NCBI RefSeq assembly: GCF_900291465.1 | Contig: NZ_LT985808.1 | Location: forward strand, 1,162,747 to 1,226,746 | Length of the DNA: 64,000 nucleotides | Direction of reading: 5' to 3' | Source of the DNA: Bacteroides sp. Marseille-P3684 | Lineage (GTDB): Bacteria; Bacteroidota; Bacteroidia; Bacteroidales; Bacteroidaceae | In this document: positions 1 to 64,000 of the stretch, in pieces | How the letters are laid out: each line of letters starts with the position of its first letter | How positions within the stretch are numbered: position 1 is the first letter of the stretch | Notes under the pieces: model-generated | Database searches by the model: none | What the model saw: the letters and a program-made list of their open reading frames with translations, nothing else | What the model was told of the DNA's origin: nothing | Program-made: the position numbers and the translations under genes

Positions 1-298
1 CATCACCGTTTTTTTGCGAAACTTCGTCCACATGAATGGATGTTTCCTGCAAATGTAGTACCTTTACCGCCGACGCACGAAAAGGCGATTCAACCCTTCA
101 AACATCCTCGGAGAACTACATTCATGAACCTGTCCGGAAACCATGCAGACCCTGACAAGGAAGTCGACCTGACCGACATCCGTATCTTCAAGCAGCAGTA
201 TGAAGCGAACTTCCGCCGCTTGAAGTATTTCGGCATGCAATACATTCCGGACGAGGAGGTCGTGGCGGACCTCATCCAGGATGTATGGCTCCGCATCT
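1..298. repeat. Direct repeat, copy 1 (partner at 1944-2241)
   Basis: These 298 bases match 1944-2241 at every position except two (216/2159 and 261/2204, both C to T). Both differences are synonymous in the sigma-factor frame. The repeat holds the probable sigma promoter and the first 58 codons of the gene. It may continue beyond the left edge of the window. Similarity stops sharply after 298/2241, inside the sigma coding region. Confidence 0.95.
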
Positions 299-318
299 AT
301 CCTGTTGTGGGTGTTTAA
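124..318 (+). pseudogene. 5' fragment of ECF sigma factor gene (duplicate)
   Basis: The first 58 codons are identical in protein to the intact sigma gene that starts at 2067. They run through sigma region 2 (EEVVADLIQDVWLRI), after which the frame enters unrelated sequence and stops at 318. Regions 2-4 are therefore incomplete, with no region 4 helix-turn-helix, so the product should not be a working sigma factor. The copy keeps the same upstream promoter-like box (59-66), so it may still be transcribed. It most likely arose by partial duplication during the event that placed the ATPase gene between the two copies. Confidence 0.85.
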
Positions 319-395
319 AATGCTTATCATAAGCCTGCCGGAGACGTTGACGGGAGCTGTCTTGCCACCTCAAATGCGGCAAACGGATGTGGAGG

Positions 396-1787
396 TTAAA
401 TGGTAGTCAACAAACTCAAATCTATGTCAGGAATAATCACGTCCGCAAGCTTATCCTCAACAAGGAATCCCATATAAAGCGGAATGGTGAGTATATCCCC
501 CTCACGACTTACATTATATTGCCCCAACTTGATTGCATGCTTGATATGATACACGTTCTTGTTCTTCAAAACCGTAGTCATGCTTTTAGCCTTTCCCGAC
601 TTTGCCTTGACTTCAAGGATAACGCATTCACCCTTGAATCTCACCAGAAAATCCAGTTCAAGCCCACTATTCTTATGGAAGTAATATAGCTTCTGCCCGG
701 ACTTGCATAGGAAATCAGCCATCAGATTCTCAAAGATAGCACCTTTGTATCCAAGAAGATTACCTTTCAAAATGTCTGCTTGGGTACCATAGTCTAGCAT
801 TGCCGTAAGAATGCCAATGTCAGTGGTATATACCTTGAAGCACTCTTTGATGGAATTACCCTCTAACGGGAGTTCCGTAATCTGTGTATTATAACATCTA
901 CGAACTATCCCGGCATCCTCTAACCATTGAATGCTTCCGATATATTGCGAAGACCTTCCGCCTTTCCTGACGATGGAATACTGGAATTTCTTGTTCTCTT
1001 TAGCCAATTGAGTAGGAATAGATTCAAAACATTCACGGATATGAGGCTTGTCAGCATCGTCCGCATATTTAACCATGTCCTCTTCGTATTCGGCAATAAG
1101 ATTACGCTGCGTCTTATATATAAGTTCAATATTCTTTGTTTCAAGAAAGCAGTTCACCACCTCCGGCAGACCTCCGACAATGGTATATCTATACAGCAAC
1201 TCCATCATTGCCTTGTGAATCCCGGTGGGAACAACCGTTTCATTCTCAAAGCATGATTTGACTGTATCAATGACTGCCTCATTGATACCATTTGCCCATA
1301 GGAATTCCTCAAAGTCCAACGGATACATGTCGATCATGGTTTCATATCCGACAGGAACAGAATCCGAACCCTCCTCTTCGTTCTTATTCTTGCTTTTGCC
1401 GTAGCCTTTCACTCCCAACAGAGAACCGGTAGCAATAACATCGAAACGACCGTCTATATGAAATGACTTTAAGGCTGTCCTTGCTTCCTTGCACTCTTGA
1501 ATCTCATCAAGGATAATGCAGGTTTTCCCTTCAATGAAACGACTGCCTTGAATCAAAGCGGAGAGATTGAGAATAATGGTGTTGACATCTATATTGCCCG
1601 TAAAGGCAGACTTCTTGTCTGGCTCAAGTATGAAGTTCATATAGACTACACTCTCATAATTCTCTTTTGCGAATTTCTGGACAATGTATGTTTTTCCACA
1701 TTGGCGGATACCTTTTATTACAAGAGGCTTTCTGTTCTCAGACTCTTTCCACTGAGCTAAATATGTTTCTATTTTCCTTTTGAGCAT
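396..1787 (-). CDS. AAA ATPase, AAA_14 / DUF4143 family
   Basis: The 463-residue protein has an N-terminal P-loop domain: Walker A GIRQCGKT near residue 25 and Walker B CIILDEIQ near residue 90, followed by a sensor-like ATGSLLG. The C-terminal half has the DUF4143 pattern, ending in a nuclease-like segment (LELDFLVRFKGECVILEVKAKSGKAK, D-x-E-x-K arrangement). Such proteins are common, often multicopy, in Bacteroidetes and archaea; their function is unsettled. Base composition is visibly more AT-rich than the flanking genes, and the gene sits between two copies of a 298-bp repeat, which suggests recent acquisition. A TAGCTTTG box on the minus strand (1813-1820) lies just upstream of the start. 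Confidence 0.85.
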   Translation of the reverse strand: MLKRKIETYLAQWKESENRKPLVIKGIRQCGKTYIVQKFAKENYESVVYMNFILEPDKKSAFTGNIDVNTIILNLSALIQGSRFIEGKTCIILDEIQECKEARTALKSFHIDGRFDVIATGSLLGVKGYGKSKNKNEEEGSDSVPVGYETMIDMYPLDFEEFLWANGINEAVIDTVKSCFENETVVPTGIHKAMMELLYRYTIVGGLPEVVNCFLETKNIELIYKTQRNLIAEYEEDMVKYADDADKPHIRECFESIPTQLAKENKKFQYSIVRKGGRSSQYIGSIQWLEDAGIVRRCYNTQITELPLEGNSIKECFKVYTTDIGILTAMLDYGTQADILKGNLLGYKGAIFENLMADFLCKSGQKLYYFHKNSGLELDFLVRFKGECVILEVKAKSGKAKSMTTVLKNKNVYHIKHAIKLGQYNVSREGDILTIPLYMGFLVEDKLADVIIPDIDLSLLTTI

Positions 1788-1812
1788 GGCGTAATCATAT
1801 CCTTATCCATAG

Positions 1813-1820
1813 CAAAGCTA
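1813..1820 (-). promoter_or_regulatory. Probable -7 box of the AAA ATPase gene
   Basis: On the minus strand this reads TAGCTTTG, a full match to the Bacteroidetes -7 consensus TAnnTTTG, 26 nt before the ATPase start. No clear TTTG -33 box lies at the usual distance. Confidence 0.4.
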
Positions 1821-1943
1821 CACTTTTTCCAGCGAATAACGTTCCATGCAACACACTTTTTTGAACGAATAAATCATTGCGCCTACATTTTTTCAAGCCA
1901 ATCATGCACTTTCGTGCAAGTTATCCAAATCACAAAGCCAAGG

Positions 1944-2241
1944 CATCACCGTTTTTTTGCGAAACTTCGTCCACATGAATGGATGTTTCCTGCAAATGTA
2001 GTACCTTTACCGCCGACGCACGAAAAGGCGATTCAACCCTTCAAACATCCTCGGAGAACTACATTCATGAACCTGTCCGGAAACCATGCAGACCCTGACA
2101 AGGAAGTCGACCTGACCGACATCCGTATCTTCAAGCAGCAGTATGAAGCGAACTTCCGTCGCTTGAAGTATTTCGGCATGCAATACATTCCGGACGAGGA
2201 GGTTGTGGCGGACCTCATCCAGGATGTATGGCTCCGCATCT
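1944..2241. repeat. Direct repeat, copy 2 (partner at 1-298)
   Basis: Second copy of the 298-bp repeat; it contains the start of the intact sigma gene. See copy 1 for the two differences. The two copies lie in the same orientation, so recombination between them would delete the ATPase gene. Confidence 0.95.
2002..2009 (+). promoter_or_regulatory. Probable -7 box of the sigma gene
   Basis: TACCTTTA differs from TAnnTTTG only at the last base and sits in the familiar GCAAATGTAGTACCTTTAC setting. A transcript starting near 2016 would leave a leader of about 50 nt before the ATG at 2067. An identical box is present in the duplicate at 59-66. Confidence 0.4.
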
Positions 2242-2642
2242 GGGAACGTCAGGAGGTCTTTCCCAACCTCGTCGCTTTCCGTGCCTACTTGTCCCAGTCG
2301 CTCTATCATGCCATCTTGAACCACCTGAAGCATGCCCGTGTCGAGACCGAATATGCAGGACAAGCCGTTTCCCGGGAGCCGCAGGAAGAGGAGGTCACCA
2401 TCCGGATGATTAAGGCGGAAGTCTATCAGATGGTCAATGCCGCCTTCGATGACCTGCCGACGGCATGCCGCCAGGTCTATGCCGCCAGCCTGTCCGGCAA
2501 GACGCAGCGGGAGATTGCCGAAGAGTTTCACATCACCATCAACACCGTAAAGAAGCACATCAACAATGCCAACCACCAGTTGCGACGCAGGCTCAAGGAC
2601 GCCTTGCTGGCGGTCTGCCACCTGTTGGCGCGTCCGGCATGA
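2067..2642 (+). CDS. ECF-type RNA polymerase sigma factor
   Basis: The 191-residue protein has sigma region 2 (LIQDVWLRIWERQE, residues about 50-63) and a region 4 helix-turn-helix (LSGKTQREIAEEFHITINTVKKH, about 140-170). This is the size and order of Bacteroidetes ECF sigma-70 factors. The start at 2067 is chosen over an upstream ATG at 1983 because the promoter-like box at 2002-2009 would make the upstream codon lie before the transcript. In related loci such a sigma factor is held by a membrane FecR protein and released by a TonB receptor with an STN domain. Both are found downstream (3590 and 4775), although a GNAT gene and a long spacer intervene here. Confidence 0.9.
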   Translation: MNLSGNHADPDKEVDLTDIRIFKQQYEANFRRLKYFGMQYIPDEEVVADLIQDVWLRIWERQEVFPNLVAFRAYLSQSLYHAILNHLKHARVETEYAGQAVSREPQEEEVTIRMIKAEVYQMVNAAFDDLPTACRQVYAASLSGKTQREIAEEFHITINTVKKHINNANHQLRRRLKDALLAVCHLLARPA

Positions 2643-2650
2643 CGGATGCC

Positions 2651-2682
2651 TTTGGAAATGTCCCGCCTGATGCTTATTTTTG
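2651..2682 (+). promoter_or_regulatory. Canonical Bacteroidetes promoter for the GNAT gene
   Basis: TTTG (2651-2654), 20 bp, TATTTTTG (2675-2682): both boxes match the consensus at the standard spacing. Transcription would begin near 2689, so the start codon must be the ATG at 2701, with a very short leader. Confidence 0.7.
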
Positions 2683-2700
2683 TATCCCCAAAAAGAACTT

Positions 2701-3126
2701 ATGATTCGCCGTATTGAGCCTACAGACTATCCCCGCTTGCTGGAAATATGGGAGAGCGCGGTGCGCTCCACGCACGAGTTCCTTCGCGAAGAGGACTTCC
2801 GCTACTACAAGGAGCAGGTCCCTGCCTATTTCCCACAGGTCACGCTGGTCGGCTTCGAACAGGACGCCCGACTGACGGGGTTTATCGGCACAGCCGACGG
2901 GAACATCGAGATGCTGTTTGTCGAGAATGCTTCCCGTGGACAGGGAATCGGCCGTCAGCTGGTACGTCACGCCATCGAGGTGTTGCAGGCGACGCGGGTC
3001 GACGTGAACGAAGCCAACACTGCCGCCCTCGGATTCTATGAGCGCATGGGATTCCGCGTCGTGTCCCGTTCTGAACGGGACGGGGAGGGGAAACCCTATC
3101 CACTCCTGCACATGCAGCTGGGCTAG
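2701..3126 (+). CDS. GNAT family N-acetyltransferase
   Basis: The 141-residue protein begins MIRRIEPTDYPRLLEIW, typical of GNAT proteins. It has the acetyl-CoA binding motif A (NASRGQGIGRQLV, about residues 77-89) and the C-terminal NTAALGFYERMGF strand-helix. It would transfer an acetyl group from acetyl-CoA to an amine; the substrate cannot be read from sequence. The start is set by the promoter at 2651-2682, which excludes an upstream TTG at 2680. The gene separates the sigma factor from its FecR partner, which are usually neighbours, so it may be an insertion with its own control. Confidence 0.85.
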   Translation: MIRRIEPTDYPRLLEIWESAVRSTHEFLREEDFRYYKEQVPAYFPQVTLVGFEQDARLTGFIGTADGNIEMLFVENASRGQGIGRQLVRHAIEVLQATRVDVNEANTAALGFYERMGFRVVSRSERDGEGKPYPLLHMQLG

Positions 3127-3228
3127 GAAGTTCCGGACTTTTCCCCATGCCCGTTCGTTCCCTCAGCTCGTTTTTTCTCCCTTTTCGGGCTGTCAAGGTC
3201 CGCTTTTCCGCCCTCTCATTCCGCCCTT

Positions 3229-3480
3229 ATGCGCAAGACGGCACGACCCTCTTGCGCATCTCCTTCGTGCCTTTTCCCGCAACTGGTTGTCACACCCTGC
3301 GTAACGCCTCTTTTCCTCTAGCTCATCTCACTCCTGTCCCTTTGAGCATGACGTCACCGGTGAGATGAGCATCTCGGCAAAACGAGAAGCGCATCTCACG
3401 ACGGTGGGATGCGCAAGCCGTCGGTGCCGTCTTGCGGAAGCTTCTCCGGGGGGACGGGCAAGCCGGTAGGTCGGGCTTGC
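3229..3480. repeat. Cluster of inverted repeats at about 22-bp spacing
   Basis: The gap between the GNAT and FecR genes (3127-3589) has no convincing gene and is full of short palindromes. ATGCGCAAGA/TCTTGCGCAT is at 3229-3238/3250-3259. GCTCATCTCAC/GTGAGATGAGC is at 3321-3331/3360-3370. TCACCGGTGA is at 3354-3363, TCTCG/CGAGA at 3372-3387, and GCGCATCTCAC/GTGGGATGCGC at 3389-3414 (one mismatch). CGCAAG/CTTGCG is at 3412-3436 and GCAAGCC/GGCTTGC at 3458-3480. The successive dyad centres from 3358 to 3469 are 21, 22, 22.5 and 45 bp apart. Confidence 0.7.
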
Positions 3481-3589
3481 GGAAGGGAAAACCAGCCCTT
3501 CGCTTCATCCGGACTTGCAAAAAAAAATCACATCAGGTATTACACCAAGCAGGAGTTGGGTTGTTTCTTAGGGTATAAATTCAAAGATT

Positions 3590-4762
3590 ATGGTTAAAAC
3601 AGCATACCCTATGGACACAAACAAACTCGAACGGGTGAAACAGCTCGTCATGAAACAGCTGACGGGGACCCTCACCGAACCGGAACAGGAGGAGTTGAGG
3701 AGGCTGACGGACAGTGATGCGGACTGCCGACGGTTGGCGGACGAATTGCTCGCGCCCGACTTCCTGGCCGCAGCGGTGCTCGACGAGAACACGGCGTGGC
3801 AGGAACGGACGTGGCAGGGACTCTATCGCCGTATGGGCGTCCGAGGCGGTGTGTTGTCCCGCCTCTACCGGCGCAGATACCGGCTCGCAGCGGCTGCCGC
3901 CATCCTGATATTGGTCTTCGGTGCGTGGGCAGGCTGGTATCTCCGGACGGGCGAGGAGAGTCCCATCGGTCCGGGCACAACGCTGGCTGAAATCTCCTGG
4001 CCCGACGGACAGAAGTCTGTCCGTACCGACGACTTGCTGAGCGGGACGTTCGCTTCCGCCGACCTCACCGGAGCTCCGTCAGGAGACAAAGAGCTGTCGC
4101 CCGACCTCTATACGCGTGTCGTCGTTCCACAAGGCAGTGAGTACAAGGTGCGCCTGGACGACGGGACGGACATCCATCTCGATGCCGAATCCTCCCTGGC
4201 CGTGCCGACCGGTTTCTCGGCACACAACCGTCACATCAACCTTTCGGGCGAAGCCTATCTGGAGGTCAGCAAGGATTCGCTCCACCCCTTCACCATCCAT
4301 ACGGAAAAGGCGGACCTCCTGGTACGGGGAACGAAACTGAACATCCGTTGCCGGGAGGACGAGCCTTGTCTGGAGGTTGTCCTCGAAAGCGGACGGCTGG
4401 ATGTACGTTCCCCGCGGGAGGAGGTGTCACTGCCCGTCGGGCACAAGGCGGTTGTCGATGCGGCGGGAGGCATACGCATCCTGCCCGCGGATGTCTATGC
4501 GGCTACGGCATGGCATCACGGACGCTTCGTGTTCGACAACCGTCCGTTGGACTACATCATGAGAGAGATGGAGCGCTGGTATGATGTGCATGCCTCGTTC
4601 AGCAGCGACAAGGTCAGACAGATGCGCTTTACGCTGGACCTTGACCGTTACGACACGTTCAACCGCTTTGTCGAGGTGGTCAGCCTGATTGGGGAGGCAG
4701 ACATCACGCTGAAGAAGAATCAGGTACTCATTTCTGAAAAAAGACATACATTGAAACACTAA
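3590..4762 (+). CDS. FecR-type anti-sigma factor
   Basis: The protein has about 390 residues: a cytoplasmic N-terminal segment (residues 1-95), one transmembrane helix (LAAAAAILILVFGAWAGWYL, about 98-117), a periplasmic FecR domain (about 175-275) and a C-terminal DUF4974 domain (about 310-380). FecR proteins hold an ECF sigma factor at the membrane and release it when a TonB receptor signals through its N-terminal STN domain. That receptor gene begins 12 bp downstream. The cognate sigma is most likely the gene at 2067. An alternative start is the ATG at 3611 (MDTNKLERV), which resembles other family members. Confidence 0.9.
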   Translation: MVKTAYPMDTNKLERVKQLVMKQLTGTLTEPEQEELRRLTDSDADCRRLADELLAPDFLAAAVLDENTAWQERTWQGLYRRMGVRGGVLSRLYRRRYRLAAAAAILILVFGAWAGWYLRTGEESPIGPGTTLAEISWPDGQKSVRTDDLLSGTFASADLTGAPSGDKELSPDLYTRVVVPQGSEYKVRLDDGTDIHLDAESSLAVPTGFSAHNRHINLSGEAYLEVSKDSLHPFTIHTEKADLLVRGTKLNIRCREDEPCLEVVLESGRLDVRSPREEVSLPVGHKAVVDAAGGIRILPADVYAATAWHHGRFVFDNRPLDYIMREMERWYDVHASFSSDKVRQMRFTLDLDRYDTFNRFVEVVSLIGEADITLKKNQVLISEKRHTLKH

Positions 4763-4774
4763 CCACAATACATT

Positions 4775-7700
4775 ATGAGAGAAAAACGCAAACTAGCACG
4801 GTTGCTGTTTGCCTCCATCCTGCTGTCGGGTTCGTCGGTGGTGATGGCACAGACAGACAAACCGGTGACCGTCCGGCTGAAACAGGCTTCCATCCGGGAA
4901 CTGTTCGTGGAAATCAAGAAGCAGGTGCAGGTGAACTTCATGTACAGCAACAATGCCGTGGAAGGACTGCAGAAGAAGGACTACAACTTTACCGATGCTT
5001 CGCTGGACAAGATTCTCAGCCATTGCCTTGCGGGGAGCGGACTGACTTACGAGATTGCCGATGACAACCGTACGGTGGTCATCCGGCGCAAGCAGGATGA
5101 GGGAAAGACGGCTACTGGAAAGGTGGTCGACCGTGAAGGAGAGCCGCTGGCAGGTGTCTCTGTCAAGCAGGAAGGGGCTTCCCAGGCAACCGTCACGGGC
5201 ATTGACGGTTCGTTCAGACTTCCGCTGGCCGAGACCCGGGACGGGAAGCAGCCCCGGCTCACCGTGTCATTCATTGGCATGAAGACACAGCATCTCACCT
5301 GGAAGGGACGTCCGCTGAACATCTACCTGGAGGATGACTCGCAGAACCTCGACGAGGTGGTCGTGACCGGCTACCAGGTCATCAACAAGCGGGCATTGAC
5401 GAGTGCCGTGACCACGGTCAAGGCGGAAGACATCATCCGTCCCGACTACACCTCCATCGACCAGATGCTCGAAGGGCAGGTCACTGACCTGATGTTCATG
5501 AGCAACTCCGGCGAGGCAGGGGTGGCGCCGAAGATACGTATCCGCGGAACCTCGTCCATCATCGGTAACCGTGAACCGCTGTGGGTGGTCGATGGCATCG
5601 TGGTGCAGGATGCCGTGCAGATAGCCCCTGAAGAGCTCAATGACCCCGACTTTGTCAACCGCATCGGTAATGCCATTGCCGGACTGAACCCGCAGGATAT
5701 CGAACGGCTGGACGTGCTGAAGGACGCTTCCGCTACCGCCCTGTATGGCTCGAAGGCTGCCAATGGTGTCATCGTCATCACCACCAAGCGCGGACGGGTG
5801 GGCAAGCCGGAGATACGCTATACCAACTCGCTCAACTACAAGCTGCGTCCGCGTTACTCGGACCGCTCGGTGGATGTGATGAACTCGAAGGAGCGCATCC
5901 AGTTCTCCCGGGAACTGTATAACTCGGGCTATGTCTACAGCACCAACATCTCCCCGGTGGGGTATGAAGGGCAGCTCATGCAGCTCTACAAGCACCAGAT
6001 AAGTTACGACGAGTTCGCGAGCAATGTCTCACGGCTGGAGACGCTGAACACCGACTGGTTTGACCTGCTGACGCATGACAGCTTCTCCCAGCAGCACACG
6101 ATGAGCGTCAACGGAGGCTCGGATGCCGGGCGCTACTATGCCTCCATCGGTTATGCGGACACCGACGATGTGGTGAAGAACACATCGGACAAGCGTTACA
6201 CCGCCGCGCTGAATCTCGATGCGAACCTGACGTCGTGGCTCGACGCCTCGTTCAACATGAAGGGGAACATCACCCGGCGTTCCTATCCGCAGAGCTCCCT
6301 GTCTCCGGTGGAGCATGCCTACACGGCGAGCCGTGCCATCCCGGCTTTCGATGCGGACGGGGAGTATGCCTACTACAAGAAGATGGTGACCTCGTCAGAG
6401 GGGTACGACTACAATATCCTGAATGAGCTGGAGAACAGCGGAGTCGGGCAGGAGGGAAGCTCCTTCCAGCTGGATGCCAACTTCCGCTTCAAGTTCAATG
6501 ACTGGCTGTCGGCGAATGCCATCGCTTCCTATTCGGCACAGAACACCACCATCGAGAGTTACTGGGGCGACCGGACGAATCATGTGGCGGAGTTGCGTGG
6601 AAGTGAGTACGGCACGGTGGCTCCCTCCACGAGTACCCTGCCGCAGGGAGGCGAGCTGAACACTCAGAACTCCCGCCAGAAAAGCTGGACCGTGCGTCTG
6701 CAGCTGGACTGGAACAAGTACTTCGGTGACGGGGAGAAGCATAACTTCAACGGAGTGGTGGGCTACGAAGCCAGTTCCACACGTTATAAGATGAACGATT
6801 ATACGGCGAGGGGCTACTATCCGGACCGCGGGCTGTCGTTCGTCAACAACATCAACCTGAGCGAGTATCCGTCCTATGGCAGCTGGTTGGCGTCGAACGT
6901 TCCTCACCTGACGGATAACCTGAACAACATCATCTCGGCCTATGCCTCCTTCACCTACAGCTGGAATCAGATGGTCTATCTGAACCTCAACGGACGCATC
7001 GACGGCTCGAACCAGTTCGGCGACCAGAGCAACGACAAGCTTCTGCCCATCTGGTCGGTGTCCGCCTCCTTCAACTTCGGGCAGCTGGACTTCATGCGCG
7101 ACCTCGACTGGATAGACTACCTCACGGTGAAGAGCTCCTACGGTTTCCAGGGAAACATGCTCACCTCCGAGTCGCCCGTGCTGACCATCACGAAGAATCC
7201 GCTTCATCCTTACTATAATGAGTTCACGGCGTCGGCAAACGGGAATCCCAATCCGAACCTGAAGTGGGAGAAGACCAACTCCTACAACATCGGTCTGGAG
7301 GCTTCCTTCTTCGACAGCCGGCTGCAGATGGAGGCGTCGGTCTATTTCAAGCGGACCAAGGATGCCTTCATGAGCAAGACAATCTCTACGGTCAACGGCT
7401 ACGGCTCGTATACGGTAAACCGGGGCAACATCTCCAATGACGGATACAGTGTCGACCTCACCGTCAGCCCCATCATGAACCGGGACTGGCGATGGTCGGT
7501 GACGACCTCGTTTTCGCGTACGTTCAATGAGATCACCTCTTCACCCGATGGCGAATCTTATGAGCTGAGCGACTTCCTGAACGGCACGGCAGTGGTCAAG
7601 GGGGAGTCCATCGGGACGTTCTACTCGTACCGTTACCTGGGACTGAGCCCGGTCGACGGCGGCCCGATGTTCGATGACTGGGAAGACCACTATGAGGACC

Positions 7701-8356
7701 TCATCGGCTTGAGCAAGTATGACACCTATACCCGTGTACTCAAGGCGACCGGTTCACGCGAGCCGACCATGCAGGGCGGACTGAGCACGACCCTGCGCTG
7801 GAAGAACCTGCGGTTCTCGGCCATGTTCTCCTACAGCCTGGGTGCCAGTACCCGTCTGTTCGGGATGTACGGTTCGGCATCGGGCAATGCATACGACGCC
7901 GCTGAAATCCGTCCGGAGAACAACATGAGCCGCGATTATCTCGACCGCTGGCAGCATCCCGGTGACGAACGGCATACGGACATCCCCGCCATCATCGGGG
8001 AGGCCGACGGCAACTATTTCAAGTACAGCGGGCACTGGTCGGGACGGTTGGAATATGATGGTCAGGCGGTGCAGCCCATAGCCGACAGCTACTGGGACAT
8101 GTATGACTACAGCGACCTGCGTGTGGTGAGCGCCAACTACCTGAAGTGTGGCAACATCAGCCTTTCCTATGTCTTCCCGGACGAGTGGATGCAGCCTTAC
8201 GGCATCAGCCGTCTGGAGCTGACGGCCTCGGGCAGCAATCTCTTTACCATTGCCGACAAGGACCTGAAGGGGCAGACCCCGACGCAAGGTGGCTTCACGA
8301 CCATCCAACTTTCAGACCGTCCGAGCTTCTCGCTCGGTTTAAGTGTAACCTTCTAA
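4775..8356 (+). CDS. SusC/RagA-type TonB-dependent receptor with STN signalling domain
   Basis: The 1193-residue outer-membrane protein has a signal peptide (ends near VVMAQ, 26), an STN domain (about 30-108), a carboxypeptidase-regulatory-like domain (about 112-190), a TonB-box region (LDEVVVTGYQ), a plug (about 205-335) and a beta-barrel ending in LGLSVTF. It should import a ligand together with the SusD lipoprotein encoded 12 bp downstream. The STN domain is the part that signals to FecR, so this receptor likely senses its own substrate and switches on the locus. The substrate is not evident, as no glycoside hydrolase lies nearby. Confidence 0.95.
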   Translation: MREKRKLARLLFASILLSGSSVVMAQTDKPVTVRLKQASIRELFVEIKKQVQVNFMYSNNAVEGLQKKDYNFTDASLDKILSHCLAGSGLTYEIADDNRTVVIRRKQDEGKTATGKVVDREGEPLAGVSVKQEGASQATVTGIDGSFRLPLAETRDGKQPRLTVSFIGMKTQHLTWKGRPLNIYLEDDSQNLDEVVVTGYQVINKRALTSAVTTVKAEDIIRPDYTSIDQMLEGQVTDLMFMSNSGEAGVAPKIRIRGTSSIIGNREPLWVVDGIVVQDAVQIAPEELNDPDFVNRIGNAIAGLNPQDIERLDVLKDASATALYGSKAANGVIVITTKRGRVGKPEIRYTNSLNYKLRPRYSDRSVDVMNSKERIQFSRELYNSGYVYSTNISPVGYEGQLMQLYKHQISYDEFASNVSRLETLNTDWFDLLTHDSFSQQHTMSVNGGSDAGRYYASIGYADTDDVVKNTSDKRYTAALNLDANLTSWLDASFNMKGNITRRSYPQSSLSPVEHAYTASRAIPAFDADGEYAYYKKMVTSSEGYDYNILNELENSGVGQEGSSFQLDANFRFKFNDWLSANAIASYSAQNTTIESYWGDRTNHVAELRGSEYGTVAPSTSTLPQGGELNTQNSRQKSWTVRLQLDWNKYFGDGEKHNFNGVVGYEASSTRYKMNDYTARGYYPDRGLSFVNNINLSEYPSYGSWLASNVPHLTDNLNNIISAYASFTYSWNQMVYLNLNGRIDGSNQFGDQSNDKLLPIWSVSASFNFGQLDFMRDLDWIDYLTVKSSYGFQGNMLTSESPVLTITKNPLHPYYNEFTASANGNPNPNLKWEKTNSYNIGLEASFFDSRLQMEASVYFKRTKDAFMSKTISTVNGYGSYTVNRGNISNDGYSVDLTVSPIMNRDWRWSVTTSFSRTFNEITSSPDGESYELSDFLNGTAVVKGESIGTFYSYRYLGLSPVDGGPMFDDWEDHYEDLIGLSKYDTYTRVLKATGSREPTMQGGLSTTLRWKNLRFSAMFSYSLGASTRLFGMYGSASGNAYDAAEIRPENNMSRDYLDRWQHPGDERHTDIPAIIGEADGNYFKYSGHWSGRLEYDGQAVQPIADSYWDMYDYSDLRVVSANYLKCGNISLSYVFPDEWMQPYGISRLELTASGSNLFTIADKDLKGQTPTQGGFTTIQLSDRPSFSLGLSVTF

Positions 8357-8368
8357 AATGACCGATGT

Positions 8369-9934
8369 ATGAAAACAATGATAAGAACCTCGCTCCTTCT
8401 GCTGGCAGGCATGTTCGCCGGCTCGTCCTGCTCGGATTTCCTGGAGGAGTATTCACAAGACAAGGCACAAGTGGAGAGCTGGGAGGACCTCAACGAACTT
8501 CTTCTGGGGGATGGTTACCTGCAACCCTGCCGCTTCGTGTCGGATGACGACGGCAGCTTTACTGTCAGCGAAATACACAGTAATCTTGACATCCTGCACT
8601 TCATGAGCGATGAACTGAAGGAGAATCCTGACAACGAAAACGACCTTTTGAGTTACCGCTCCGACAAGTTTGCCTTCTACACCTGGCAGCAGGATACGGG
8701 CGTAGACCAGGACCTGCGCTATGTGGGCGGTGACGAAGCCTACTGGAACATGCTCTATGAGAAAATCAACACCTGCAACATGGTGTTGGCGCTCATCGAC
8801 GAGCAGCCGGCTTCCCGGGAAGATGATGTGGCAGGCAGGGAACGGGTAAAGGGAGAGGCGTACTTCCTGCGTGCTGCCTACTACTTCCTGCTTGCCAACC
8901 TGTATGCACAGCCCTACCATCCGCAGACGGCTGCCTCCACGCCGGGAGTCCCCATCAAACTCTCCGAATACGTGGAGGACCGCGAGTTCACACGCGAACC
9001 GCTGACTACCGTTTACCGACAGATACTGGCAGACCTCGAACAGGCGGAAGCCTGCCTGCAGGGCAAAGAGCGTGTGTCGGTCTATCATGCCGACCTGACC
9101 GCCACCCTCCTGTTGCGCAGCCGTGTGTACCTGTACATGCAGGACTGGGAAGCCGCAGCCCGCGAGGCACGGCGGGTGCTCGAACTGCAGGACGGCCTGC
9201 TCGACCTCCACTCCCTGACTCCGGGCACGGATGTCGTTTACCGTGATTCGCCCGAGACCATCTTCTCCATGGGCGGCTACATGATTTCCGTCGCCTTTGC
9301 CGACTGGCGCGGGATGTTCGACAACTACATGCCTGCCTACTTCATTTCCGATGAGATGATGGAGCTGTTCCAGCGGGGAGACCTGCGTACCAACCTCTTC
9401 ATTGGTGCCAGCGAGAACTTCCGTCAGTCTCCCGTCTTCCTGAAGGTCAATGGACAGCAACGTGCGTGGGGCAACTACAGCGAGGTGTCCGACTGCTTCC
9501 TGCTGCGTACCCCCGAGGCTTACCTGACCTTGGCGGAGGCTTCGGCCTGTGCCGGCGATGAGGCTGAGGCACGGCGCGTCCTGGAGACTTTCCTTGAAAC
9601 CCGTATGGAGACTGCTCCGAGCATCACCCAGACCGGAAGCGAACTGGTCGGACTCATCCGCGACGAGCGTGCCCGTGAGTTTCTGCTGGAGGGCCATCGC
9701 TGGTTTGACTTGCGGCGTTACACCGTGTGCCAACCCTACCCGTGGAGCAAGACCATCGAGCACGGACATGTGTATTATGACTCTTACTACCCGTTGCGCT
9801 GCGACTACTACCGGCTTGAAACCAATGACCCTGCCTATACGTTGCCCATCCCGCGGAAGGTGCTGGAGTTCCAGGTGTCGCTGGGAGACAACGAGCGTCC
9901 GGCACGCAAGCCTGCACGCAGCGAGAATTATTAA
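8369..9934 (+). CDS. SusD/RagB-type outer-membrane lipoprotein
   Basis: The 521-residue protein has a lipoprotein signal (lipid-attached Cys in GSSCSDFLEEY, about residue 22). Its SusD fold is shown by the TPR-like stretch RVKGEAYFLRAAYYFLLANLYAQPY and the late RAREFLLEGHRWFDLRRY motif. It would form a lid on the receptor encoded just upstream and bind the ligand at the cell surface. The 12-bp gap and shared strand support co-transcription with 4775-8356. Confidence 0.95.
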   Translation: MKTMIRTSLLLLAGMFAGSSCSDFLEEYSQDKAQVESWEDLNELLLGDGYLQPCRFVSDDDGSFTVSEIHSNLDILHFMSDELKENPDNENDLLSYRSDKFAFYTWQQDTGVDQDLRYVGGDEAYWNMLYEKINTCNMVLALIDEQPASREDDVAGRERVKGEAYFLRAAYYFLLANLYAQPYHPQTAASTPGVPIKLSEYVEDREFTREPLTTVYRQILADLEQAEACLQGKERVSVYHADLTATLLLRSRVYLYMQDWEAAAREARRVLELQDGLLDLHSLTPGTDVVYRDSPETIFSMGGYMISVAFADWRGMFDNYMPAYFISDEMMELFQRGDLRTNLFIGASENFRQSPVFLKVNGQQRAWGNYSEVSDCFLLRTPEAYLTLAEASACAGDEAEARRVLETFLETRMETAPSITQTGSELVGLIRDERAREFLLEGHRWFDLRRYTVCQPYPWSKTIEHGHVYYDSYYPLRCDYYRLETNDPAYTLPIPRKVLEFQVSLGDNERPARKPARSENY

Positions 9935-9962
9935 GTCCAAGTTATTCATTCATCTGTAGACT

Positions 9963-10886
9963 ATGAAACATTTGACACATTATTATATAGGTATGTTGCT
10001 TGCCGGAGCTCTCGGGTTCCTGGCAGCCTGCTCTTCCGACGAGGAGCTGCTGACGCCCAGCGGCGAGGACACCAACTTCTTCCTTCCGAAGGAGGATGAC
10101 CACAGCGCCGAGGCGGAATTGCGCCGTGACTTCTTTGACGAGACCGGAGTCTATCTCTTCTTCAACGACACGCTTCGTCATGACCTCAATGGTACGGATG
10201 TCAACGGGGCCCCTGTCTATGCCACTGAAGTGCTGAACTTCCGTTACAGCCTGACGGGCTACAACAACGCAGCCTATGCCTTCGGCTATTATCAGACGCA
10301 GGAGGAAAAGGCGGCAGCGGCTGAGATGATTAAAGCCGACTTCCTCCCTCACCTCTCGCAGAACCTGCTGCCTTACTCAATCCTGCTGGTCAATGGCATC
10401 CGGGAGAACTCTTACGGTTCTACGTGGGAGGACCTGAGTTACAAATCGAACATCTATTGCATGGCTATCGACACAAAGGACGTGCTGCACCTGGATGAGG
10501 AGGAACGTCGGGAGATGGCTCTGGCGGTGCTGACCAATCTGGTTGATGATGGCATCAGTGACTTGAACTGGGATGATTACCAGGGTCCCTTCTACGACCT
10601 GATTCCGGCGGAGGTCTCCGACAGTTACCTGGGCGACCTCATTCTCGGATGGGACCGTACGCAGATGGAAGCCCTCTACGAGCTGGGATTCATCAGTTAT
10701 TCGGAAGACTGGTATGACGAGTTCTACTATGATACTCCTCCGTATTCTGATTGGGATGACTTCTTTGAACTGGTGATGAACACTCCTTGGGAAGAGATTG
10801 AAGCGCAGTATGGAGCCTACAGCCTCCTCATGCAGCGGATGGAGTTGGTCAGACAGGCGATTCTGGCTACGGGATATAAGTTCTAA
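9963..10886 (+). CDS. Lipoprotein of a SusCD operon, function unknown
   Basis: The 307-residue protein has a lipobox (GFLAACSS, Cys near 23) and an acidic, aromatic-rich C-terminus. It follows susD by 28 bp. Its N-terminal layout loosely recalls the putative zinc metallopeptidase lipoproteins that often follow SusCD pairs in Bacteroides, but no HExxH motif is present, so no peptidase activity can be claimed. It is probably a surface accessory protein for the receptor pair. Confidence 0.7.
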   Translation: MKHLTHYYIGMLLAGALGFLAACSSDEELLTPSGEDTNFFLPKEDDHSAEAELRRDFFDETGVYLFFNDTLRHDLNGTDVNGAPVYATEVLNFRYSLTGYNNAAYAFGYYQTQEEKAAAAEMIKADFLPHLSQNLLPYSILLVNGIRENSYGSTWEDLSYKSNIYCMAIDTKDVLHLDEEERREMALAVLTNLVDDGISDLNWDDYQGPFYDLIPAEVSDSYLGDLILGWDRTQMEALYELGFISYSEDWYDEFYYDTPPYSDWDDFFELVMNTPWEEIEAQYGAYSLLMQRMELVRQAILATGYKF

Positions 10887-10909
10887 CTTTTACAATTCAC
10901 GAGTACACT

Positions 10910-11611
10910 ATGAAACAATGGCTGATAAGTCTGCTTGCCGCACTGGTCCTGGTGGCTTGCAGCGATGATGACAACAGACTGACGGTTGAGCCGACAGCAC
11001 ATGGGACTGTGACCGACAACCAGGGGAACACCTATGGATGGGTACGTATCGGAGATCAGGAATGGACGACGGAAAATGCCCGGAATGGTTCCCGGGTGTG
11101 GAACGTGGAATACTATGTGCCTGACTACGGCTGGTATGAAACCATTTCCTTCGACGCTGACACCACTGACTATTTCAATGAGTACGGCAACCTCCTGAGC
11201 TATGAGGAAGCACTGGCATCCGCCCCCGAGGGTTGGCGTCTGCCTACCGATGACGACTGGAAGAAGCTGGAACGTGCGATGGGCATGGGAGGAGAGGTTG
11301 ACCGGACGGGATGGCGGGGGAGCATCGCCTCCCTGCTGACGCGCTCCGACCAGGGCGCAGAACTGGGACTGAAACTCGGAGGCTCGGTGCTCTACAGCAG
11401 CGAGACATACGGAGTGGGATGCCTGTTGAAGTACGATGGGGAGGCAGGATACTACTGGACCTCTACCGTGGATGAGAGCAAGCCGGGAGGCGACGGCTAC
11501 CGGATGGTGTTCTTCCGCAAACTGGTCAGCGGACAGGAAGGGGTGGAACGTCAGAGTGGCAACAACTCCAACAAGTACATGTCCGTCCGCTGGGTACGTG
11601 ATGTCCGATAA
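10910..11611 (+). CDS. FISUMP-domain lipoprotein
   Basis: The 233-residue protein has a lipobox (ALVLVACSDD). The rest is a Fibrobacter major-paralogous (FISUMP) domain: DNQGNTYGWVRIGDQEWTTEN, EGWRLPTDDDWKKLE, YYWTST and SVRWVRD occur in the family order. These domains occur on secreted or surface proteins of Bacteroidetes and Fibrobacteres, with a C-type-lectin-like appearance and no known catalytic role. It lies 23 bp after the preceding lipoprotein gene and is probably surface exposed and part of the uptake operon. Confidence 0.8.
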   Translation: MKQWLISLLAALVLVACSDDDNRLTVEPTAHGTVTDNQGNTYGWVRIGDQEWTTENARNGSRVWNVEYYVPDYGWYETISFDADTTDYFNEYGNLLSYEEALASAPEGWRLPTDDDWKKLERAMGMGGEVDRTGWRGSIASLLTRSDQGAELGLKLGGSVLYSSETYGVGCLLKYDGEAGYYWTSTVDESKPGGDGYRMVFFRKLVSGQEGVERQSGNNSNKYMSVRWVRDVR

Positions 11612-11697
11612 ACATTGAATTAGAAATGGTTTTAACTATCAGAACTCCATGAAACAACTAGTCTTGTTTTCGAATACCTGCAAAACCACATGAAGCC

Positions 11698-12927
11698 ATG
11701 AACAGAAATAGATTTGTGTCTGTCCTCTCCGGTTGTCTGCTGACGATGGGAAGTGCACTGGGACAGGGAACTCCGGGATTTGTGCTTGACGGGCATGTCC
11801 CCGGACTGGAAGACGGTACGACCGTCCGTCTGGTAAACTTGGAGAAAGACGGCAGCAGGGGAGAACCACTGGGAGAGACAACAGCACGTGACGGACGTTT
11901 CACCTTCCGTGGCAGTGTCGTATCTCCCACACTCTGCCGGGTAGAGATTCTGCGGACGGAGACTTACGAGGACGGCTCCTCGTATGAGACGGAGACGGAC
12001 ACCCGTCTGATGCTGGAGAATGTCCACGTTGCAATGGAAGCCGTTCATCTCGACAGCCTCCCGCTGACGTATGAGTTCGGGCATTCTCCGTTGGAGAAGG
12101 AGCGTAATGCGACGGTCAGCGGTGGACGTGCCCAACAGGAATACCTCGCTTACCGGAAGGCTCTGCACGCTGCCGAGCTGGTCGCCTGGCAGATGGAACG
12201 CCGGTATGCGGACCTTCAGTTCTCCCGTCAGGAGAGGAGGAATGCAGACTCCCTTTCATACTACAAGCAGCGTTCCCAAGAGGCTGCCGGCAAGGTGAAA
12301 GAGCTGACCGATGCGTTTATCCGCAGCCATCCCGAGGCGTCCATCTCGGTGTATCTGGTCGGGCGGAAGCTGACGGAACCTTTCAGTCTGACGGCTGACG
12401 AACTGGACCGTTGGCTCGATTGTGTGAAGGGTACTTGCGACACGGTGCGTCTGGCACACGTCCGTCAGCAGGCAGAGGCATACCGGGAATACGTTGCCGG
12501 ACAGCCGTTGAAGGACTTTGCGCTTCTCGATACCGGGAGGCAGCCGACAACTCTTGCTGCCGTCCGTAAACCGGGTGTCTATACATTGGTCGACTTCTGG
12601 GCGTCGTGGTGCGGTCCGTGTCGTGCGTCGATTCCGCATCTGAAACAGCTCCATGCAGCACAACCTGTTGCACTCGACATCATCAGTGTGTCCGTTGACC
12701 GCAAGGAGGCGGACTGGCAACGTGCCATGAAGGAGGAGCAGATGCCCTGGCGTCAGTTTACCGTCACGCCTGAGGTGTCGAAACAACTGTCCGAGCTGTA
12801 TCAGCTGACGGGGATTCCTTTCCTGCTTTTGCTTGACCCGGACGGGAACATCCGGGTCGGTACGCACAGTCCCGATGTCGTGGAGCGTATGCTGATGCAG
12901 GAGGCAAGTGAGGAGACTGCCTTGTAA
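11698..12927 (+). CDS. TlpA-like thioredoxin with DUF4369 domain
   Basis: The 409-residue exported protein has a signal peptide ending near ALGQG, an N-terminal DUF4369 domain (about 25-115), a helical linker and a C-terminal thioredoxin fold with the redox motif FWASWCGPCR (about 300-309). Family members act in the periplasm on disulfides or on cytochrome c maturation, and in Bacteroidetes they often accompany SusCD loci. It is the last gene of the block that starts with FecR, and it converges on birA. Confidence 0.9.
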   Translation: MNRNRFVSVLSGCLLTMGSALGQGTPGFVLDGHVPGLEDGTTVRLVNLEKDGSRGEPLGETTARDGRFTFRGSVVSPTLCRVEILRTETYEDGSSYETETDTRLMLENVHVAMEAVHLDSLPLTYEFGHSPLEKERNATVSGGRAQQEYLAYRKALHAAELVAWQMERRYADLQFSRQERRNADSLSYYKQRSQEAAGKVKELTDAFIRSHPEASISVYLVGRKLTEPFSLTADELDRWLDCVKGTCDTVRLAHVRQQAEAYREYVAGQPLKDFALLDTGRQPTTLAAVRKPGVYTLVDFWASWCGPCRASIPHLKQLHAAQPVALDIISVSVDRKEADWQRAMKEEQMPWRQFTVTPEVSKQLSELYQLTGIPFLLLLDPDGNIRVGTHSPDVVERMLMQEASEETAL

Positions 12928-12955
12928 TCGAGAAACCGCCGTATTGCAGGTCTTC

Positions 12956-13702
12956 TTACAACACAAACTCCACTTCTTTGAAGGCATAGGGGCGCAGACG
13001 GCCTTCCGTGTCTTCAAGGATGATGAGACCACTGTCCTCCACATGATGGAGGCGGGCATTGAATACTCCGTCGGCATCCCGGTAAGGATGGAAGTCGCGC
13101 CGGCGGAACAACGCCTTGCGGTAGTGTTCGCGGATGGTTTCCACCTCGCCACGCTCCAGCATGCGGTAGTAGGATTCGAAATGTTTCAGGATGCGTTCCA
13201 GCACATGCTTGCGCTTGCAGTGTATTCCGCAGACCTGGAGCAGTGATACTGGATTGGGTGCGCCGCCTTTGAACTCCGTTTGATTGATGTTCAAACCGAC
13301 CCCGATGATGCTGCGGGCAATGTGTGTGCCCGAGAGGTCGTTCTCGATGAGGATGCCGCCAATCTTCTTGTCGCGCCAGTAGATGTCGTTGGGCCACTTG
13401 ATGCTGAAGCGACGGATGTAGTGCCGGAAGACATCGAGCACGCTGAGTGAGATGATTTGCGACAGCAGGAATTGCTGTTGGGCGTGCAGGAACGTCGGAT
13501 GGCACGACAGGCTGAAGAGCAGGTTCTTCCCCCGCGCCGATTCCCAGGAGTTGCCGCGTTGTCCCTTGCCGCCGGTCTGATATTCGGCGGAGATTACGAG
13601 GAACTCTTTGCCTGGACTGTGTTCATGGTTGCGGATGGCGTTGTTGGTCGAGTCGGTCTCGTCGACACGTATGATTTCGAAGTGGTCAAGGTAGTGTTTC
13701 AT
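12956..13702 (-). CDS. birA: Biotin--[acetyl-CoA-carboxylase] ligase
   Basis: The 248-residue protein is the ligase-only form, without the N-terminal DNA-binding domain of E. coli BirA. The biotinyl-5'-AMP binding signature GGKGQRGNSWESARGKNL is near residues 48-65, KWPNDIYW near 108, and the IIGVGLNIN strand near 138. It attaches biotin to carboxyl-carrier proteins. The start codon fits the family N-terminus (FEIIRVDETDSTN). Confidence 0.92.
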   Translation of the reverse strand: MKHYLDHFEIIRVDETDSTNNAIRNHEHSPGKEFLVISAEYQTGGKGQRGNSWESARGKNLLFSLSCHPTFLHAQQQFLLSQIISLSVLDVFRHYIRRFSIKWPNDIYWRDKKIGGILIENDLSGTHIARSIIGVGLNINQTEFKGGAPNPVSLLQVCGIHCKRKHVLERILKHFESYYRMLERGEVETIREHYRKALFRRRDFHPYRDADGVFNARLHHVEDSGLIILEDTEGRLRPYAFKEVEFVL

Positions 13703-13760
13703 ATGCGGTTCTCATTTTGCGTGTGAGTTTCTGGGGGGATGGAATAGCCGACGGACGGGC

Positions 13761-14126
13761 TTATTCCAAGGGAGGATAGAAGGCATCCTCGATGTGCTCA
13801 ATGCTGTGGCTGGCAGCATTGCCGGTGACGGCAATCACATCGAAACGTACCGGCATGTCCAGGTTGAACCGCCTCAGGTAGGCGTCCGTAGCCCATACGA
13901 TGCTGCGTACCTTCCGTTCGTCGATGGCTTCATAGGGGTCGCCGAAGCTGCCGTTCCGTCGGGTCTTTACCTCGACGACGACCAGCGTCCCGTCCTGCAC
14001 GGCGATGATGTCGAGCTCGTGACGTCCGGCACGCCAGTTGCGGTGGCGGATGTAGTATCCTTTTGACAGGAGGAAATCTGCTGCAAGGTCTTCTCCGGCT
14101 TGTCCCAGCAGGTTGTGTTCAGCCAT
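13761..14126 (-). CDS. YraN family (UPF0102) endonuclease-like protein
   Basis: The 121-residue protein has the family pattern GQAGEDLAADFLLSKGY, HELDIIAVQDGTLVVVEVKTRR and a PVRFDVIAV end. D-x(n)-E-x-K matches a restriction-endonuclease-like fold, but the family's role is not established. It is divergent from the small gene at 14202. A TAAATTTG box on the minus strand (14144-14151) is its probable -7 element. Confidence 0.9.
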   Translation of the reverse strand: MAEHNLLGQAGEDLAADFLLSKGYYIRHRNWRAGRHELDIIAVQDGTLVVVEVKTRRNGSFGDPYEAIDERKVRSIVWATDAYLRRFNLDMPVRFDVIAVTGNAASHSIEHIEDAFYPPLE

Positions 14127-14143
14127 AGTTGTTGTCTTTTTTG

Positions 14144-14193
14144 CAAATTTACTCTTTTTATCTTTCGTTATTTACTCAGAGCAACTAAATTTG
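14144..14193. promoter_or_regulatory. Divergent promoter pair
   Basis: Two full matches to TAnnTTTG point in opposite directions: TAAATTTG on the minus strand at 14144-14151 (toward yraN) and TAAATTTG on the plus strand at 14186-14193 (toward 14202). The plus-strand box lies only 8 bp before the ATG, so that message would be almost leaderless. Confidence 0.45.
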
Positions 14194-14201
14194 CAGGTAG
14201 T

Positions 14202-14435
14202 ATGAGCAAAGAAGTCAAAAAACGGGTAAAAGTAGCTCCGACCGAACCGAAACGTACGCGCCGCCTGGTGTGTCTGGTGAGCGAGGATGAGGCAGCCATC
14301 GTCGACCGTTACTTGCATAGATACAAGATAACGAACAAGGGACGCTGGATGCGCGAGACCATGCTTGCCTTCATCTGCCGTGCGATGGAGGATGACTACC
14401 CGACTTTGTTCAACGAACATGATATGCGACGCTGA
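14202..14435 (+). CDS. Small conserved protein, unknown function
   Basis: The 77-residue protein is rich in basic residues at the N-terminus. Its core (VSEDEAAIVDRYLHRYKITNKGRWMRETMLAFI) has the strand-helix-helix spacing of ribbon-helix-helix DNA-binding proteins, an inference only. It ends 2 bp before tadA, so the two are probably co-transcribed. The start at 14202 follows the TAAATTTG box; in-frame codons upstream run into the promoter region. Confidence 0.65.
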   Translation: MSKEVKKRVKVAPTEPKRTRRLVCLVSEDEAAIVDRYLHRYKITNKGRWMRETMLAFICRAMEDDYPTLFNEHDMRR

Positions 14436-14437
14436 CT

Positions 14438-14872
14438 ATGCCCGATGATTCCTATTACATGAGACAGGCGCTGGCGGAAGCCCGTCTGGCGGCAGACTGT
14501 GGCGAGGTGCCGGTGGGTGCCGTCGTGGTGTGCCGCGACCGCATCATTGCCCGTGCACATAACCTCACCGAGACACTGACCGATGTCACGGCTCATGCCG
14601 AGATGCAGGCCATCACTGCAGCCGCTCATACCTTGGGTGGCAAATACCTCAACGATTGTACGCTTTATGTCACCGTGGAGCCCTGTCCCATGTGTGCCGG
14701 GGCCTTGGGCTGGTCGCAGCTGGGGCGTCTGGTCTATGGCGCAGCCGACGACAAACGGGGCTATCACCTGTATGCTCCTGCCGTGCTCCATCCCAAGACG
14801 GTGGTGGTGAGCGGCGTGCTTGCCGATGAGGCGCGGACGCTGATGCAGGAGTTCTTCCGGAAAAGAAGATAG
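14438..14872 (+). CDS. tadA: tRNA-specific adenosine deaminase
   Basis: The 144-residue protein has the zinc-deaminase signatures HAEMQAI (about residues 54-60, catalytic Glu) and PCPMCAGAL (about 85-93), spaced as in TadA. It converts A34 of tRNA-Arg(ACG) to inosine in the cytoplasm. The length is close to that of other TadA proteins. A strong hairpin terminator follows at once. Confidence 0.92.
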   Translation: MPDDSYYMRQALAEARLAADCGEVPVGAVVVCRDRIIARAHNLTETLTDVTAHAEMQAITAAAHTLGGKYLNDCTLYVTVEPCPMCAGALGWSQLGRLVYGAADDKRGYHLYAPAVLHPKTVVVSGVLADEARTLMQEFFRKRR

Positions 14873-14876
14873 GAAA

Positions 14877-14936
14877 ACAAACAGGACAGAAGCAGAAGAG
14901 GTCATCGGACCTTCCTTCTGCTTCTGTCCTGTTTGT
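14877..14936. terminator. Bidirectional terminator between tadA and 14977
   Basis: A perfect 22-bp inverted repeat (14877-14898 and 14915-14936) encloses a further AGGTC/GACCT pairing. It sits between convergent genes and can end transcription from both sides. Confidence 0.8.
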
Positions 14937-14976
14937 CGTATTTCGTCTTGCTGCCTTGTGTCGGAAAGGCTTTTCC

Positions 14977-15309
14977 TCAGTCCACTTGTCCGAGTGAATT
15001 GCCGAACTCCATCTCGCCTTGCACGACGAAGAGGATGTCCTCGGGGTCATATTCACCCATCTGGTCCTTCTTGGCCTCCTTCACGATGTAGTCTACGATG
15101 GCATCCTGGTCGATTTCGATGTAGCCGTCGCTGTCGGGCTCCACATCCAGGCATCCGCTGGAAGCATAGTAATCCACGATGAGGTCCAGGAAATAGTAGA
15201 GTTCGTCGTCGGTGAACTTCTCTTTCAGGTCCTGCGGCAGGTAGTTCTTAATGAACTCCACGGTCTTTTCATCGTCCAGGTCTTCCTGCAAAAATTCATC
15301 TGTTGCCAT
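14977..15309 (-). CDS. Acidic conserved protein, unknown function
   Basis: The 110-residue, strongly acidic protein has helix-forming character (FTDDELYYFLDLIVDYYASSG, EIDQDAIVDYIVKEAKKD). It has no signal peptide, membrane segment or motif that I recognise. It lies downstream of trxA but is separated from it by a terminator. Its clean reading frame and position in a housekeeping block support a real gene. Confidence 0.75.
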   Translation of the reverse strand: MATDEFLQEDLDDEKTVEFIKNYLPQDLKEKFTDDELYYFLDLIVDYYASSGCLDVEPDSDGYIEIDQDAIVDYIVKEAKKDQMGEYDPEDILFVVQGEMEFGNSLGQVD

Positions 15310-15328
15310 ATCGGTGCTCTTTATCGGT

Positions 15329-15378
15329 TAAAAAATATCCGCTTTCCTCCCCTTGTGCGGAAGGGGACGAAAGCGGAT
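15329..15378 (-). terminator. Intrinsic terminator of trxA
   Basis: Arms ATCCGCTTTC (15337-15346) and GAAAGCGGAT (15369-15378), with inner pairing TCCCCTT/AAGGGGA, form a long stem. On the minus strand it is followed by a T-rich run. Confidence 0.8.
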
Positions 15379-15395
15379 CATATTCCATCTTTCAA

Positions 15396-15710
15396 TCAGA
15401 GAATAGCCTTGAGCTTATCCTCGAATACGGACTTCGGAGCGGCGCCAACCTGCTTGTCCACTACTTCACCGTTCTTAAAGAACAGTACCGTCGGGATGTT
15501 GCGCACACCGAACTTTCCTGTCAGAGCGTCGTTGGAGTCAACGTCGCACTTACCAATGATTGCCTGTCCTTCATATTCTTGAGCCAAAGCTTCAATCTCC
15601 GGAGCAATCTTCTTACAGGGACCACACCATGTAGCCCAAAAATCTACTACGAGCGGCTTGCCTGAGGCCAGCAGTTCGTCAAAGTTCGCGTCAGTAATTT
15701 GAAGTGCCAT
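15396..15710 (-). CDS. trxA: Thioredoxin
   Basis: The 104-residue protein has the classical active site FWATWCGPCKK (Cys residues near 32 and 35), the cis-Pro region NIPTVLFF and KNGEVVDKQVG. The length is standard for TrxA. It is a general cytoplasmic disulfide reductase. A TACCTTTG box on the minus strand at 15738-15745, abutting the dnaE stop, gives it its own promoter. Confidence 0.95.
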   Translation of the reverse strand: MALQITDANFDELLASGKPLVVDFWATWCGPCKKIAPEIEALAQEYEGQAIIGKCDVDSNDALTGKFGVRNIPTVLFFKNGEVVDKQVGAAPKSVFEDKLKAIL

Positions 15711-15737
15711 AATTTTCTGTATTTAATGAATTCGTCG

Positions 15738-15745
15738 CAAAGGTA
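15738..15745 (-). promoter_or_regulatory. Probable trxA -7 box
   Basis: Minus-strand TACCTTTG matches TAnnTTTG exactly, 27 nt before the trxA start. A GTTG (15765-15768) is 19 bp upstream, close to the TTTG -33 box. Confidence 0.5.
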
Positions 15746-18700
15746 TTAATTAATTTTGAATTCCAACTCCGGACGGCTCTTTATGTAAGTGATGAGGTCA
15801 CGCTTAACAGATATTTTAACTTTATTGGCTTTCATCGTGACATGCATCTTGTTGTCCCTGTCGACCACGCGGAAGTGCAGCTCGGCGTTGCCGGGATTCT
15901 TCTGCACGAGCGTGGAGATGTCGGTTATCAGCTCTTTGTCAAGAGACGAGAGCGGAGTTGTGATGGTGATTTTGTCTATCAGGTTCTCCTTCACATCGGG
16001 CAACAGCTCGATGGAGCCTATCTTCAGGTCCAGTTCGTTGGGGTTCCACTGACGGGGAAGGCACTTCGCCCGTATATAGAGGAAATAGCCTTCGCGCAGG
16101 TAGTTGCACCACGTGAGCCAGTCGTTGCCGAAGAAGGGGATTTCGCCGGAGCCGGAGTAGTCCTCCAGCTTCACGATGCCGAAGGGCTTGTCGTTCCGCG
16201 TACGCCCTTCCCGGACGTTGGTCACGATGCCGCCCATCGTCAGTTCCCGGTTGACCAGGGCCGACTTGTCGGCAAGGTCGGACATGTGGGTGTTGCAGAC
16301 GTTCTCCAGGATGATGGCGTAGTCGTCCAGCGGGTGGGCGGAGAGGTAGATGCCCACCAGTTCCCGTTCACGGTTCAGACGGTCGAGCGAGTTCCACGGT
16401 TCGAAAGGCGGAATTTCGGGCTTGGCAATCTCCACCTGGTTCTCGCCGCCGAAGAGGGAGTTGATGGCTGCGGCTTTGTCTACCTGATATTTTGCCCCGT
16501 AGCGGATGAGCAGTTCGGTGAACGTTTCGCCTTTGGCATTGGCGGCAAAGAACATCTCCCGCTTCACGCCGGGCAGGGAGTCAAAGCCGCCCGCCAGTGC
16601 CAGGTTCTCGACGTTCTTACGGTTGCACGCCAGGAGGTTGACCCGCTGCACGAAGTCGAAGATGCTCGTGAAAGGACCGTTCTTCGTGCGTTCGTCGATG
16701 ATTGCCTGCACGGCATTCTCGCCGACTCCCTTCACGGCTCCCAGTCCGAAACGGATGTCTCCCCGTCGGTTGACAGAGAACTTCATGATACTCTCGTTCA
16801 CGTCCGGTCCCAGCACCTGTACGCCCATCACCTTGCACTCGTCCATCAGCTTGGTGATTTCATCGATGCGCGAGATGTTGCGGCTCAAGTTGGCAGCCAT
16901 GTACTGGGGAGGATAGTGCGCCTTGAGGTAAGCCGTCTGGTAAGCCACCCAGGAGTAGCAGGTCGCGTGTGACTTGTTGAACGCATACGAAGCGAACTTC
17001 TCCCAGTCGCCCCAGATTTTCTCCAGAATCTTCGGGTCGTGTCCGTTCTTCTTTCCACCCTCGATGAACTTGGGCTTCATGTGGTCCAGCTTGTCGCGCA
17101 GCTTCTTTCCCATCGCCTTACGCAGGGCGTCACTCTCACCACGGGTGAAGTCCGCCAGCAGACGGGAGAGCAGCATGACCTGCTCCTGATAGACCGTGAT
17201 GCCGTAGGTGTCCTTCAGATACTTCTCCATGACGGGGATGTCGTATTCGATGGGCTTGCGTCCGTGTTTGCGGTCGATGAAGTCGGGGATGTAGTCCATC
17301 GGTCCCGGACGGTAAAGGGCGTTCATGGCGATGAGGTCCTCGAACGTGGACGGCTGGAGCTCGCGCAGGTACTTCTGCATGCCCGGCGACTCGAACTGGA
17401 ACGTACCGATGGTGCGTCCTTCGCTGTACAGTTTATAGGTGGCGGCATCGTTGATGTCGATGGAGTCGATGTCTATCTCCAGTCCCAGACTCAGGCGGAT
17501 GTTCTCGATGGCCTCCTTGATGATGGAGAGTGTCTTCAGTCCGAGGAAGTCCATCTTGATCAGTCCGGTGTCTTCGATGACCGAGCCTTCGTACTGTGTC
17601 ACCAGGATTTTCTCTCCGGTGTCCTTGTCGTCGGCCGTACTCACGGGCACCCAGTCGGTGATGTCGTCACGGCAGATGATGGTGCCGCAGGCATGTACGC
17701 CGGTATTGCGGACGTTGCCTTCCAGCATCCGGGCATACTTGATGGTGTCGCGCAGGACGGGGTCGGTCGATGCCTCCGCCTCCTGCAGCTCCGGGACATA
17801 TTCGATGGCATTCGCCAGGTTGACCTTCTTGTCGGGTATCTTGTCGGGGACGAGCTTGCAGAGGTAGTTCGAGGTGGCTAGCGGAAGCTTCTGCACCCGT
17901 GCCACATCCTTGATGGCAAGTTTGGTTGCCATGGTGCCGTAGGTGATGATGTGTGCCACCTTCTCCTGTCCGTACTTCTCGGTGACCCAGCGGAGCACGT
18001 CGCCCCGTCCGTCGTCATCGAAGTCCACGTCGATATCCGGGAGGGAGATACGGTCGGGGTTGAGGAAACGCTCGAACAGCAGGTCGTACTGGATGGGGTC
18101 AATCTTCGTAATCCCCAGGCAGTAGGCAACCGCCGAACCGGCAGCCGAACCACGTCCCGGACCGACCGAGACGCCCAGCTTCTCACGCGCAGCGGCAATG
18201 AAGTCCTGCACGATGAGGAAGTAGCCCGGGAAACCCATCGTCTTCATGATGTGAAGTTCGAAGAGCAGTCGCTCGCGCACCTCGTCGGACAACGGGTCGC
18301 CGTACCGCTTCTTGGCTCCGTCGAAGGTCAGCTTCGTCAGGTAGTCGGCTTCCAGCTTGATGCGGTAGAGCTTGTCGTATCCGCCCAGCTTCTCTATTTT
18401 CGCCCGGGCATCGTCCTCACTCATCACGACTTCCCCGTGTTCGTTGCGGGTGAACTCGTTGAAGAGGTCTTCCTCGGTGTATTTCCTGCGGTATTCCTCC
18501 TCCGTCCCGAAGTCCTCGGGAATGGCAAAGGTCGGCATGATGGGCGCATGGTCGATGGAGTAGAACTCCACCTGGTCGCAGATGCTGACCGTGTTCTCCA
18601 TGGCTTCGGGCACGTCGGCAAAGATGGCGTTCATCTCCGCCTTGGTCTTGAACCACTCCTGCTTGGAGTACATCATGCGGTTCGGGTCGTCGAGGTCCTT

Positions 18701-19543
18701 GCCCGTGCTCAGGCAGATGAGCCGGTCGTGCGCCTCGGCATTCTCCTCGTCGACAAAGTGGACATCGTTGGTGCAGACGAGCTTCACCCCGTACTTCTTG
18801 CTGTATTCCTTCAGGTGCTTGTTCACTTCGAGCTGAAGCGGATAGGCTTCGTGGTTGGCACGGGGGACGGTTGCCTTGTGCAGCTGCAGCTCCAGGTAAT
18901 AGTCATCCCCGAAGACACGCTTGTACCACTGCACGGTCTCTTCCGCCTCCGCAAACTGTCCGGCGCGTATCTTGCGGGGCACCTCGCCACCCAGGCAGGC
19001 GGTGCAGACAATCAGTCCTTCGTGGTATTTCTCCAGTTCGACCCGGTCGGTACGCGGACGCATGTAGTAGCCCTCGGTCCAGGCTTTGGAGACGAGCTTG
19101 ATGAGGTTGTGGTATCCCTTGTTGTTCTTTGCCAGCACCACGAGGTGATAGCCGCTCTGGTCGGGCTTCCCTTCCTTGTCGAAGAGCCGGCGGCGTGCCA
19201 CATACATTTCGCAGCCGATGATGGGCTTGAAGAGCTTGCCTTCCAGCTCGGTCACCTTTGCCTTGCAGGCAGCCACTTCTTCCGCCGGATTGTCTGCGGT
19301 CTCCTTGCCGCTCTCCAAGGCAGCGATGCGCTTCTTGAGTCCCTTGATTTCGTCTTTGACTTTTCCGTTCTTCTTGTTGACGTAGTTGTAGAACTCCTTC
19401 ACGCCGAACATATTGCCGTGGTCGGTCAGTGCCATTCCCTTCATGCCGTCCGCCATCGCCTTGTCTACCAGACGCTGGATGCTCGCCTGACCGTCGAGGA
19501 TGGAGTATTGACTGTGCACGTGCAAATGAACAAAATCATGCAT
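15746..19543 (-). CDS. dnaE: DNA polymerase III subunit alpha
   Basis: The 1265-residue replicative polymerase has an N-terminal PHP domain (HVHSQYSILDGQ at about residues 7-18; ALTDHGNMFG). The catalytic aspartates are in LPDIDVDFDDDGR (palm), followed by the fingers region (GTMATKLAIKDVARV), the helix-hairpin-helix part (IRFGLGAVKGVG) and a C-terminal OB fold (LTMGGIVTNVREGRTRNDKP). Length and order match Bacteroidales DnaE. It is transcribed away from psd, as in related genomes. Confidence 0.97.
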   Translation of the reverse strand: MHDFVHLHVHSQYSILDGQASIQRLVDKAMADGMKGMALTDHGNMFGVKEFYNYVNKKNGKVKDEIKGLKKRIAALESGKETADNPAEEVAACKAKVTELEGKLFKPIIGCEMYVARRRLFDKEGKPDQSGYHLVVLAKNNKGYHNLIKLVSKAWTEGYYMRPRTDRVELEKYHEGLIVCTACLGGEVPRKIRAGQFAEAEETVQWYKRVFGDDYYLELQLHKATVPRANHEAYPLQLEVNKHLKEYSKKYGVKLVCTNDVHFVDEENAEAHDRLICLSTGKDLDDPNRMMYSKQEWFKTKAEMNAIFADVPEAMENTVSICDQVEFYSIDHAPIMPTFAIPEDFGTEEEYRRKYTEEDLFNEFTRNEHGEVVMSEDDARAKIEKLGGYDKLYRIKLEADYLTKLTFDGAKKRYGDPLSDEVRERLLFELHIMKTMGFPGYFLIVQDFIAAAREKLGVSVGPGRGSAAGSAVAYCLGITKIDPIQYDLLFERFLNPDRISLPDIDVDFDDDGRGDVLRWVTEKYGQEKVAHIITYGTMATKLAIKDVARVQKLPLATSNYLCKLVPDKIPDKKVNLANAIEYVPELQEAEASTDPVLRDTIKYARMLEGNVRNTGVHACGTIICRDDITDWVPVSTADDKDTGEKILVTQYEGSVIEDTGLIKMDFLGLKTLSIIKEAIENIRLSLGLEIDIDSIDINDAATYKLYSEGRTIGTFQFESPGMQKYLRELQPSTFEDLIAMNALYRPGPMDYIPDFIDRKHGRKPIEYDIPVMEKYLKDTYGITVYQEQVMLLSRLLADFTRGESDALRKAMGKKLRDKLDHMKPKFIEGGKKNGHDPKILEKIWGDWEKFASYAFNKSHATCYSWVAYQTAYLKAHYPPQYMAANLSRNISRIDEITKLMDECKVMGVQVLGPDVNESIMKFSVNRRGDIRFGLGAVKGVGENAVQAIIDERTKNGPFTSIFDFVQRVNLLACNRKNVENLALAGGFDSLPGVKREMFFAANAKGETFTELLIRYGAKYQVDKAAAINSLFGGENQVEIAKPEIPPFEPWNSLDRLNRERELVGIYLSAHPLDDYAIILENVCNTHMSDLADKSALVNRELTMGGIVTNVREGRTRNDKPFGIVKLEDYSGSGEIPFFGNDWLTWCNYLREGYFLYIRAKCLPRQWNPNELDLKIGSIELLPDVKENLIDKITITTPLSSLDKELITDISTLVQKNPGNAELHFRVVDRDNKMHVTMKANKVKISVKRDLITYIKSRPELEFKIN

Positions 19544-19839
19544 GTTGATGTGAGTTTATTGAGGTTTCTTGTATGTTTATCGGGTTATGAATCGCTTCCG
19601 AGGGGATAAAGGTAGCGCTGTTTCGGGGAATCCCCAAGCATCGTTTGCCAACTTTAGCGGATTATAACAGATGGACCGGCACATGCCCCGGTTATCAACT
19701 CGTCACAAGAATGAGAAATAGCGGACATTCTTCAACAATATATGGTCCTTTTGCTTGCAGTATTCTCAAAATAGCTCTACTTTTGCAGAATAACCGCTAG
19801 CTATGTGGAAAATAAGAACCAAGCTACCTTTTTGGAATC
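19544..19839. other. Intergenic region between dnaE and psd
   Basis: No gene is seen. TACTTTTG at 19778-19785 matches the -7 consensus, with CTTG 20 bp upstream (19754-19757). It would start the psd message near 19792, leaving a leader of about 48 nt. On the minus strand TACCTTTA (19606-19613) could serve dnaE. Confidence 0.45.
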
Positions 19840-20526
19840 ATGAATAAATTAAAGAAGCTAAAGAAAATAAGACTTCATAGAGAAGGGACGCACATTCTCG
19901 TCCTCAGTTTCATCCTATTGGCGGGCATCAATGCTTTGCTGTTCTTCTTGGTCGACTCCAAAGCTCCCTTCAGTATCGTGGCGTTCCTCAGTCTCTGCCT
20001 TTATCTCTCCATGGTGAATTTCTTCCGTTGTCCCATCCGGCTCTTCGGACAAGAGACCGAAAAGATAGTTGTGGCGCCTGCCGACGGACGCATCGTCGTC
20101 GCGGAGGAGGTGGACGAACACGAATACTTCCATGACCGCCGTCTGATGATTTCCATCTTCATGGGCATCACCAACGTACACGCCAACTGGTATCCGGTGG
20201 ACGGCGTGGTGAAGAGGGTGAGCCACCAGAGCGGCAATTTCCACAAGGCTTTCCTCCCCAAGGCAAGTACGGAAAACGAACGTTCGACAGTGGTCATCGA
20301 GACCCCAGAGGGCATCGAGGTCATGGCACGTCAGATTGCCGGAGCCGTGGCGCGACGCATCGTGACCTACGCCAGCGAAGGCGAAGAGTGCTACATCGAC
20401 GAGCACATGGGCTTCATCAAGTTCGGCTCGCGTGTCGACGTCTACCTGCCCGTAGGCTCCGAGGTCTGTGTCAAGATGGGTCAGAAGACCGTGGGCAACC
20501 AGACCGTCCTTGCCCGACTCAAATGA
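19840..20526 (+). CDS. psd: Phosphatidylserine decarboxylase
   Basis: The 228-residue protein belongs to the short Psd type common in Bacteroidetes. Two N-terminal membrane stretches (about 18-36 and 43-60) precede the catalytic part ([30 protein letters not shown]). The self-cleavage site is Gly196-Ser197 in FIKFGSRVD, where Ser becomes the pyruvoyl group. It makes phosphatidylethanolamine from the phosphatidylserine produced by the next gene. Confidence 0.93.
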
Positions 20527-20576
20527 GGACCGGCAACCCCTTGCCGCCCCACCAACCGCTTAGTTACTGAAAGCTT

Positions 20577-21284
20577 ATGCCAAACTGCATTACCCGTTCC
20601 ATTCCCAATCTGGTGACCTGCTGCAACCTGTTCTCGGGTTGTATTGCCACCGTCATGGCATATGAGATGCGCTATGAGCTGGCGCTCCTGTTCATCGTCA
20701 TGGCTGCCGTCTTCGATTTCTTCGACGGCATGCTCGCCCGGCTGCTCAATGCCCGTTCCCCCATCGGGAAGGACATCGATTCACTGGCCGACGACATCAG
20801 CTTCGGTCTGGCCCCTGCCATGATAGCCTTTTCACTCTTCAAGGAAGTCCCTTACCCCGCTTTCCTCGAAGGTGTCGCCGAGTGGATGCCCTACACCGCC
20901 TTCCTCATCGCCGTCTTCTCGGCGCTGCGCCTGGCGAAGTTCAATGTCGACACCCGTCAGACGACCTCCTTCATCGGCATGCCGACCCCTGCCAACGCGC
21001 TCTTTTGGGCATCGCTCGCCGCCGGGGCACATCCGTTCCTGATTTCCGACATGTTCAATGCCCTGTGGCTTTTTGTCCTGGTGTGTCTGTTCTCCGGACT
21101 GCTGGTTGCCGAACTGCCGATGTTCTCACTGAAGTTCAAGAACCTGTCATGGGCTGACAATCAAACACAATATATCTTTCTCGGGGTGTGCATCCCGCTG
21201 ATTGCTTTCCTGGGTATCAGCAGCTTTGCAGCCATCATCGTGTGGTACGTGTTCCTCTCGCTGGTCACCCGACGCAAGGCGTGA
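20577..21284 (+). CDS. pssA: CDP-diacylglycerol--serine O-phosphatidyltransferase
   Basis: The 235-residue membrane protein has the CDP-alcohol phosphatidyltransferase signature DGMLARLLNARSPIGKDIDS (about residues 46-65), which carries the catalytic Asp residues, followed by LADDISFG and several hydrophobic helices. It condenses CDP-diacylglycerol and serine to phosphatidylserine. It lies 50 bp downstream of psd, so the two-step route to phosphatidylethanolamine is encoded as a unit. Confidence 0.94.
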   Translation: MPNCITRSIPNLVTCCNLFSGCIATVMAYEMRYELALLFIVMAAVFDFFDGMLARLLNARSPIGKDIDSLADDISFGLAPAMIAFSLFKEVPYPAFLEGVAEWMPYTAFLIAVFSALRLAKFNVDTRQTTSFIGMPTPANALFWASLAAGAHPFLISDMFNALWLFVLVCLFSGLLVAELPMFSLKFKNLSWADNQTQYIFLGVCIPLIAFLGISSFAAIIVWYVFLSLVTRRKA

Positions 21285-21362
21285 GTCCGCGTGGCACGGA
21301 AGTTGTAGTCTGTTTGATATACAAACCCGTCGCTCAACCCCGACCGAACAAACTTATCATCT

Positions 21363-21650
21363 ATGGGATGTCTACTTTCTATACCTATTATATTACTGTT
21401 CCTTGTAATATTCTTCAGTTCCGCCCTCCTGCGCATCGTGCAGGCACTCCTTGGCGGCTCTTCCCGTACCAACCGACAGACGCGTGCGCAGTCGCAGACG
21501 GCTTCCGCTCATGAAGCGGAAGAAGAGACCTACTACGACAGCGACAGCGGCACTGCCTATCGCCGCCGGCACACCAACGGTCCGCGCCGCAAGATTTTTG
21601 CCCCCGACGAGGGCGAATACGTCGACTTCGAGGAAATCCGGGAAGACTGA
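21363..21650 (+). CDS. DUF4834-like small membrane protein
   Basis: The 95-residue protein has one N-terminal transmembrane helix (LLSIPIILLFLVIFFSSALL, about 4-23), a polar linker and a basic-then-acidic tail (RRKIFAPDEGEYVDFEEIRED). This architecture matches the Bacteroidales DUF4834 proteins found after pssA. The function is unknown. The gap of 78 bp allows co-transcription with pssA. Confidence 0.75.
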   Translation: MGCLLSIPIILLFLVIFFSSALLRIVQALLGGSSRTNRQTRAQSQTASAHEAEEETYYDSDSGTAYRRRHTNGPRRKIFAPDEGEYVDFEEIRED

Positions 21651-21775
21651 CCCCTTGCATTCCCTTCGCCATCCGTTATGGATGTTGCCCTTCTTTTGCC
21701 CGACAATGACTCTTGTTGCCGGGCTCTTTTGTATCCCTTCCGCTTCCCCTTTTCTGCTGCATTTGATTCGCTTTG

Positions 21776-21921
21776 GATTCCCACGGCGTGAGACTGTTAT
21801 TCCCACGGCGTGGAACTGTGATTCCCACGGCGTGGAACCGTGAGTCCCAGGCCGTGGAACTGCGAGTCCCAGGCCGTGGAACTGTGAGTCCCAAGCCGTG
21901 GAACTGCGAGTCCCAAGCTGA
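21776..21921. repeat. Tandem 22-bp palindromic repeat array (about 7 units)
   Basis: Units begin at 21776, 21798, 21820, 21842, 21864, 21886 and 21908 (last partial). The first three carry TTCCCACGGCGTGGAA with an exact dyad CCACG-G-CGTGG; later units drift to TCCCAGGCCGTGGAA and TCCCAAGCCGTGGAA. Spacers alternate AACTGTGA/AACTGCGA. The rest of the gap 21651-22070 holds only the terminator at 22001. Confidence 0.9.
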
Positions 21922-22000
21922 AGGATATTTTCCGGGACGCTCATCAGGGAAGATGGATGCAGCGCAGAAGGTTGATTACCGGTGCGTTAGCATACAGAAA

Positions 22001-22035
22001 GCCCTCTTCCCGACTGTCGCAGCCGGAAAGAGGGC
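22001..22035 (-). terminator. Probable terminator of the SusCD operon 22071-26750
   Basis: GCCCTCTTCCCG (22001-22012) pairs with CGGAAAGAGGGC (22024-22035) with one mismatch and an 11-nt loop. On the minus strand it is followed by TTTCTGT. It lies 36 bp after the susD stop. Confidence 0.6.
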
Positions 22036-22070
22036 AATGGGTATAATCGAAGTTATAGAGAGTGCTCAGG

Positions 22071-23633
22071 TCATCGGTAAAGCTCCGACTTGGGATACTT
22101 GGAATACAAGTCCGGGTTCTGAAGTTCCTCCTTCTCGGGAATGCGGAAGAGGTAGTAGATGCTGTTCTTCACGAACGCGGTCCCGTCGGGCAGGTTCAGG
22201 CGCGAGTGACCGGCATTGGTCATGATGGGCTCCTGCTTGTCGTCATACATCGGATTACCGTTGGCGTCGTGCTGCTGCACCATGCATTGCTCACGTTCCA
22301 CCGATTGCTGGTTGCGGATGATGTCCGTCAGTGAGAAACCCTCACCCCACAGCTCGCGGCGACGCTCCAGCCAGATTTCCTTCAGCAAGTCTTCTCCCGT
22401 GGCGGTCACTGCCGCAGCGGTATAGCCGTCTTTCATGCGGTGCTGACGGAAGGACTGCAGGAGTTGCTGCGCCTCGGACTCTTTTCCGGCGAGGTGGGCA
22501 GCCGCCTCCATCTTGATGAGATGGATTTCAGACGTACGCATCAGCAGGATGTCTGCCAGCATGTTGTCGAGGTCCTTGAAGCGGAACTTCGTGCACAGCA
22601 TCTTGTACTCCTGACCCTGCTGCGTGTAGCCCAGGTAGTACATGTCCTTCCGGTAATCGCCCTCGGCGAACTGGTTGTTCACGAAATTCGGGTCGGCACA
22701 CAGGCTGGTGTAGTAGGCACCTTCCGTTGTCGTATCCTTGAAGTAGAACGTGTACGCGGGGTCATTGTCGTCCAGCGTACAGGAGAGGCTCCAGATCCAC
22801 TCCTTGTTGGTATAGTTGTTGAAGCCCTCGTTGAACTCGTCCTCGGTCATGATGTAGTCGTTGATGGCAAGCGCCTTGGAGGCATAGTCGTAAGCGTCCT
22901 GCCAACGGGCTGCATAGAGGCTTGTGCGTGCCAGCAGACCCAGGGTCGTCAGATGGTCAATCTTGTATTGGTCGGTTGCCACGCTGCCATGCGAATAGTT
23001 CTCGGGAATCAAGTCCAGCGCGTCTTTCAGGTCTGTCAGTGCACGGTCATAGACTTCGGACACGCTGGATGCCGGGATACCTTTCAGGGCAGAGTCGTAG
23101 GTGCTGGGCTCCAGCCAGATGGGCACGCACACCGCGTCCGGGTCTTTCTCGATGGAGAAGGAGTAGTGCGACGCCAGCATCATGTACATGTAGCCCCGGG
23201 TGGCGAGTGCCTGTCCCTTGATGAGGCTTTTCTCGGACGCATCGCCTTCGATGTCGTCGATGTGGGCAATGACGTTGTTGCAGTTGTTGATGGCGGTGTA
23301 CATCAGGTCCCACATCACGCCGTTGTACTCACCGCGCGAATAGCCGTTCGTCAGGCTGTAGCTGGCGGAGAAACCGTAGCTTGCCGCACGCACCACGTCG
23401 GAGCCTCCGAAGTCATCGTTGATGAGGATGGAGTTCAAGCCCAGGGAGGCGTAGGTGGAACCGGAGGTGAACACGTAGTTCCACGTTCCTGCCAGCACGG
23501 CTTTGGCATTGTCGAGATTCTTGAATACCGCGTTGGTCTCCAACGAGGTGGTGGGGGTGGTGTCCAGGTCGCAAGCCACCAGGGAGCAGGACGCAAGGAC
23601 CCCCATGCATATGTTTTTCAAACTTACTCTCAT
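22071..23633 (-). CDS. SusD/RagB-type outer-membrane lipoprotein
   Basis: The 520-residue protein has a lipobox (LASCSLVACDLDT, Cys near 21). SusD helical repeats are visible at SLIKGQALATRGYMYMMLASHYSF and KEIWLERRRELWGEGFSLTDIIR. It is the partner of the SusC protein encoded 15 bp upstream. The C-terminus has the usual FRIPEKEELQNPDL pattern. The ligand is unknown. Confidence 0.94.
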   Translation of the reverse strand: MRVSLKNICMGVLASCSLVACDLDTTPTTSLETNAVFKNLDNAKAVLAGTWNYVFTSGSTYASLGLNSILINDDFGGSDVVRAASYGFSASYSLTNGYSRGEYNGVMWDLMYTAINNCNNVIAHIDDIEGDASEKSLIKGQALATRGYMYMMLASHYSFSIEKDPDAVCVPIWLEPSTYDSALKGIPASSVSEVYDRALTDLKDALDLIPENYSHGSVATDQYKIDHLTTLGLLARTSLYAARWQDAYDYASKALAINDYIMTEDEFNEGFNNYTNKEWIWSLSCTLDDNDPAYTFYFKDTTTEGAYYTSLCADPNFVNNQFAEGDYRKDMYYLGYTQQGQEYKMLCTKFRFKDLDNMLADILLMRTSEIHLIKMEAAAHLAGKESEAQQLLQSFRQHRMKDGYTAAAVTATGEDLLKEIWLERRRELWGEGFSLTDIIRNQQSVEREQCMVQQHDANGNPMYDDKQEPIMTNAGHSRLNLPDGTAFVKNSIYYLFRIPEKEELQNPDLYSKYPKSELYR

Positions 23634-23648
23634 AGTCTTCTTCTTCTT

Positions 23649-26600
23649 TTAGAGTTTCACATTAATACCGAACGAAAGGGTCTTCATGGCAGGATAGCGC
23701 CAGTAGGTCACGCCGCCCAATGCCTGTTCCGGGTCGAGCCCCTGCTGCTTGGAGAAGGTCAGGAGGTTCTCTCCCTGCACATAGATGCTCACATCCTTCA
23801 GCATCGCGGGCTGAATCCACTTCTTCGGCAGGTTGTAGTTCAGCGTGACGGTCTTCAGGCGCAGGTAGCTTCCGTCGACCAGCCAACGGGTACTTGCCGA
23901 GGTGAAGTAGCTCGTCTGGTCATACTCCAGACGGGGTACGTCGGTCTGTGTATTCTCGGGAGTCCAGCGGTTGAGCAGGTCCTTGCTCATGGTGCTGCCG
24001 TTGGCACCGCTCACGCCCATCAGGCTTGCCTTGTCGCGGTTGTAGATTTTGTTGCCGATGGAGTAGGCAAACGCCATCGAGAGCGACAGGTCGCGCCACG
24101 TGAGGTCGGACTGGAAACCGCCGCTCACCTTCGGCAGGGCATTGCCCACCTTCACCTTGTCCTGCGACGTCAGCGAACCGTAGTTGGTCGTCTTCACCCG
24201 TTCGCCGGTCTCGGTGTCGGTCATGTACCACTGTGCATCGCCCGTCTCAGGGTCTACGCCTGCCCACTCGTACATCCAGAAGTCGTAGAGCGAGCCTCCC
24301 TTGACCCACTTCTTCGTGCCGCTCCACATCACGTCGGTGGGGATGCTGACAATCTCGTTCTTATAGGTCGTCGCGTTGACCGACAGACGCCAGGTCCAGT
24401 CGCGTGTCAGGATGGGGGTGCCTCCGAGGGTGAACTCCCAACCATAGTTTCTCACCTTGCCGATGTTGTCGTCGATGCTGGAGAAGCCTGACGAGGGCAC
24501 CAGGTCACGGGCGAACAGAAGGTCCTTCGACGTCCGCTGGAACCACTCGACGGTACCGAAGAGGCGGTTGCTCCAGAGGCTGAAGTCCAGACCGATGTTG
24601 GCGTTCAGGTTCGTCTCCCACGACAGTTCGGGGGTGTCAAGCCGCGAGGTCGTCAGTGCCGTCTCTCCCAGGAAGCTGCCGATGCTGTAGAGCGCCTGGT
24701 AGGCATAGTAACCCACGTTGTCGTTGCCCTGTGCACCGTAGCTGGCACGGAGGGTCAGGTCTGAGAGCCACGAGCCGGCAGCCTCTTCCACGAACGCCTC
24801 GCGTCCGATTTTCCACGAACCGCCGAACGACCAGAAGGCTCCCCAGCGGTTGTCCGGATGGAAGCGCGACGAACCGTCGGCACGCATCGACACCGAAGCG
24901 AAGTATTTCTGTGCGTAGTTGTATTCTGCCTGTCCGAAGTAGCTCAACAGCTTGTACTGGTCGCTGTTGCCCGAGAATCCCGTCAGTGTGGACGCCACGT
25001 CAGGCTCGAAATACCCGTCGGTGATGACGTTCGAGCGGCTTCCGCCGAAGTTCGACGTGTTGTACTCATAGTATTCCTGACCAGCCATCAGGCGGACGTT
25101 GTGCACCTCGCCGAACGTATGTTCCCAGTTGACCACGTTGTTGAAGGTCATGCCTGTCGTGCGGGTGTTGCGCTTGCTGACCGAACCGGTCACAGGCTCC
25201 TTGCCGTAAGTCGGGTTGGCATAGTCGTGTGTGAAGCGGCTGTTGTAGTCGATGTTGAGCGACATCTTGTAGGTCAGTCCCTCGATGGGTGTCACCTGGA
25301 GGTAGCCGCGCACCGAGGCGGCATCGCGCTTGATTTCGTTTTTGTCATAGAGCATCGACTGCGCCTGGTTGTATCCGGCATACGAGCCGTGACGGTACTT
25401 GCCGTAGTCATAGACGCGCTGTCCGTTCTCGTCGAGCACATAGGCACCGGTCTCCGGGTCGCGCTCATAGACGGGGTAGAACGAGGGAATGCTGCGTGCG
25501 GCGAGTACGACGTTGCCCAGCGAGGAGTCATCGGACTTCGGGAAGTCCTGTATGGAGTGTGTCAGACCGACGTTCACGCCCACCTGCAACCATTTCGTCA
25601 GGTCCGAGGTGATGTTGGCGCGCAGCGTGTAACGCTTGAAGCCTGAACCGATGTAGGCTCCCTGGTTGTCCATGTATCCCAGGGAGAAGTAATATTGTGA
25701 GTTCTCGCTACCTCCCGACACCCGGGCACTCAGGTCTGTATAGTGGGCATCCTGCGAAAGCGCATCCTCCCAGCTGTCGTTCCACAACAGACGTGCCCCC
25801 TCGACGAGCTTGCCGTCCGTGCCGATGGGTTGCGGGTAGGCTGTTCCGTAAGGATTGATTCCGATATAGTTGAGTATCAGGTTCTGGGTGGCATAAGTGG
25901 CAGCCGCCTCAGCCGTGTCGGGATTCTTCAGACTCATACGCATGTTGCGGATGGCCTCCCACTCGAGCATGAAGTATTGTTCGGTGCTCACCTGTTCGTA
26001 GTCTTTTACGGCGCGGTCGGAGAAACCATATTTGGCTGAAATCTCGATGCTGGGAGCCGACTTCTTCGAACCCTGCTTCGTGGTAATCATCACCACACCG
26101 TTGGCGGCGCGGGAACCGTAAAGCGAAGCCGCAGCGGCATCCTTCAGCACCGTGATGGAGGCGATATCCTGATTGGAGATGGACGAGAGGGCGCCGTCAT
26201 AGGGCACACCGTCGACCACATAGAGGGGTGTCGTGGAGGCATTCACCGAACCCACGCCACGAATCAGGATGGTGGCGTCCTCGCCCGGCTGTCCGCTGGC
26301 AGAGAACGACTGCAGACCTGCCACCGAGCCTTGCAATGCCTGTGACACGCTTGCTACCTGTGAATTGGCAATGATTTTCTTGTCGACAACACCAGCCGAC
26401 CCCGTAAAGGTCGATTTCTTCGCCGTACCATAAGGGACGGCAATGACCACTTCGTCCAAGTCGGTTGTTTTCTCTCTCAGTTCCACGTTGATGGGGCCGT
26501 TTCCCTTGACGGGCACTTCCACGGTCTCATAACCGATGAATGAGAATACCAGTACACTTCCGGCATCCGCCTTGATGGTAAAATCACCGTCGAGCGATGT

Positions 26601-26750
26601 GATCGTACCTCCTGCGGTCCCCTTCACGGAAACTGTCACGCCAGGCATTTCCAGGCCGTTCGCCGTGACCTTTCCTTTCACCGTCATGTTCTGTGCATAC
26701 GCTGCTCCTCCGAGCAACAGCGCACACGCCAATAAAGAAAGTTTTCTCAT
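23649..26750 (-). CDS. SusC/RagA-type TonB-dependent receptor
   Basis: The 1033-residue outer-membrane receptor has a signal peptide ending near AYAQN, a carboxypeptidase-regulatory-like domain (about 22-100), a TonB-box region (DLDEVVIAVPYG), a plug with ILIRGVGSVNASTTPLYVVDGVP (about 160-185) and a barrel ending in SFGINVKL. Unlike the receptor at 4775 it has no STN domain and no adjacent sigma/FecR pair. It should therefore be controlled by other means, probably the promoter near 26821. Confidence 0.95.
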   Translation of the reverse strand: MRKLSLLACALLLGGAAYAQNMTVKGKVTANGLEMPGVTVSVKGTAGGTITSLDGDFTIKADAGSVLVFSFIGYETVEVPVKGNGPINVELREKTTDLDEVVIAVPYGTAKKSTFTGSAGVVDKKIIANSQVASVSQALQGSVAGLQSFSASGQPGEDATILIRGVGSVNASTTPLYVVDGVPYDGALSSISNQDIASITVLKDAAAASLYGSRAANGVVMITTKQGSKKSAPSIEISAKYGFSDRAVKDYEQVSTEQYFMLEWEAIRNMRMSLKNPDTAEAAATYATQNLILNYIGINPYGTAYPQPIGTDGKLVEGARLLWNDSWEDALSQDAHYTDLSARVSGGSENSQYYFSLGYMDNQGAYIGSGFKRYTLRANITSDLTKWLQVGVNVGLTHSIQDFPKSDDSSLGNVVLAARSIPSFYPVYERDPETGAYVLDENGQRVYDYGKYRHGSYAGYNQAQSMLYDKNEIKRDAASVRGYLQVTPIEGLTYKMSLNIDYNSRFTHDYANPTYGKEPVTGSVSKRNTRTTGMTFNNVVNWEHTFGEVHNVRLMAGQEYYEYNTSNFGGSRSNVITDGYFEPDVASTLTGFSGNSDQYKLLSYFGQAEYNYAQKYFASVSMRADGSSRFHPDNRWGAFWSFGGSWKIGREAFVEEAAGSWLSDLTLRASYGAQGNDNVGYYAYQALYSIGSFLGETALTTSRLDTPELSWETNLNANIGLDFSLWSNRLFGTVEWFQRTSKDLLFARDLVPSSGFSSIDDNIGKVRNYGWEFTLGGTPILTRDWTWRLSVNATTYKNEIVSIPTDVMWSGTKKWVKGGSLYDFWMYEWAGVDPETGDAQWYMTDTETGERVKTTNYGSLTSQDKVKVGNALPKVSGGFQSDLTWRDLSLSMAFAYSIGNKIYNRDKASLMGVSGANGSTMSKDLLNRWTPENTQTDVPRLEYDQTSYFTSASTRWLVDGSYLRLKTVTLNYNLPKKWIQPAMLKDVSIYVQGENLLTFSKQQGLDPEQALGGVTYWRYPAMKTLSFGINVKL

Positions 26751-26820
26751 GCGATTAATACATTAAATGATACAAATCTTTTTACCTTAAGAGTTCTTCA
26801 AGTTCATCCTAAAGTCTCGT

Positions 26821-26828
26821 CAAATTTA
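26821..26828 (-). promoter_or_regulatory. Probable -7 box of the SusCD operon
   Basis: Minus-strand TAAATTTG is a full consensus match, 71 nt before the SusC start. TTTC (26850-26853 on the minus strand) sits 21 bp upstream, one base off TTTG. The rest of 26860-27219 is AT-rich and shows no gene I can support. Confidence 0.5.
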
Positions 26829-27219
26829 GTTTCCGTCTGCAAAGGAAATGAAACAAACGTATACTTACAACAAGAAATCGGAATTTCCTCGTACTTTAAC
26901 ATTTGCATCCATAAGTTTTAACCCGCAAAAATGGATTAATTTACAATCAATATACAATCTGTACTATCATTTTGAAAGATATGTTCCTAATGACAGATAG
27001 GCAAGTGAATCGGGTTATTTGGTGTTCAACGGGCATGTGAACGTTTCTTAATGGTATCTTGGAGCGTTTCTTCGTTTAAACTCCTGTATTTAATAAAGTT
27101 TATGCTTTGCAAGAATATGTTTTACGTTATGGTTTTAGGATGTTGAGATTTTGTGGTGAGAGCCAGGGAAGGGAAGAGGGTTATTAGAATGGCGTTTGAA
27201 TGGGATTTGAACAAAGAAA

Positions 27220-27259
27220 ATCCTCCTTGCAGGAGGGGACACTCGTCTGCAAGGAGGAT
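27220..27259. terminator. Bidirectional hairpin terminator
   Basis: ATCCTCCTTGCAG (27220-27232) and CTGCAAGGAGGAT (27247-27259) form a perfect 13-bp stem. ATTCTTTTT follows on the plus strand and TTTTCTTTG on the minus strand. It lies downstream of the beta-barrel gene at 27379. Confidence 0.75.
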
Positions 27260-27285
27260 ATTCTTTTTAGAAGGAAACAAGCAGT

Positions 27286-27378
27286 TTACCGCTCGCGATA
27301 AAGCACGTCGCGAATCTTGCCGAATCCTGTATATTCGCTGAGCAATGTCAGTGTGCCGGTAGTCTGGTTGAACTTGTT
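27286..27378 (-). pseudogene. Open 30-codon remnant after the 27379 gene stop
   Basis: Directly after the TAA of the beta-barrel gene the same frame stays open for 30 codons, to a second stop at 27286. It includes TGTLTLLSEYTGFGKIRDVL, which looks like genuine protein sequence. There is no start codon of its own. It could be the tail of a lost gene or a former C-terminal extension; I do not recognise it. Confidence 0.3.
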
Positions 27379-28050
27379 TTACCAAACATACCCCACAGAC
27401 AGGCTGAAGGCGCTGCTTTTCAGGTTATATTGGGGTTGCAGACTCTTCAAGCCATGCGTGTAGCTTGCAGATACCGAATAATGTCGGGCAAAACGGAAGT
27501 CAATCCCGCATTCTGCACCATAGTCCCAACGTTTGAAAGCGTCTATATGATGGTAATCCTGGTCATAATCCGTTGTCGAATGCCATTTTTGGGACAAACC
27601 GTCAGCAGATACGACATCTCCCTTGAGTGATGCGACTGCATATCTTCCGAACAGGCCGATGGAGGGTATGATTGAGAAGTTATGCCCCATGTTGAGTTCA
27701 TATCCGACCTTAATGGGGAGTTCAAAAGAAAGTGTTTGGGTATTCACTTCCTTGAACTCCGTAATTTGTGCCGATGTCGCTCCCACGTACGGACTCATTA
27801 CGGAGAATTTTCCACCATATTGCGAGAGGTTGAGTCCGGAAAGGAGCAGCAGATGTGAAGTCAGACGGTAGAATATGTCACCTCCTATCTCTGCTCCCGC
27901 TTTTGCCGACTCATCATAGATGCGGTAAGCATCTCCACCCTGATAGCCGGAAACATTCATACCCACATGAACTCCATAGTTGAATCGCTGACCGAATGTT
28001 GCAACTACGGAAGTAAGTAGTAAAACGAACAACAGAATACGCTTTTTCAT
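27379..28050 (-). CDS. Outer-membrane beta-barrel protein (PorT-like)
   Basis: The 223-residue protein has a signal peptide ending near ATFGQ and alternating beta-strand sequence (FNYGVHVGMNVSGY, IKVGYELNMG, YSVSASYTHGL). It ends in the aromatic terminus SLSVGYVW, the mark of an outer-membrane barrel recognised by BAM. It resembles the OMP_b-brl_2/PorT group of Bacteroidetes; the specific role is unknown. It is divergent from the decayed sigma gene at 28222 and may have belonged to that locus. Confidence 0.8.
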   Translation of the reverse strand: MKKRILLFVLLLTSVVATFGQRFNYGVHVGMNVSGYQGGDAYRIYDESAKAGAEIGGDIFYRLTSHLLLLSGLNLSQYGGKFSVMSPYVGATSAQITEFKEVNTQTLSFELPIKVGYELNMGHNFSIIPSIGLFGRYAVASLKGDVVSADGLSQKWHSTTDYDQDYHHIDAFKRWDYGAECGIDFRFARHYSVSASYTHGLKSLQPQYNLKSSAFSLSVGYVW

Positions 28051-28221
28051 ACTTGATACTATTTTTGTTTAAATCACTGTCCTTAAGACGCCGTCTCCCC
28101 CGGAAACCCTTACTCAAGAAGGAGGAAAAATGAGCTGAAGAAGAATTTTCTACTTTTTCCTGATAAGGAGTAGGAGTTTTTGGGCTCTTTTTCGTCATAC
28201 TAATAAAACCTGGAAGCGCAA

Positions 28222-28512
28222 ATGTTTAAAACATCCGAATTAGAGGAGTTGTTCAAGGAGAATTACGATGCGTTGTGTATGTTTTCAATGCATTATGTGG
28301 AAGGCTTTGAGGCTGCGGAGGACATTGTCATGGACAGCTTTTCGAAGTTGTATGAGAAGGTGTCTGCCGGAGAAAAGATAGTATCCCCCAAGCTGTATCT
28401 TTATCAGATGACCAAGAATGCCAGTATAGACTACGTCCGCAAAAAGTTGAATTTGAGTCCTATAGTTTGGAGAGTGCCGTCCGGATGCTTGAAGCCACGT
28501 TGGATGTCATAA
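28222..28512 (+). pseudogene. Truncated ECF sigma factor gene
   Basis: The first 77 codons match sigma region 2 (NYDALCMFSMHYVEGFEAAEDIVMDSFSKLYEKV, LYLYQMTKNASIDYVRKKLN). The frame then ends at 28512 without region 4. In another frame the bases after about 28448 read EFESYSLESAVRMLEATLDV up to a stop at 28526, so a frameshift plus an internal deletion is likely. No FecR gene follows. This is the first of two remnants of a lost signalling locus. Confidence 0.75.
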
Positions 28513-28522
28513 TAAGCAAGGA

Positions 28523-28687
28523 ATGAAAAAGGGGATGTTCGCTGTTCTGTTTTTATGCATGGCATTGGCGGCATCGGCTCAGAAGTCTACCATCCATGAT
28601 GTGTTGTTGCAGATTCAGAGAGCGTACAAGGTACATTTCGCTAGTCCTCACGACGCAAACAGGCAAACGGTCCTTGACGTGCAGTAA
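28523..28687 (+). pseudogene. N-terminal remnant of a TonB receptor with STN domain
   Basis: There are 54 codons: a signal peptide (MKKGMFAVLFLCMALAASAQ) and the start of an STN-like domain (STIHDVLLQIQRAYKVHF). The frame then stops and nothing recognisable as plug or barrel follows. Coming directly after a broken ECF sigma gene, it fits the wreck of a sigma/FecR/receptor unit whose middle was deleted. The gap to 29498 otherwise holds the palindrome array at 29068-29190 and no supported gene. Confidence 0.6.
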
Positions 28688-29067
28688 TATCAAAACAGAG
28701 TTTTCGCTGTCCGTGGAGGTTGGGGATGTGTGGCGGGATATCATTTGGCTGTCAGGTGAAGCTTGGAGTCTTTGGGATTTTGACATTCTGTCATTCCTCG
28801 ACAAAGTGTCAAACGAAGCCTCTCTATTTTGCCTTCAAACGGAGCGGAGGACGAGTCGGTGGATTTTTTTGCATTCTCAGGCGATTCGCAAAATACATCT
28901 TGCTGCCGTATGTACTCATGCCATCTCATAACGGAAGGAAATGCGTCTGGATGAAACCATAAAGCAACAGAACCGGGGAGCACGCTGTGCATTCTCATAC
29001 CTTCCGTTTTTACGCCTCCGGGAACAAACCAGGAGTGAATGACTCTGAATTTGTGTTTCGAAAGTGT

Positions 29068-29190
29068 AAAACAAGTGTTTTGTCTTCCGAAGATTTGACA
29101 TCGACGGATGAAACAATATTGTTTGACGCACCAAACACAAGTGTTTCACTTCCCAAACAATATTGTTTGACGAGTGAAACAATATTGTTT
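29068..29190. repeat. 22-bp spaced palindrome array (AAACAATATTGTTT type)
   Basis: Fourteen-base palindromes sit at 29068-29081 (AAAACAAGTGTTTT), 29111-29124, 29155-29168 and 29177-29190 (AAACAATATTGTTT, perfect), and 29133-29146 (AAACACAAGTGTTT). The last four are exactly 22 bp apart; the first is 43 bp before the second. Each unit is a 14-bp dyad plus an 8-bp spacer. Confidence 0.85.
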
Positions 29191-29498
29191 CACAGTATAA
29201 TTATTCGTTTTTGCCCCGGATTTGGAATAAGTATGCACACACTTCCGTATGAATATTCCTAAAATAATCTACTTTGCGCGATTTCTTCAAAGTATGCGTT
29301 AGCCGGGAACGGTGTTTTGCCTTGTTTTGTCAAGTAGAACCCTTGTTTTGCTGGCATTGTGTCATTCCGTGCGGTCTTTCCGGTGAGTGGAATCTGTGGA
29401 CGGAAGATATGAAAGAATCTGACAGAAGAATGGGAAGGAATGTTGGTTTTCTGCGGAATATTTTGTTACTTGCGTGCCAAAGATAATCAGGAAACAGC

Positions 29499-30614
29499 AT
29501 GAAAAACGTACTTTGCTTTTTACTTGCCGGGGCAGGGCTGATGGCCTGTCAGTCGGCGGATGAGTTTATTGTGTCGGGAGAGTTCCCGGAGCCCTTTTCC
29601 GGGTCGGTTTATCTGACGTATGTGCAGCCGGACAGCGGATTAGTGAAGCTGGATTCGGTGGCACTGGAGGGGGATACGGAGTTCCGTTTCAAGCGTCGGC
29701 TGGACAACCCCGACACGTACCGGATTGTGACTGCTCCCGGGAAATATGACGGGGAGTTCATAGCCGAAGGCGGAAGCCAGTTCCGATTGAGCTTTGGCAA
29801 TGAGCTGCATGAAGTGTCGGTGGAGGTGCAGAAAGGGGGCAAGGAGCAGCAGCTCTATGCTGACTATGCCATGAGCCTTGGAGACTTGTGTGAGCGGGAG
29901 CTCCAGCTCAACCGGGCGTACAGCGAGGCTTCGGAACAGGGTCCGAAGGGCATCTCGAAGCTCGACTCGCTGCAACAGCTGTTGAGCGCCGTGTTCACGG
30001 AGCGTGAGCAGGCGACGCGGGAGTTCATCCTGCAGCACCCGACGACGTATGTGGCTTGCCGACTTGCCGGCGAGCTGCTGATATACACCTATCCCGAACT
30101 GGAGGAAATCTACAGCCGGATAGACACGGTCACATTTGCCCGGACGCGCAGCTTCCGGGACTTCTACGGGAAATATGCGGACGCCCGCTCGCGTTGGTTG
30201 GTCGGACGCCCGGCTCCTGAGTTTGTGACCCGTACGCTTGACGGACGGGAGGTGAAGCTCTCCGATATGCGGGGCAAGTATGTGCTGCTGGACTTCTGGG
30301 CAAGCTGGTGCCGTCCGTGTCGCAAGCGTGCGGCTGAGCTAAAGGCGGTCTACGACCAGTTGCAGGCACGCGGCATCACCGTCTGTGGTGTGAGCATGGA
30401 CCAGGACCGCACGCAGTGGAAGACTGCCACGCAGGAGGATGGCATCGTGTGGACCAACACGGGCGAGGGGCTTCCCTTCCGCGATAATGCCATTGCTGCC
30501 GCCTACAAGGTGGAACAGCTGCCGACGATGTTCCTTGTCGACCCGGAGGGTGTCATCGTGAAGCAGAACCCGGAAGTTGCTGAACTGCTGGCCATGCCTG
30601 TGGTGAAGGAATAA
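29499..30614 (+). CDS. TlpA-like thioredoxin lipoprotein with DUF4369
   Basis: The 371-residue protein has a lipobox (GLMACQSAD, Cys near 17), a DUF4369 domain (about 20-110), a helical linker and a thioredoxin domain with DFWASWCRPCRK (about 265-277) and QLPTMFLVDPEG. It is membrane anchored and faces the periplasm, where it would act on disulfides. It stands alone beside the decayed sigma/receptor locus, of which it may be a survivor. Confidence 0.88.
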   Translation: MKNVLCFLLAGAGLMACQSADEFIVSGEFPEPFSGSVYLTYVQPDSGLVKLDSVALEGDTEFRFKRRLDNPDTYRIVTAPGKYDGEFIAEGGSQFRLSFGNELHEVSVEVQKGGKEQQLYADYAMSLGDLCERELQLNRAYSEASEQGPKGISKLDSLQQLLSAVFTEREQATREFILQHPTTYVACRLAGELLIYTYPELEEIYSRIDTVTFARTRSFRDFYGKYADARSRWLVGRPAPEFVTRTLDGREVKLSDMRGKYVLLDFWASWCRPCRKRAAELKAVYDQLQARGITVCGVSMDQDRTQWKTATQEDGIVWTNTGEGLPFRDNAIAAAYKVEQLPTMFLVDPEGVIVKQNPEVAELLAMPVVKE

Positions 30615-30626
30615 GGGGAGAACCTG

Positions 30627-30679
30627 CAAAGACGCCGGGACACGGGGGAGTAGTTCCCTTCCGTGTCCCGGCGTCTTTG
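30627..30679. terminator. Bidirectional terminator between 29499 and the RND operon
   Basis: A perfect 19-bp inverted repeat (30627-30645 and 30661-30679) starts CAAAGACGCC and ends GGCGTCTTTG. It sits between convergent genes, with T runs on the 3' arm for both directions. Confidence 0.85.
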
Positions 30680-30704
30680 TGTCTGTATGGGTGTGCTGCG
30701 TGCC

Positions 30705-32024
30705 TTACTTCAGGTATTCGAGAATCTTCCCGCTAATCTGGAGCAGGGAGATTTCGCACACCTTGATGTCGTACTGTACGGAGAGGATGCGCTCCTCGGC
30801 ATCGAGCAGACTCTGCTGGGCTTCGCGCACCTCAATGCCCGAGAGGTCACCTTCCATGTAACGGGTGATGGCGATGTCGTGGTTGTCGCGGGCGGTGATG
30901 AGGTTCTGACGTTCTAGGTTGAGCAGGTTGAGGTTGTTCTGGTACGCCTGCCACATGTTCATCAGGTCGGCACGGAGGCTCTGCTCCAGTTGCTGGCGTG
31001 CCAGTTGGGAGTTCTCGATTTCCAGGCGTGCATTGCGGAACTCACGTCGCCGGTTGCCGTCGAAGAGGTTGAACCCGAGAGTCAGTCCGGCGTTGAAGCC
31101 CAGGTTGCCGCTCTTGCGTGTGGGCGACGAGGAGTCGTACTTGTTGAACGTATAGCCGTAGCCGGTGTTCAGGCGCAGGTACGGATAGTCGCGCGAGCGC
31201 ACCTTCTTGTAGTCCAGCTGGGCGATGTTGACGTTCTGGTTGGCCTGGAGCAGGGAGGCGTTGGTTGCCAGCGTCGCTTCCCACAGCTCGTCGAAGTGGA
31301 GGTTGGCGTTGATGTCGATGAGCGAGTCGCGGATGATGAAGAACTCGTCGACGTCCGGCACCGCCATCAGTTCGTTGAGGCGGATGCGCGAGGTGTGCAG
31401 GGTCTCCTGTTGCTTGATGTACTGGGCGCTGTCGGCGTTGAAGTCGACGAGTGCCTGCTGGTAGTCGAGTCGGGAGCCGCTGCCCACTATGTGGCGTGTC
31501 TCGGCGACACGTACACGCTCCTTGGAGAGCGACACGGCATAGAGGAAGTTCTTCAGGCGGATTTTCTGCTGGATGAAGTTGTAGTACTCCGACGCGATGT
31601 TCGCCACCATGTCTTCGATGGCGATGCGCGTGTTCGTTTCACCCTGACGCTTGAGTTCACGCAGACGCTTGTAGTCGGCAGTCATGCTGAAGCCGTCGAA
31701 GAGGGTCCAGTTGAGGTTCAGCCCCACGTCGGCGCTCTGGTTGAACGTCGAGGGGTCCTTGGTCGTGGTGCCTGTGGCACGGTCGGTGGTGCTGCTCTTG
31801 TCGGCATTGCCCACGTATCCGGCCGAGAAGTCGAGTGTAGGCAGCAGTCCGGCGTTCGCCCAGGTGGCGTTGTTGTCGCTTATTTGTTCGTTGTTGTGGG
31901 CGATGCGCAGGTCATAGTTGTTTTGCAGTCCCAGTTCCAGGCAGTAGCGCAGGTTGTAGAACTTCTGCGCCTGTACGCCGGTGAGCAGGCACAGTGCTAG
32001 GAGGAAAAGGCAGGTACGTTTCAT
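30705..32024 (-). CDS. TolC-family outer-membrane efflux protein
   Basis: The 439-residue protein has a signal peptide ending near GVQAQ and two long helical repeats (each with the LNLNW/YDLRIA type of barrel strand) typical of TolC/OEP proteins. It forms the outer-membrane channel of the pump encoded upstream. Its start overlaps the end of the RND transporter gene by 4 bp, which supports translational coupling. Confidence 0.92.
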   Translation of the reverse strand: MKRTCLFLLALCLLTGVQAQKFYNLRYCLELGLQNNYDLRIAHNNEQISDNNATWANAGLLPTLDFSAGYVGNADKSSTTDRATGTTTKDPSTFNQSADVGLNLNWTLFDGFSMTADYKRLRELKRQGETNTRIAIEDMVANIASEYYNFIQQKIRLKNFLYAVSLSKERVRVAETRHIVGSGSRLDYQQALVDFNADSAQYIKQQETLHTSRIRLNELMAVPDVDEFFIIRDSLIDINANLHFDELWEATLATNASLLQANQNVNIAQLDYKKVRSRDYPYLRLNTGYGYTFNKYDSSSPTRKSGNLGFNAGLTLGFNLFDGNRRREFRNARLEIENSQLARQQLEQSLRADLMNMWQAYQNNLNLLNLERQNLITARDNHDIAITRYMEGDLSGIEVREAQQSLLDAEERILSVQYDIKVCEISLLQISGKILEYLK

Positions 32025-35000
32025 GCTTTCAGTTGTTGTTTGATGCGGTTGGTTGACACATAGCTATACACGGCAGGCACGATGTACATGGTCAGGAAGG
32101 TCGACACGAGCATGCCTCCCACCACGGTGATACCCATGGCGATGCGCTGGTTGCAGCCTTCACCCGATGCAAAAGCCATCGGAATCAGACCCAGGATGGT
32201 TGCCGCGCTGGTCATGAGGATGGGACGCAGACGCTGGAGCGAGGCGTCGTGGATGGCCTGCATCTTGTCTTCTCCCGCTGCCTGCTTCTGGTTGGCGAAC
32301 TCCACGATGAGGATACCGTTCTTCGCCACCAGTCCGATGAGCATGATGATGCCGATTTGGCTGAACACGTTCATCGTGATGTCGTTGAAGTACATGAAGA
32401 TGAGTGCTCCCGTGATGGCGAGCGGCACGGTAATCATGATGACGAGCGGGTCCTTGAAGCTCTCGAACTGTGCTGCCAGGATGAGGTAGATGAGCACGAT
32501 GGCGAGCAGGAAGGCGAACATCAGGCTCGATGCACTCTCGCTGTATTCCTTCGATTCTCCCGAGAGGGCCGTGCGGAAGGTGTCGTCGAGCGTCTCTTTG
32601 GCAATCTTGTCCATCTCTTCCAGTCCTTCGCCGATGGTCTTCCCTTCAGCCAGTCCGGCAGAGATGGTGGCGGACACGAAGCGGTTGTAGCGGTAGAGCT
32701 TCGGCGGGGCGATGCCGTTCTCCAGCTCGATGATGTTGTCGAGCTGCACCATGTCTCCGTTGTCGCTGCGGACGTAGATGGCTTTCAGGTCGGCGGGCTT
32801 GTTGCGTTGCTGACGGTTGATTTCGCCAAGGATTTCATACTGCTTCCCGTTCATGTAGAAGTATCCCATGCGCTGGCCGCTGAGTCCGTATTGCAGTGTC
32901 TGAGCAATGTTGCGGGTGCTCACGCCCATGATGCTCGCCTTGTCGCGGTTGATGTTGACGCGCGCCTCGGGCTTGCTGAACTTCAGGTCGACGTCCGCCA
33001 TCTGGAAGGTTGGGTTGCTGTAGACTTTCGCCATGAATTCGGGCAGTACCTTTTCCAGCTTCTCCAGGTTGGTCGCCTGCAGGACGTACTGGATGGGCAT
33101 GCCGCCTCGCCGTCCACCGAACGAGGAGTTCTGCTGTACGAAGGAGCGTCCCATGGTCTTCTTGCTGACGGCACGGGAGAGCTTCTCTGCCATCTCCATC
33201 TGGGTATAGTCACGCTCCTGCATGTCCTTCAGGGTGATTTGCACGCTGCCGCTTCCGCTCGATACACGTGCCGTCACGTACTCGGCATCGGGGACGAGCG
33301 AGTCGACGAGCTGGTTGATGTCCTCCGTGTAGTCGCGGATGAACTCATAGGTGATGCCCTCGGCACCGCGTGTGTTGATGTTGATTTGCGAACGGTCTTC
33401 CAGCGGAGCCATCTCGGCAGGGATGGTGTTCCACAGGACATAGATGATGCCCAGGGCTGCCGCGATGATGGGGAAGGCAATCCACCGCCGGCGGAGCAGT
33501 GCCTTCAGCGAACGGCTGTAGAGGTTGTTCATGCCCGTGAAGAAAGGCTCGGTCTTGCGGTAGAACCAGTTCTTCTTCTCCTGACGCTTGAGCAACTTGG
33601 TCGACAGCATCGGCGTGACGGTCAGTGCCGCAAAGGCAGAGATGAGCACGCTGCCCGACACCACGAAGCTGAACTCCCGGAAGAGTCGTCCGGTGGTTCC
33701 CTCCATGAAGACGATGGGGAAGAACACGGCGACCAGTGTGATGGTGGTCGAGATGACCGCAAAGAAGATTTCCTTGGAACCCTCGATACCCGCCTCCAGC
33801 GGGGCCATGCCCTGTTCGATGCGGATGTAGATGTTCTCCGTCATTACGATGGCATCGTCGACCACCAGACCGACGGCAAGCACGATGGCAAGCATCGAGA
33901 GCACGTTGATGGAGAAGCCCGCGACGTACATCACGAAGAAGGCGCCCACGAGCGAGACGGGAATCACGATGCAGGGAATCAGCGTCACGCGCCAGTCGCG
34001 CAGGAAGAGGAAGATGATGACAATCACGAGTACGAAGGCCTCATAGACCGTGCTCTTCACCTCGTTAATGGAGGCGCGGATGAAGCGCGTGTTGTCGAAA
34101 CCGTAGTTGTACTTGATGTCTTCGGGCAGGTCCTTCTGCATGGTCTGCATGCGCTGGTAGACGGCGTCGGCGATGTCGATGTGGTTGGCACCCGGTTGCG
34201 GGATGACGACCACGCCGACCATGGGTACGCCGTTCATCTTCATGTAGCTCTTCTGGTCGGCAGGACCCAGCTCGGCACGTCCGATGTCGCTGAAGCGGAC
34301 AATCTGGTTGTTCTCTTCTTTCAGGATCAGGTTGTTGAACTCATCGGCGGTGTGCATGAGTCCCATGGTCCGGATGGTCAGCTCGGTCGTGTTTCCCTCG
34401 ATACTTCCGGAGGGCAGCTCGACGTTCTCCTGGTCGACGGCAGCCTTTACGTCGGAAGGGGTGATGCCGTAGCCTGCCATCTTCACCGGGTCGAGCCAGA
34501 GGCGCATGGAGTAGCGTTTCTCACCCCAGATGCTCACGCTGCTGACGTCGGGGATGGTCTGCAACTGCTCCTTCACTGTCAGGTCGGCAATCTCGCTCAG
34601 CTCCAGCAACGACCGCTTGTCACTCTGGAGGGCGACCATCAGGATGGGCTGTGCGTCGGCGTCCGCCTTCGACACCGTCGGAGGGTCACAGTCGTCGGGC
34701 AGGTAACGTTGGGCACGAGAAACCTTGTCGCGCACGTCGTTGGCAGCCGTCTCCAGGTCAACGGACAATTCAAATTCGATGGTGATGCGGCTCTGTCCCT
34801 GCTGGCTCACGCTCGACAATGAGCGGATGCCGGGGATACCGTTGATGTTCTGCTCCAGCGGTTCGGTGATCTGGTTCTCGATGACGTCGGCGTTTGCACC
34901 GGCATAAGAACAGCTCACGGAGATGATGGGGTTGTCCACCGACGGATATTCACGCACGCCCAGGTAGGTGTAGCCGATCAGACCAAACAGGATGATGATG

Positions 35001-35056
35001 ATGGTGAGCACCGTCGCCAGCACCGGACGGCGGATACTTAGTTCGGATATGTTCAT
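32021..35056 (-). CDS. RND-family efflux transporter (AcrB/HAE1 type)
   Basis: The 1011-residue inner-membrane permease starts MNISELSIRRPVLATVLTII and has the two-fold RND plan: helix 1, a large periplasmic loop (35-330), helices 2-6 with LAIVLAVGLVVDDAIVMTEN (proton-relay Asp pair), then the second loop and helices (IMLIGLVAKNGILIVEFANQ). It exports small hydrophobic compounds using the proton gradient; substrates cannot be read. It sits between the adaptor (35069) and TolC (30705) genes. Confidence 0.94.
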   Translation of the reverse strand: MNISELSIRRPVLATVLTIIIILFGLIGYTYLGVREYPSVDNPIISVSCSYAGANADVIENQITEPLEQNINGIPGIRSLSSVSQQGQSRITIEFELSVDLETAANDVRDKVSRAQRYLPDDCDPPTVSKADADAQPILMVALQSDKRSLLELSEIADLTVKEQLQTIPDVSSVSIWGEKRYSMRLWLDPVKMAGYGITPSDVKAAVDQENVELPSGSIEGNTTELTIRTMGLMHTADEFNNLILKEENNQIVRFSDIGRAELGPADQKSYMKMNGVPMVGVVVIPQPGANHIDIADAVYQRMQTMQKDLPEDIKYNYGFDNTRFIRASINEVKSTVYEAFVLVIVIIFLFLRDWRVTLIPCIVIPVSLVGAFFVMYVAGFSINVLSMLAIVLAVGLVVDDAIVMTENIYIRIEQGMAPLEAGIEGSKEIFFAVISTTITLVAVFFPIVFMEGTTGRLFREFSFVVSGSVLISAFAALTVTPMLSTKLLKRQEKKNWFYRKTEPFFTGMNNLYSRSLKALLRRRWIAFPIIAAALGIIYVLWNTIPAEMAPLEDRSQININTRGAEGITYEFIRDYTEDINQLVDSLVPDAEYVTARVSSGSGSVQITLKDMQERDYTQMEMAEKLSRAVSKKTMGRSFVQQNSSFGGRRGGMPIQYVLQATNLEKLEKVLPEFMAKVYSNPTFQMADVDLKFSKPEARVNINRDKASIMGVSTRNIAQTLQYGLSGQRMGYFYMNGKQYEILGEINRQQRNKPADLKAIYVRSDNGDMVQLDNIIELENGIAPPKLYRYNRFVSATISAGLAEGKTIGEGLEEMDKIAKETLDDTFRTALSGESKEYSESASSLMFAFLLAIVLIYLILAAQFESFKDPLVIMITVPLAITGALIFMYFNDITMNVFSQIGIIMLIGLVAKNGILIVEFANQKQAAGEDKMQAIHDASLQRLRPILMTSAATILGLIPMAFASGEGCNQRIAMGITVVGGMLVSTFLTMYIVPAVYSYVSTNRIKQQLKA

Positions 35057-35068
35057 AGGCGCGGTGTG

Positions 35069-36154
35069 TTAATCGATGTGGTCCAGTGTGACAGGCAGTC
35101 CGGTGCGCAGCTGGAGTGTTCCTGAGGTGATGATGGTGTCGCCCATCTGCAGTCCGCGTACCACTTGCACTTCGGCGTCGGTGCGCAGTCCGGTGGTGAT
35201 TTCCACGGGTTGGGCCAGTCCGCTCTTGTAGAGGTAGACCTTGTCCTTGCCCATTTCCGGCACGATGGCTTCGGTCGGGATGGCGATGGCATCCTTGATT
35301 TCAGCCTTGTGCAGGTGGATGCTGGCATAGCGTCCCGGCAGCAGACTGCCGTCATGGTTGGGGTAGATGGCGCGTACGGTGAGCTGGTGCATCTCCTTGT
35401 CGAGCGACGATTCCACGGCGTAGACCTTTGCCTTATAGGACTGGATATCGTTCTGACCGAAGTTGAAGTTCAGGTTCAGTCCCTTCTTCATGTCACTGGC
35501 ATAAGCTTCGGGCACGGCAAACTCGACCTTCAGCGGAGAGGTCTTGGTCAGTTTTGCCACGATGGTGGTGGGGGATGCATACGTTCCCACGCTCACTTGG
35601 CGCAGACCGATGATGCCGTCGAACGGGGCACGCAGCTCCGTCAGGGCGATTTCCTCTTTGACGATGTTGATTTCGGCATTCAGGGTAGCAAGGTCGGTAC
35701 GTACCTGTTCGTAGGCTTCCTGGCTGACGGCGTCACGCTTGAGTAGTGCCTGCTGGCGGTACACCCGGTCCTCGGCGAGCTTCACCTGTGCCTGGAGGCG
35801 TTGGAGTTCGGCTTGCAGCTGCCGGTCGTTTACCTTGGCAAGGATTTGTCCCTTCTTGACGGCGGAGCCTTCCATGAAGTTGATTTCGACAATCTTTCCC
35901 GACGTCTCGAAGGAGAGGTCCACCTCTTCATCGGGGAGGAGCGTACCGATGACGGTGATTTCGTCGGTCATGGACTCCGGCTTGATAATCTTGCCGTTGA
36001 CGTTGAGTATCTTTTTGTTGCTAGCTTGTTGCGCCGGTGAGTTGTCGGCGGCTTCCAGTTCTTCATTGAGCTTCGGACGCTGGGAATAAATGCCCCAGCC
36101 GATGAGTCCCAAGCCGATGAATGTGACAAGTCCCCACTTTATCTTTTTATTCAT
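35069..36154 (-). CDS. RND efflux periplasmic adaptor subunit
   Basis: The 361-residue protein has an N-terminal membrane anchor (VTFIGLGLIGWGIYS), a split lipoyl domain (SFETSGKIVEINFMEGSAVKKGQILAKVN, later LRAPFDGIIGLRQVSVGTYA), a coiled-coil hairpin (about 112-165) and a beta-barrel domain. It bridges the RND pump and the TolC channel. It is first in the operon; the stop lies 12 bp from the pump start. Confidence 0.93.
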   Translation of the reverse strand: MNKKIKWGLVTFIGLGLIGWGIYSQRPKLNEELEAADNSPAQQASNKKILNVNGKIIKPESMTDEITVIGTLLPDEEVDLSFETSGKIVEINFMEGSAVKKGQILAKVNDRQLQAELQRLQAQVKLAEDRVYRQQALLKRDAVSQEAYEQVRTDLATLNAEINIVKEEIALTELRAPFDGIIGLRQVSVGTYASPTTIVAKLTKTSPLKVEFAVPEAYASDMKKGLNLNFNFGQNDIQSYKAKVYAVESSLDKEMHQLTVRAIYPNHDGSLLPGRYASIHLHKAEIKDAIAIPTEAIVPEMGKDKVYLYKSGLAQPVEITTGLRTDAEVQVVRGLQMGDTIITSGTLQLRTGLPVTLDHID

Positions 36155-36427
36155 GGCATAATAGTTTGTGTTTGTAATATTCTCAGTTTCGTTCTAAGGG
36201 TTGAGTGGCGCGTGGAACGGATTCTCCGGGTAGAGTCCTTCCCCGTCGGGCGTGTAACCACTCAACATACAGGCGATTGTGTCTCTCTGTTTACATGCGG
36301 TCCGTCTCCGGTATCTTCCCGGTTTCGTCCGCATACGCCCTTGCATGGTTAGACTTTTTCAACGTGTCAGGGTTTAATGCTTCGTGTACTAAAGGTGTGT
36401 GTCCTCTCTCTTGCCGGCCGAACGGGA

Positions 36428-37360
36428 CTAGTAGGCGGCGCGGTACTTGCCCTCGTGTTCGTCTTCGAGTATGTTCAGGTAGGACAGGTAGCGCGACTCG
36501 CTGATGAGGTGCTCCTCCACCGCTTTCCTCACGGCGCAGCCCGGTTCGTGCACATGGGTACAGTTGCCATACTTGCACTGTGCGGAGTATTGGAAGATTT
36601 CCTTGAAGTAGTGTCCCACTTCCTCCTGGCTCATGTCGAACGTGCCGAAGCCCTTGATGCCCGGGGTGTCGATGAGGTATCCTTCTTCGCCAATCTCGAA
36701 CATCTCGGAGAAGGTCGTCGTGTGCATGCCCTTGTTGTGGTATTCCGATATTTCCCCCGTCCGCGCCTGGAAGTCGGGGTGGATGGCATTGATGAGTGTC
36801 GACTTGCCGACGCCCGAGTTCCCCGAGAAGAGCGTGACGCGGTGGTCGAGCAGGGAACGGATTTCGTCGATGCCTTCGCCACGGACGGCGGACACCTTGT
36901 AACAGGGATAGCCGATGTACTCATAGAGGTTCACCAGTCCGTCGAGGTAGCGCAACTCGTCGTCGTTGTAGCGGTCCACCTTGTTGAAGATGAGGCTGAC
37001 GGGGACGCGGTAGGCTTCCGCCGTGGCAAGGAAGCGGTCGATGAAGATGGTTGATGTCTCGGGGTAGTTCACCGTGACCACCAGGAAACACTGGTCGAGG
37101 TTCGCGGCGATGATGTGCGATTGCTTGGAGAGGTTGGAGGAGCGGCGGACGATGTAGTTCTTCCGGTCGTCGATGGAGGTGATGAAGGCAGTGCCCTCGT
37201 TGTTGAGCACGATGTCCACGCGGTCGCCCACGGCGACGGGGTTGGTGCTCCGGATGCCTTTCAGCCGGAAGTTCCCTTTGATTTTGCAGTCTATCAGCCG
37301 GCCGTCGTCCGTCTTGACCTGGTACCAGCTGCCTGTGTTTCTAATAACGAGTCCGTGCAC
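36428..37360 (-). CDS. rsgA: Ribosome small-subunit biogenesis GTPase RsgA
   Basis: The 310-residue protein has an N-terminal OB fold (about 1-70) and a circularly permuted GTPase order: G4 NKVD (about 120) precedes G1 [13 protein letters not shown] (about 178-190) and G3 DTPGIKGF. The C-terminal zinc motif is [14 protein letters not shown]. It acts in late 30S maturation. A hairpin separates it from frr upstream. The 273-bp gap to the adaptor gene shows only a 9-bp inverted repeat (36200-36208/36258-36266). Confidence 0.95.
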
Positions 37361-37404
37361 GTGTTCTAGCGGAATAGGAGGAGGAGAGCGTCGGCAGAAA
37401 ACGA

Positions 37405-37476
37405 CGCAGACCGCCGCAGATGTCTCTCACCTTACGGGTCGTAGGGACCCGTAGGGAACGTCTGCGCCGGTCTGCG
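37405..37476 (-). terminator. Probable terminator of frr
   Basis: CGCAGACCGCCGCAGA (37405-37420) pairs with TCTGCGCCGGTCTGCG (37461-37476) with one mismatch. An inner ACGGGTC/GACCCGT stem is enclosed. On the minus strand the stem runs into CGTCGTTTTC, a short T run. Confidence 0.6.
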
Positions 37477-37511
37477 TGTTCGTTTTCAAAAGCGGACAGC
37501 TTTCGGGATGG

Positions 37512-38072
37512 TTATACAGTCATGATTTCTTTGTCCTTGGCAGCGAGCATCTCGTCGATCTGCTTGATGTACTTGTCGTGCACCTTCTGCAGCTTGGCCT
37601 CGGAGTTCTTCTGCTCGTCTTCAGGCATACCGTCCTTCACGGCCTTCTTCAACGCGTCGATGGCATCGCGGCGGGCGTTGCGCACGCTGACCTTTGCGGT
37701 CTCACCTTCGCCCTTGCACTGCTTGGCGAGCTGCTTGCGGCGTTCCTCGGTCAGAGGCGGAATGCCGATGCGGATGATTTCGCCGTTGTTTTCGGGCATG
37801 ATGCCGAGCTCGGAGTCGATGATGGCTTTCTCGATGACGCGGAACATGCTCTTGTCCCACGGTTTGATGGCTATGCTGCGTGCATCGGGAGTCGTCACTG
37901 CAGCCACGTTGTTGATGGGGACCATGCTTCCGTAGGAGTCCACGCGGATGCCGTCGAGCAGGCGGACGTCGGCCCTGCCGGCACGGATGTGTACAAGCGC
38001 GTCCTCGAGGTACATGACAGCCATGTCCATTTTCTCCTGTGCTTGTTCCAGGATTGCTTTCGAATCAGTCAT
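37512..38072 (-). CDS. frr: Ribosome recycling factor
   Basis: The 186-residue protein has the family signature ([27 protein letters not shown]-like [32 protein letters not shown]) and the three-helix bundle / small domain layout of RRF. It splits post-termination ribosomes with EF-G. Length is typical. A TACTTTTG box on the minus strand (38116-38123) lies 43 nt upstream. Confidence 0.96.
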
Positions 38073-38115
38073 AGAAGTCTATACGATTAATGTTTTGTCA
38101 ATTGAGTTCGTGCAA

Positions 38116-38123
38116 CAAAAGTA
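38116..38123 (-). promoter_or_regulatory. Probable frr -7 box
   Basis: Minus-strand TACTTTTG matches TAnnTTTG and sits 43 nt before the frr start. No TTTG lies at the usual -33 distance. Confidence 0.4.
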
Positions 38124-38164
38124 GTACAAAAGAATTTAACATGCAACGCTTGCTGCAGATTTTC

Positions 38165-38938
38165 CTACGCCTGCACTCTTTTCGGATGCGTCAGCGTGCG
38201 GAGTGCGAACCACAGGTGGCGCATCACGGTCGGGACGGTGCCGTAGTGGCGGCACATGATGTGGAAGCGTTCGATGAGCGAGGCGCGGTGGTTGCGCGTG
38301 GTGAGTCCCTCGTCGAGGTAGTCCACCAGTGTCAGGTGGGTGTTATGCAGGTACCGGGCTTGCTTCATGACGCGGATGCACCAGTCGAAGTCCGCCGAGA
38401 AGCGGTAGCGCAGGTCATAATGCGGGGCGATGGCACGGCGGGCGAAGAAGGCCTGGTGGCACACGAGCATGCCGTGCCGGAAGCTCTTCCACGTGAGGTG
38501 CTCGGGAGGGGTCAGGCGGCGCATCCGCAGGAAATGGCCCTCACTGTCGACCAGCGCCGTGTCGCCGTAGAGGACGTCGGGGGGACACGGTGCCTCATGG
38601 CTGGCAGCCACCGAGTGGACCATGCCCAGCAGGGTGTCGTCCTCGTGGAGGCAGTCGCCTGCGTTCAGGAAACACACGTAGTCGCCCGTGGCAAGGGACA
38701 GCCCTTTGTTCATGGCATCATAGAGCCCCTGGTCCGGTTCGCTCACCACGGTGTGTATGTGGTCACGGTAACGCTCGATGATGCGCATCGTGTTGTCCGT
38801 CGAGGCGCCGTCGATGAGGATATACTCCACATTCTTGTACGTCTGTGTGATGATGCTCTGGATGGTGTCCTCCAACACCGCTCCGGCATTGTAGGTAACG
38901 GTGATGAGGGAGAACTTTGGATGAAAGTGGGTGTGCAT
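38165..38938 (-). CDS. Family 2 glycosyltransferase
   Basis: The 257-residue protein has a GT-A fold: FSLITVTYNAGAVLEDTIQS at the N-terminus, ILIDGASTDNT, and the nucleotide-binding GDYVCFLNAGDCLHED with a DxD-like acidic pair. There is no membrane helix. It would transfer a sugar from a nucleotide donor to an envelope glycan. It is the last of four clustered glycosyltransferase genes and follows the next one with a single-base gap. Confidence 0.88.
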   Translation of the reverse strand: MHTHFHPKFSLITVTYNAGAVLEDTIQSIITQTYKNVEYILIDGASTDNTMRIIERYRDHIHTVVSEPDQGLYDAMNKGLSLATGDYVCFLNAGDCLHEDDTLLGMVHSVAASHEAPCPPDVLYGDTALVDSEGHFLRMRRLTPPEHLTWKSFRHGMLVCHQAFFARRAIAPHYDLRYRFSADFDWCIRVMKQARYLHNTHLTLVDYLDEGLTTRNHRASLIERFHIMCRHYGTVPTVMRHLWFALRTLTHPKRVQA

Positions 38939-38939
38939 G

Positions 38940-40196
38940 TCAGTGTTCGAGGGCTTGGTTGTAGATGTTGATATACTGGCGGGCGACAGCCTGCTCGGAG
39001 TAGCTCGAAACCGCCTTCCGCCGTGCCTCCTCGCTCAGCTCATTGCCCGGTTCGGAGAGCACCCAGTGGATGCCGTTTGCCAGGTCGGAGGCGGAGCGGT
39101 ATTCCGCCACATAGCCGTTGTGCAGGTGGTCGATCATCTGCGGGATGCCGCCCACGTTGAAGCCCACGCAGGGGATGCCGCATGCCATCGCCTCGACGAT
39201 GGTGTTGGGCAGGTTGTCCTGCAGCGAGGGGGTGACGTAGAGGTCGACGGCGTTGTAGATGTCCACCAGGCGGTGCTCGTCGGTGACGTAGTCCATGTTG
39301 TAGCACGTGAAGGGGAGGAGGGCGGCGCTCTCTTCCGCCTGTTTGCCCATGAGGACCACGCCGGCACGGCTTTCCAGCTCCGGATGGTCGCGGAGGAGGA
39401 GGTGGCACGCCTCGATGAGGTAGTCCACACCCTTGCGCTTGTCGGTGGTCTTCATCGAGCCGAAGAGGATGAGCTTGCGGTCGGCGGGCAACCCCAGCTT
39501 CCGGCGCACCGCCTGCTTGTCCTGCGGATGGTAGAGCTGGGTGTTGATGGCGTTGGGGATGTTCGTGACGTGCTTGCCTTGCAGCAGGAGGCTCTTCCGC
39601 GCCAGTCCTTCCAGCCAGCGGCTGCATGCCACAAAGCGGATGTTGCTCTCCGCCATCCACTGCGCCTTCTGCCGGAACACCTTCCAGGCAAGGTCGTGGG
39701 CACGCCCCTTCCCGTAGAGCTTGGGACAGTGGGAGCAGCCGGTCTCATAGCGTGCGCAGTCGTCGGCATAGTGGCAGATGCCCGTGAAGGGCCACATGTC
39801 GTGCATTGTCCACACGACGGGTTTGCCCGAAGCGGTTATCTTGCGGAGTTGCTTGAGCGAGAGCATGCCCTGGTTCACCCAGTGCAGGTGGATGATGTCC
39901 GCCTGCTTGAATTCCGGCAGTTCCGTGACGTCGATGCCCGTGTTGGCGATGTCCACCTCGAACAGGTTGTGCCGCTTGAAGCGGTTGGCTTTCCAGATGA
40001 CGAGGCGTTCCCAGATGAAGCGCCACATGTTGAGCCACGAGGGGGGCAGCTCCACGACATCCGCGGCGTCGGTCTGCCTGTCGCGCACGAGCATCTGTAC
40101 CTGTACGCCGCTGTTCTTCAATGCTTCCATCAGGCGACGTGCCGCAATCGCCGCACCGCCCGTCTTTTCCGAGGTGTTGATGATAAGTACTCTCAT
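38940..40196 (-). CDS. Family 4 glycosyltransferase
   Basis: The protein has 418 residues from MRVLIINTSEKTGGAAIAA; a codon four residues upstream (40208) is an alternative start. The GT-B architecture shows an N-terminal acceptor domain and a C-terminal donor domain with FGSMKTTDKRKGVDYLIEA, VTPSLQDNLPNTIVEAMACG and GIPCVGFNVGG. A TACCTTTG box (minus strand, 40222-40229) is its likely promoter element. A role in surface polysaccharide assembly is inferred from the cluster. Confidence 0.88.
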   Translation of the reverse strand: MRVLIINTSEKTGGAAIAARRLMEALKNSGVQVQMLVRDRQTDAADVVELPPSWLNMWRFIWERLVIWKANRFKRHNLFEVDIANTGIDVTELPEFKQADIIHLHWVNQGMLSLKQLRKITASGKPVVWTMHDMWPFTGICHYADDCARYETGCSHCPKLYGKGRAHDLAWKVFRQKAQWMAESNIRFVACSRWLEGLARKSLLLQGKHVTNIPNAINTQLYHPQDKQAVRRKLGLPADRKLILFGSMKTTDKRKGVDYLIEACHLLLRDHPELESRAGVVLMGKQAEESAALLPFTCYNMDYVTDEHRLVDIYNAVDLYVTPSLQDNLPNTIVEAMACGIPCVGFNVGGIPQMIDHLHNGYVAEYRSASDLANGIHWVLSEPGNELSEEARRKAVSSYSEQAVARQYINIYNQALEH

Positions 40197-40372
40197 AGGA
40201 ATCCGCAACCTTATTGTCGTGCAAAGGTAGGTAATATTTTTGAGTTCTTCCGCCGCGGGGACGGGTTAGTTGACGGAGGGCAGGCGTCGTCCGCCGGTCT
40301 GTCGTCCGGGTTGTGGGACGCCTCGTGGGGCAGGCACACCGACGGGAGGTGCCGCGGGACGGGTGCGTCCGT

Positions 40373-41287
40373 TCACGCTCCGAAGTCTCCGCGCAGGGTG
40401 CGCTTGATGCGTCGCAGAGCTTTGGCGAAGAAGGAGTTGGTGCGGGCGTAATAGCGGACGTACGCCCGGCGGGCAGCCGCGTTCTCCTCGATGGGGCTGA
40501 TGCGGACTACGGGCAAGCGGTCCGGATAGAGCGTGGTAGCATAGAGTCCGCCCCCGCCGCAATGGGTCCCGCTGCCGTCGAAGCCCTCGTTCTGCACGAG
40601 GGAGCGTCCGACGTTGAGCGAGAGGATGCCCTTGAGGAAGAGGCTGGCGTTCCAGCGGATGGCCCATGAGTTGTTCTTCCCCTCAATCTGCCGGCGGAGC
40701 ATCCGCGTGTAGCCGTACTTGCCGTCGAAGTCGAACGTACGGTCGAGCTTGCGGTCGAGCAGCTCGTCGAGCAGGGCGCGGCCGTCGGGGTTGAAATGTT
40801 TCCACGCGCGTGCCCACGTTGCCCAGCCCCAGCTGCCTGTCCAGCGGATGAGGAAGGTGTCGGGGAGCGACGGGTCGCGGGTGAAGTCGCACGCCTGGAT
40901 GTGCCCCACACGGGGTTCGTCGGCATACATCTCCAGGGCGTCGTTCATGAACGTGAGGAAGTAGGGGGCGGTCACCAGGTCGTCCTCCAGCACGATGACC
41001 CGTCCGAAGCGGTTCACCTGGGTCGTCACGCCGTCGATGATGTTGCGTGCCAGTCCCCAGTTCTCGTCGCGCTCGATGAGGGTCACGCTGCGGAAGCCCC
41101 CGATGTGCCGGATGTAGGCGCGTACCTCGTCCACGGCAGGGCGGGCGTCGGCGTCCCGGGCGGCGTCGGCGTAGATGAAGAGGTCGCTTTCGCCTGCCAG
41201 CACGTTGGCTTGCAGGGCTTCCACCGTGCGGCGCAGATGCGTCGGGCGGTTGTAGACAAAGAGCAGGATGGGGGCGTACATGGGCAT
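40373..41287 (-). CDS. Glycosyltransferase (GT-A, sugar-transfer protein)
   Basis: The 304-residue protein starts with PILLFVYNRPTHLRRTVEAL, a GT-A N-terminus, followed by RVIVLEDDLVTAPYFL (acidic metal-binding motif near 97-100) and GSWGWATWARAWKHF, a pattern of Bacteroidetes glycosyltransferases that act on single sugars in surface glycans. The start may be either of two Met codons (41287 or 41281). It is on the same strand as its neighbours but 164 bp from the next start, so it may have a separate message. Confidence 0.78.
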   Translation of the reverse strand: MPMYAPILLFVYNRPTHLRRTVEALQANVLAGESDLFIYADAARDADARPAVDEVRAYIRHIGGFRSVTLIERDENWGLARNIIDGVTTQVNRFGRVIVLEDDLVTAPYFLTFMNDALEMYADEPRVGHIQACDFTRDPSLPDTFLIRWTGSWGWATWARAWKHFNPDGRALLDELLDRKLDRTFDFDGKYGYTRMLRRQIEGKNNSWAIRWNASLFLKGILSLNVGRSLVQNEGFDGSGTHCGGGGLYATTLYPDRLPVVRISPIEENAAARRAYVRYYARTNSFFAKALRRIKRTLRGDFGA

Positions 41288-41317
41288 GGTCTTGTTTTTC
41301 GGGTGATGGGTTGCGTG

Positions 41318-42442
41318 TCAGAAGTGCAGTCCCTTGATGAAGGCAAGGTGGTCGAGCACCCGGCTCACGGCGTTGTAGGGAGCGGGGCGGTTCCGTCGGC
41401 GTTTGTCCTTCAGGCAGTTTGCCAGCGACTTCAGCGGAAGGTGGAAGAAGAGGCGCGTCAGGTTCTGCCGTTGCTCGTCCAGCAGACGGGCGTATTCCGC
41501 CGGGTCAGTCTCCAGCCGGCGCACCAGGGCGACGGCCTCGTCCATCGTCTTGACGTTGCAGGCGTCGGTAATCAGTTCCTTGTGAATCACCTCGTCGCGG
41601 TTCATGATGGCGAGCGTACCCAGCGAGATGGCCTCGGCGACGGAATTACCGCGGATGGTGCGTCCACCCATCTTGATGAAGTACTTGGCGTCGTAGATGC
41701 TCTCCAGGTTCTCGGCGATGAGCTGGCGGTGGAGGAGGACCTCCTGTCCCGCCTCTTCGACGAGCGGACGGAAGTGTTCGGGGACGCGCGTCACGGGACG
41801 TTCCCGGGTGGAGTTGATTTCCATGAACACACCCCGGCTCTTCGAGGGGCGTCCCAGCTTGGCGGCGAGGAGTCGCTCCAGGGTGTCTCCGCTGACGAAG
41901 GTGTAGGGGAAGTCCACCGCGCCGCACCGTTCCGCCACGATGCCACGTGCCAGCTGGTTGAGGGTGACGTCGTAGCCGAAGCGTGCCGTCCGTGTCGCCA
42001 TGTTCGCCTCGCCTATCATGTAGGCGAAGAGCGTGTGCGGATACTGCCGGATGAGGCGTGTGGGCAGGCTGACGTTGATGGAGATGACGATGTCATACGC
42101 TCCCCAGTCGACGGCGTAGCAGCTCACGGCAAAGTCGCCGTTGGCATGCGGACTGCCCGGGCGCTTGAACTCCTGTCCGGGGAGCTTGTCGAGCGTCTGT
42201 GTCTTGAGCAGGTAAAGGTGCTTGGCAAGGTGCGGGATGACCTTGCGATAGATTTGTGTCTCCCACTGCGGTTCTTCGTGGACGATGTAGAAGTCGGCAT
42301 CCAGTTCCGCCATCAGTCCGATGGGGCCGACCCGTCCCTGCGAGGAGAAGAGTATGTTGCCCGCGTCCTTTTCCGAGGTGGGACAGACGTAGAGGTCCTG
42401 GTACACCTCTTGCTTCACGAGCGCGATTTTTGGAGTAGTCAT
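41318..42442 (-). CDS. Glycosyltransferase-like protein (GT1/GT4 type)
   Basis: There are 374 residues from MTTPKIALVKQEVYQDLYV. An open frame reaches 30 codons further upstream, but those codons lie in a repeat (ATTGACA units), so the ATG at 42442 is preferred. The C-terminal half has the donor-site-like run YDAKYFIKMGGRTIRGNSVAEAISLGTLAIMNRDEVIHKE, as in GT-B enzymes. The N-terminal half is not one I recognise. The neighbouring glycosyltransferases support a role in glycan assembly. Confidence 0.65.
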   Translation of the reverse strand: MTTPKIALVKQEVYQDLYVCPTSEKDAGNILFSSQGRVGPIGLMAELDADFYIVHEEPQWETQIYRKVIPHLAKHLYLLKTQTLDKLPGQEFKRPGSPHANGDFAVSCYAVDWGAYDIVISINVSLPTRLIRQYPHTLFAYMIGEANMATRTARFGYDVTLNQLARGIVAERCGAVDFPYTFVSGDTLERLLAAKLGRPSKSRGVFMEINSTRERPVTRVPEHFRPLVEEAGQEVLLHRQLIAENLESIYDAKYFIKMGGRTIRGNSVAEAISLGTLAIMNRDEVIHKELITDACNVKTMDEAVALVRRLETDPAEYARLLDEQRQNLTRLFFHLPLKSLANCLKDKRRRNRPAPYNAVSRVLDHLAFIKGLHF

Positions 42443-42481
42443 GGGATGTCTTTGTTTTGCCGCTGCAAAGATAAGGATTCG

Positions 42482-42601
42482 ATTGACAATGGACAACGTA
42501 TTAATTGACAATTGACAATTGACAATTGACAATTGCCCTGCGGTGTGGGGACGTGTCCGTCAGGCGATGAATGTCCATTATCAATTGTCAATTGTCAATT
42601 G
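42482..42601. repeat. Inverted-repeat element with ATTGACA tandem arms
   Basis: The left arm contains GATTGACAATGGACA (from 42481) and a run of overlapping ATTGACA units (42503-42534). The right arm contains TGTCCATTATCAATTG and TCAATTGTCAATTGTCAATTG (42581-42601). The arms are nearly complementary and enclose about 45 bp of GC-rich sequence, giving the look of a small palindromic insertion or MITE-like unit. It lies directly upstream of the glycosyltransferase start. Confidence 0.7.
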
Positions 42602-42848
42602 ATTCTGTTCATTTTGTCACAATGACGCCGTTTCCCCGGTTTTAACATCACAATTTCCCGATTTGCCGTTTTCGACTAACGCACAAATCCGCAAATTTGT
42701 CCCAATTAGAAAAATGCGCGTTAAATATTTTAAGATACGTCCGTCGGAACGCATCAAAATAAACAGCTCTTCACACAATTATACTCTTTCTAACGCGAAA
42801 AAAGCATCTTCCGCACCCATTTTTACGCTCGAAAGCACCTGTGACTGC

Positions 42849-42918
42849 TTTCGTACGGACGCGTCCGCACCACCGTACCGACGTGTCCGCACCGTCGTAG
42901 TCGTTCGTCCGTACGAAA
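42849..42918. repeat. 70-bp dyad with 22-bp internal period
   Basis: The outer arms TTTCGTACGGACG (42849-42861) and CGTCCGTACGAAA (42906-42918) are a perfect 13-bp inverted repeat centred on 42883.5. GTCCGCACC recurs at 42863 and 42885, and GTCCGTACG at 42907, exactly 22 bp apart. A perfect palindrome CGGACGCGTCCG lies at 42856-42867. The rest of the gap 42602-43205 shows no supported gene. Confidence 0.8.
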
Positions 42919-43205
42919 ACAGGGACCTGTCTGCATTTTTTAGCGCACAAGGGAGTATGATTCCGCAGGTGTGAAATTGCGCCCGTCCGTGTGAAAAGAC
43001 CGACGGAAGGGAATGAAGGGAGGGGAGATGATGGCAGAAGGAAAGGAAACAGAGGAAAAGACTGACATGTTGAAAAATGCAAATCGCCCGAGAAGGGCCT
43101 TCCCGGTCACCAATCCGTATTTTGGCGCAAGGAAGCCTCTTCTCAGGCGATTCGTTTGACATTTTGACAAATTGATACCGCGCTCCCGGACGACGGAGGG
43201 GAGGG

Positions 43206-44228
43206 TTACCCCTTGGCAAGCCGACGCGCCAGCTCCTTCACTTCCGCCCGGCTGACCTTGCCGCTGCCCGTCTGCGGAATGGAGGCGACGCGGTAGCAGT
43301 GCTTCGGGCACCAGTACGGAGGGAGCACGTCGCGGCAGCCTTGCAGGAGGTCCGGCTGTTCGGAGGGCGCCGCGTAGAGCAGGGTGACGGCTTCGCCCAG
43401 TCGGGCGTCAGGGACGGCAGTGACGGCAAAGGGGAAGGGCAGGATGGGGGCAAGCCGGGCTTCCGCCTGTTCGATTTGCACCTTCACGCCGCCCGTGTTG
43501 ATGGTGTTGTCGGCACGGCCGAGGATGCGGAACTGTCCCCGCTCGTTCAGCTCGGCGATGTCGTTGGTCTCCAGCGTCTGCGGGTTGACGGCTGGAGCGT
43601 CGATGACCAGGGTGCCGCGTTCCGACAGGCGGATGCGGACGGAGTCGAACGGCGTGTACCACTCCGAGGCTTCCTCCCCGTTGAGGCGGCGCAGGGCGAT
43701 GTGCGAGAGCGTCTCCGTCATGCCGTAGGTGCTCCACACGGCGTGGGGGAAGTCCCTCAGGGCACGTGCCAGGGAGTCGTCCACCGCGCCGCCACCGATG
43801 ATGAGGTGCTTCACCCGGCGCAGCAGTTCCCGTTCGCGCGGCACCTGCAGGGAGTTGTAGACCTGCATGGGAATCATGGCGGCAAACACGGGGGCTTCGT
43901 CCACATCGGCGAGCGGATGCCCGGACGGCTGGACGGTCACGAGCCGGAGTCCCCACACGAGGGAGCGGACCACGACCATCTTCCCGGCAATGTATTGCAG
44001 GGGCATGCACAGCAGGGCGGTGTCGCCCCGTTGCAGTCCGAGGAACGAGCAGGTCAACCGGGCGCTTGCTTCCATGCGGCACTTCTCGACCTGCATGTGC
44101 TTGGGCGTCCCCGTGGAGCCGGAAGTCTGCACGCCGACGGTCGGACGGCGGTCGTGCCACTCGTCGAGGAAGGCTTGCAGGGCGGCGTGGATGTCGGGAC
44201 GGGCGGAAGGGGTCACCGGTTGAACCAT
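43206..44228 (-). CDS. menE: o-Succinylbenzoate--CoA ligase
   Basis: The protein has 340 residues from MVQPVTPSARPDI, short for the family because the N-terminal lobe is reduced, as in other Bacteroidetes. The adenylation motifs are VQTSGSTGTPKHM (about 35-47), WSTYGMTETLSHIAL (about 160), ILGRADNTINTGGVKV (about 240) and a late GSGKVSR. It activates o-succinylbenzoate to its CoA thioester. It overlaps the end of menC by 16 bp and is last in the operon. Confidence 0.88.
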   Translation of the reverse strand: MVQPVTPSARPDIHAALQAFLDEWHDRRPTVGVQTSGSTGTPKHMQVEKCRMEASARLTCSFLGLQRGDTALLCMPLQYIAGKMVVVRSLVWGLRLVTVQPSGHPLADVDEAPVFAAMIPMQVYNSLQVPRERELLRRVKHLIIGGGAVDDSLARALRDFPHAVWSTYGMTETLSHIALRRLNGEEASEWYTPFDSVRIRLSERGTLVIDAPAVNPQTLETNDIAELNERGQFRILGRADNTINTGGVKVQIEQAEARLAPILPFPFAVTAVPDARLGEAVTLLYAAPSEQPDLLQGCRDVLPPYWCPKHCYRVASIPQTGSGKVSRAEVKELARRLAKG

Positions 44229-45295
44229 AGCTTCTCTCCTTTCATCGTGAGCGGACTGTCGATGTTGTCCGTGAAGAGCAGCCCCGTGCCCAGTCCCTGC
44301 GGCATGGTGGGGTGCTGTGTGGCGCACCATTGGGCAATGGCGTTGAGCCCGACGTTCGACTCCAGTGCGGAGGTTACCCAGTAGCGGATGCCGCGTTCGG
44401 CAGCGAGGCGCATCCACTCTTCCGCTCCTGCCAGTCCGCCGTGGAGCGAGGGCTTGAGGATGAGGTACGCGGGGCGGATGCGGTCGAGCAGTTCCGCCTT
44501 GCGGCGGGGGGCGTTCACACCGATGAGCTCCTCATCGAGCGCAATGGGCAGGGGAGACGTGCGGCAGAGGCGTGCCATCTCGTCCCACTGTCCGGCGCGT
44601 ATGGGCTGCTCGATGGAGTGCAGCGTGAAGGCGGCGAGACGCTCCAGCTTCTCCGGGGCGTCGGCAGGCGTGAAGGCTCCGTTGGCATCCACGCGCAGCT
44701 CGATTTCGTCGGGGGAGAAGTGGCGTCGGATGAAGTCGAGCAACGCCAGTTCGCGCTCGAAGTCGATGGCGCCTATCTTCAGCTTGATGCAGCGGAAGCC
44801 CGTCCGCATCTTCTCCTCGATGCGTGCATACATCTCGTCGAACGTGCCCATCCAGATGAGTCCGTTGGTGACGATGCCCTCCTCCCCGCGGGCAAAGGGG
44901 CTGTCCCACAGACGCCATCCCCCTCCGGCACGGAGGTTGCGCAGGGCAGTCTCCAGTCCGAAGCGGATGGAGGGATAGTCGCGCAGGAGGTCGTCGGGCA
45001 GCTGTCCGTCGGCTTCCGTCAGCCGGCAGGCGCGTCGCAGGGTCTCCTCATAGTCCGGGACGTCGTCGCAGCTCAGTCCCGGGAGCGGTGCACACTCGCC
45101 CCAGCCACAGTCCGCCTGTCCGTGCGGCGAGCGCAGCAGGTCGAGCAGTTCCGCCTCGCCGGGGCGTGCGTTCCCGTCCGGACGGGTGGCACGGACGTAC
45201 CACACCTTCCGCGTGGTGAGCACACCGCGCGAGGTCCCTGCCGGCTGCTTGAAGTGGAGCCGGTAGGGAAGGATATCCAGTTGCAGGTCCGTCAT
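44213..45295 (-). CDS. menC: o-Succinylbenzoate synthase
   Basis: The protein has 360 residues from MTDLQLDILPYRLHF and belongs to the enolase superfamily. KLKIGAIDF carries the catalytic Lys pair, LRVDANGAF the metal Asp, SIEQPI a second acidic ligand and ALDEEL the third, with ILKPSLHGG near the end. It dehydrates SHCHC to o-succinylbenzoate. The start at 45295 is chosen because the longer frame would run into menB; the gap to the menB stop is 4 bp. Confidence 0.92.
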   Translation of the reverse strand: MTDLQLDILPYRLHFKQPAGTSRGVLTTRKVWYVRATRPDGNARPGEAELLDLLRSPHGQADCGWGECAPLPGLSCDDVPDYEETLRRACRLTEADGQLPDDLLRDYPSIRFGLETALRNLRAGGGWRLWDSPFARGEEGIVTNGLIWMGTFDEMYARIEEKMRTGFRCIKLKIGAIDFERELALLDFIRRHFSPDEIELRVDANGAFTPADAPEKLERLAAFTLHSIEQPIRAGQWDEMARLCRTSPLPIALDEELIGVNAPRRKAELLDRIRPAYLILKPSLHGGLAGAEEWMRLAAERGIRYWVTSALESNVGLNAIAQWCATQHPTMPQGLGTGLLFTDNIDSPLTMKGEKLWFNR

Positions 45296-45299
45296 CGCG

Positions 45300-46121
45300 T
45301 CAGGGGAGTTTGGGATACTTGCTCCAGTCCGGTTTGCGTTTCTCCAGGAAGGCTTTGCCACCCTCCTGTGCCTCGTCGGTCATGTAGTAGAGCATGGTGG
45401 CATCTCCGGCGAGCTCCTGTATGCCCGCCTGTCCGTCCAGTTCGGCATTGAGTCCCGCTTTTATCATGCGCAAGGCGAGCGGGCTGTGCTGCATCATGGT
45501 CTCCGCCCACTCCACGACCTCGTCTTCGAGCCGGTCGAAGGGTACGACCTTGTTGACCAGTCCCATGTCGAGTGCCTCCTGCGCGGAGTACTGGCGGCAG
45601 AGGAACCATATCTCCCTGGCCTTCTTCTGCCCGACGATGCGTGCCAGGTAGGACGAGCCGAACCCGGCGTCAAAGCTTCCCACGCGCGGTCCGGTCTGTC
45701 CGAAGATGGCGTTCTCGGAAGCGATGGTGAGGTCGCAGACGACGTGCAGGACGTGACCGCCCCCGATGGCGTAGCCGTTGACCATGGCGATGACGGGCTT
45801 CGGCAGCGAGCGTATCTGCTTCTGCACGTCGAGCACGTTCAGGCGGGGCACACCGTCAGGTCCCACGTAGCCTCCGTGTCCCTTGACGTGCATGTCGCCG
45901 CCGCTGCAGAAGGCCTTGTCGCCGGCGCCGGTGAGCACGACGACGTTGATGTCCCGGCACTCGCGGCAGTAGAGCAGCGCGTCGCTGATTTCCGACGTGG
46001 TGACGGGGGTGAAGGCGTTGCGGTAACGCGGACGGTTGATGGTGATTTTGGCAATGCCGTTGTAGAAGTCGAACAGGATGTCGTTATACTCCTTGATCGT
46101 AATCCATTCTCTTTTTTCCAT
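45300..46121 (-). CDS. menB: 1,4-Dihydroxy-2-naphthoyl-CoA synthase
   Basis: The 273-residue crotonase-fold protein has [15 protein letters not shown] (oxyanion-hole Gly), [17 protein letters not shown], and [20 protein letters not shown], the MenB-specific signature. It closes the second naphthoquinone ring from o-succinylbenzoyl-CoA. Length and motifs agree closely with other MenB proteins. It lies within the men gene run. Confidence 0.95.
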
Positions 46122-46155
46122 GCTAGGTATGTTTTGATGTGTTCTTGTCAGGTTG

Positions 46156-47832
46156 TCAGTCGCGTCTCAGCGAATGATAGTATGCTTTCAGCTGGCGGAT
46201 GTCCTCCTCCCTGTCGGTGAAGACCTCGAGCAGGCGGGGGCAGTCGCTTTCGGGAGCGGTGAAGTCTGCCCATGCCCGGTCCAGCTCGTGTGCGTTGCGG
46301 ACGGGTTGGTAGGCGAAGCCGCGTTCCTCCGCCCATCCGCGTGCCGTGGTACGGTGCGAGGCGGTCACCAGGTTGTGCGCCTGGGTGGAGAGCGACAGTC
46401 CGGGGAGTGACTGGAAGATTTCGCCGCCGCCGTTGTTGAGCAGCAGGATGCGCACGTTGGGACGGATGTGGCGGTTCCACAGGGCGTTCATGTCGTAGAA
46501 GAAGCTGAGGTCCCCGATCAGGATGTAGTTGAGGTCCTCCGAGGCGGCTGCATAGCCGATGGCGGTGGAGAGCGACCCCTCGATGCCGTTCACGCCCCGG
46601 TTGCAGCGCACGGTGATCCGCTGTCCGACGGGGAACAGCTGGGCGTAGCGCACGGTGGAGCTGTTGGCAAGGTGGACGGTGACGTGTCCTTCGGTGTGCC
46701 GGGCGAGCCGTTCGAGCAGTCCGGTGACGGCGCCCATCTCGGAGTAGCCGAATGCCGGCAACGGGTGTGTCAGGCTGCGTCGCCTCCATTCCTCCACGTA
46801 GGCGGACCCGGTCACACCGGGCTGTGGCAGCAGGGGGACCAGCTGACGGAAGAAGTCGGCAGGTTCCATCTCAAACACCGCACTCAGCCGGCAGAAGACG
46901 TCGGGCGTATCCCCGTCGGGGGAGATGTGCCAGTGTATCACTTCCGGCAGTCGGCGAATCCACTGTTTCAACCGTTTTGAGACAATGTGCCCACCGTAGG
47001 TGATGACCAGCTGGGGCGCGAGCACCTCCCGTTCCTCCGCCGTGGCGGCATAGAGCAGGGCGTCGGCGTGCGGGGTGGCAAAGGTCTTCAGCGAGCCGTT
47101 GCAGAGGTTTTCCGTCACGCCGACGAAGCCTTCGGCACAGGCTTCAGGCAGCACGAAGTCCGCTTCCGGGGCAGACTGCCCGCCGATGAGCATCCGTCGG
47201 GGGCAGGCAGCGAGGGTGGCTGCGAGGTGGTCGCGGAGGTTCGGGTCCTCCATGCCGGTGTAGCGGCGGATGACCCGTTCGGTCGGCAGTTCCGTGACGG
47301 AGAAGTCGAAGAAAGGTTCGGAGATGGGGATGTTGATGTGTACGGGCCCCTTCACGTGGTGGTCGAGTGCGAGCAGGGCCTCGTTGATGAGTCGGTTGCA
47401 GTGCCATGCCTCCTCCTGGCTCCGCACTTCGGGCAGGTTCACCGAACGGCGCACCAGTGACCCGAAGACATTGGGCTGGGGTAGTGTCTGTCCGTCCATC
47501 TGCCCGATCCAGGCAGCCGGACGGTCGGCAGAGAGCACGAGCAGCGGCACTTGCTGGTAGTAAGCCTCGGACACGGCAGGGTGCAGGTTGAGCAGTGCCG
47601 AGCCGGATGTACAGCATACGGCAGCCGGCTGTCCGTTTTCCAGGGCAAGTCCCAAGGCAAAGAATCCCGCACTGCGCTCGTCGGTCACGGCGTAGCAGTC
47701 GAAGTCGGTGCAGGAGGTGAAGGTCTGTGTCAGGGGGATGTTGCGGCTCCCCGGCGCAATGACGATGCGTCGGATGCCGTGTGCACGCAGGAGTGCTGCC
47801 AGTTGCAGCACGCTTTTCTTATCGCTATACAT
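46156..47832 (-). CDS. menD: SEPHCHC synthase (2-succinyl-5-enolpyruvyl-6-hydroxy-3-cyclohexene-1-carboxylate synthase)
   Basis: The 558-residue thiamine-diphosphate enzyme has the N-terminal [15 protein letters not shown] and [17 protein letters not shown] (cofactor-activating Glu), then [19 protein letters not shown]. The C-terminal ThDP/Mg site is [16 protein letters not shown] plus [11 protein letters not shown]. It condenses isochorismate with 2-oxoglutarate. It lies between menF and menB in pathway order. Confidence 0.95.
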
Positions 47833-47898
47833 TATTATATGATTAGGTGACGAGGTTTGGGTTGACGTGTGGACGGGGAGGGCGTCCTTCTCTCCCGG

Positions 47899-48999
47899 TC
47901 AGTTGAAGACCGTCCGTCCGATGGTGGCGAGCTTGTGCTCGGTCTCTTTCCACTCGGAGTCCACGTCCGACGAGGCGAGGATGCCCCCTCCGGCATACAG
48001 GACGACCGTGCGCCCCTGTATCTCCATGCAGCGCAGGTTGACGTAGAGCTGCGTGTCGCCCTTCGGGTCCAGCCAGCCCACGAAGCCGGCATAGTAACGT
48101 CGGTCGACGCCTTCCTGTCCGGCAATGAAGCGGTACGCCTCTTCCTTGGGCAGCCCACAGACGGCAGGGGTGGGGTGCAGGTCGGCGAGCAGGTTCCCGA
48201 TGGCACGCGGTTCCGGCAGGGGGAAGCGGAAGTCGGTCTTCAGGTGGACCAGCTCTCCCGCCCTGGCGGTATAGGGCCCTTCTTCTCGGGCTTCCAGGCC
48301 GTGGGCGGACAGGCACGTGCGGATGTACTCGCTCACGTACTCCTGTTCACGGCGGTTCTTCTCGTCCCAGTCGGTAGGCTCCACGCCGTCGGTCACAGGC
48401 ATCGTGCCGGCGAGGGAGACGGTGTGCCCTTCACCCTTCTGCACGGACAGGAGTATCTCCGGGGTGCAACCCATCCACAGACCGCTGACCGGCGTGTAGC
48501 AGACGTAGTTCATCACCCGCGGATAGCGTTGGCAGGCGTCCATGAACGTCCGTCCGATGGAGAAGCCCTCCGGGAGCTCCCGCGTCTGCTGACGGGAGAG
48601 GACGAGCTTGCGCAACGTCCCGCCGTGCAGTGCGTCATGGAACTGACGGAACGCCCGTTCGTAGCGTGCCCGGCTGTCGGACGGGAGGTCCGCCGGTCTG
48701 CCTCCGGGATGTGAAGGCAGCTCGTCGGTCCGGATACGCTGTATCTTCTCCGCACCGTGCACGACGTGTTCGGGGCGGATGAGCAGCAACGGGCAGTCGT
48801 CGCCCGGATGGAAAGGGGCGAGGACAAACCCTTGCAGGTCGTTCAGGTCTTCGATGTGGGGAATGATGTAGGGTACGGCGTCCTCCTGCCACACCAGGTG
48901 CAGCTCCTCCTGCCAGGGCAGGCGGTAGAGGGCGAAACACACGCCGCGTCCGGTGAGTGTGTCGATCAGGGATGTGAGGAGCGGTTCGTCAGTGTTCAT
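47899..48999 (-). CDS. menF: Isochorismate synthase
   Basis: The 366-residue chorismate-binding enzyme has LRKLVLSRQQT (about 128), PEILLSVQKGEGHTVSLAGTMP (about 180-200), the Mg-binding ADLHPTPAVCGLPKEEAY (about 290) and YAGFVGWLDPKGD. It converts chorismate to isochorismate, the first committed step of menaquinone synthesis. It is shorter than E. coli MenF, in line with Bacteroidetes homologues. It overlaps the thioesterase gene stop by 4 bp. Confidence 0.93.
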   Translation of the reverse strand: MNTDEPLLTSLIDTLTGRGVCFALYRLPWQEELHLVWQEDAVPYIIPHIEDLNDLQGFVLAPFHPGDDCPLLLIRPEHVVHGAEKIQRIRTDELPSHPGGRPADLPSDSRARYERAFRQFHDALHGGTLRKLVLSRQQTRELPEGFSIGRTFMDACQRYPRVMNYVCYTPVSGLWMGCTPEILLSVQKGEGHTVSLAGTMPVTDGVEPTDWDEKNRREQEYVSEYIRTCLSAHGLEAREEGPYTARAGELVHLKTDFRFPLPEPRAIGNLLADLHPTPAVCGLPKEEAYRFIAGQEGVDRRYYAGFVGWLDPKGDTQLYVNLRCMEIQGRTVVLYAGGGILASSDVDSEWKETEHKLATIGRTVFN

Positions 49000-49418
49000 A
49001 CGCGGACGTTTGCAATGAAATTGACGACCCGGATGCTGGATACCAGCTTGCCGGTGGTTTCCGACGTGATTGCCACGTCCCAGATATGCGTGGAGCGGCC
49101 GATGTGCAGCGGGGTGGCGACCCCGACGACGCGTTCTCCCATACGGGCGACAGCGATGTGGTTGGCGCTGACCTGTATGCCGAAGGCAGCGGTGTGCGTT
49201 CCCAGGATTCCGTAGGAACCGTAGCCCGCCAGGGTCTCGGCGAGTGCGAGGGAGGCTCCCCCGTTGAGTATGCCGGGCGGACGGCTGGTGTTCCGGTCCA
49301 CGGGCATGGTGGCGCGTACGGTGTTGTCGTCAGTGGGGCAAAGGGTGATGCCCATCATGCCTGCCATGGAGTTCTCCAGCTCCTCTTGCAGGTGCTTGAT
49401 ATCTTCTTGTGTAAACAT
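48996..49418 (-). CDS. Hotdog-fold thioesterase, probable DHNA-CoA hydrolase
   Basis: The 140-residue PaaI/YdiI-type protein has GILNGGASLALAETLAGYGS (the hotdog helix with catalytic Glu), GIQVSANHIAVARMGERVVGVATPLHIGRSTHIWDV. In several bacteria such proteins (MenI) release 1,4-dihydroxy-2-naphthoate from its CoA ester. As first gene of this men operon it is the obvious candidate for that step, an inference from context. A TAACTTTG box (minus strand, 49438-49445) lies 20 nt upstream. Confidence 0.88.
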   Translation of the reverse strand: MFTQEDIKHLQEELENSMAGMMGITLCPTDDNTVRATMPVDRNTSRPPGILNGGASLALAETLAGYGSYGILGTHTAAFGIQVSANHIAVARMGERVVGVATPLHIGRSTHIWDVAITSETTGKLVSSIRVVNFIANVRV

Positions 49419-49437
49419 AGGCTTGAGGTTTGATGCG

Positions 49438-49445
49438 CAAAGTTA
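49438..49445 (-). promoter_or_regulatory. Probable promoter -7 box of the men operon
   Basis: Minus-strand TAACTTTG is a full match to TAnnTTTG and lies 20 nt before the thioesterase start, upstream of the whole run to menE. Confidence 0.5.
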
Positions 49446-49506
49446 GTCTTTTCCCCCGACAAGCGGATGGTTTTCCACCCCGAATCTGCGTACGCACCGC
49501 TGCGAC

Positions 49507-50859
49507 TCACCACTCGATGAACTTCCCGCGTTTCCGGCGTTCCGCAAGGATGACAGCCAGACGCTGGCTCTTCGACTTGGCGATGTACTTGCGCAGGAAG
49601 ATGTTCGGGATGGCCACACCCAGGGAGATGCACAGGATGATGAGTGCGGAGTTGATGCCGTTCGCCATCGCATGGGTCACCTCGCCGATGACGCCGTGCA
49701 TGTTGATGAGTCCCAGCAGACCGCGGTACATCAGCACGCCCGGCACCATGGGGATGACCGACGGGATGGTCAGCACGTGGTTGGGCACGTGGAACCAGTG
49801 GACGGCCTTGAGCGCGATGAGGCTCACCACAAGCGCACCCGTGAACGAGCCGATGACCGGTCCGTAACCCAGCTCGAAGTTGACGAAGTTGCGCGTGCAG
49901 ACAGCGATGATGCCTCCGATGGCAACCACCCAGAGCAGGCGGCGCTGTACGTTGAAGATGGTGGAGAAGCCCATGGCGGCTATCGCTGCCGCGATGGCAT
50001 AGACGTAGTAGGGGTCATGGGGCGTCATGCTCAGCTCGCTGAACTTGTCGCTGATGGTGATGTCCTTCATGACCAGCAGACGCATGGCGAACACGATGCC
50101 GAAGGCCATGGCACCCATCATCATGGCGGTGTTGGCAGCGCGGGTGATGCCCACGAGCAGGTAGTTGTCAATCATGTCGTCCACGAAGTTGATGAGGGGG
50201 ACGCCCGGCACGATGAACAGCGCACAGGCAAGCAGCGGATGGTAAGGGGTCGACGACAGGTCGGTGAACGAGGTGGCATAAGCCAGGCACGTGGAGACGA
50301 ACGCCGCGATGCCGATGCTCATGTACACGTTCACGCCGAAGTCAATGCACCGCGCCCGGACGCGGAATCCGATGAAGGCGCACAGCGACGCAAAGAGGAA
50401 CGCAATCCAGTCGCAGCCGAAGAGCTTGCAGAAGCCGCCGCAGGCAAATCCCGCGCAGATGGCGACCAGGTAAGGCTTGTAGTTCCGCGGCTTCCGGCGT
50501 ATCTGTTCCAGCTCCTGCTCGTAACGGTCGAGCGTGTAGTCCTCTTCGATGGCACGCCACGAGAGCTTGCTGACCTCCGAGATGGCAGACATGTTGATGC
50601 CGTGCTTCTCGCACTTCTGGAACTTGGTGTACGAGTATTGGTCATCGCTCACATTCACCTGGAGCATGGTGTAGCTCACGTCGATGTGGAGCTTCTCTTC
50701 CGGGATGCCCAGATAGGCAGCCACGCGTTTCATGTTGCGTACGATGCGGTTGGTGTCGGCGGCGCTCTCTACGAGCAGTTGGCCGGTGCGCAGCAGGAGG
50801 TCGACTCGCCGCCCTATGGTAGCGCTCATACTCTCCCGAGAATCTTCGTTTGTCGTCAT
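49507..50859 (-). CDS. Threonine/serine exporter family protein (ThrE type)
   Basis: The 450-residue integral membrane protein has an N-terminal cytoplasmic domain (about 1-130) with LLLRTGQLLVESAADTNRIVRNM, the DUF1212/ThrE signature. About ten hydrophobic helices follow, arranged as a ThrE_1 plus ThrE_2 pair, including FIVPGVPLINFVDDMID and SVIPMVPGVLMYRGL. Family members export threonine and serine; the substrate here is inferred. A TACTTTTG box lies on the minus strand at 50929-50936. Confidence 0.88.
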   Translation of the reverse strand: MTTNEDSRESMSATIGRRVDLLLRTGQLLVESAADTNRIVRNMKRVAAYLGIPEEKLHIDVSYTMLQVNVSDDQYSYTKFQKCEKHGINMSAISEVSKLSWRAIEEDYTLDRYEQELEQIRRKPRNYKPYLVAICAGFACGGFCKLFGCDWIAFLFASLCAFIGFRVRARCIDFGVNVYMSIGIAAFVSTCLAYATSFTDLSSTPYHPLLACALFIVPGVPLINFVDDMIDNYLLVGITRAANTAMMMGAMAFGIVFAMRLLVMKDITISDKFSELSMTPHDPYYVYAIAAAIAAMGFSTIFNVQRRLLWVVAIGGIIAVCTRNFVNFELGYGPVIGSFTGALVVSLIALKAVHWFHVPNHVLTIPSVIPMVPGVLMYRGLLGLINMHGVIGEVTHAMANGINSALIILCISLGVAIPNIFLRKYIAKSKSQRLAVILAERRKRGKFIEW

Positions 50860-51067
50860 ACCGATATTGCTTTATTACTATAAGGGGTTATAGGTTATCC
50901 TGTGACCATGTCTTTCACTAAAGGCGTGCAAAAGTAATAAAAAACGGGGTACCACGGGAGCCGGATTGTCCCTTTTTTGTCGCACGGAGGTTTCCCCGAC
51001 GCCTTCCGTCCGCCCCTTTGGGTGAAGAAAGTGGACGCAGCATGGTGCTCGTCCGTGTTAAAAGCCT

Positions 51068-51075
51068 TACCTTTG
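51068..51075 (+). promoter_or_regulatory. Probable -7 box of the 51094 gene
   Basis: TACCTTTG matches TAnnTTTG exactly, 18 nt before the ATG. Confidence 0.45.
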
Positions 51076-51093
51076 TCCTGAAAAGCTTACACT

Positions 51094-52143
51094 ATGATGA
51101 GAACTTCCTGCATAATCCTGACACTCCTGCTGGCGCTGGCTGCCTGCAGGGACAACAGCCGCACGTTCACCCTGAAGGGGACGCTCAAGGGCATCCCGGA
51201 GGGAAAGGCGCTGGTTATCCTCCCCGACACGGCGCACAGCCGCATCGACACCATTGTCATCAAGGACGGACAATTCACCTACGAGCTGCAGACCGACACG
51301 ACGGCACAGCTCACCCTGGTCTTCCCCGGAGGACGCTTCTGCACGGTCTTCGCCGACCGCGGGACGGAGACGGAGCTGACCGCCGACACCGCCTGCTGGG
51401 ACTCGCTCTCCCTGCGCGGAGGAGTGGAGAATGACGCCCTCCAGCACTTCACCGACTCCCTGCGTGCCTGTCCGCCGGACAGTATCCGGCACGCCGTGAA
51501 GGAGTACGTCCGCAAGCATCCCTTTTCGCCCGTAGGCGCCCATCTGCTTAATGTCTACTACGCACAGACCGATACGCCCGACTATGCCGGCATCGAGGAG
51601 GTCATCAAGCTCATGAGCGGCAAGTTGCAGGACAACCCCATCGTACAGGACCTGCGGCTGCACCTGGACGACGTCATCCAGGCAGACACGGGCAAGTACA
51701 TCGCAAGCTTCCGCATCAAGGACAAGTATGACAAGTTCGTCAACGCCTATCAGTACGGAGGCGACTTCCTGGTCGTCACCTTCTGGGCAGGCTGGCAGCC
51801 GGGGGGACTGGAACTCCAGAAGGAAATCCTCGCCCTGAAGAAAGCCAAGGACAAGAAGAAGGAGAAGGTGACCTTCATCAACGTCTCGCTCGAGACCGAC
51901 AAACGGCGCTGGAAGGACCTGCAGGAGAACGACTCCCTGCCCGACGTGCAGGCATGCGACTTCGAAGGGTGGGAAGGCGACATGGTGAAACGCTTCGGTG
52001 TGACCGACCTGCCGCAGATGATCCTGCTCACCCCGCAACGGCGCGTCGCCCTGCGCTCGGCACGGCTCGACGAGGTGAAGGCGGAGCTCGACACTCTGCT
52101 CGTCCGTGAAAAAGAGCGGGAAAAGAAGAACAGGCAGCGCTGA
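51094..52143 (+). CDS. TlpA-like lipoprotein lacking redox cysteines
   Basis: The 349-residue protein has a lipobox (LALAACRDN, Cys near 17), a DUF4369 domain (about 24-105), a helical linker and a thioredoxin-fold C-terminus (FLVVTFWAGWQPGGLELQKE, then TDLPQMILLTPQRRV). Where the homologues at 11698 and 29499 have WCGPC and WCRPC, this one has WQPGG, so both active-site cysteines are gone. It cannot act as a disulfide enzyme and may be a binding or scaffold protein. The frame is intact, so this is not simple decay. Confidence 0.82.
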   Translation: MMRTSCIILTLLLALAACRDNSRTFTLKGTLKGIPEGKALVILPDTAHSRIDTIVIKDGQFTYELQTDTTAQLTLVFPGGRFCTVFADRGTETELTADTACWDSLSLRGGVENDALQHFTDSLRACPPDSIRHAVKEYVRKHPFSPVGAHLLNVYYAQTDTPDYAGIEEVIKLMSGKLQDNPIVQDLRLHLDDVIQADTGKYIASFRIKDKYDKFVNAYQYGGDFLVVTFWAGWQPGGLELQKEILALKKAKDKKKEKVTFINVSLETDKRRWKDLQENDSLPDVQACDFEGWEGDMVKRFGVTDLPQMILLTPQRRVALRSARLDEVKAELDTLLVREKEREKKNRQR

Positions 52144-52228
52144 CCCTGCCGGTGCCCCGCCCGCTCCACGGACGGATGGCGCCCCTGCCTGTCCCTATGG
52201 TTGTGTGTATCCTTAAAAACGAAATATC

Positions 52229-52881
52229 ATGTTAGTGAAACTCTTCGCGGCGGCTGTCCAGGGCATCGATGCCATCCCGGTGACCATCGAGGTGAACAGC
52301 TCCCGCGGCATCAGGTTCTTCCTGGTGGGCTTGCCTGACTCGGCGGTGAAGGAAAGCCACGAACGCATCATGTCCGCCCTCCAGGTCAACGGTTATCATT
52401 TTCCCGCCCATCAGATAGTCATCAACATGGCACCCGCCGACATCCGTAAGGAAGGGTCGGCATACGACCTCCCCATGGCGCTGGGTATCCTGGCGTCGGT
52501 AGGCCTCGTCCGGGAAGAACGCCTCCCGAACTTCCTGATTATGGGCGAGCTGAGTCTCGACGGCAGCCTGCAACCCATCAAGGGAGCCCTCCCCATCGCC
52601 ATCAAGGCGCGTGAGCTGGGTTATGAGGGTATCATCGTGCCCCGGCAGAACGCCCGCGAGGCGGCAGTGGTCAACAAACTCAAGGTCTACGGCGTGGAGA
52701 ACCTGCACGAGGTGGTGGACTTCTTCAACGGACGGCAGGACCTGGTACCCACCGAAGTCAATACGAGGGAGGAGTTCTACCGCGAGCAGACCGAGTTCGA
52801 ACTGGACTTTGCCGACGTCAAGGGGCAGGAGAGCGTCAAGCGCGCCTTCGAGGTGGCGGCAGCCGGTGGGCACAACCTCAT
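52229..52881 (+). pseudogene. 5' part of comM/yifB, split by an island
   Basis: These 217 codons are the N-terminal ChlI-like domain of a YifB/ComM AAA ATPase (MLVKLFAAAVQGIDAIPVTIEVN, PDSAVKESHERI, MAPADIRKEGSAYDLPMALG). The reading frame ends at 52891 in island sequence, after N-L-I-I-L. The matching 3' part starts at 63257. Joined at the shared AT, the two halves read N-L-I-M-I-G-A-P-G-S-G-K-S without a frame break. ComM proteins are branch-migration helicases used in natural transformation; in this state the product lacks its P-loop and is presumably inactive. Confidence 0.93.
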
Positions 52882-52905
52882 AATATTATAGTACAGAAAT
52901 ACAAC
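52873..52905. other. attL junction (host comM / island left end)
   Basis: Host CAACCTCAT meets island AATATTATAG; the shared dinucleotide AT is at 52880-52881. The island side runs to ATACAAC at 52899-52905, the mirror of GTTGTAT at the right end. Confidence 0.8.
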
Positions 52906-52923
52906 CATAAGAAAAAGATTCAG

Positions 52924-52931
52924 TATATTTG
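52924..52931 (+). promoter_or_regulatory. Probable -7 box of the serine recombinase
   Basis: TATATTTG is a full consensus match 19 nt before the integrase ATG, just inside the attL arm. No -33 TTTG is evident. Confidence 0.45.
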
Positions 52932-52950
52932 CCAAAAAGCAAATAATAAT

Positions 52951-54891
52951 ATGGAATCTGAGTTATATAACTTTGGTACAGACGCAATAATCATTACAAG
53001 AGTGTCTACACCCCAACAAGTTTTGAATCCCGAATGTTCACCCCAATTGAGCGACCTTCAAAAATACGCAGAATTATATGGCTTTACAAGGCTAAAAACT
53101 TTTGGAACAACAGAAAGTGGTTTTTTACGTGAAGATTCTAAGGTCGGCTGGAATCTAGTAACTGATTTTATATCTAAAAATCCAACATTTCGAACAATCA
53201 TTGTGACAGAGATAAGTCGTCTAGGCCGCAATGATGAGATTCTCATGCACATTAAAAATTATTTGATTGAGAATAAAATTCAACTAATCATTAAAGACAT
53301 AAATTTTGAATTGTTCAATAGATTTGGAACAATAGACCAGGGTAAAGATATTATATTTGGACTATATGCTTCAATGGCTGCTGCCGAAATGCGTACAAAA
53401 TTAGAGAGGTTTAAGCGAGCTAGAAAAGAGTATAGAAAATTAGGTTATTCAATTGGAGGAAAGAGATTATTTGGTTATGAACGCATTTGTGATGGTAAAC
53501 TAGGGAAAAAAAATACATATATACCAAACCCAAAAGAGACTGATGAAATTAATACTATATATAATTGGTATCTGAATGGAATAGATGGAGATTTAACAAT
53601 AACATCTATAGCGAGAATAGCCTATGAATCCAAGGCAAGAGGATTCAGCAAGTATTTGCACTCAAGAAGAAATGTAAACAAATGCTTGAAGGAAAGTGCA
53701 TATATAGGATATAAAGTAACACATAATCGAATTAAAAATCCCCAATATTGGAATTATAAGGATGAAACAGCTCCTAAATACATTCTTGCTAATTCGTATG
53801 AATGTAGTTATCCTCAAATTATTAGTGATACTTTATTTAATGATGTACAAAAGAAGTTATCTACTGAAAGCACTCATTTTAAAGTATCGAATAATATACT
53901 TGTAGACAAATCCAGAAAGCACACAACAATACTAGCTAAAATCTTACGATGCCCAGTATGTGGTAACTTTTTTATTGCAGATTATAGGATTAAAGATAAT
54001 TACATTAAACATACATATCGATGTAGTAGCGCAAAAGGTAAACTGTTTAGGAAATGTAATAATACTCAGACTATATCAATGGTAATGTTGGATTCTGCAA
54101 CATGGGCATTTATTAAAGAAAAGGTGGAAGTTATTACTTCACACATGAATCATGCCAAACAACAGATAGATATAGAAAGTATTGAGTCCGAGATTGAAAG
54201 GCTGAACGCTGATATTAAAACATTTGATGAAAGAATTGATGCTGAAAATATTATATTCAGAACAACAATTAAATCTTCAAAGAACAAGGATAAAGTAATC
54301 ACTGAATATGAAAGGAATATTCGTAAGATTGAAAACGAACGTAAGAACCTTGAAAGGGTAATACAAGGAAAAGAACACTCATTACAGATTGCACTAGAAG
54401 CAAGTCAATCTAAAACGAATATAGATGAAATAGTTAGAGCCAATTTAGATAAAATAGAGAACGACAAAAAAGAAATGTATAAATACGTGCATCTCCTTAT
54501 CAAATCTGTATATCCCATACATTCCGACAAAAGATACACAGTCCTTTCAATAACATCTTTCAATAACATTGATGAGGTATTTGACTATCAATATGATAAA
54601 ACAGATATTCCTTTAATAAAAGGCAAAAAGCACGATAATACTTATTATATATGTTTAGACAAAAAAGATAGTAATAGAATAAAAGGGAGATTGATAACAG
54701 ATAATCTTATTATTTTTAACATTGAGACTAAGGATTTTATTTTAGGTGAATCTCATTATTCTATAGAAGATATATTTAATATTGATTTAAATGAAGGTGA
54801 CCCAACGAAATTCCATGAACTACAAAGAAGTGTTGAGGCTCTTCAATATAAAAAGCTAACTTTTTATGATGAAGATAATACTGTTATTTAG
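52951..54891 (+). CDS. Large serine recombinase (integrase)
   Basis: The 646-residue protein has an N-terminal resolvase domain with the catalytic Ser in ITRVSTPQQ (about residue 19), EISRLGRN (about 90) and ASMAAAEMRTKLERFKRA (helix E region). The recombinase domain follows (YGSIGGKRLFGYERI-like), then a zinc ribbon (LRCPVCGNFF, YRCSSAKGKLFRKCNN; Cys pairs near 333-373) and a coiled coil (about 400-500). Such enzymes integrate at one attB without host factors. It sits 45 bp from the attL arm, as expected, and should be the enzyme that cut comM. Confidence 0.95.
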   Translation: MESELYNFGTDAIIITRVSTPQQVLNPECSPQLSDLQKYAELYGFTRLKTFGTTESGFLREDSKVGWNLVTDFISKNPTFRTIIVTEISRLGRNDEILMHIKNYLIENKIQLIIKDINFELFNRFGTIDQGKDIIFGLYASMAAAEMRTKLERFKRARKEYRKLGYSIGGKRLFGYERICDGKLGKKNTYIPNPKETDEINTIYNWYLNGIDGDLTITSIARIAYESKARGFSKYLHSRRNVNKCLKESAYIGYKVTHNRIKNPQYWNYKDETAPKYILANSYECSYPQIISDTLFNDVQKKLSTESTHFKVSNNILVDKSRKHTTILAKILRCPVCGNFFIADYRIKDNYIKHTYRCSSAKGKLFRKCNNTQTISMVMLDSATWAFIKEKVEVITSHMNHAKQQIDIESIESEIERLNADIKTFDERIDAENIIFRTTIKSSKNKDKVITEYERNIRKIENERKNLERVIQGKEHSLQIALEASQSKTNIDEIVRANLDKIENDKKEMYKYVHLLIKSVYPIHSDKRYTVLSITSFNNIDEVFDYQYDKTDIPLIKGKKHDNTYYICLDKKDSNRIKGRLITDNLIIFNIETKDFILGESHYSIEDIFNIDLNEGDPTKFHELQRSVEALQYKKLTFYDEDNTVI

Positions 54892-54990
54892 GTAACTTCT
54901 ATCAACAAATAATGAAGTAGCTCCTTATACTTCATAGAACGGTTCAGCATGAAAAATTCTGGAAAAATTTTCTCCTACATTATTACACAA

Positions 54991-55022
54991 TTTGGTTTTC
55001 TGATATTTTTTAGGTATATTTG
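54991..55022 (+). promoter_or_regulatory. Canonical promoter upstream of the Rep-like gene
   Basis: TTTG (54991-54994), 20 bp, TATATTTG (55015-55022): full match to the Bacteroidetes consensus. Transcription would begin near 55029, about 105 nt before the next gene. Confidence 0.75.
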
Positions 55023-55058
55023 AACTACAAGATAGATAATAAGAATTAAAAAAAACGG

Positions 55059-55102
55059 AAAGATAGTACGTTTATCCTCAGTTGAGGAAATGTACTATCT
55101 TT
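55059..55102 (+). terminator. Leader hairpin: attenuator or sRNA terminator
   Basis: AAAGATAGTAC (55059-55069) and GTACTATCTTT (55092-55102) form an 11-bp stem with an inner CCTCAGTTGAGG dyad, followed by a run of T. It lies between the promoter at 54991 and the start at 55134, so transcripts must read through it to reach the Rep-like gene. Confidence 0.75.
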
Positions 55103-55133
55103 TTTTATTTAGTAATTTAATAATCAAAATATT

Positions 55134-55886
55134 ATGGAAAAAGTAGAATACCAATTTACACAGGTACCAACGAAATTAATGATACTGTTGGACGTTAATT
55201 GTAGGAGTATGTTGTTTACCCTTTGTCAGCTAGCTAGCCATTATACCAAAGATGGTGGCAGATTCTTCCGCACTAATGCAGATTTAGCATTAGAAAGCAG
55301 ATTAAGCCAAAAGCTCGTTATAGCAACACTAGATACGCTATATACTCATGGAATAGTGGAGATATGGAGTGTTGGCAAGGGAAAAGGAAAACATGCTAAT
55401 TACTTTAAGTTGAATCTTGAAAGAATAAAGGAGTTTGAACGTCTAAAAATGGATGAATTGAAAAATCCCGAATTACAACTTCCAATGGTTGATTATCGTG
55501 CTAAGGGGTATTCACCAAGTTATTTAAAAAAGAATACTCAAAATGTTTCCCAAGAAATTCCCAATGATTTCCCTAGAATTTCCCAAATTACCAACAATAT
55601 AAATAATATAGAAAATATAGATAATGAAGAAAATAAAAAGAATATAGATAATAAAGAAGGTATAAATAATAAAGAGAATAAAAGGAAATTTGAAGTAAAT
55701 TGTATTATGGAAATTGATAATAAGGATAAGGCTAAATTGTTATTTAATAATGATGAGTTCAATTATATTATTGGTAAATTGATAGATAAAGGACTTTCAA
55801 GAGATGAAATTATGGATGAATTGAAAATTAATAATCCCAAGTGCTATGATTACTTCAATAGAGCCTCATCCCAATTATCATCTTGA
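55134..55886 (+). CDS. Winged-helix protein, replication-initiator-like
   Basis: The 250-residue protein has an N-terminal winged helix (DVNCRSMLFTLCQLASHY, FFRTNADLALESRLSQKLV, IATLDTLYTHGIVEIW; about 20-95) that resembles those of phage and plasmid replication proteins. A low-complexity N/K/E/I linker (about 150-195) and a C-terminal helical part follow. It could open the element's replication origin, but this is inference. It lies behind a promoter and a terminator-like leader, which suggests controlled dosage. Confidence 0.6.
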   Translation: MEKVEYQFTQVPTKLMILLDVNCRSMLFTLCQLASHYTKDGGRFFRTNADLALESRLSQKLVIATLDTLYTHGIVEIWSVGKGKGKHANYFKLNLERIKEFERLKMDELKNPELQLPMVDYRAKGYSPSYLKKNTQNVSQEIPNDFPRISQITNNINNIENIDNEENKKNIDNKEGINNKENKRKFEVNCIMEIDNKDKAKLLFNNDEFNYIIGKLIDKGLSRDEIMDELKINNPKCYDYFNRASSQLSS

Positions 55887-55988
55887 TTTTTTTCTTTCTT
55901 TTTCTATACTTTACTTATTCTGTAGATATTTATTATTAGAAGTTACAATAAAGTTACTTCGATAATAAATTAAGTAATAGAATAAAGT

Positions 55989-56423
55989 ATGAATACTAAT
56001 ATACTCCAAGATGTAAAGAGAAAGATAGAAGAACTTCAAGAACTTATAAAAAGGTTAGAACAGCCTCATCAAACAAAACTAGACTATGTAGACTTGTCAG
56101 AGGGTGGCAATGAAGATAAACTAGCTAGAATAACGGAACAGATAGCTCAATACGATATAAACATACTCCCAACGTCAAAGGATTCACAATTAGTCAGGTG
56201 TGCCATAGTCAATGAACTAGCAGATAGAGGAATGAAGTATTGGCATGTGATTAGGTCAATGGCTGATAATTATGATGAGGCTGACCAAACAAAGAAATAT
56301 GTATATCTGATGAGTAGAAAAGATACTATTAGGCTCAACTTTGGAGTGATAGTAAACCGATATAAAGCAGCAATAGACAAGTATAATAGAGACATAAACA
56401 TAGATGACGATGGAAACAACTAA
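55989..56423 (+). CDS. Island protein, unknown function
   Basis: The 144-residue protein begins with a coiled coil (ILQDVKRKIEELQELIKRLEQ, residues 5-25) and continues with a helical core (RCAIVNELADRGMKYWHVIRSMADNY). It has no signal, membrane segment or catalytic motif that I recognise. It overlaps the next gene by 14 bp, which suggests that the two are translated together. It lies 102 bp after the Rep-like gene, probably in the same transcription unit. Confidence 0.6.
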   Translation: MNTNILQDVKRKIEELQELIKRLEQPHQTKLDYVDLSEGGNEDKLARITEQIAQYDINILPTSKDSQLVRCAIVNELADRGMKYWHVIRSMADNYDEADQTKKYVYLMSRKDTIRLNFGVIVNRYKAAIDKYNRDINIDDDGNN

Positions 56424-56742
56424 ACAATCAGTAAATCGAAGCGGAAACCTTAATCCAATGTTTGGGAAGCGTCAATCATTGGAGACAAAACAAAAAATCA
56501 GTGACAGTCAGCGAAAACGATATGCAGCTATCCGAAAGGCAATTAGAGAGCAGGACATGTTACAATTTGCAAAGGCAGATGATGAAGCTAGAAAAGAGCT
56601 TATACATCAACTGTTGGACAAAAATAACATATCCTTCGACAACATTCAACAAGCCGTTAACTTCGTTGCTTTTCTACTTGAAAAAGAGAGAGTTGAAGCT
56701 ATTATAAAAGAGGAAATCAATAAACTGTTAGCCAGAGATTAA
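56410..56742 (+). CDS. Small protein with NUMOD3-like DNA-binding motif
   Basis: The protein has 110 residues from METTKQSVNRSGNLNPMF; the ATG two codons earlier (56404) is also possible. Residues about 10-40 (SGNLNPMFGKRQSLETKQKI) match the NUMOD3 motif, a minor-groove DNA-binding element usually found repeated in GIY-YIG and HNH homing endonucleases. Here it stands with a helical tail and no nuclease domain. It may be a DNA-binding accessory of the element, for example at its origin or att site. Confidence 0.6.
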   Translation: METTKQSVNRSGNLNPMFGKRQSLETKQKISDSQRKRYAAIRKAIREQDMLQFAKADDEARKELIHQLLDKNNISFDNIQQAVNFVAFLLEKERVEAIIKEEINKLLARD

Positions 56743-56816
56743 CACGGGTAGTACAATGCAAAATTATAAATTCTGCATAACTAATTGATTATCAGTATAG
56801 GAAAACGGTTTGTCAA

Positions 56817-57068
56817 TTATTCTGATTCTTGTTTTTTTCTGCCTCTAGTTGATGGTTTGGTATATAACTTTCCCTTTCTGATAATGCACTTACTATTTTT
56901 ATATAGCTGAGGGTCATTATCAGATAGTTTAGAAAAGTAATTATTCAAAGAAGCCTTGCTGATTCCCAGTTCCTCTGCCGTATGTTTATCATATAGAGAA
57001 GATGGAGAGCCGTAGTATTCGTGTACTTCATTAATTTCCAAATGGATAATCGTTCTATATTCTTCCAT
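56817..57068 (-). CDS. Small HTH-like regulator
   Basis: The protein has 83 residues from MEEYRTIIHLEINEVHEYY. An open frame reaches 57113, but a full promoter (57083-57114) overlaps those 15 codons, so the start is set at 57068. The segment KHTAEELGISKASLNNYFSKL (about 27-47) reads as a helix-turn-helix; the tail is basic (TRGRKKQESE). It is divergent from 57227, and the space between carries strong dyads, so it is the best candidate to bind the duplicated operator module. Confidence 0.6.
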   Translation of the reverse strand: MEEYRTIIHLEINEVHEYYGSPSSLYDKHTAEELGISKASLNNYFSKLSDNDPQLYKNSKCIIRKGKLYTKPSTRGRKKQESE

Positions 57069-57082
57069 ATCTATATTTTTTA

Positions 57083-57114
57083 CAAAGTTACTAGAAATGT
57101 TATCTATATTCAAA
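57083..57114 (-). promoter_or_regulatory. Canonical minus-strand promoter of the small HTH gene
   Basis: On the minus strand: TTTG (57111-57114), 20 bp, TAACTTTG (57083-57090). The start near 57076 leaves the ATG at 57068 about 8 nt downstream. The -33 box is part of a copy of the operator half-site AAATAGAATCAT. Confidence 0.7.
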
Positions 57115-57182
57115 TAGAATCATATTTTTAACTTGGTTTAACGTTAAGTATGATTCTATTTCAAATAGAATCATTATCTTTG
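57111..57182 (+). promoter_or_regulatory. Operator-promoter module, copy 1
   Basis: The half-site AAATAGAATCAT occurs at 57112-57123 and 57163-57174, and inverted at 57150-57161. The last two form a perfect 12-bp dyad around one base. A TTAACGTTAA palindrome lies at 57139-57148, and the -7 box TATCTTTG at 57175-57182 abuts the dyad. A protein on the dyad would block the promoter of the 57227 gene. Confidence 0.7.
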
Positions 57183-57226
57183 TAATGTGATAATAAAAAC
57201 GAGTAATAACAATAAAACTTAAAGAT

Positions 57227-57562
57227 ATGAAAGCAATTCAATTCAACAGTTCAAATGTAGTAGCAACAGCAGTTAAGTGTATGGCACATGATATGGATGA
57301 GGCTACATCAGTAAGTAAGGGTATGATGGCAGAAACCTTAAAAAAACGTATGATGCGAGGCGAGGTCGTAAGATTCTGTTATCAAAAACTTAATGGCGAA
57401 ATTAGATTTGCTGTTGGAACATTACAGAGTGATGCAGTAAAGGCAAATGTAAATGGTAATGGTATTCCCAAACGGCTTTACGGTATGTTTGTATATTTGG
57501 ACTTGCAAAAGATGGAATGGAGAGGATTCAAACAAGAGCGGTTAATTGGAATTGTTGATTAA
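57227..57562 (+). CDS. Small island protein, DUF2693-like
   Basis: The 111-residue protein has a C-terminal half (GEVVRFCYQKLNGEIRFAVGTL, then FVYLDLQKMEWRGFKQERLIGI) that follows the beta-rich pattern of DUF2693 proteins: a K-x-G-x-R-x-x-x-G-T run, then D-x-x-x-x-x-W-R-x-F. Function is unknown. It is controlled by operator module copy 1 and ended by a hairpin terminator at once, so it is a single-gene unit. Confidence 0.6.
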   Translation: MKAIQFNSSNVVATAVKCMAHDMDEATSVSKGMMAETLKKRMMRGEVVRFCYQKLNGEIRFAVGTLQSDAVKANVNGNGIPKRLYGMFVYLDLQKMEWRGFKQERLIGIVD

Positions 57563-57584
57563 TAGGTGGGGTAATCCCACCTAT
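57562..57584 (+). terminator. Terminator of the 57227 gene
   Basis: ATAGGTGGG (57562-57570) and CCCACCTAT (57576-57584) with a 5-nt loop, then TTTTTG. Confidence 0.85.
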
Positions 57585-57599
57585 TTTTGTTATTACATT

Positions 57600-57680
57600 A
57601 TTCTATTTTAAATATAATCATATTTTTAACTGGGTTTAACAGTAAATATTATTCTAATTAAAATAGAATCACTATCTTTG
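57600..57680 (+). promoter_or_regulatory. Operator-promoter module, copy 2
   Basis: The block repeats copy 1 with substitutions: ATTCTATTTTAAATATAATCAT (57600-57621), the shared ATATTTTTAACTGGGTTTAAC stretch, AAAATAGAATCAC and TATCTTTG (57673-57680), all in the same order and spacing. It precedes the 57706 gene, so both genes should answer to one regulator. Confidence 0.7.
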
Positions 57681-57705
57681 TACTGTAATCAAAAAGCAAG
57701 AAGAT

Positions 57706-58026
57706 ATGAACACTACAGAGATAATAAATAAAGCACTGAAAGTATTAAATAGTCAAGATTGGTATTGGTATATGTCGGATTACCAAGTAAGCGAAATGAA
57801 AGATAAGGCTTACAGTTCGATGCGTTACTTCGTTGAATTGATTTCTGCAATAAGTGATTCAACAATCAGAAAAGCTATGAGAGAGTTATGGATGGCTACA
57901 TATAATTATAAGAGCTTAAGCTCACCAATGAGTTCTCCGACTGATAAAGAAGTTCAAGAATACAACAATACAAAAGCAGAATTGATGGCTGTTATCCTTC
58001 CATCAAGATATAATATAGCAGCTTAA
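57706..58026 (+). CDS. Small island protein, unknown function
   Basis: The 106-residue protein is rich in aromatic residues near the N-terminus (NSQDWYWYMSDYQVSEMKDK) and helical thereafter (RYFVELISAISDSTIRKAMRELWMATYNY). I recognise no family with certainty. It shares its promoter architecture with the 57227 gene and so probably belongs to the same regulon. A hairpin at 58070-58094 follows without a T run. Confidence 0.55.
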   Translation: MNTTEIINKALKVLNSQDWYWYMSDYQVSEMKDKAYSSMRYFVELISAISDSTIRKAMRELWMATYNYKSLSSPMSSPTDKEVQEYNNTKAELMAVILPSRYNIAA

Positions 58027-58069
58027 CAATATTCACTTCTTTAGAAAAGTGGTTATAGCTTGATAATCA

Positions 58070-58094
58070 GCAGCCTCTTAAAATGAGAGGCTGC
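58070..58094 (+). promoter_or_regulatory. Hairpin before the tyrosine recombinase gene
   Basis: GCAGCCTCT (58070-58078) and AGAGGCTGC (58086-58094), loop TAAAATG. There is no T tract after it; it could be a processing site or affect translation of the gene starting 42 nt downstream. Confidence 0.5.
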
Positions 58095-58136
58095 AATATA
58101 TTCACTAAAATATTAATCAATATAAAACTGAATGTT

Positions 58137-58727
58137 ATGAGCGTAAAAAATAGTACAACTGTAGCGGATTATATAGAATGGGATAAGGCGGTTAATTTAG
58201 TACATAGATTATTCAATGATGGTGAATATCGTATGTCATTGCTTATTGGGTGTGGTATCTTCTTTGGATTGCGAATAAGTGATATTCTTCAATTGACTTG
58301 GGAAATGCTTCTATCTGACAAGTCTTTTGAACTGATTGAGAAGAAAACAAAGAAGCATAGAGAGATTAGAATCAATTCTAACTTTCAGAAGCATGCACAA
58401 AAGTGCTATGATGCTCTATGTATAACAGATATGTCGCAAAAGTGCTTTATAAGCCGTAAGAATAGCGTTTATAGCATTCAGAGAATCAATGTATTATTAA
58501 AAGGCATCAAGGTTAAATACGGCTTAAAGTCGGTCAAAAATTTTAGTTCTCATTCCCTCAGAAAAACATTTGGACGCCATGTTTATGAGAAGGCTGATTC
58601 TAACGGAGAAATGGCTTTAGTTATGCTCTCAGAGCTATTTAATCATTCAAATATAGCAATAACCAAACGCTATCTTGGATTAAGGAAAGAAGAAATATTG
58701 CACTGTTATGACTTATTAGAGTTTTGA
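58137..58727 (+). CDS. Tyrosine recombinase, catalytic domain only
   Basis: The protein has 196 residues from MSVKNSTTVADYIEWDKAV; an earlier ATG (58083) lies inside a hairpin and is less likely. The catalytic set is visible: GLRISDILQLTW (Arg near 44), SHSLRKTFGRHVYE (His and Arg near 142-145), LFNHSNIAITKRYLGL (His near 168 and Tyr near 177). The N-terminal core-binding domain of XerC/D-type enzymes is missing or very short. It could resolve dimers or invert a segment. Confidence 0.8.
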   Translation: MSVKNSTTVADYIEWDKAVNLVHRLFNDGEYRMSLLIGCGIFFGLRISDILQLTWEMLLSDKSFELIEKKTKKHREIRINSNFQKHAQKCYDALCITDMSQKCFISRKNSVYSIQRINVLLKGIKVKYGLKSVKNFSSHSLRKTFGRHVYEKADSNGEMALVMLSELFNHSNIAITKRYLGLRKEEILHCYDLLEF

Positions 58728-58760
58728 TAAAAAGACGTATATTTGCAAAATGAAAAAAAT

Positions 58761-59126
58761 ATGAAGATAAAAGAGATAGACCCATTTGAAAAACAAAATA
58801 TATTCCATAATCGTATGATTAAGGATTACAAGGACGGAAAAATACCACATTCTTCCGTCTTTGCGTCATATTTTAAATGGAAAATGGGTGAATGTAGTCA
58901 TTCTGAAATCACTAGGGAAATGGCTCTTAAAATGATGAATGAAGTATCTACATTACTTGATGAATATTATGAAAAGCATCCAAAGGCATACGAGAATATG
59001 GATGCTTATATTAATGAAGACCCTTGGCAACAATATAAAGGATTTGGAAAAGATAAATACGTTGTATCTTATCTTGAAGCTGTTGAGGGAGAGCTTTACA
59101 ATATAATAGAAATACTTAATAATTAA
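58761..59126 (+). CDS. Small protein coupled to the methyltransferase
   Basis: The protein has 121 residues from MKIKEIDPFEKQNIFHNRM; an in-frame TTG at 58743 is the only earlier choice. It is helical and charged, with no motif that I recognise. Its TAA overlaps the methyltransferase ATG (TAATG), which points to translational coupling, so a role in the modification system is plausible. TATATTTG (58738-58745) could be its -7 box. Confidence 0.6.
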   Translation: MKIKEIDPFEKQNIFHNRMIKDYKDGKIPHSSVFASYFKWKMGECSHSEITREMALKMMNEVSTLLDEYYEKHPKAYENMDAYINEDPWQQYKGFGKDKYVVSYLEAVEGELYNIIEILNN

Positions 59127-60388
59127 TGGAAAAGATAAATGTTATAGAGCTATTTGCTGGCGTCGGAGGATTTAGAATAGGGCTTGATAGAGCAAATTCA
59201 AAATTTTTTAAAACAATATGGAGTAATCAATTTGAGCCTTCCACAAAAATTCAACATGCTTCACGAACTTATGTAGCACGTTTTGGAGAAGAAGGTCATG
59301 TTAATGAAGATATAGCAAAAGTGCTAACCAAAGATATTCCAGACCATGATATGCTTGTTGGTGGTTTCCCTTGCCAAGATTATTCCGTAGCACGTACATT
59401 AAGCCAAGCTGCAGGACTTGAAGGTAAAAAAGGTGTATTATGGTGGGAAATACACAGGATTATTAAAGAGAAAGGAAATAATAGCCCCAATATCTTATTT
59501 CTTGAAAATGTTGATAGGCTAATTCTTTCACCTGCGAAACAAAGAGGACGGGATTTTGCAATAATTCTTCAATCTCTATCCGATTTGGGATATATCGTAG
59601 AGTGGAGAATTATAAATGCAGCTGATTATGGAATGCCACAAAGAAGAAGAAGAACATATATTCTTGCATACAAAAAGAATACAGTAATAGCTAATAGTAT
59701 TCAAGACCCAACAGAATGGATTTTTCACGATGGTATTTTTGCAACAGCTTTTCCTGTTAAAGATTATGATTGTACATTTCCATTATATCCAACACATCTA
59801 AAACTCAATAAGGATAAAGATTTGGCTGATTTAAGTTCTGAGTTTAACAAGAGCAATAAGGCAAAACCTTTTGAAAATTGTGGATTAATGATTGAGGGAG
59901 AATATTATACTTACAAAACAATTCCTAATTATATTGGCAATTCGACAGTCTTAGGAGATATAATAGCTAAAGGTGAAGATAGAAAATATTTAACAGATGA
60001 TTTTTATATCAATAAAGAAGACTTGCCCAAATGGGAATACTTGAAAGGAGCAAAACATGAAGAGCGAAAAACAAGGGATGGAAGAATTTTCTATTATAAT
60101 GAGGGAGGTATGACGTTTCCTGATGCCCTAGATAAGCCTTCGAGAACTATAATTACTTCGGAAGGAGGAAAAACCCCTTCAAGATTTAAACACGTTATAA
60201 AAGACCCTATTAATGGTAGATTGAGACGTTTAATTCCTCTTGAGTTGGAAAGACTTAATATGTTTCCTGATAATCATACAATAGGTGAAAATGACACCAA
60301 AAGAGCTTTCTTTATGGGAAATGCCTTAGTTTGTGGAATTATTACAAAAGTTGGAATAGAATTATATAATAGACTCAAGGAAAAATAA
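59126..60388 (+). CDS. DNA (cytosine-5) methyltransferase
   Basis: The 420-residue protein has the ordered C5-methyltransferase motifs: I FAGVGGFRIG (about 9-18), IV GGFPCQDYS with the catalytic Cys (about 76), VI LENVDRL (about 127), VIII MPQRRRRTYIL (about 171), a variable target-recognition region (about 185-330), IX and X (RRLIPLELERLNMFP, MGNALVCGII). It methylates cytosine in a site that cannot be read here. Convergent with a two-gene operon holding a probable nuclease, it forms a type II restriction-modification unit. Confidence 0.95.
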   Translation: MEKINVIELFAGVGGFRIGLDRANSKFFKTIWSNQFEPSTKIQHASRTYVARFGEEGHVNEDIAKVLTKDIPDHDMLVGGFPCQDYSVARTLSQAAGLEGKKGVLWWEIHRIIKEKGNNSPNILFLENVDRLILSPAKQRGRDFAIILQSLSDLGYIVEWRIINAADYGMPQRRRRTYILAYKKNTVIANSIQDPTEWIFHDGIFATAFPVKDYDCTFPLYPTHLKLNKDKDLADLSSEFNKSNKAKPFENCGLMIEGEYYTYKTIPNYIGNSTVLGDIIAKGEDRKYLTDDFYINKEDLPKWEYLKGAKHEERKTRDGRIFYYNEGGMTFPDALDKPSRTIITSEGGKTPSRFKHVIKDPINGRLRRLIPLELERLNMFPDNHTIGENDTKRAFFMGNALVCGIITKVGIELYNRLKEK

Positions 60389-60413
60389 GGCATTGGGGAT
60401 TATCCCCAATGCC
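60389..60413. terminator. Bidirectional terminator
   Basis: GGCATTGGGGA (60389-60399) and TCCCCAATGCC (60403-60413), perfect 11-bp stem with a 3-nt loop, between convergent genes. Confidence 0.85.
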
Positions 60414-60419
60414 AGTTTC

Positions 60420-61055
60420 TTATACCTCAATAATTCCACTTATAGTTGCTAGTTCTAAGAGCACTTTTTTTCTTAACACAATGTTAATCGGTGATTCTGC
60501 AAGATTGGTACTATGAAAAAACCAAAAATCCTTTCCTTCTGATTTATCATGTTGACCTTTCTGATTTTTAGCTCTTATCTCAGCATCCTTCTTTTTTAGT
60601 TCTTCTACAGAATAGCCATGCGATGCTAAATAATCAAGTATACTACCTCTACTAACTAGGGCATATTCTATCTTTTTTATATCTTCTGACTTTATATTCC
60701 AATCAGAATCTGATTTATGTATCCACTGAAATAAATAATATTCAGTTACCTTTTCTTTGTCTGTAAGCCAGCCTTCAATAATCTTGCCATCTGACGCAAT
60801 AAAGGATAATTCCAAAGAAAAAGTTGGTAGTGGCTTATTAATATACTGAGTCTGAGCCTTTTCATCTACAATAACATTATTAAGCCCCTTTGTGGGAATT
60901 GATATTATAATATCAGACCCATGTAATTGACTATCAATATCGTCTGTTCTATTACTTTGTGTAAATATTTTTTGAGAGTATAAATGTTTATCAAGAAATT
61001 TAGCGATTTCCCTTTCAACATTCATGTCCCTACCTCTTAATACTGATTTTGCCAT
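60420..61055 (-). CDS. Probable restriction endonuclease (PD-(D/E)XK-like)
   Basis: The 211-residue protein has GSDIIISIPTKGLNNVIVDEKAQTQY (about 47-72), the arrangement D-x(n)-D-E-K expected of a PD-(D/E)XK nuclease core. A predicted helix precedes it (REIAKFLDKHLYSQKIF) and FSLELSF follows. No family match can be confirmed by eye. Its place next to a C5 methyltransferase makes a restriction role likely. The start lies 3 bp after the stop of the preceding gene in the same operon. Confidence 0.6.
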   Translation of the reverse strand: MAKSVLRGRDMNVEREIAKFLDKHLYSQKIFTQSNRTDDIDSQLHGSDIIISIPTKGLNNVIVDEKAQTQYINKPLPTFSLELSFIASDGKIIEGWLTDKEKVTEYYLFQWIHKSDSDWNIKSEDIKKIEYALVSRGSILDYLASHGYSVEELKKKDAEIRAKNQKGQHDKSEGKDFWFFHSTNLAESPINIVLRKKVLLELATISGIIEV

Positions 61056-61058
61056 ACT

Positions 61059-61817
61059 TTATCTAATTTTAAGCCAAGGGAAAGCCTCTTTTGCAACACT
61101 TTGAGGGATTGCAGAGACTCCAATTGGCGGTCTTGAAAACTGAGAACATAATTTCGCAATAGAACCAACACCCATAAAAATAGATATTATATGAGCATAG
61201 GTTAACATATTATTTTGTCTGCCAATACCCGAATGTACATCATAACCTAAAGTATCATACTTTACATCTTCATTCCAAGCAATTGCTTCCATATAATGTA
61301 AATATGCTTCAATGCTTATCCCATCATATATAGGTATAACCGCATTAAGATAGTTAATAGCCTCTTGTGGTGGGCAATAAGTTAGTATTCCATTAATTTC
61401 TTTATGGTCTATAAGAAAAGCATTTCTATACATTAAGCATCCTAATACTTCTAAAGCTTTATCATCTATCTTACTAACATCTTGAAAGAAATGAAAAATA
61501 TGGTCAAAGCTAGAGTCAAATTCACGCATTTCTCCATCAATGCACACAAAAGGTCGCATGTCATTGGGATTATTCCCTTTTGTTCCATTTTTCCAACTGA
61601 TGGTATTAACATAATATTCTTTTCCAAATTTACCTACTCCAACTTTACATCTACCATCAATAGATTCCCACATTAAGTGATAATCATAAGTATCTTTAAC
61701 AGTCTTTCCACTTAGACTTTTTCCATATTTGATTAACCATTCCTTTTTTGAACGCACTAAAGCCTTAAAAGCTTTATTACGAATAATTTTATCTTCAATA
61801 GCCAAACTCTCCATCAT
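61059..61817 (-). CDS. Unknown protein of the restriction operon
   Basis: The 252-residue protein has a basic N-terminus (KALVRSKKEWLIKYGKSLSGK), a middle beta-rich part (GKFGKEYYVNTISWKNGT) and a helical C-terminal part with HSGIGRQNNMLTYAHIIS. I recognise no family. It is first in a two-gene operon with the probable nuclease (3-bp gap) and divergent from the XRE-NADAR gene, so it may be a second restriction subunit or a partner of that protein. Confidence 0.6.
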   Translation of the reverse strand: MMESLAIEDKIIRNKAFKALVRSKKEWLIKYGKSLSGKTVKDTYDYHLMWESIDGRCKVGVGKFGKEYYVNTISWKNGTKGNNPNDMRPFVCIDGEMREFDSSFDHIFHFFQDVSKIDDKALEVLGCLMYRNAFLIDHKEINGILTYCPPQEAINYLNAVIPIYDGISIEAYLHYMEAIAWNEDVKYDTLGYDVHSGIGRQNNMLTYAHIISIFMGVGSIAKLCSQFSRPPIGVSAIPQSVAKEAFPWLKIR

Positions 61818-61879
61818 AAAATATGTGTATATTATTATTGGCTGTAAATATGGCCATAATTTTCGGGATAACCTAGTAA

Positions 61880-62009
61880 TTATTCACTAATATTCAAAAG
61901 TGAATATTGGAATATGAGTTTAAATAGCTGATAATAAATTATTTACATAGAAAATTTAATATATAGCGCAAAATGGATATTCACTTTTATCTGTTTTGCG
62001 CTATTTTTG
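61880..62009. promoter_or_regulatory. Divergent control region of the restriction operon and XRE-NADAR gene
   Basis: AATATTCA/TGAATATT (61889-61896/61901-61908) is an 8-bp dyad with a 4-bp spacer, and TATTCAC recurs at 61881 and 61977. AGCGCAAAA/TTTTGCGCT (61965-61973/61994-62002) is a hairpin whose 3' arm runs into a plus-strand -7 box TATTTTTG (62002-62009). The sites fit binding by a dimeric HTH protein. Confidence 0.55.
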
Positions 62010-62067
62010 TATATTCAAGTTGATTAAAAATTCATATATTTACATCCATATTGATTTTTATATCACT

Positions 62068-63228
62068 ATGAGAGAAATAGACAATATAAAGAGAATTATG
62101 GATGAGGCTCGTATGAGCCAAAGAGAACTGTCACAAAGAAGCGGTATAGCTCATGAAACAATATCCAAAATCCTAAATGGGAAATATCCCCTTAGCCATA
62201 AGTTATTTGTCAAGATTGCTGATGGTTTGAACGTTCCTATATCTGAATTAATGGAAGATGCTATAACTCCTATCACTGTTGATGTACAAGGCTATGTTGA
62301 GTATGATAATCAGATAATCAAAATTAAGTCCCTTCGTCAGCTACAAAAGTTGGTTCATCAAATTGAACACGAGACTAGCATACTGCCGAGAGAAGTGAAG
62401 GAAATTAAAGTTCAAAATGAGATGAATCGAAAGTTGATTAAAAATTCAATAAAAAACAATGATTATGAATTTTATATCAATGACTTTGAACTGATTCAAT
62501 CACATGATGCAACGAAAGTGGACTGTTGGGCCTTCAAGGCTGCATCCGACAGCAAGGACGGTATAATACTAAATTTGGGGAATCAATGTTCTGGTTATCC
62601 GTTTCAGTTAAACGGACATGTGTTTTTTACGTCTGAAAGTGCATACTTGTGCGGTCAATTTTCTAATAATACAGAAGAGCACAAACGCATTCAGTATCAG
62701 TTAATGTCTGAGAAAAATGGCTATACTGCAAAGAAGAGGGTCAAGAATGCTAACAAGGAAACAATTAGAGCCGATTGGGATTCATTCAGAGTTGATTGGA
62801 TGTTATATGTTATATGGATGAAATGTCAAAATAAAGATTTTGCGGAAAAATTAAAATCACTTCCTCCTAGTGCCGTCATCATTGAAAACAGCACAACAGT
62901 TCATGAGGGGACAAGTTCGATATGGGGTTGCAAAAATGTTGAGCTTGAAGAAGCAAGGAAGAAGGTAGAACGTTATACATATTTACAGTATATGAAGAAG
63001 GTACGAAGCGGAAAAATTAAGATGAACAGTCAAGAACTAGATGCACTTATTCAATCAGAGAGGGATAAGATTCAATATATTGGGACTTATTCAGACGGGA
63101 AAAATTATATGGGTAAAATACTGAAAATCTGTCAATTAGCATTATTAAATAACACAAAACCTCGTATTAATTATGACTTGTTACGGTCAAAGAGAATATA
63201 TCTATTAGGTGAATTATTGACTTTCTAA
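62068..63228 (+). CDS. XRE helix-turn-helix protein fused to a NADAR-like domain
   Basis: The protein has 386 residues from MREIDNIKRIMDEARMSQREL; codons upstream of 62068 are AT-rich leader. Residues 10-62 form an XRE HTH (MSQRELSQRSGIAHETISKI), and 90-125 a charged helical linker. Residues about 150-300 follow the NADAR/YbiA plan: YPFQLNGHVFFTSESAYLCGQF (Glu190), AKKRVKNANKETIRADW (Trp237), AVIIENST and SIWGCKN (Trp286-Gly287). NADAR enzymes remove ADP-ribose or cleave N-glycosidic bonds, and some reverse DNA ADP-ribosylation. It is divergent from the restriction operon. The domain call is by pattern only. Confidence 0.7.
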   Translation: MREIDNIKRIMDEARMSQRELSQRSGIAHETISKILNGKYPLSHKLFVKIADGLNVPISELMEDAITPITVDVQGYVEYDNQIIKIKSLRQLQKLVHQIEHETSILPREVKEIKVQNEMNRKLIKNSIKNNDYEFYINDFELIQSHDATKVDCWAFKAASDSKDGIILNLGNQCSGYPFQLNGHVFFTSESAYLCGQFSNNTEEHKRIQYQLMSEKNGYTAKKRVKNANKETIRADWDSFRVDWMLYVIWMKCQNKDFAEKLKSLPPSAVIIENSTTVHEGTSSIWGCKNVELEEARKKVERYTYLQYMKKVRSGKIKMNSQELDALIQSERDKIQYIGTYSDGKNYMGKILKICQLALLNNTKPRINYDLLRSKRIYLLGELLTF

Positions 63229-63233
63229 CAGGA

Positions 63234-63270
63234 GTTGTATAATTGCACATATTTAAATCATGATTGGTGC
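63234..63270. other. attR junction (island right end / host comM)
   Basis: Island GTTGTAT (63234-63240) through ATTTAA meets AT at 63257-63258 and host CATGATTGGTGCG. Joined to the left end, GTTGTAT and ATACAAC become mirror arms of a 49-bp attP-like site. Confidence 0.8.
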
Positions 63271-64000
63271 GCCTGGCAGTGGCAAGTCGATGATGGCAAA
63301 GCGGCTCCCGTCCATCCTTCCGCCACTGACCCTGGCGGAGAGCCTGGAGACGACGAAGATACACTCGGTGGCAGGCAAGCTCGGCAGCCGGACGGCACTC
63401 ATCGCCCGCCGTCCCTTCCGCTCGCCCCACCACTCCATCTCGTCGGTCGCACTCATCGGCGGCGGACAGAACCCGCAACCCGGCGAGATAAGCCTGGCGC
63501 ACAACGGGGTGCTCTTTGCCGACGAACTGCCGGAGTTCAGCCGGAGCGTGCTGGAGGTGCTGCGCCAGCCGCTGGAGGACCGTAAAATCACCATCTCGCG
63601 CGCCCGCTACAGTGTGGAGTTCCCGTGCAGCTTCATGTTTGTCGCCTCGATGAATCCCTGCCCGTGCGGCTACTACAACCATCCGACGCGTCAGTGCGTC
63701 TGCTCGCCGGGACAGGTGGCACGCTACCTCAACCGCATCTCCGGTCCGCTGCTCGACCGCATCGACATCCAGGTGGAGATTGTCCCGGTGGCGTTCGAAC
63801 AGATGAGCGACTCCCGGCGCGGGGAGCGCAGCGCCGACATCCGTCAGCGGGTGATACGCGCCCGGCAGATACAGGAGGAACGGTACCGCGAATACCCCGG
63901 CATCCACTGCAACGCACAGATGACGTCGGCGTTGCTCGCGGAGTATGCCCAGCCCGACGCGAAGAGTCTCTCCCTGCTCAAGCAGGCGATGGAACGGCTC
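63257..64000 (+). pseudogene. 3' part of comM/yifB (continues past the window)
   Basis: From the shared AT the frame reads M-I-G-A-P-G-S-G-K-S (Walker A), then SPHHSISSVALIGGG, LAHNGVLFADELPEF (Walker B) and NPCPCGYYNHPTRQCVCSPGQVARYLNRISGPLLDRIDI. This is the AAA and sensor region of the Mg-chelatase-like YifB/ComM family. It stays open to the window end. Separated from its promoter and N-terminal domain by the island, it should not give a full ComM unless the island excises. Confidence 0.92.

Follow-up and report, generated by a model that had tools for sequence, protein, structure and literature searches.

Background

The C proteins of type II restriction-modification (R-M) systems, such as C.AhdI and C.Esp1396I, are small, single-domain proteins of XRE fold that are tied to the type of their R-M system. 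In the NrtR family, for example AraR of Bacteroides, an enzyme fold with an impaired active site is the effector domain of a one-component regulator, as described in parts of PMC4666351. NADAR proteins are presented in sections of PMC11543638 and PMC11125620 as ADP-ribosyl erasers, antitoxins and riboflavin-pathway enzymes; those compared here are YbiA (2b3w), the P. nicotianae NADAR (8bau) and the DarT1-linked NADAR of E. coli C7. For ARG-centred anti-viral operons, section 3.8 of PMC9503650 proposes ADPr-sensing Nudix-HTH or WYL-HTH regulators within conflict systems, some of which may contain nucleases, and names NADAR as an accessory enzyme, not as the sensor of the regulator. The titles and abstract openings surveyed contained no recognisable description of an XRE-NADAR regulator.

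We considered the gene P0001, found in a window of 64,000 nucleotides (the whole stretch of DNA that was analysed). Its product shares the XRE fold with the C proteins but has 386 aa and two domains and was not found at the three other related R-M loci; it differs from NADAR/YbiA proteins by the fused XRE domain, a Lys to Gln change and a long WG-to-GxN segment, and it would follow the logic of the NrtR family with a different fold. Our favoured reading, to which we give slightly less than an even chance, is that P0001 is a one-component regulator that controls transcription on a mobile defence island, in which the XRE domain would act on the dyads described below and the NADAR domain would serve as ligand sensor.

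A mobile island within comM

The XRE-NADAR gene stops 29 bases short of the right-hand junction of an island that interrupts comM (Table 1) and that has a G+C content of 31.6%, against 57.0% in the part of the window left of it. When aligned to the intact gene of genome G003 (L081), the two comM parts overlap by 5 bases. Twelve of the 15 same-genus genomes searched (host included) contain the comM 3' part, and the open frame is 297 aa long in the host versus 513-559 aa, intact, in all 11 others with a match. The island genes follow the order serine recombinase, small genes including WYL_2, tyrosine recombinase (possibly with a role in DNA inversion), 127-aa protein, methylase, P0003 and P0002 in reverse orientation, and XRE-NADAR. 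No ARG gene was recognised on the island, and searches of its DNA against plasmids gave no match.

Table 1. Features of the island and its borders, by position in the window
Feature	Position	Strand	Basis
comM (yifB) 5' part	52229..52881	+	alignment to intact gene
Mobile island, G+C ~31.6%, ~10.4 kb	52882..63261	.	TCAT repeats 52878-52881 and 63258-63261; ends from sequence
Large serine recombinase, first island gene	52951..54891	+	Pfam
98-aa protein, 70% identical to an L054 island protein; possibly another DNA-binding protein	56817..57113	-
WYL_2-domain protein	57227..57562	+	Pfam
Second dyad (2 mismatches), candidate operator before the tyrosine recombinase/127-aa/methylase row	58030..58055	+	mismatch scan
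214-aa tyrosine recombinase heading the methylase row	58083..58727	+	Phage_integrase domain only
127-aa protein overlapping methylase start	58743..59126	+	frame; Pfam scan
C5 cytosine DNA methylase P0004	59126..60388	+	Pfam/NCBIfam
P0003, 211 aa, probable nuclease	60420..61055	-	GxD, DEK motif; weak Pfam matches only
P0002, 252 aa, R-M module partner	61059..61817	-	no Pfam match at E<=1
Perfect dyad TATTCACT-N10-AGTGAATA, candidate operator, divergent region	61881..61906	.	sequence scan
Half-site ATATTCACTTTT, inverted copy of 61896-61907	61977..61988	+	sequence scan
TATTTTTG, candidate promoter of fusion gene, downstream of the 61977-61988 half-site	62002..62009	+	fits TAnnTTTG
XRE-NADAR fusion gene P0001, 386 aa	62068..63228	+	frame, Pfam/NCBIfam profiles, model
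XRE DNA-binding domain, residues 1-62	62068..62253	+	HTH_3 residues 7-61; VIA-align range 1-62 on C.AhdI
Hairpin (75-86) and 39-residue helix (89-127), possible dimer part	62290..62448	+	DSSP of model
NADAR-fold domain, ~residues 145-386; E190, Q197 (Lys position), K226, E273, W286	62500..63225	+	model and alignment
comM 3' part, resumes at Walker A motif, runs past window	63258..64000	+	frame, alignment

The fusion protein and its relatives

P0001 joins an XRE DNA-binding domain to a domain of NADAR fold, and both the fusion and the fold are real. The first-pass annotation, which had described such a joining and proposed a structural comparison of the C-terminal domain, is borne out by the HTH_3 match and by comparison of the predicted model, whose C-terminal domain has the fold of the NADAR superfamily. 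The Pfam NADAR profile is absent among the matches of P0001 and finds eight of 10 relatives in alignment A2 at E<=0.1; no Nudix profile appears among the Pfam or NCBIfam matches at E<=1. The nearest named profile is NF053876, a DS-32 anti-phage NADAR model that is matched by all 10 members of alignment A2 at E<=0.01, yet P0001 itself scores 44.8 bits and does not reach the 240-bit equivalog cut-off. The name DS-32 presumably comes from DefensePredictor. Two main-text passages of the DefensePredictor paper, PMC13092281, refer to NADAR domains and do not name DS-32. The XRE part of the model resembles the solved C proteins in fold, and residues 2-98 are similar (33%) to the CI-like repressors of two Porphyromonas prophages; these were the phage matches of P0001, confined to the XRE part, and its search against plasmids gave none.

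Thirteen of 399 sampled Bacteroidaceae genomes (host included) match at 1e-8 or better, and profile searches at 1e-15 found two of 393 genomes of the order and seven of 395 of the phylum (host included in both), the other matches being frames of 167-213 aa, at most 216, that have no XRE part. Within single genera, four of 61 genomes match at 1e-20 in that of G283 and one of 17 in that of G034. Besides the window, XRE-fused members occur in B. mediterraneensis (85%; L024 and G283 are apparently one assembly), in G034 (39%), in L066 of IMG/VR (34%) and, as the divergent L054, in G376. L066 was the one homologue that alignment A2 gave in IMG/VR, where P0001, the L054 protein and P0009 had no match. 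In the tree of NADAR domains the first four fusions stand among sisters without XRE in a clade of 11 (98/99 support), most of whose members lack the XRE part, and L054 falls outside. Given this distribution, the fusion arose or was lost repeatedly, the alternative being that L054, on its long branch, is misplaced.

The NADAR active site

Residues were mapped in a MAFFT alignment of 23 sequences, that is by alignment rather than by measured structure, with 14 clade members (11 by the tree; L051, L078 and L079 added by similarity) and nine outsiders. E190 (E88 in C7, E43 in P. nicotianae) and E273 (D171 and E125) are kept in all 14 clade members and all nine outsiders, and W286 in the 13 clade members that reach that position; the loss of Glu190/Trp286 in all homologues, named earlier as an outcome that would speak against the first reading, was not seen. 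The position of K95 in C7 and K50 in P. nicotianae is Q197 in P0001; it is basic (K or R) in nine of nine outsiders and in none of the clade, where it reads Q,Q,L,L,E,E,E,E,I,E,E,L,E,E. A basic residue occupies position 226 (R79) in 14/14 clade members versus 1/9 outsiders, and the charge may therefore have moved. The WG-to-GxN spacing is 57 residues in P0001 and P0008, 47-48 in nine clade members, 11 in L027 and L053 and 21 in the partial L051; among outsiders it is 10 in eight of nine and 79 in L054. As aligned, the P0001 clade is one with a changed, apparently rebuilt, phosphate site that retains both ribose-contacting Glu.

Section 12 of PMC11543638 states that the Lys at this position binds phosphate and is essential for efficient hydrolysis of guanine-ADPr in the C7 NADAR, and that Arg is able to replace it in vitro. 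This bears on a reading that we consider unlikely, in which P0001 would be an active NADAR enzyme or defence factor, autorepressed by way of its XRE part, that acts during infection to strip ADP-ribose or some other ribosyl group from DNA, RNA or nucleotides, with no control over restriction: the non-basic residue at position 197 throughout the clade argues against it, but loss of the Lys need not abolish activity, and the two intact Glu and the basic position 226 keep the reading viable. An anti-phage NADAR is moreover the nearest named profile, PARG and ADP-ribosylglycohydrolase genes lie near sister NADAR genes (see below), and most clade members do without an XRE part, so that the NADAR domain would have a role of its own. 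By analogy, we read P0001 as an NrtR-like ligand-sensing regulator rather than as a classic eraser; if true, a NADAR clade with a rebuilt site, in which some members carry a repressor-type domain, would turn NADAR into a sensor fold, the role that Nudix took on in NrtR.

Candidate operators

A perfect dyad in the divergent region, which recurs before the methylase row, is a new observation. With <=3 mismatches allowed, these two sites are the only matches of the dyad, and up to 4 mismatches add none in the 64-kb window; for this pattern, picked after the sequence was inspected, 0.15 matches were expected at <=3 mismatches and 3/100 shuffles gave at least 2. Simulated islands gave 0.005, 0.18 and 1.67 matches with <=2, <=3 and <=4 mismatches. 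The motif TATTCAC has 7 copies in the island against a simulated mean of 2.37 (7 was reached in 1/100 simulations), and none of 200 simulations placed three copies within 110 bp. A candidate operator dyad is shared by the R and M sides, with a spacer control that is partly ambiguous, as further 2-mismatch pairs arise at spacers 0, 3, 8 and 20 from overlapping half-sites. The HTH-style dyads that the first-pass annotation had placed in the divergent region stand in so far as one is perfect and recurs before the methylase row; against shuffles of that region alone they are weak (dyad number reached in 10/300, arm length in 83/300). Among 16 other loci none has the dyad at <=3 mismatches, but two of the 16 represent the B. 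mediterraneensis contig, whose end falls one base within the dyad. The candidate promoter downstream fits TAnnTTTG, the pattern of Bacteroides -7 elements.

The second dyad immediately precedes the tyrosine recombinase gene at the head of the methylase row, which makes viable a reading of P0001 as a CI-like repressor of island mobility that holds recombinase genes repressed until infection or stress brings release via NADAR, with R and M as cargo under other promoters. The likeness of residues 2-98 to prophage repressors agrees with it, as do the serine-type recombinases present in the L025, L047 and L054 regions too. One dyad, however, sits between the fusion gene and the R genes, and since no further dyad (<=4 mismatches) occurs in the island, none precedes the serine recombinase; we judge this reading improbable. 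Other island proteins may be the binders of the dyad sites.

The promoter side was compared with B. mediterraneensis (window 61882-62123, L024 1-242). The 186 bp upstream contain 3 differences and the first 56 coding bases 0, whereas beyond residue 60 blocks of 30 codons show differences at 11-26% of bases, also in codons for the same amino acid. This conserved 5' stretch is more suggestive of a recombination tract than of selection, and is a hint of exchange of the promoter side between islands; little can be read from the fact that all three upstream substitutions fall outside the dyads. A promoter inverting between 61896-61907 and 61977-61988 was considered and dropped, the sole relative readable there having the same orientation.

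Linkage to restriction-modification genes

The claim that the fusion faces a nuclease operon holds for the arrangement, the gene being back to back with P0003/P0002, and for the GxD and DEK motif of P0003, kept in 3/3; since P0002 is without Pfam match and those of P0003 are weak, the label R-M module is one of association and motif. The predicted model of P0003 has a pLDDT of 31.9, and a solved-structure search with its alignment returned five rows (E 0.046-0.13) that we judged to be chance; the P0002 alignment returned none. P0003 has no match in phages or viral contigs and one in plasmids, and P0002 none in plasmids. On a Psychrobacillus plasmid, a P0003 homologue (30%) is accompanied by dcm and by two endonucleases, one PLD-type and one BglII-type. 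In G073 the methylase is 72% identical to P0004, homologues of P0003 (45%) and P0002 (38%) adjoin it, and a 76-aa XRE gene directly precedes it. The order of the P0002 and P0003 genes is swapped between G073 (L056 2844-4350) and the window (60420-61817). G267 carries a P0002 homologue and a methylase that spans two frames.

A survey of neighbourhoods, also proposed in the first-pass annotation, gave a divided answer: R-M genes adjoin XRE-NADAR at two of four readable loci, the window and L066, with two different R-M types, and none of the three other loci with related R-M genes carries XRE-NADAR. This suggests a loose link and no rule. At L066, hsdM, hsdS and an ApeA-HEPN gene are on the strand opposite to XRE-NADAR, with one lipoprotein-like gene between, and no hsdR was recognised in the stretch fetched. 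No R-M genes were recognised at G034 (by BLAST only) or at G376 (by BLAST and two Pfam-scanned neighbours). The B. mediterraneensis locus is outside the four, as its contig ends 186 bp upstream of the gene. That the same R-M genes stand beside it was considered and dropped, given this contig end and the search for P0002, which did not find it in the assembly, where short contigs may be missing; the nearest methylase (56.6%) is on another contig, with a MutH-domain gene.

These counts, together with P0002 not being found in the B. mediterraneensis assembly, agree with P0001 being a passenger, an autoregulated cargo gene that has landed beside R-M because both travel on defence islands, with no functional link. 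The dyad shared with the region before the methylase row speaks against this, and we think it very unlikely.

As separate observations on L066, the ApeA-type HEPN gene (937-2238) lies beside type I R-M and XRE-NADAR genes on a contig that IMG/VR lists as viral, and no phage gene was recognised among the frames of the 13 kb read.

Proposed mechanism

In the favoured reading of P0001 as a one-component regulator, the XRE part would bind, as a dimer, the TATTCAC-type dyads of the divergent region and before the methylase row, and the bound protein would repress or time the R genes as well as its own gene, and possibly also the M row, in the manner of a C protein; R and M genes would thereby be its targets. 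The NADAR domain would sense rather than catalyse, binding an ADP-ribose-like or ribosylated nucleotide with a change in DNA binding, comparable to the Nudix-like domain of NrtR. A circuit of controller type that covers both R and M is plausible, and if the shared dyads are XRE-NADAR operators, this would link restriction to NAD/ADP-ribose chemistry, which is important in phage defence.

The C-protein-like controller proposed earlier is supported in part: it keeps on its side the XRE fold and the shared dyad before the methylase row, and is weakened by the linkage counts given above. In the farthest-reaching form of a restriction controller, the NADAR domain with its rebuilt phosphate site would sense an infection-made NAD-derived nucleotide or an ADP-ribosylated base and so switch the methylase and nuclease genes of a mobile R-M island, which we regard as rather unlikely; if true, restriction would be directly controlled by ADP-ribose signalling.

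ADP-ribose context

DarT1-NADAR toxin-antitoxin pairs have a linked DarT, whereas DarT (PF14487) has no match in the host genome of P0001 (the control search was positive in 1/14 genomes). No ADP-ribosyltransferase or NAD-consuming gene was recognised among the island genes scanned. With Pfam NADAR, a single further NADAR is matched in the host, where it makes up the C-terminal part of a 543-aa frame (L058 1486-3117, minus strand).

A PARG-type gene lies ~0.3 kb from a sister NADAR gene in L049 and an ADP-ribosylglycohydrolase gene ~6 kb from another in L026. The sister NADAR clusters comprise L026 3-758, 1407-2114 and 6185-6664, L027 1019-1732 and 10324-10779, and L049 5963-6811. N-formylglutamate amidohydrolase genes are found in those of L026 and L027, which also have a small partner gene in common (60% identical). 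In L029 (G077:C212), on the minus strand, a Lys-keeping NADAR gene directly follows an ART-PolyVal/DUF3990-like gene of weak similarity (2261-2842 / 2850-3497), and the two are likely an ADP-ribosyltransferase/NADAR pair.
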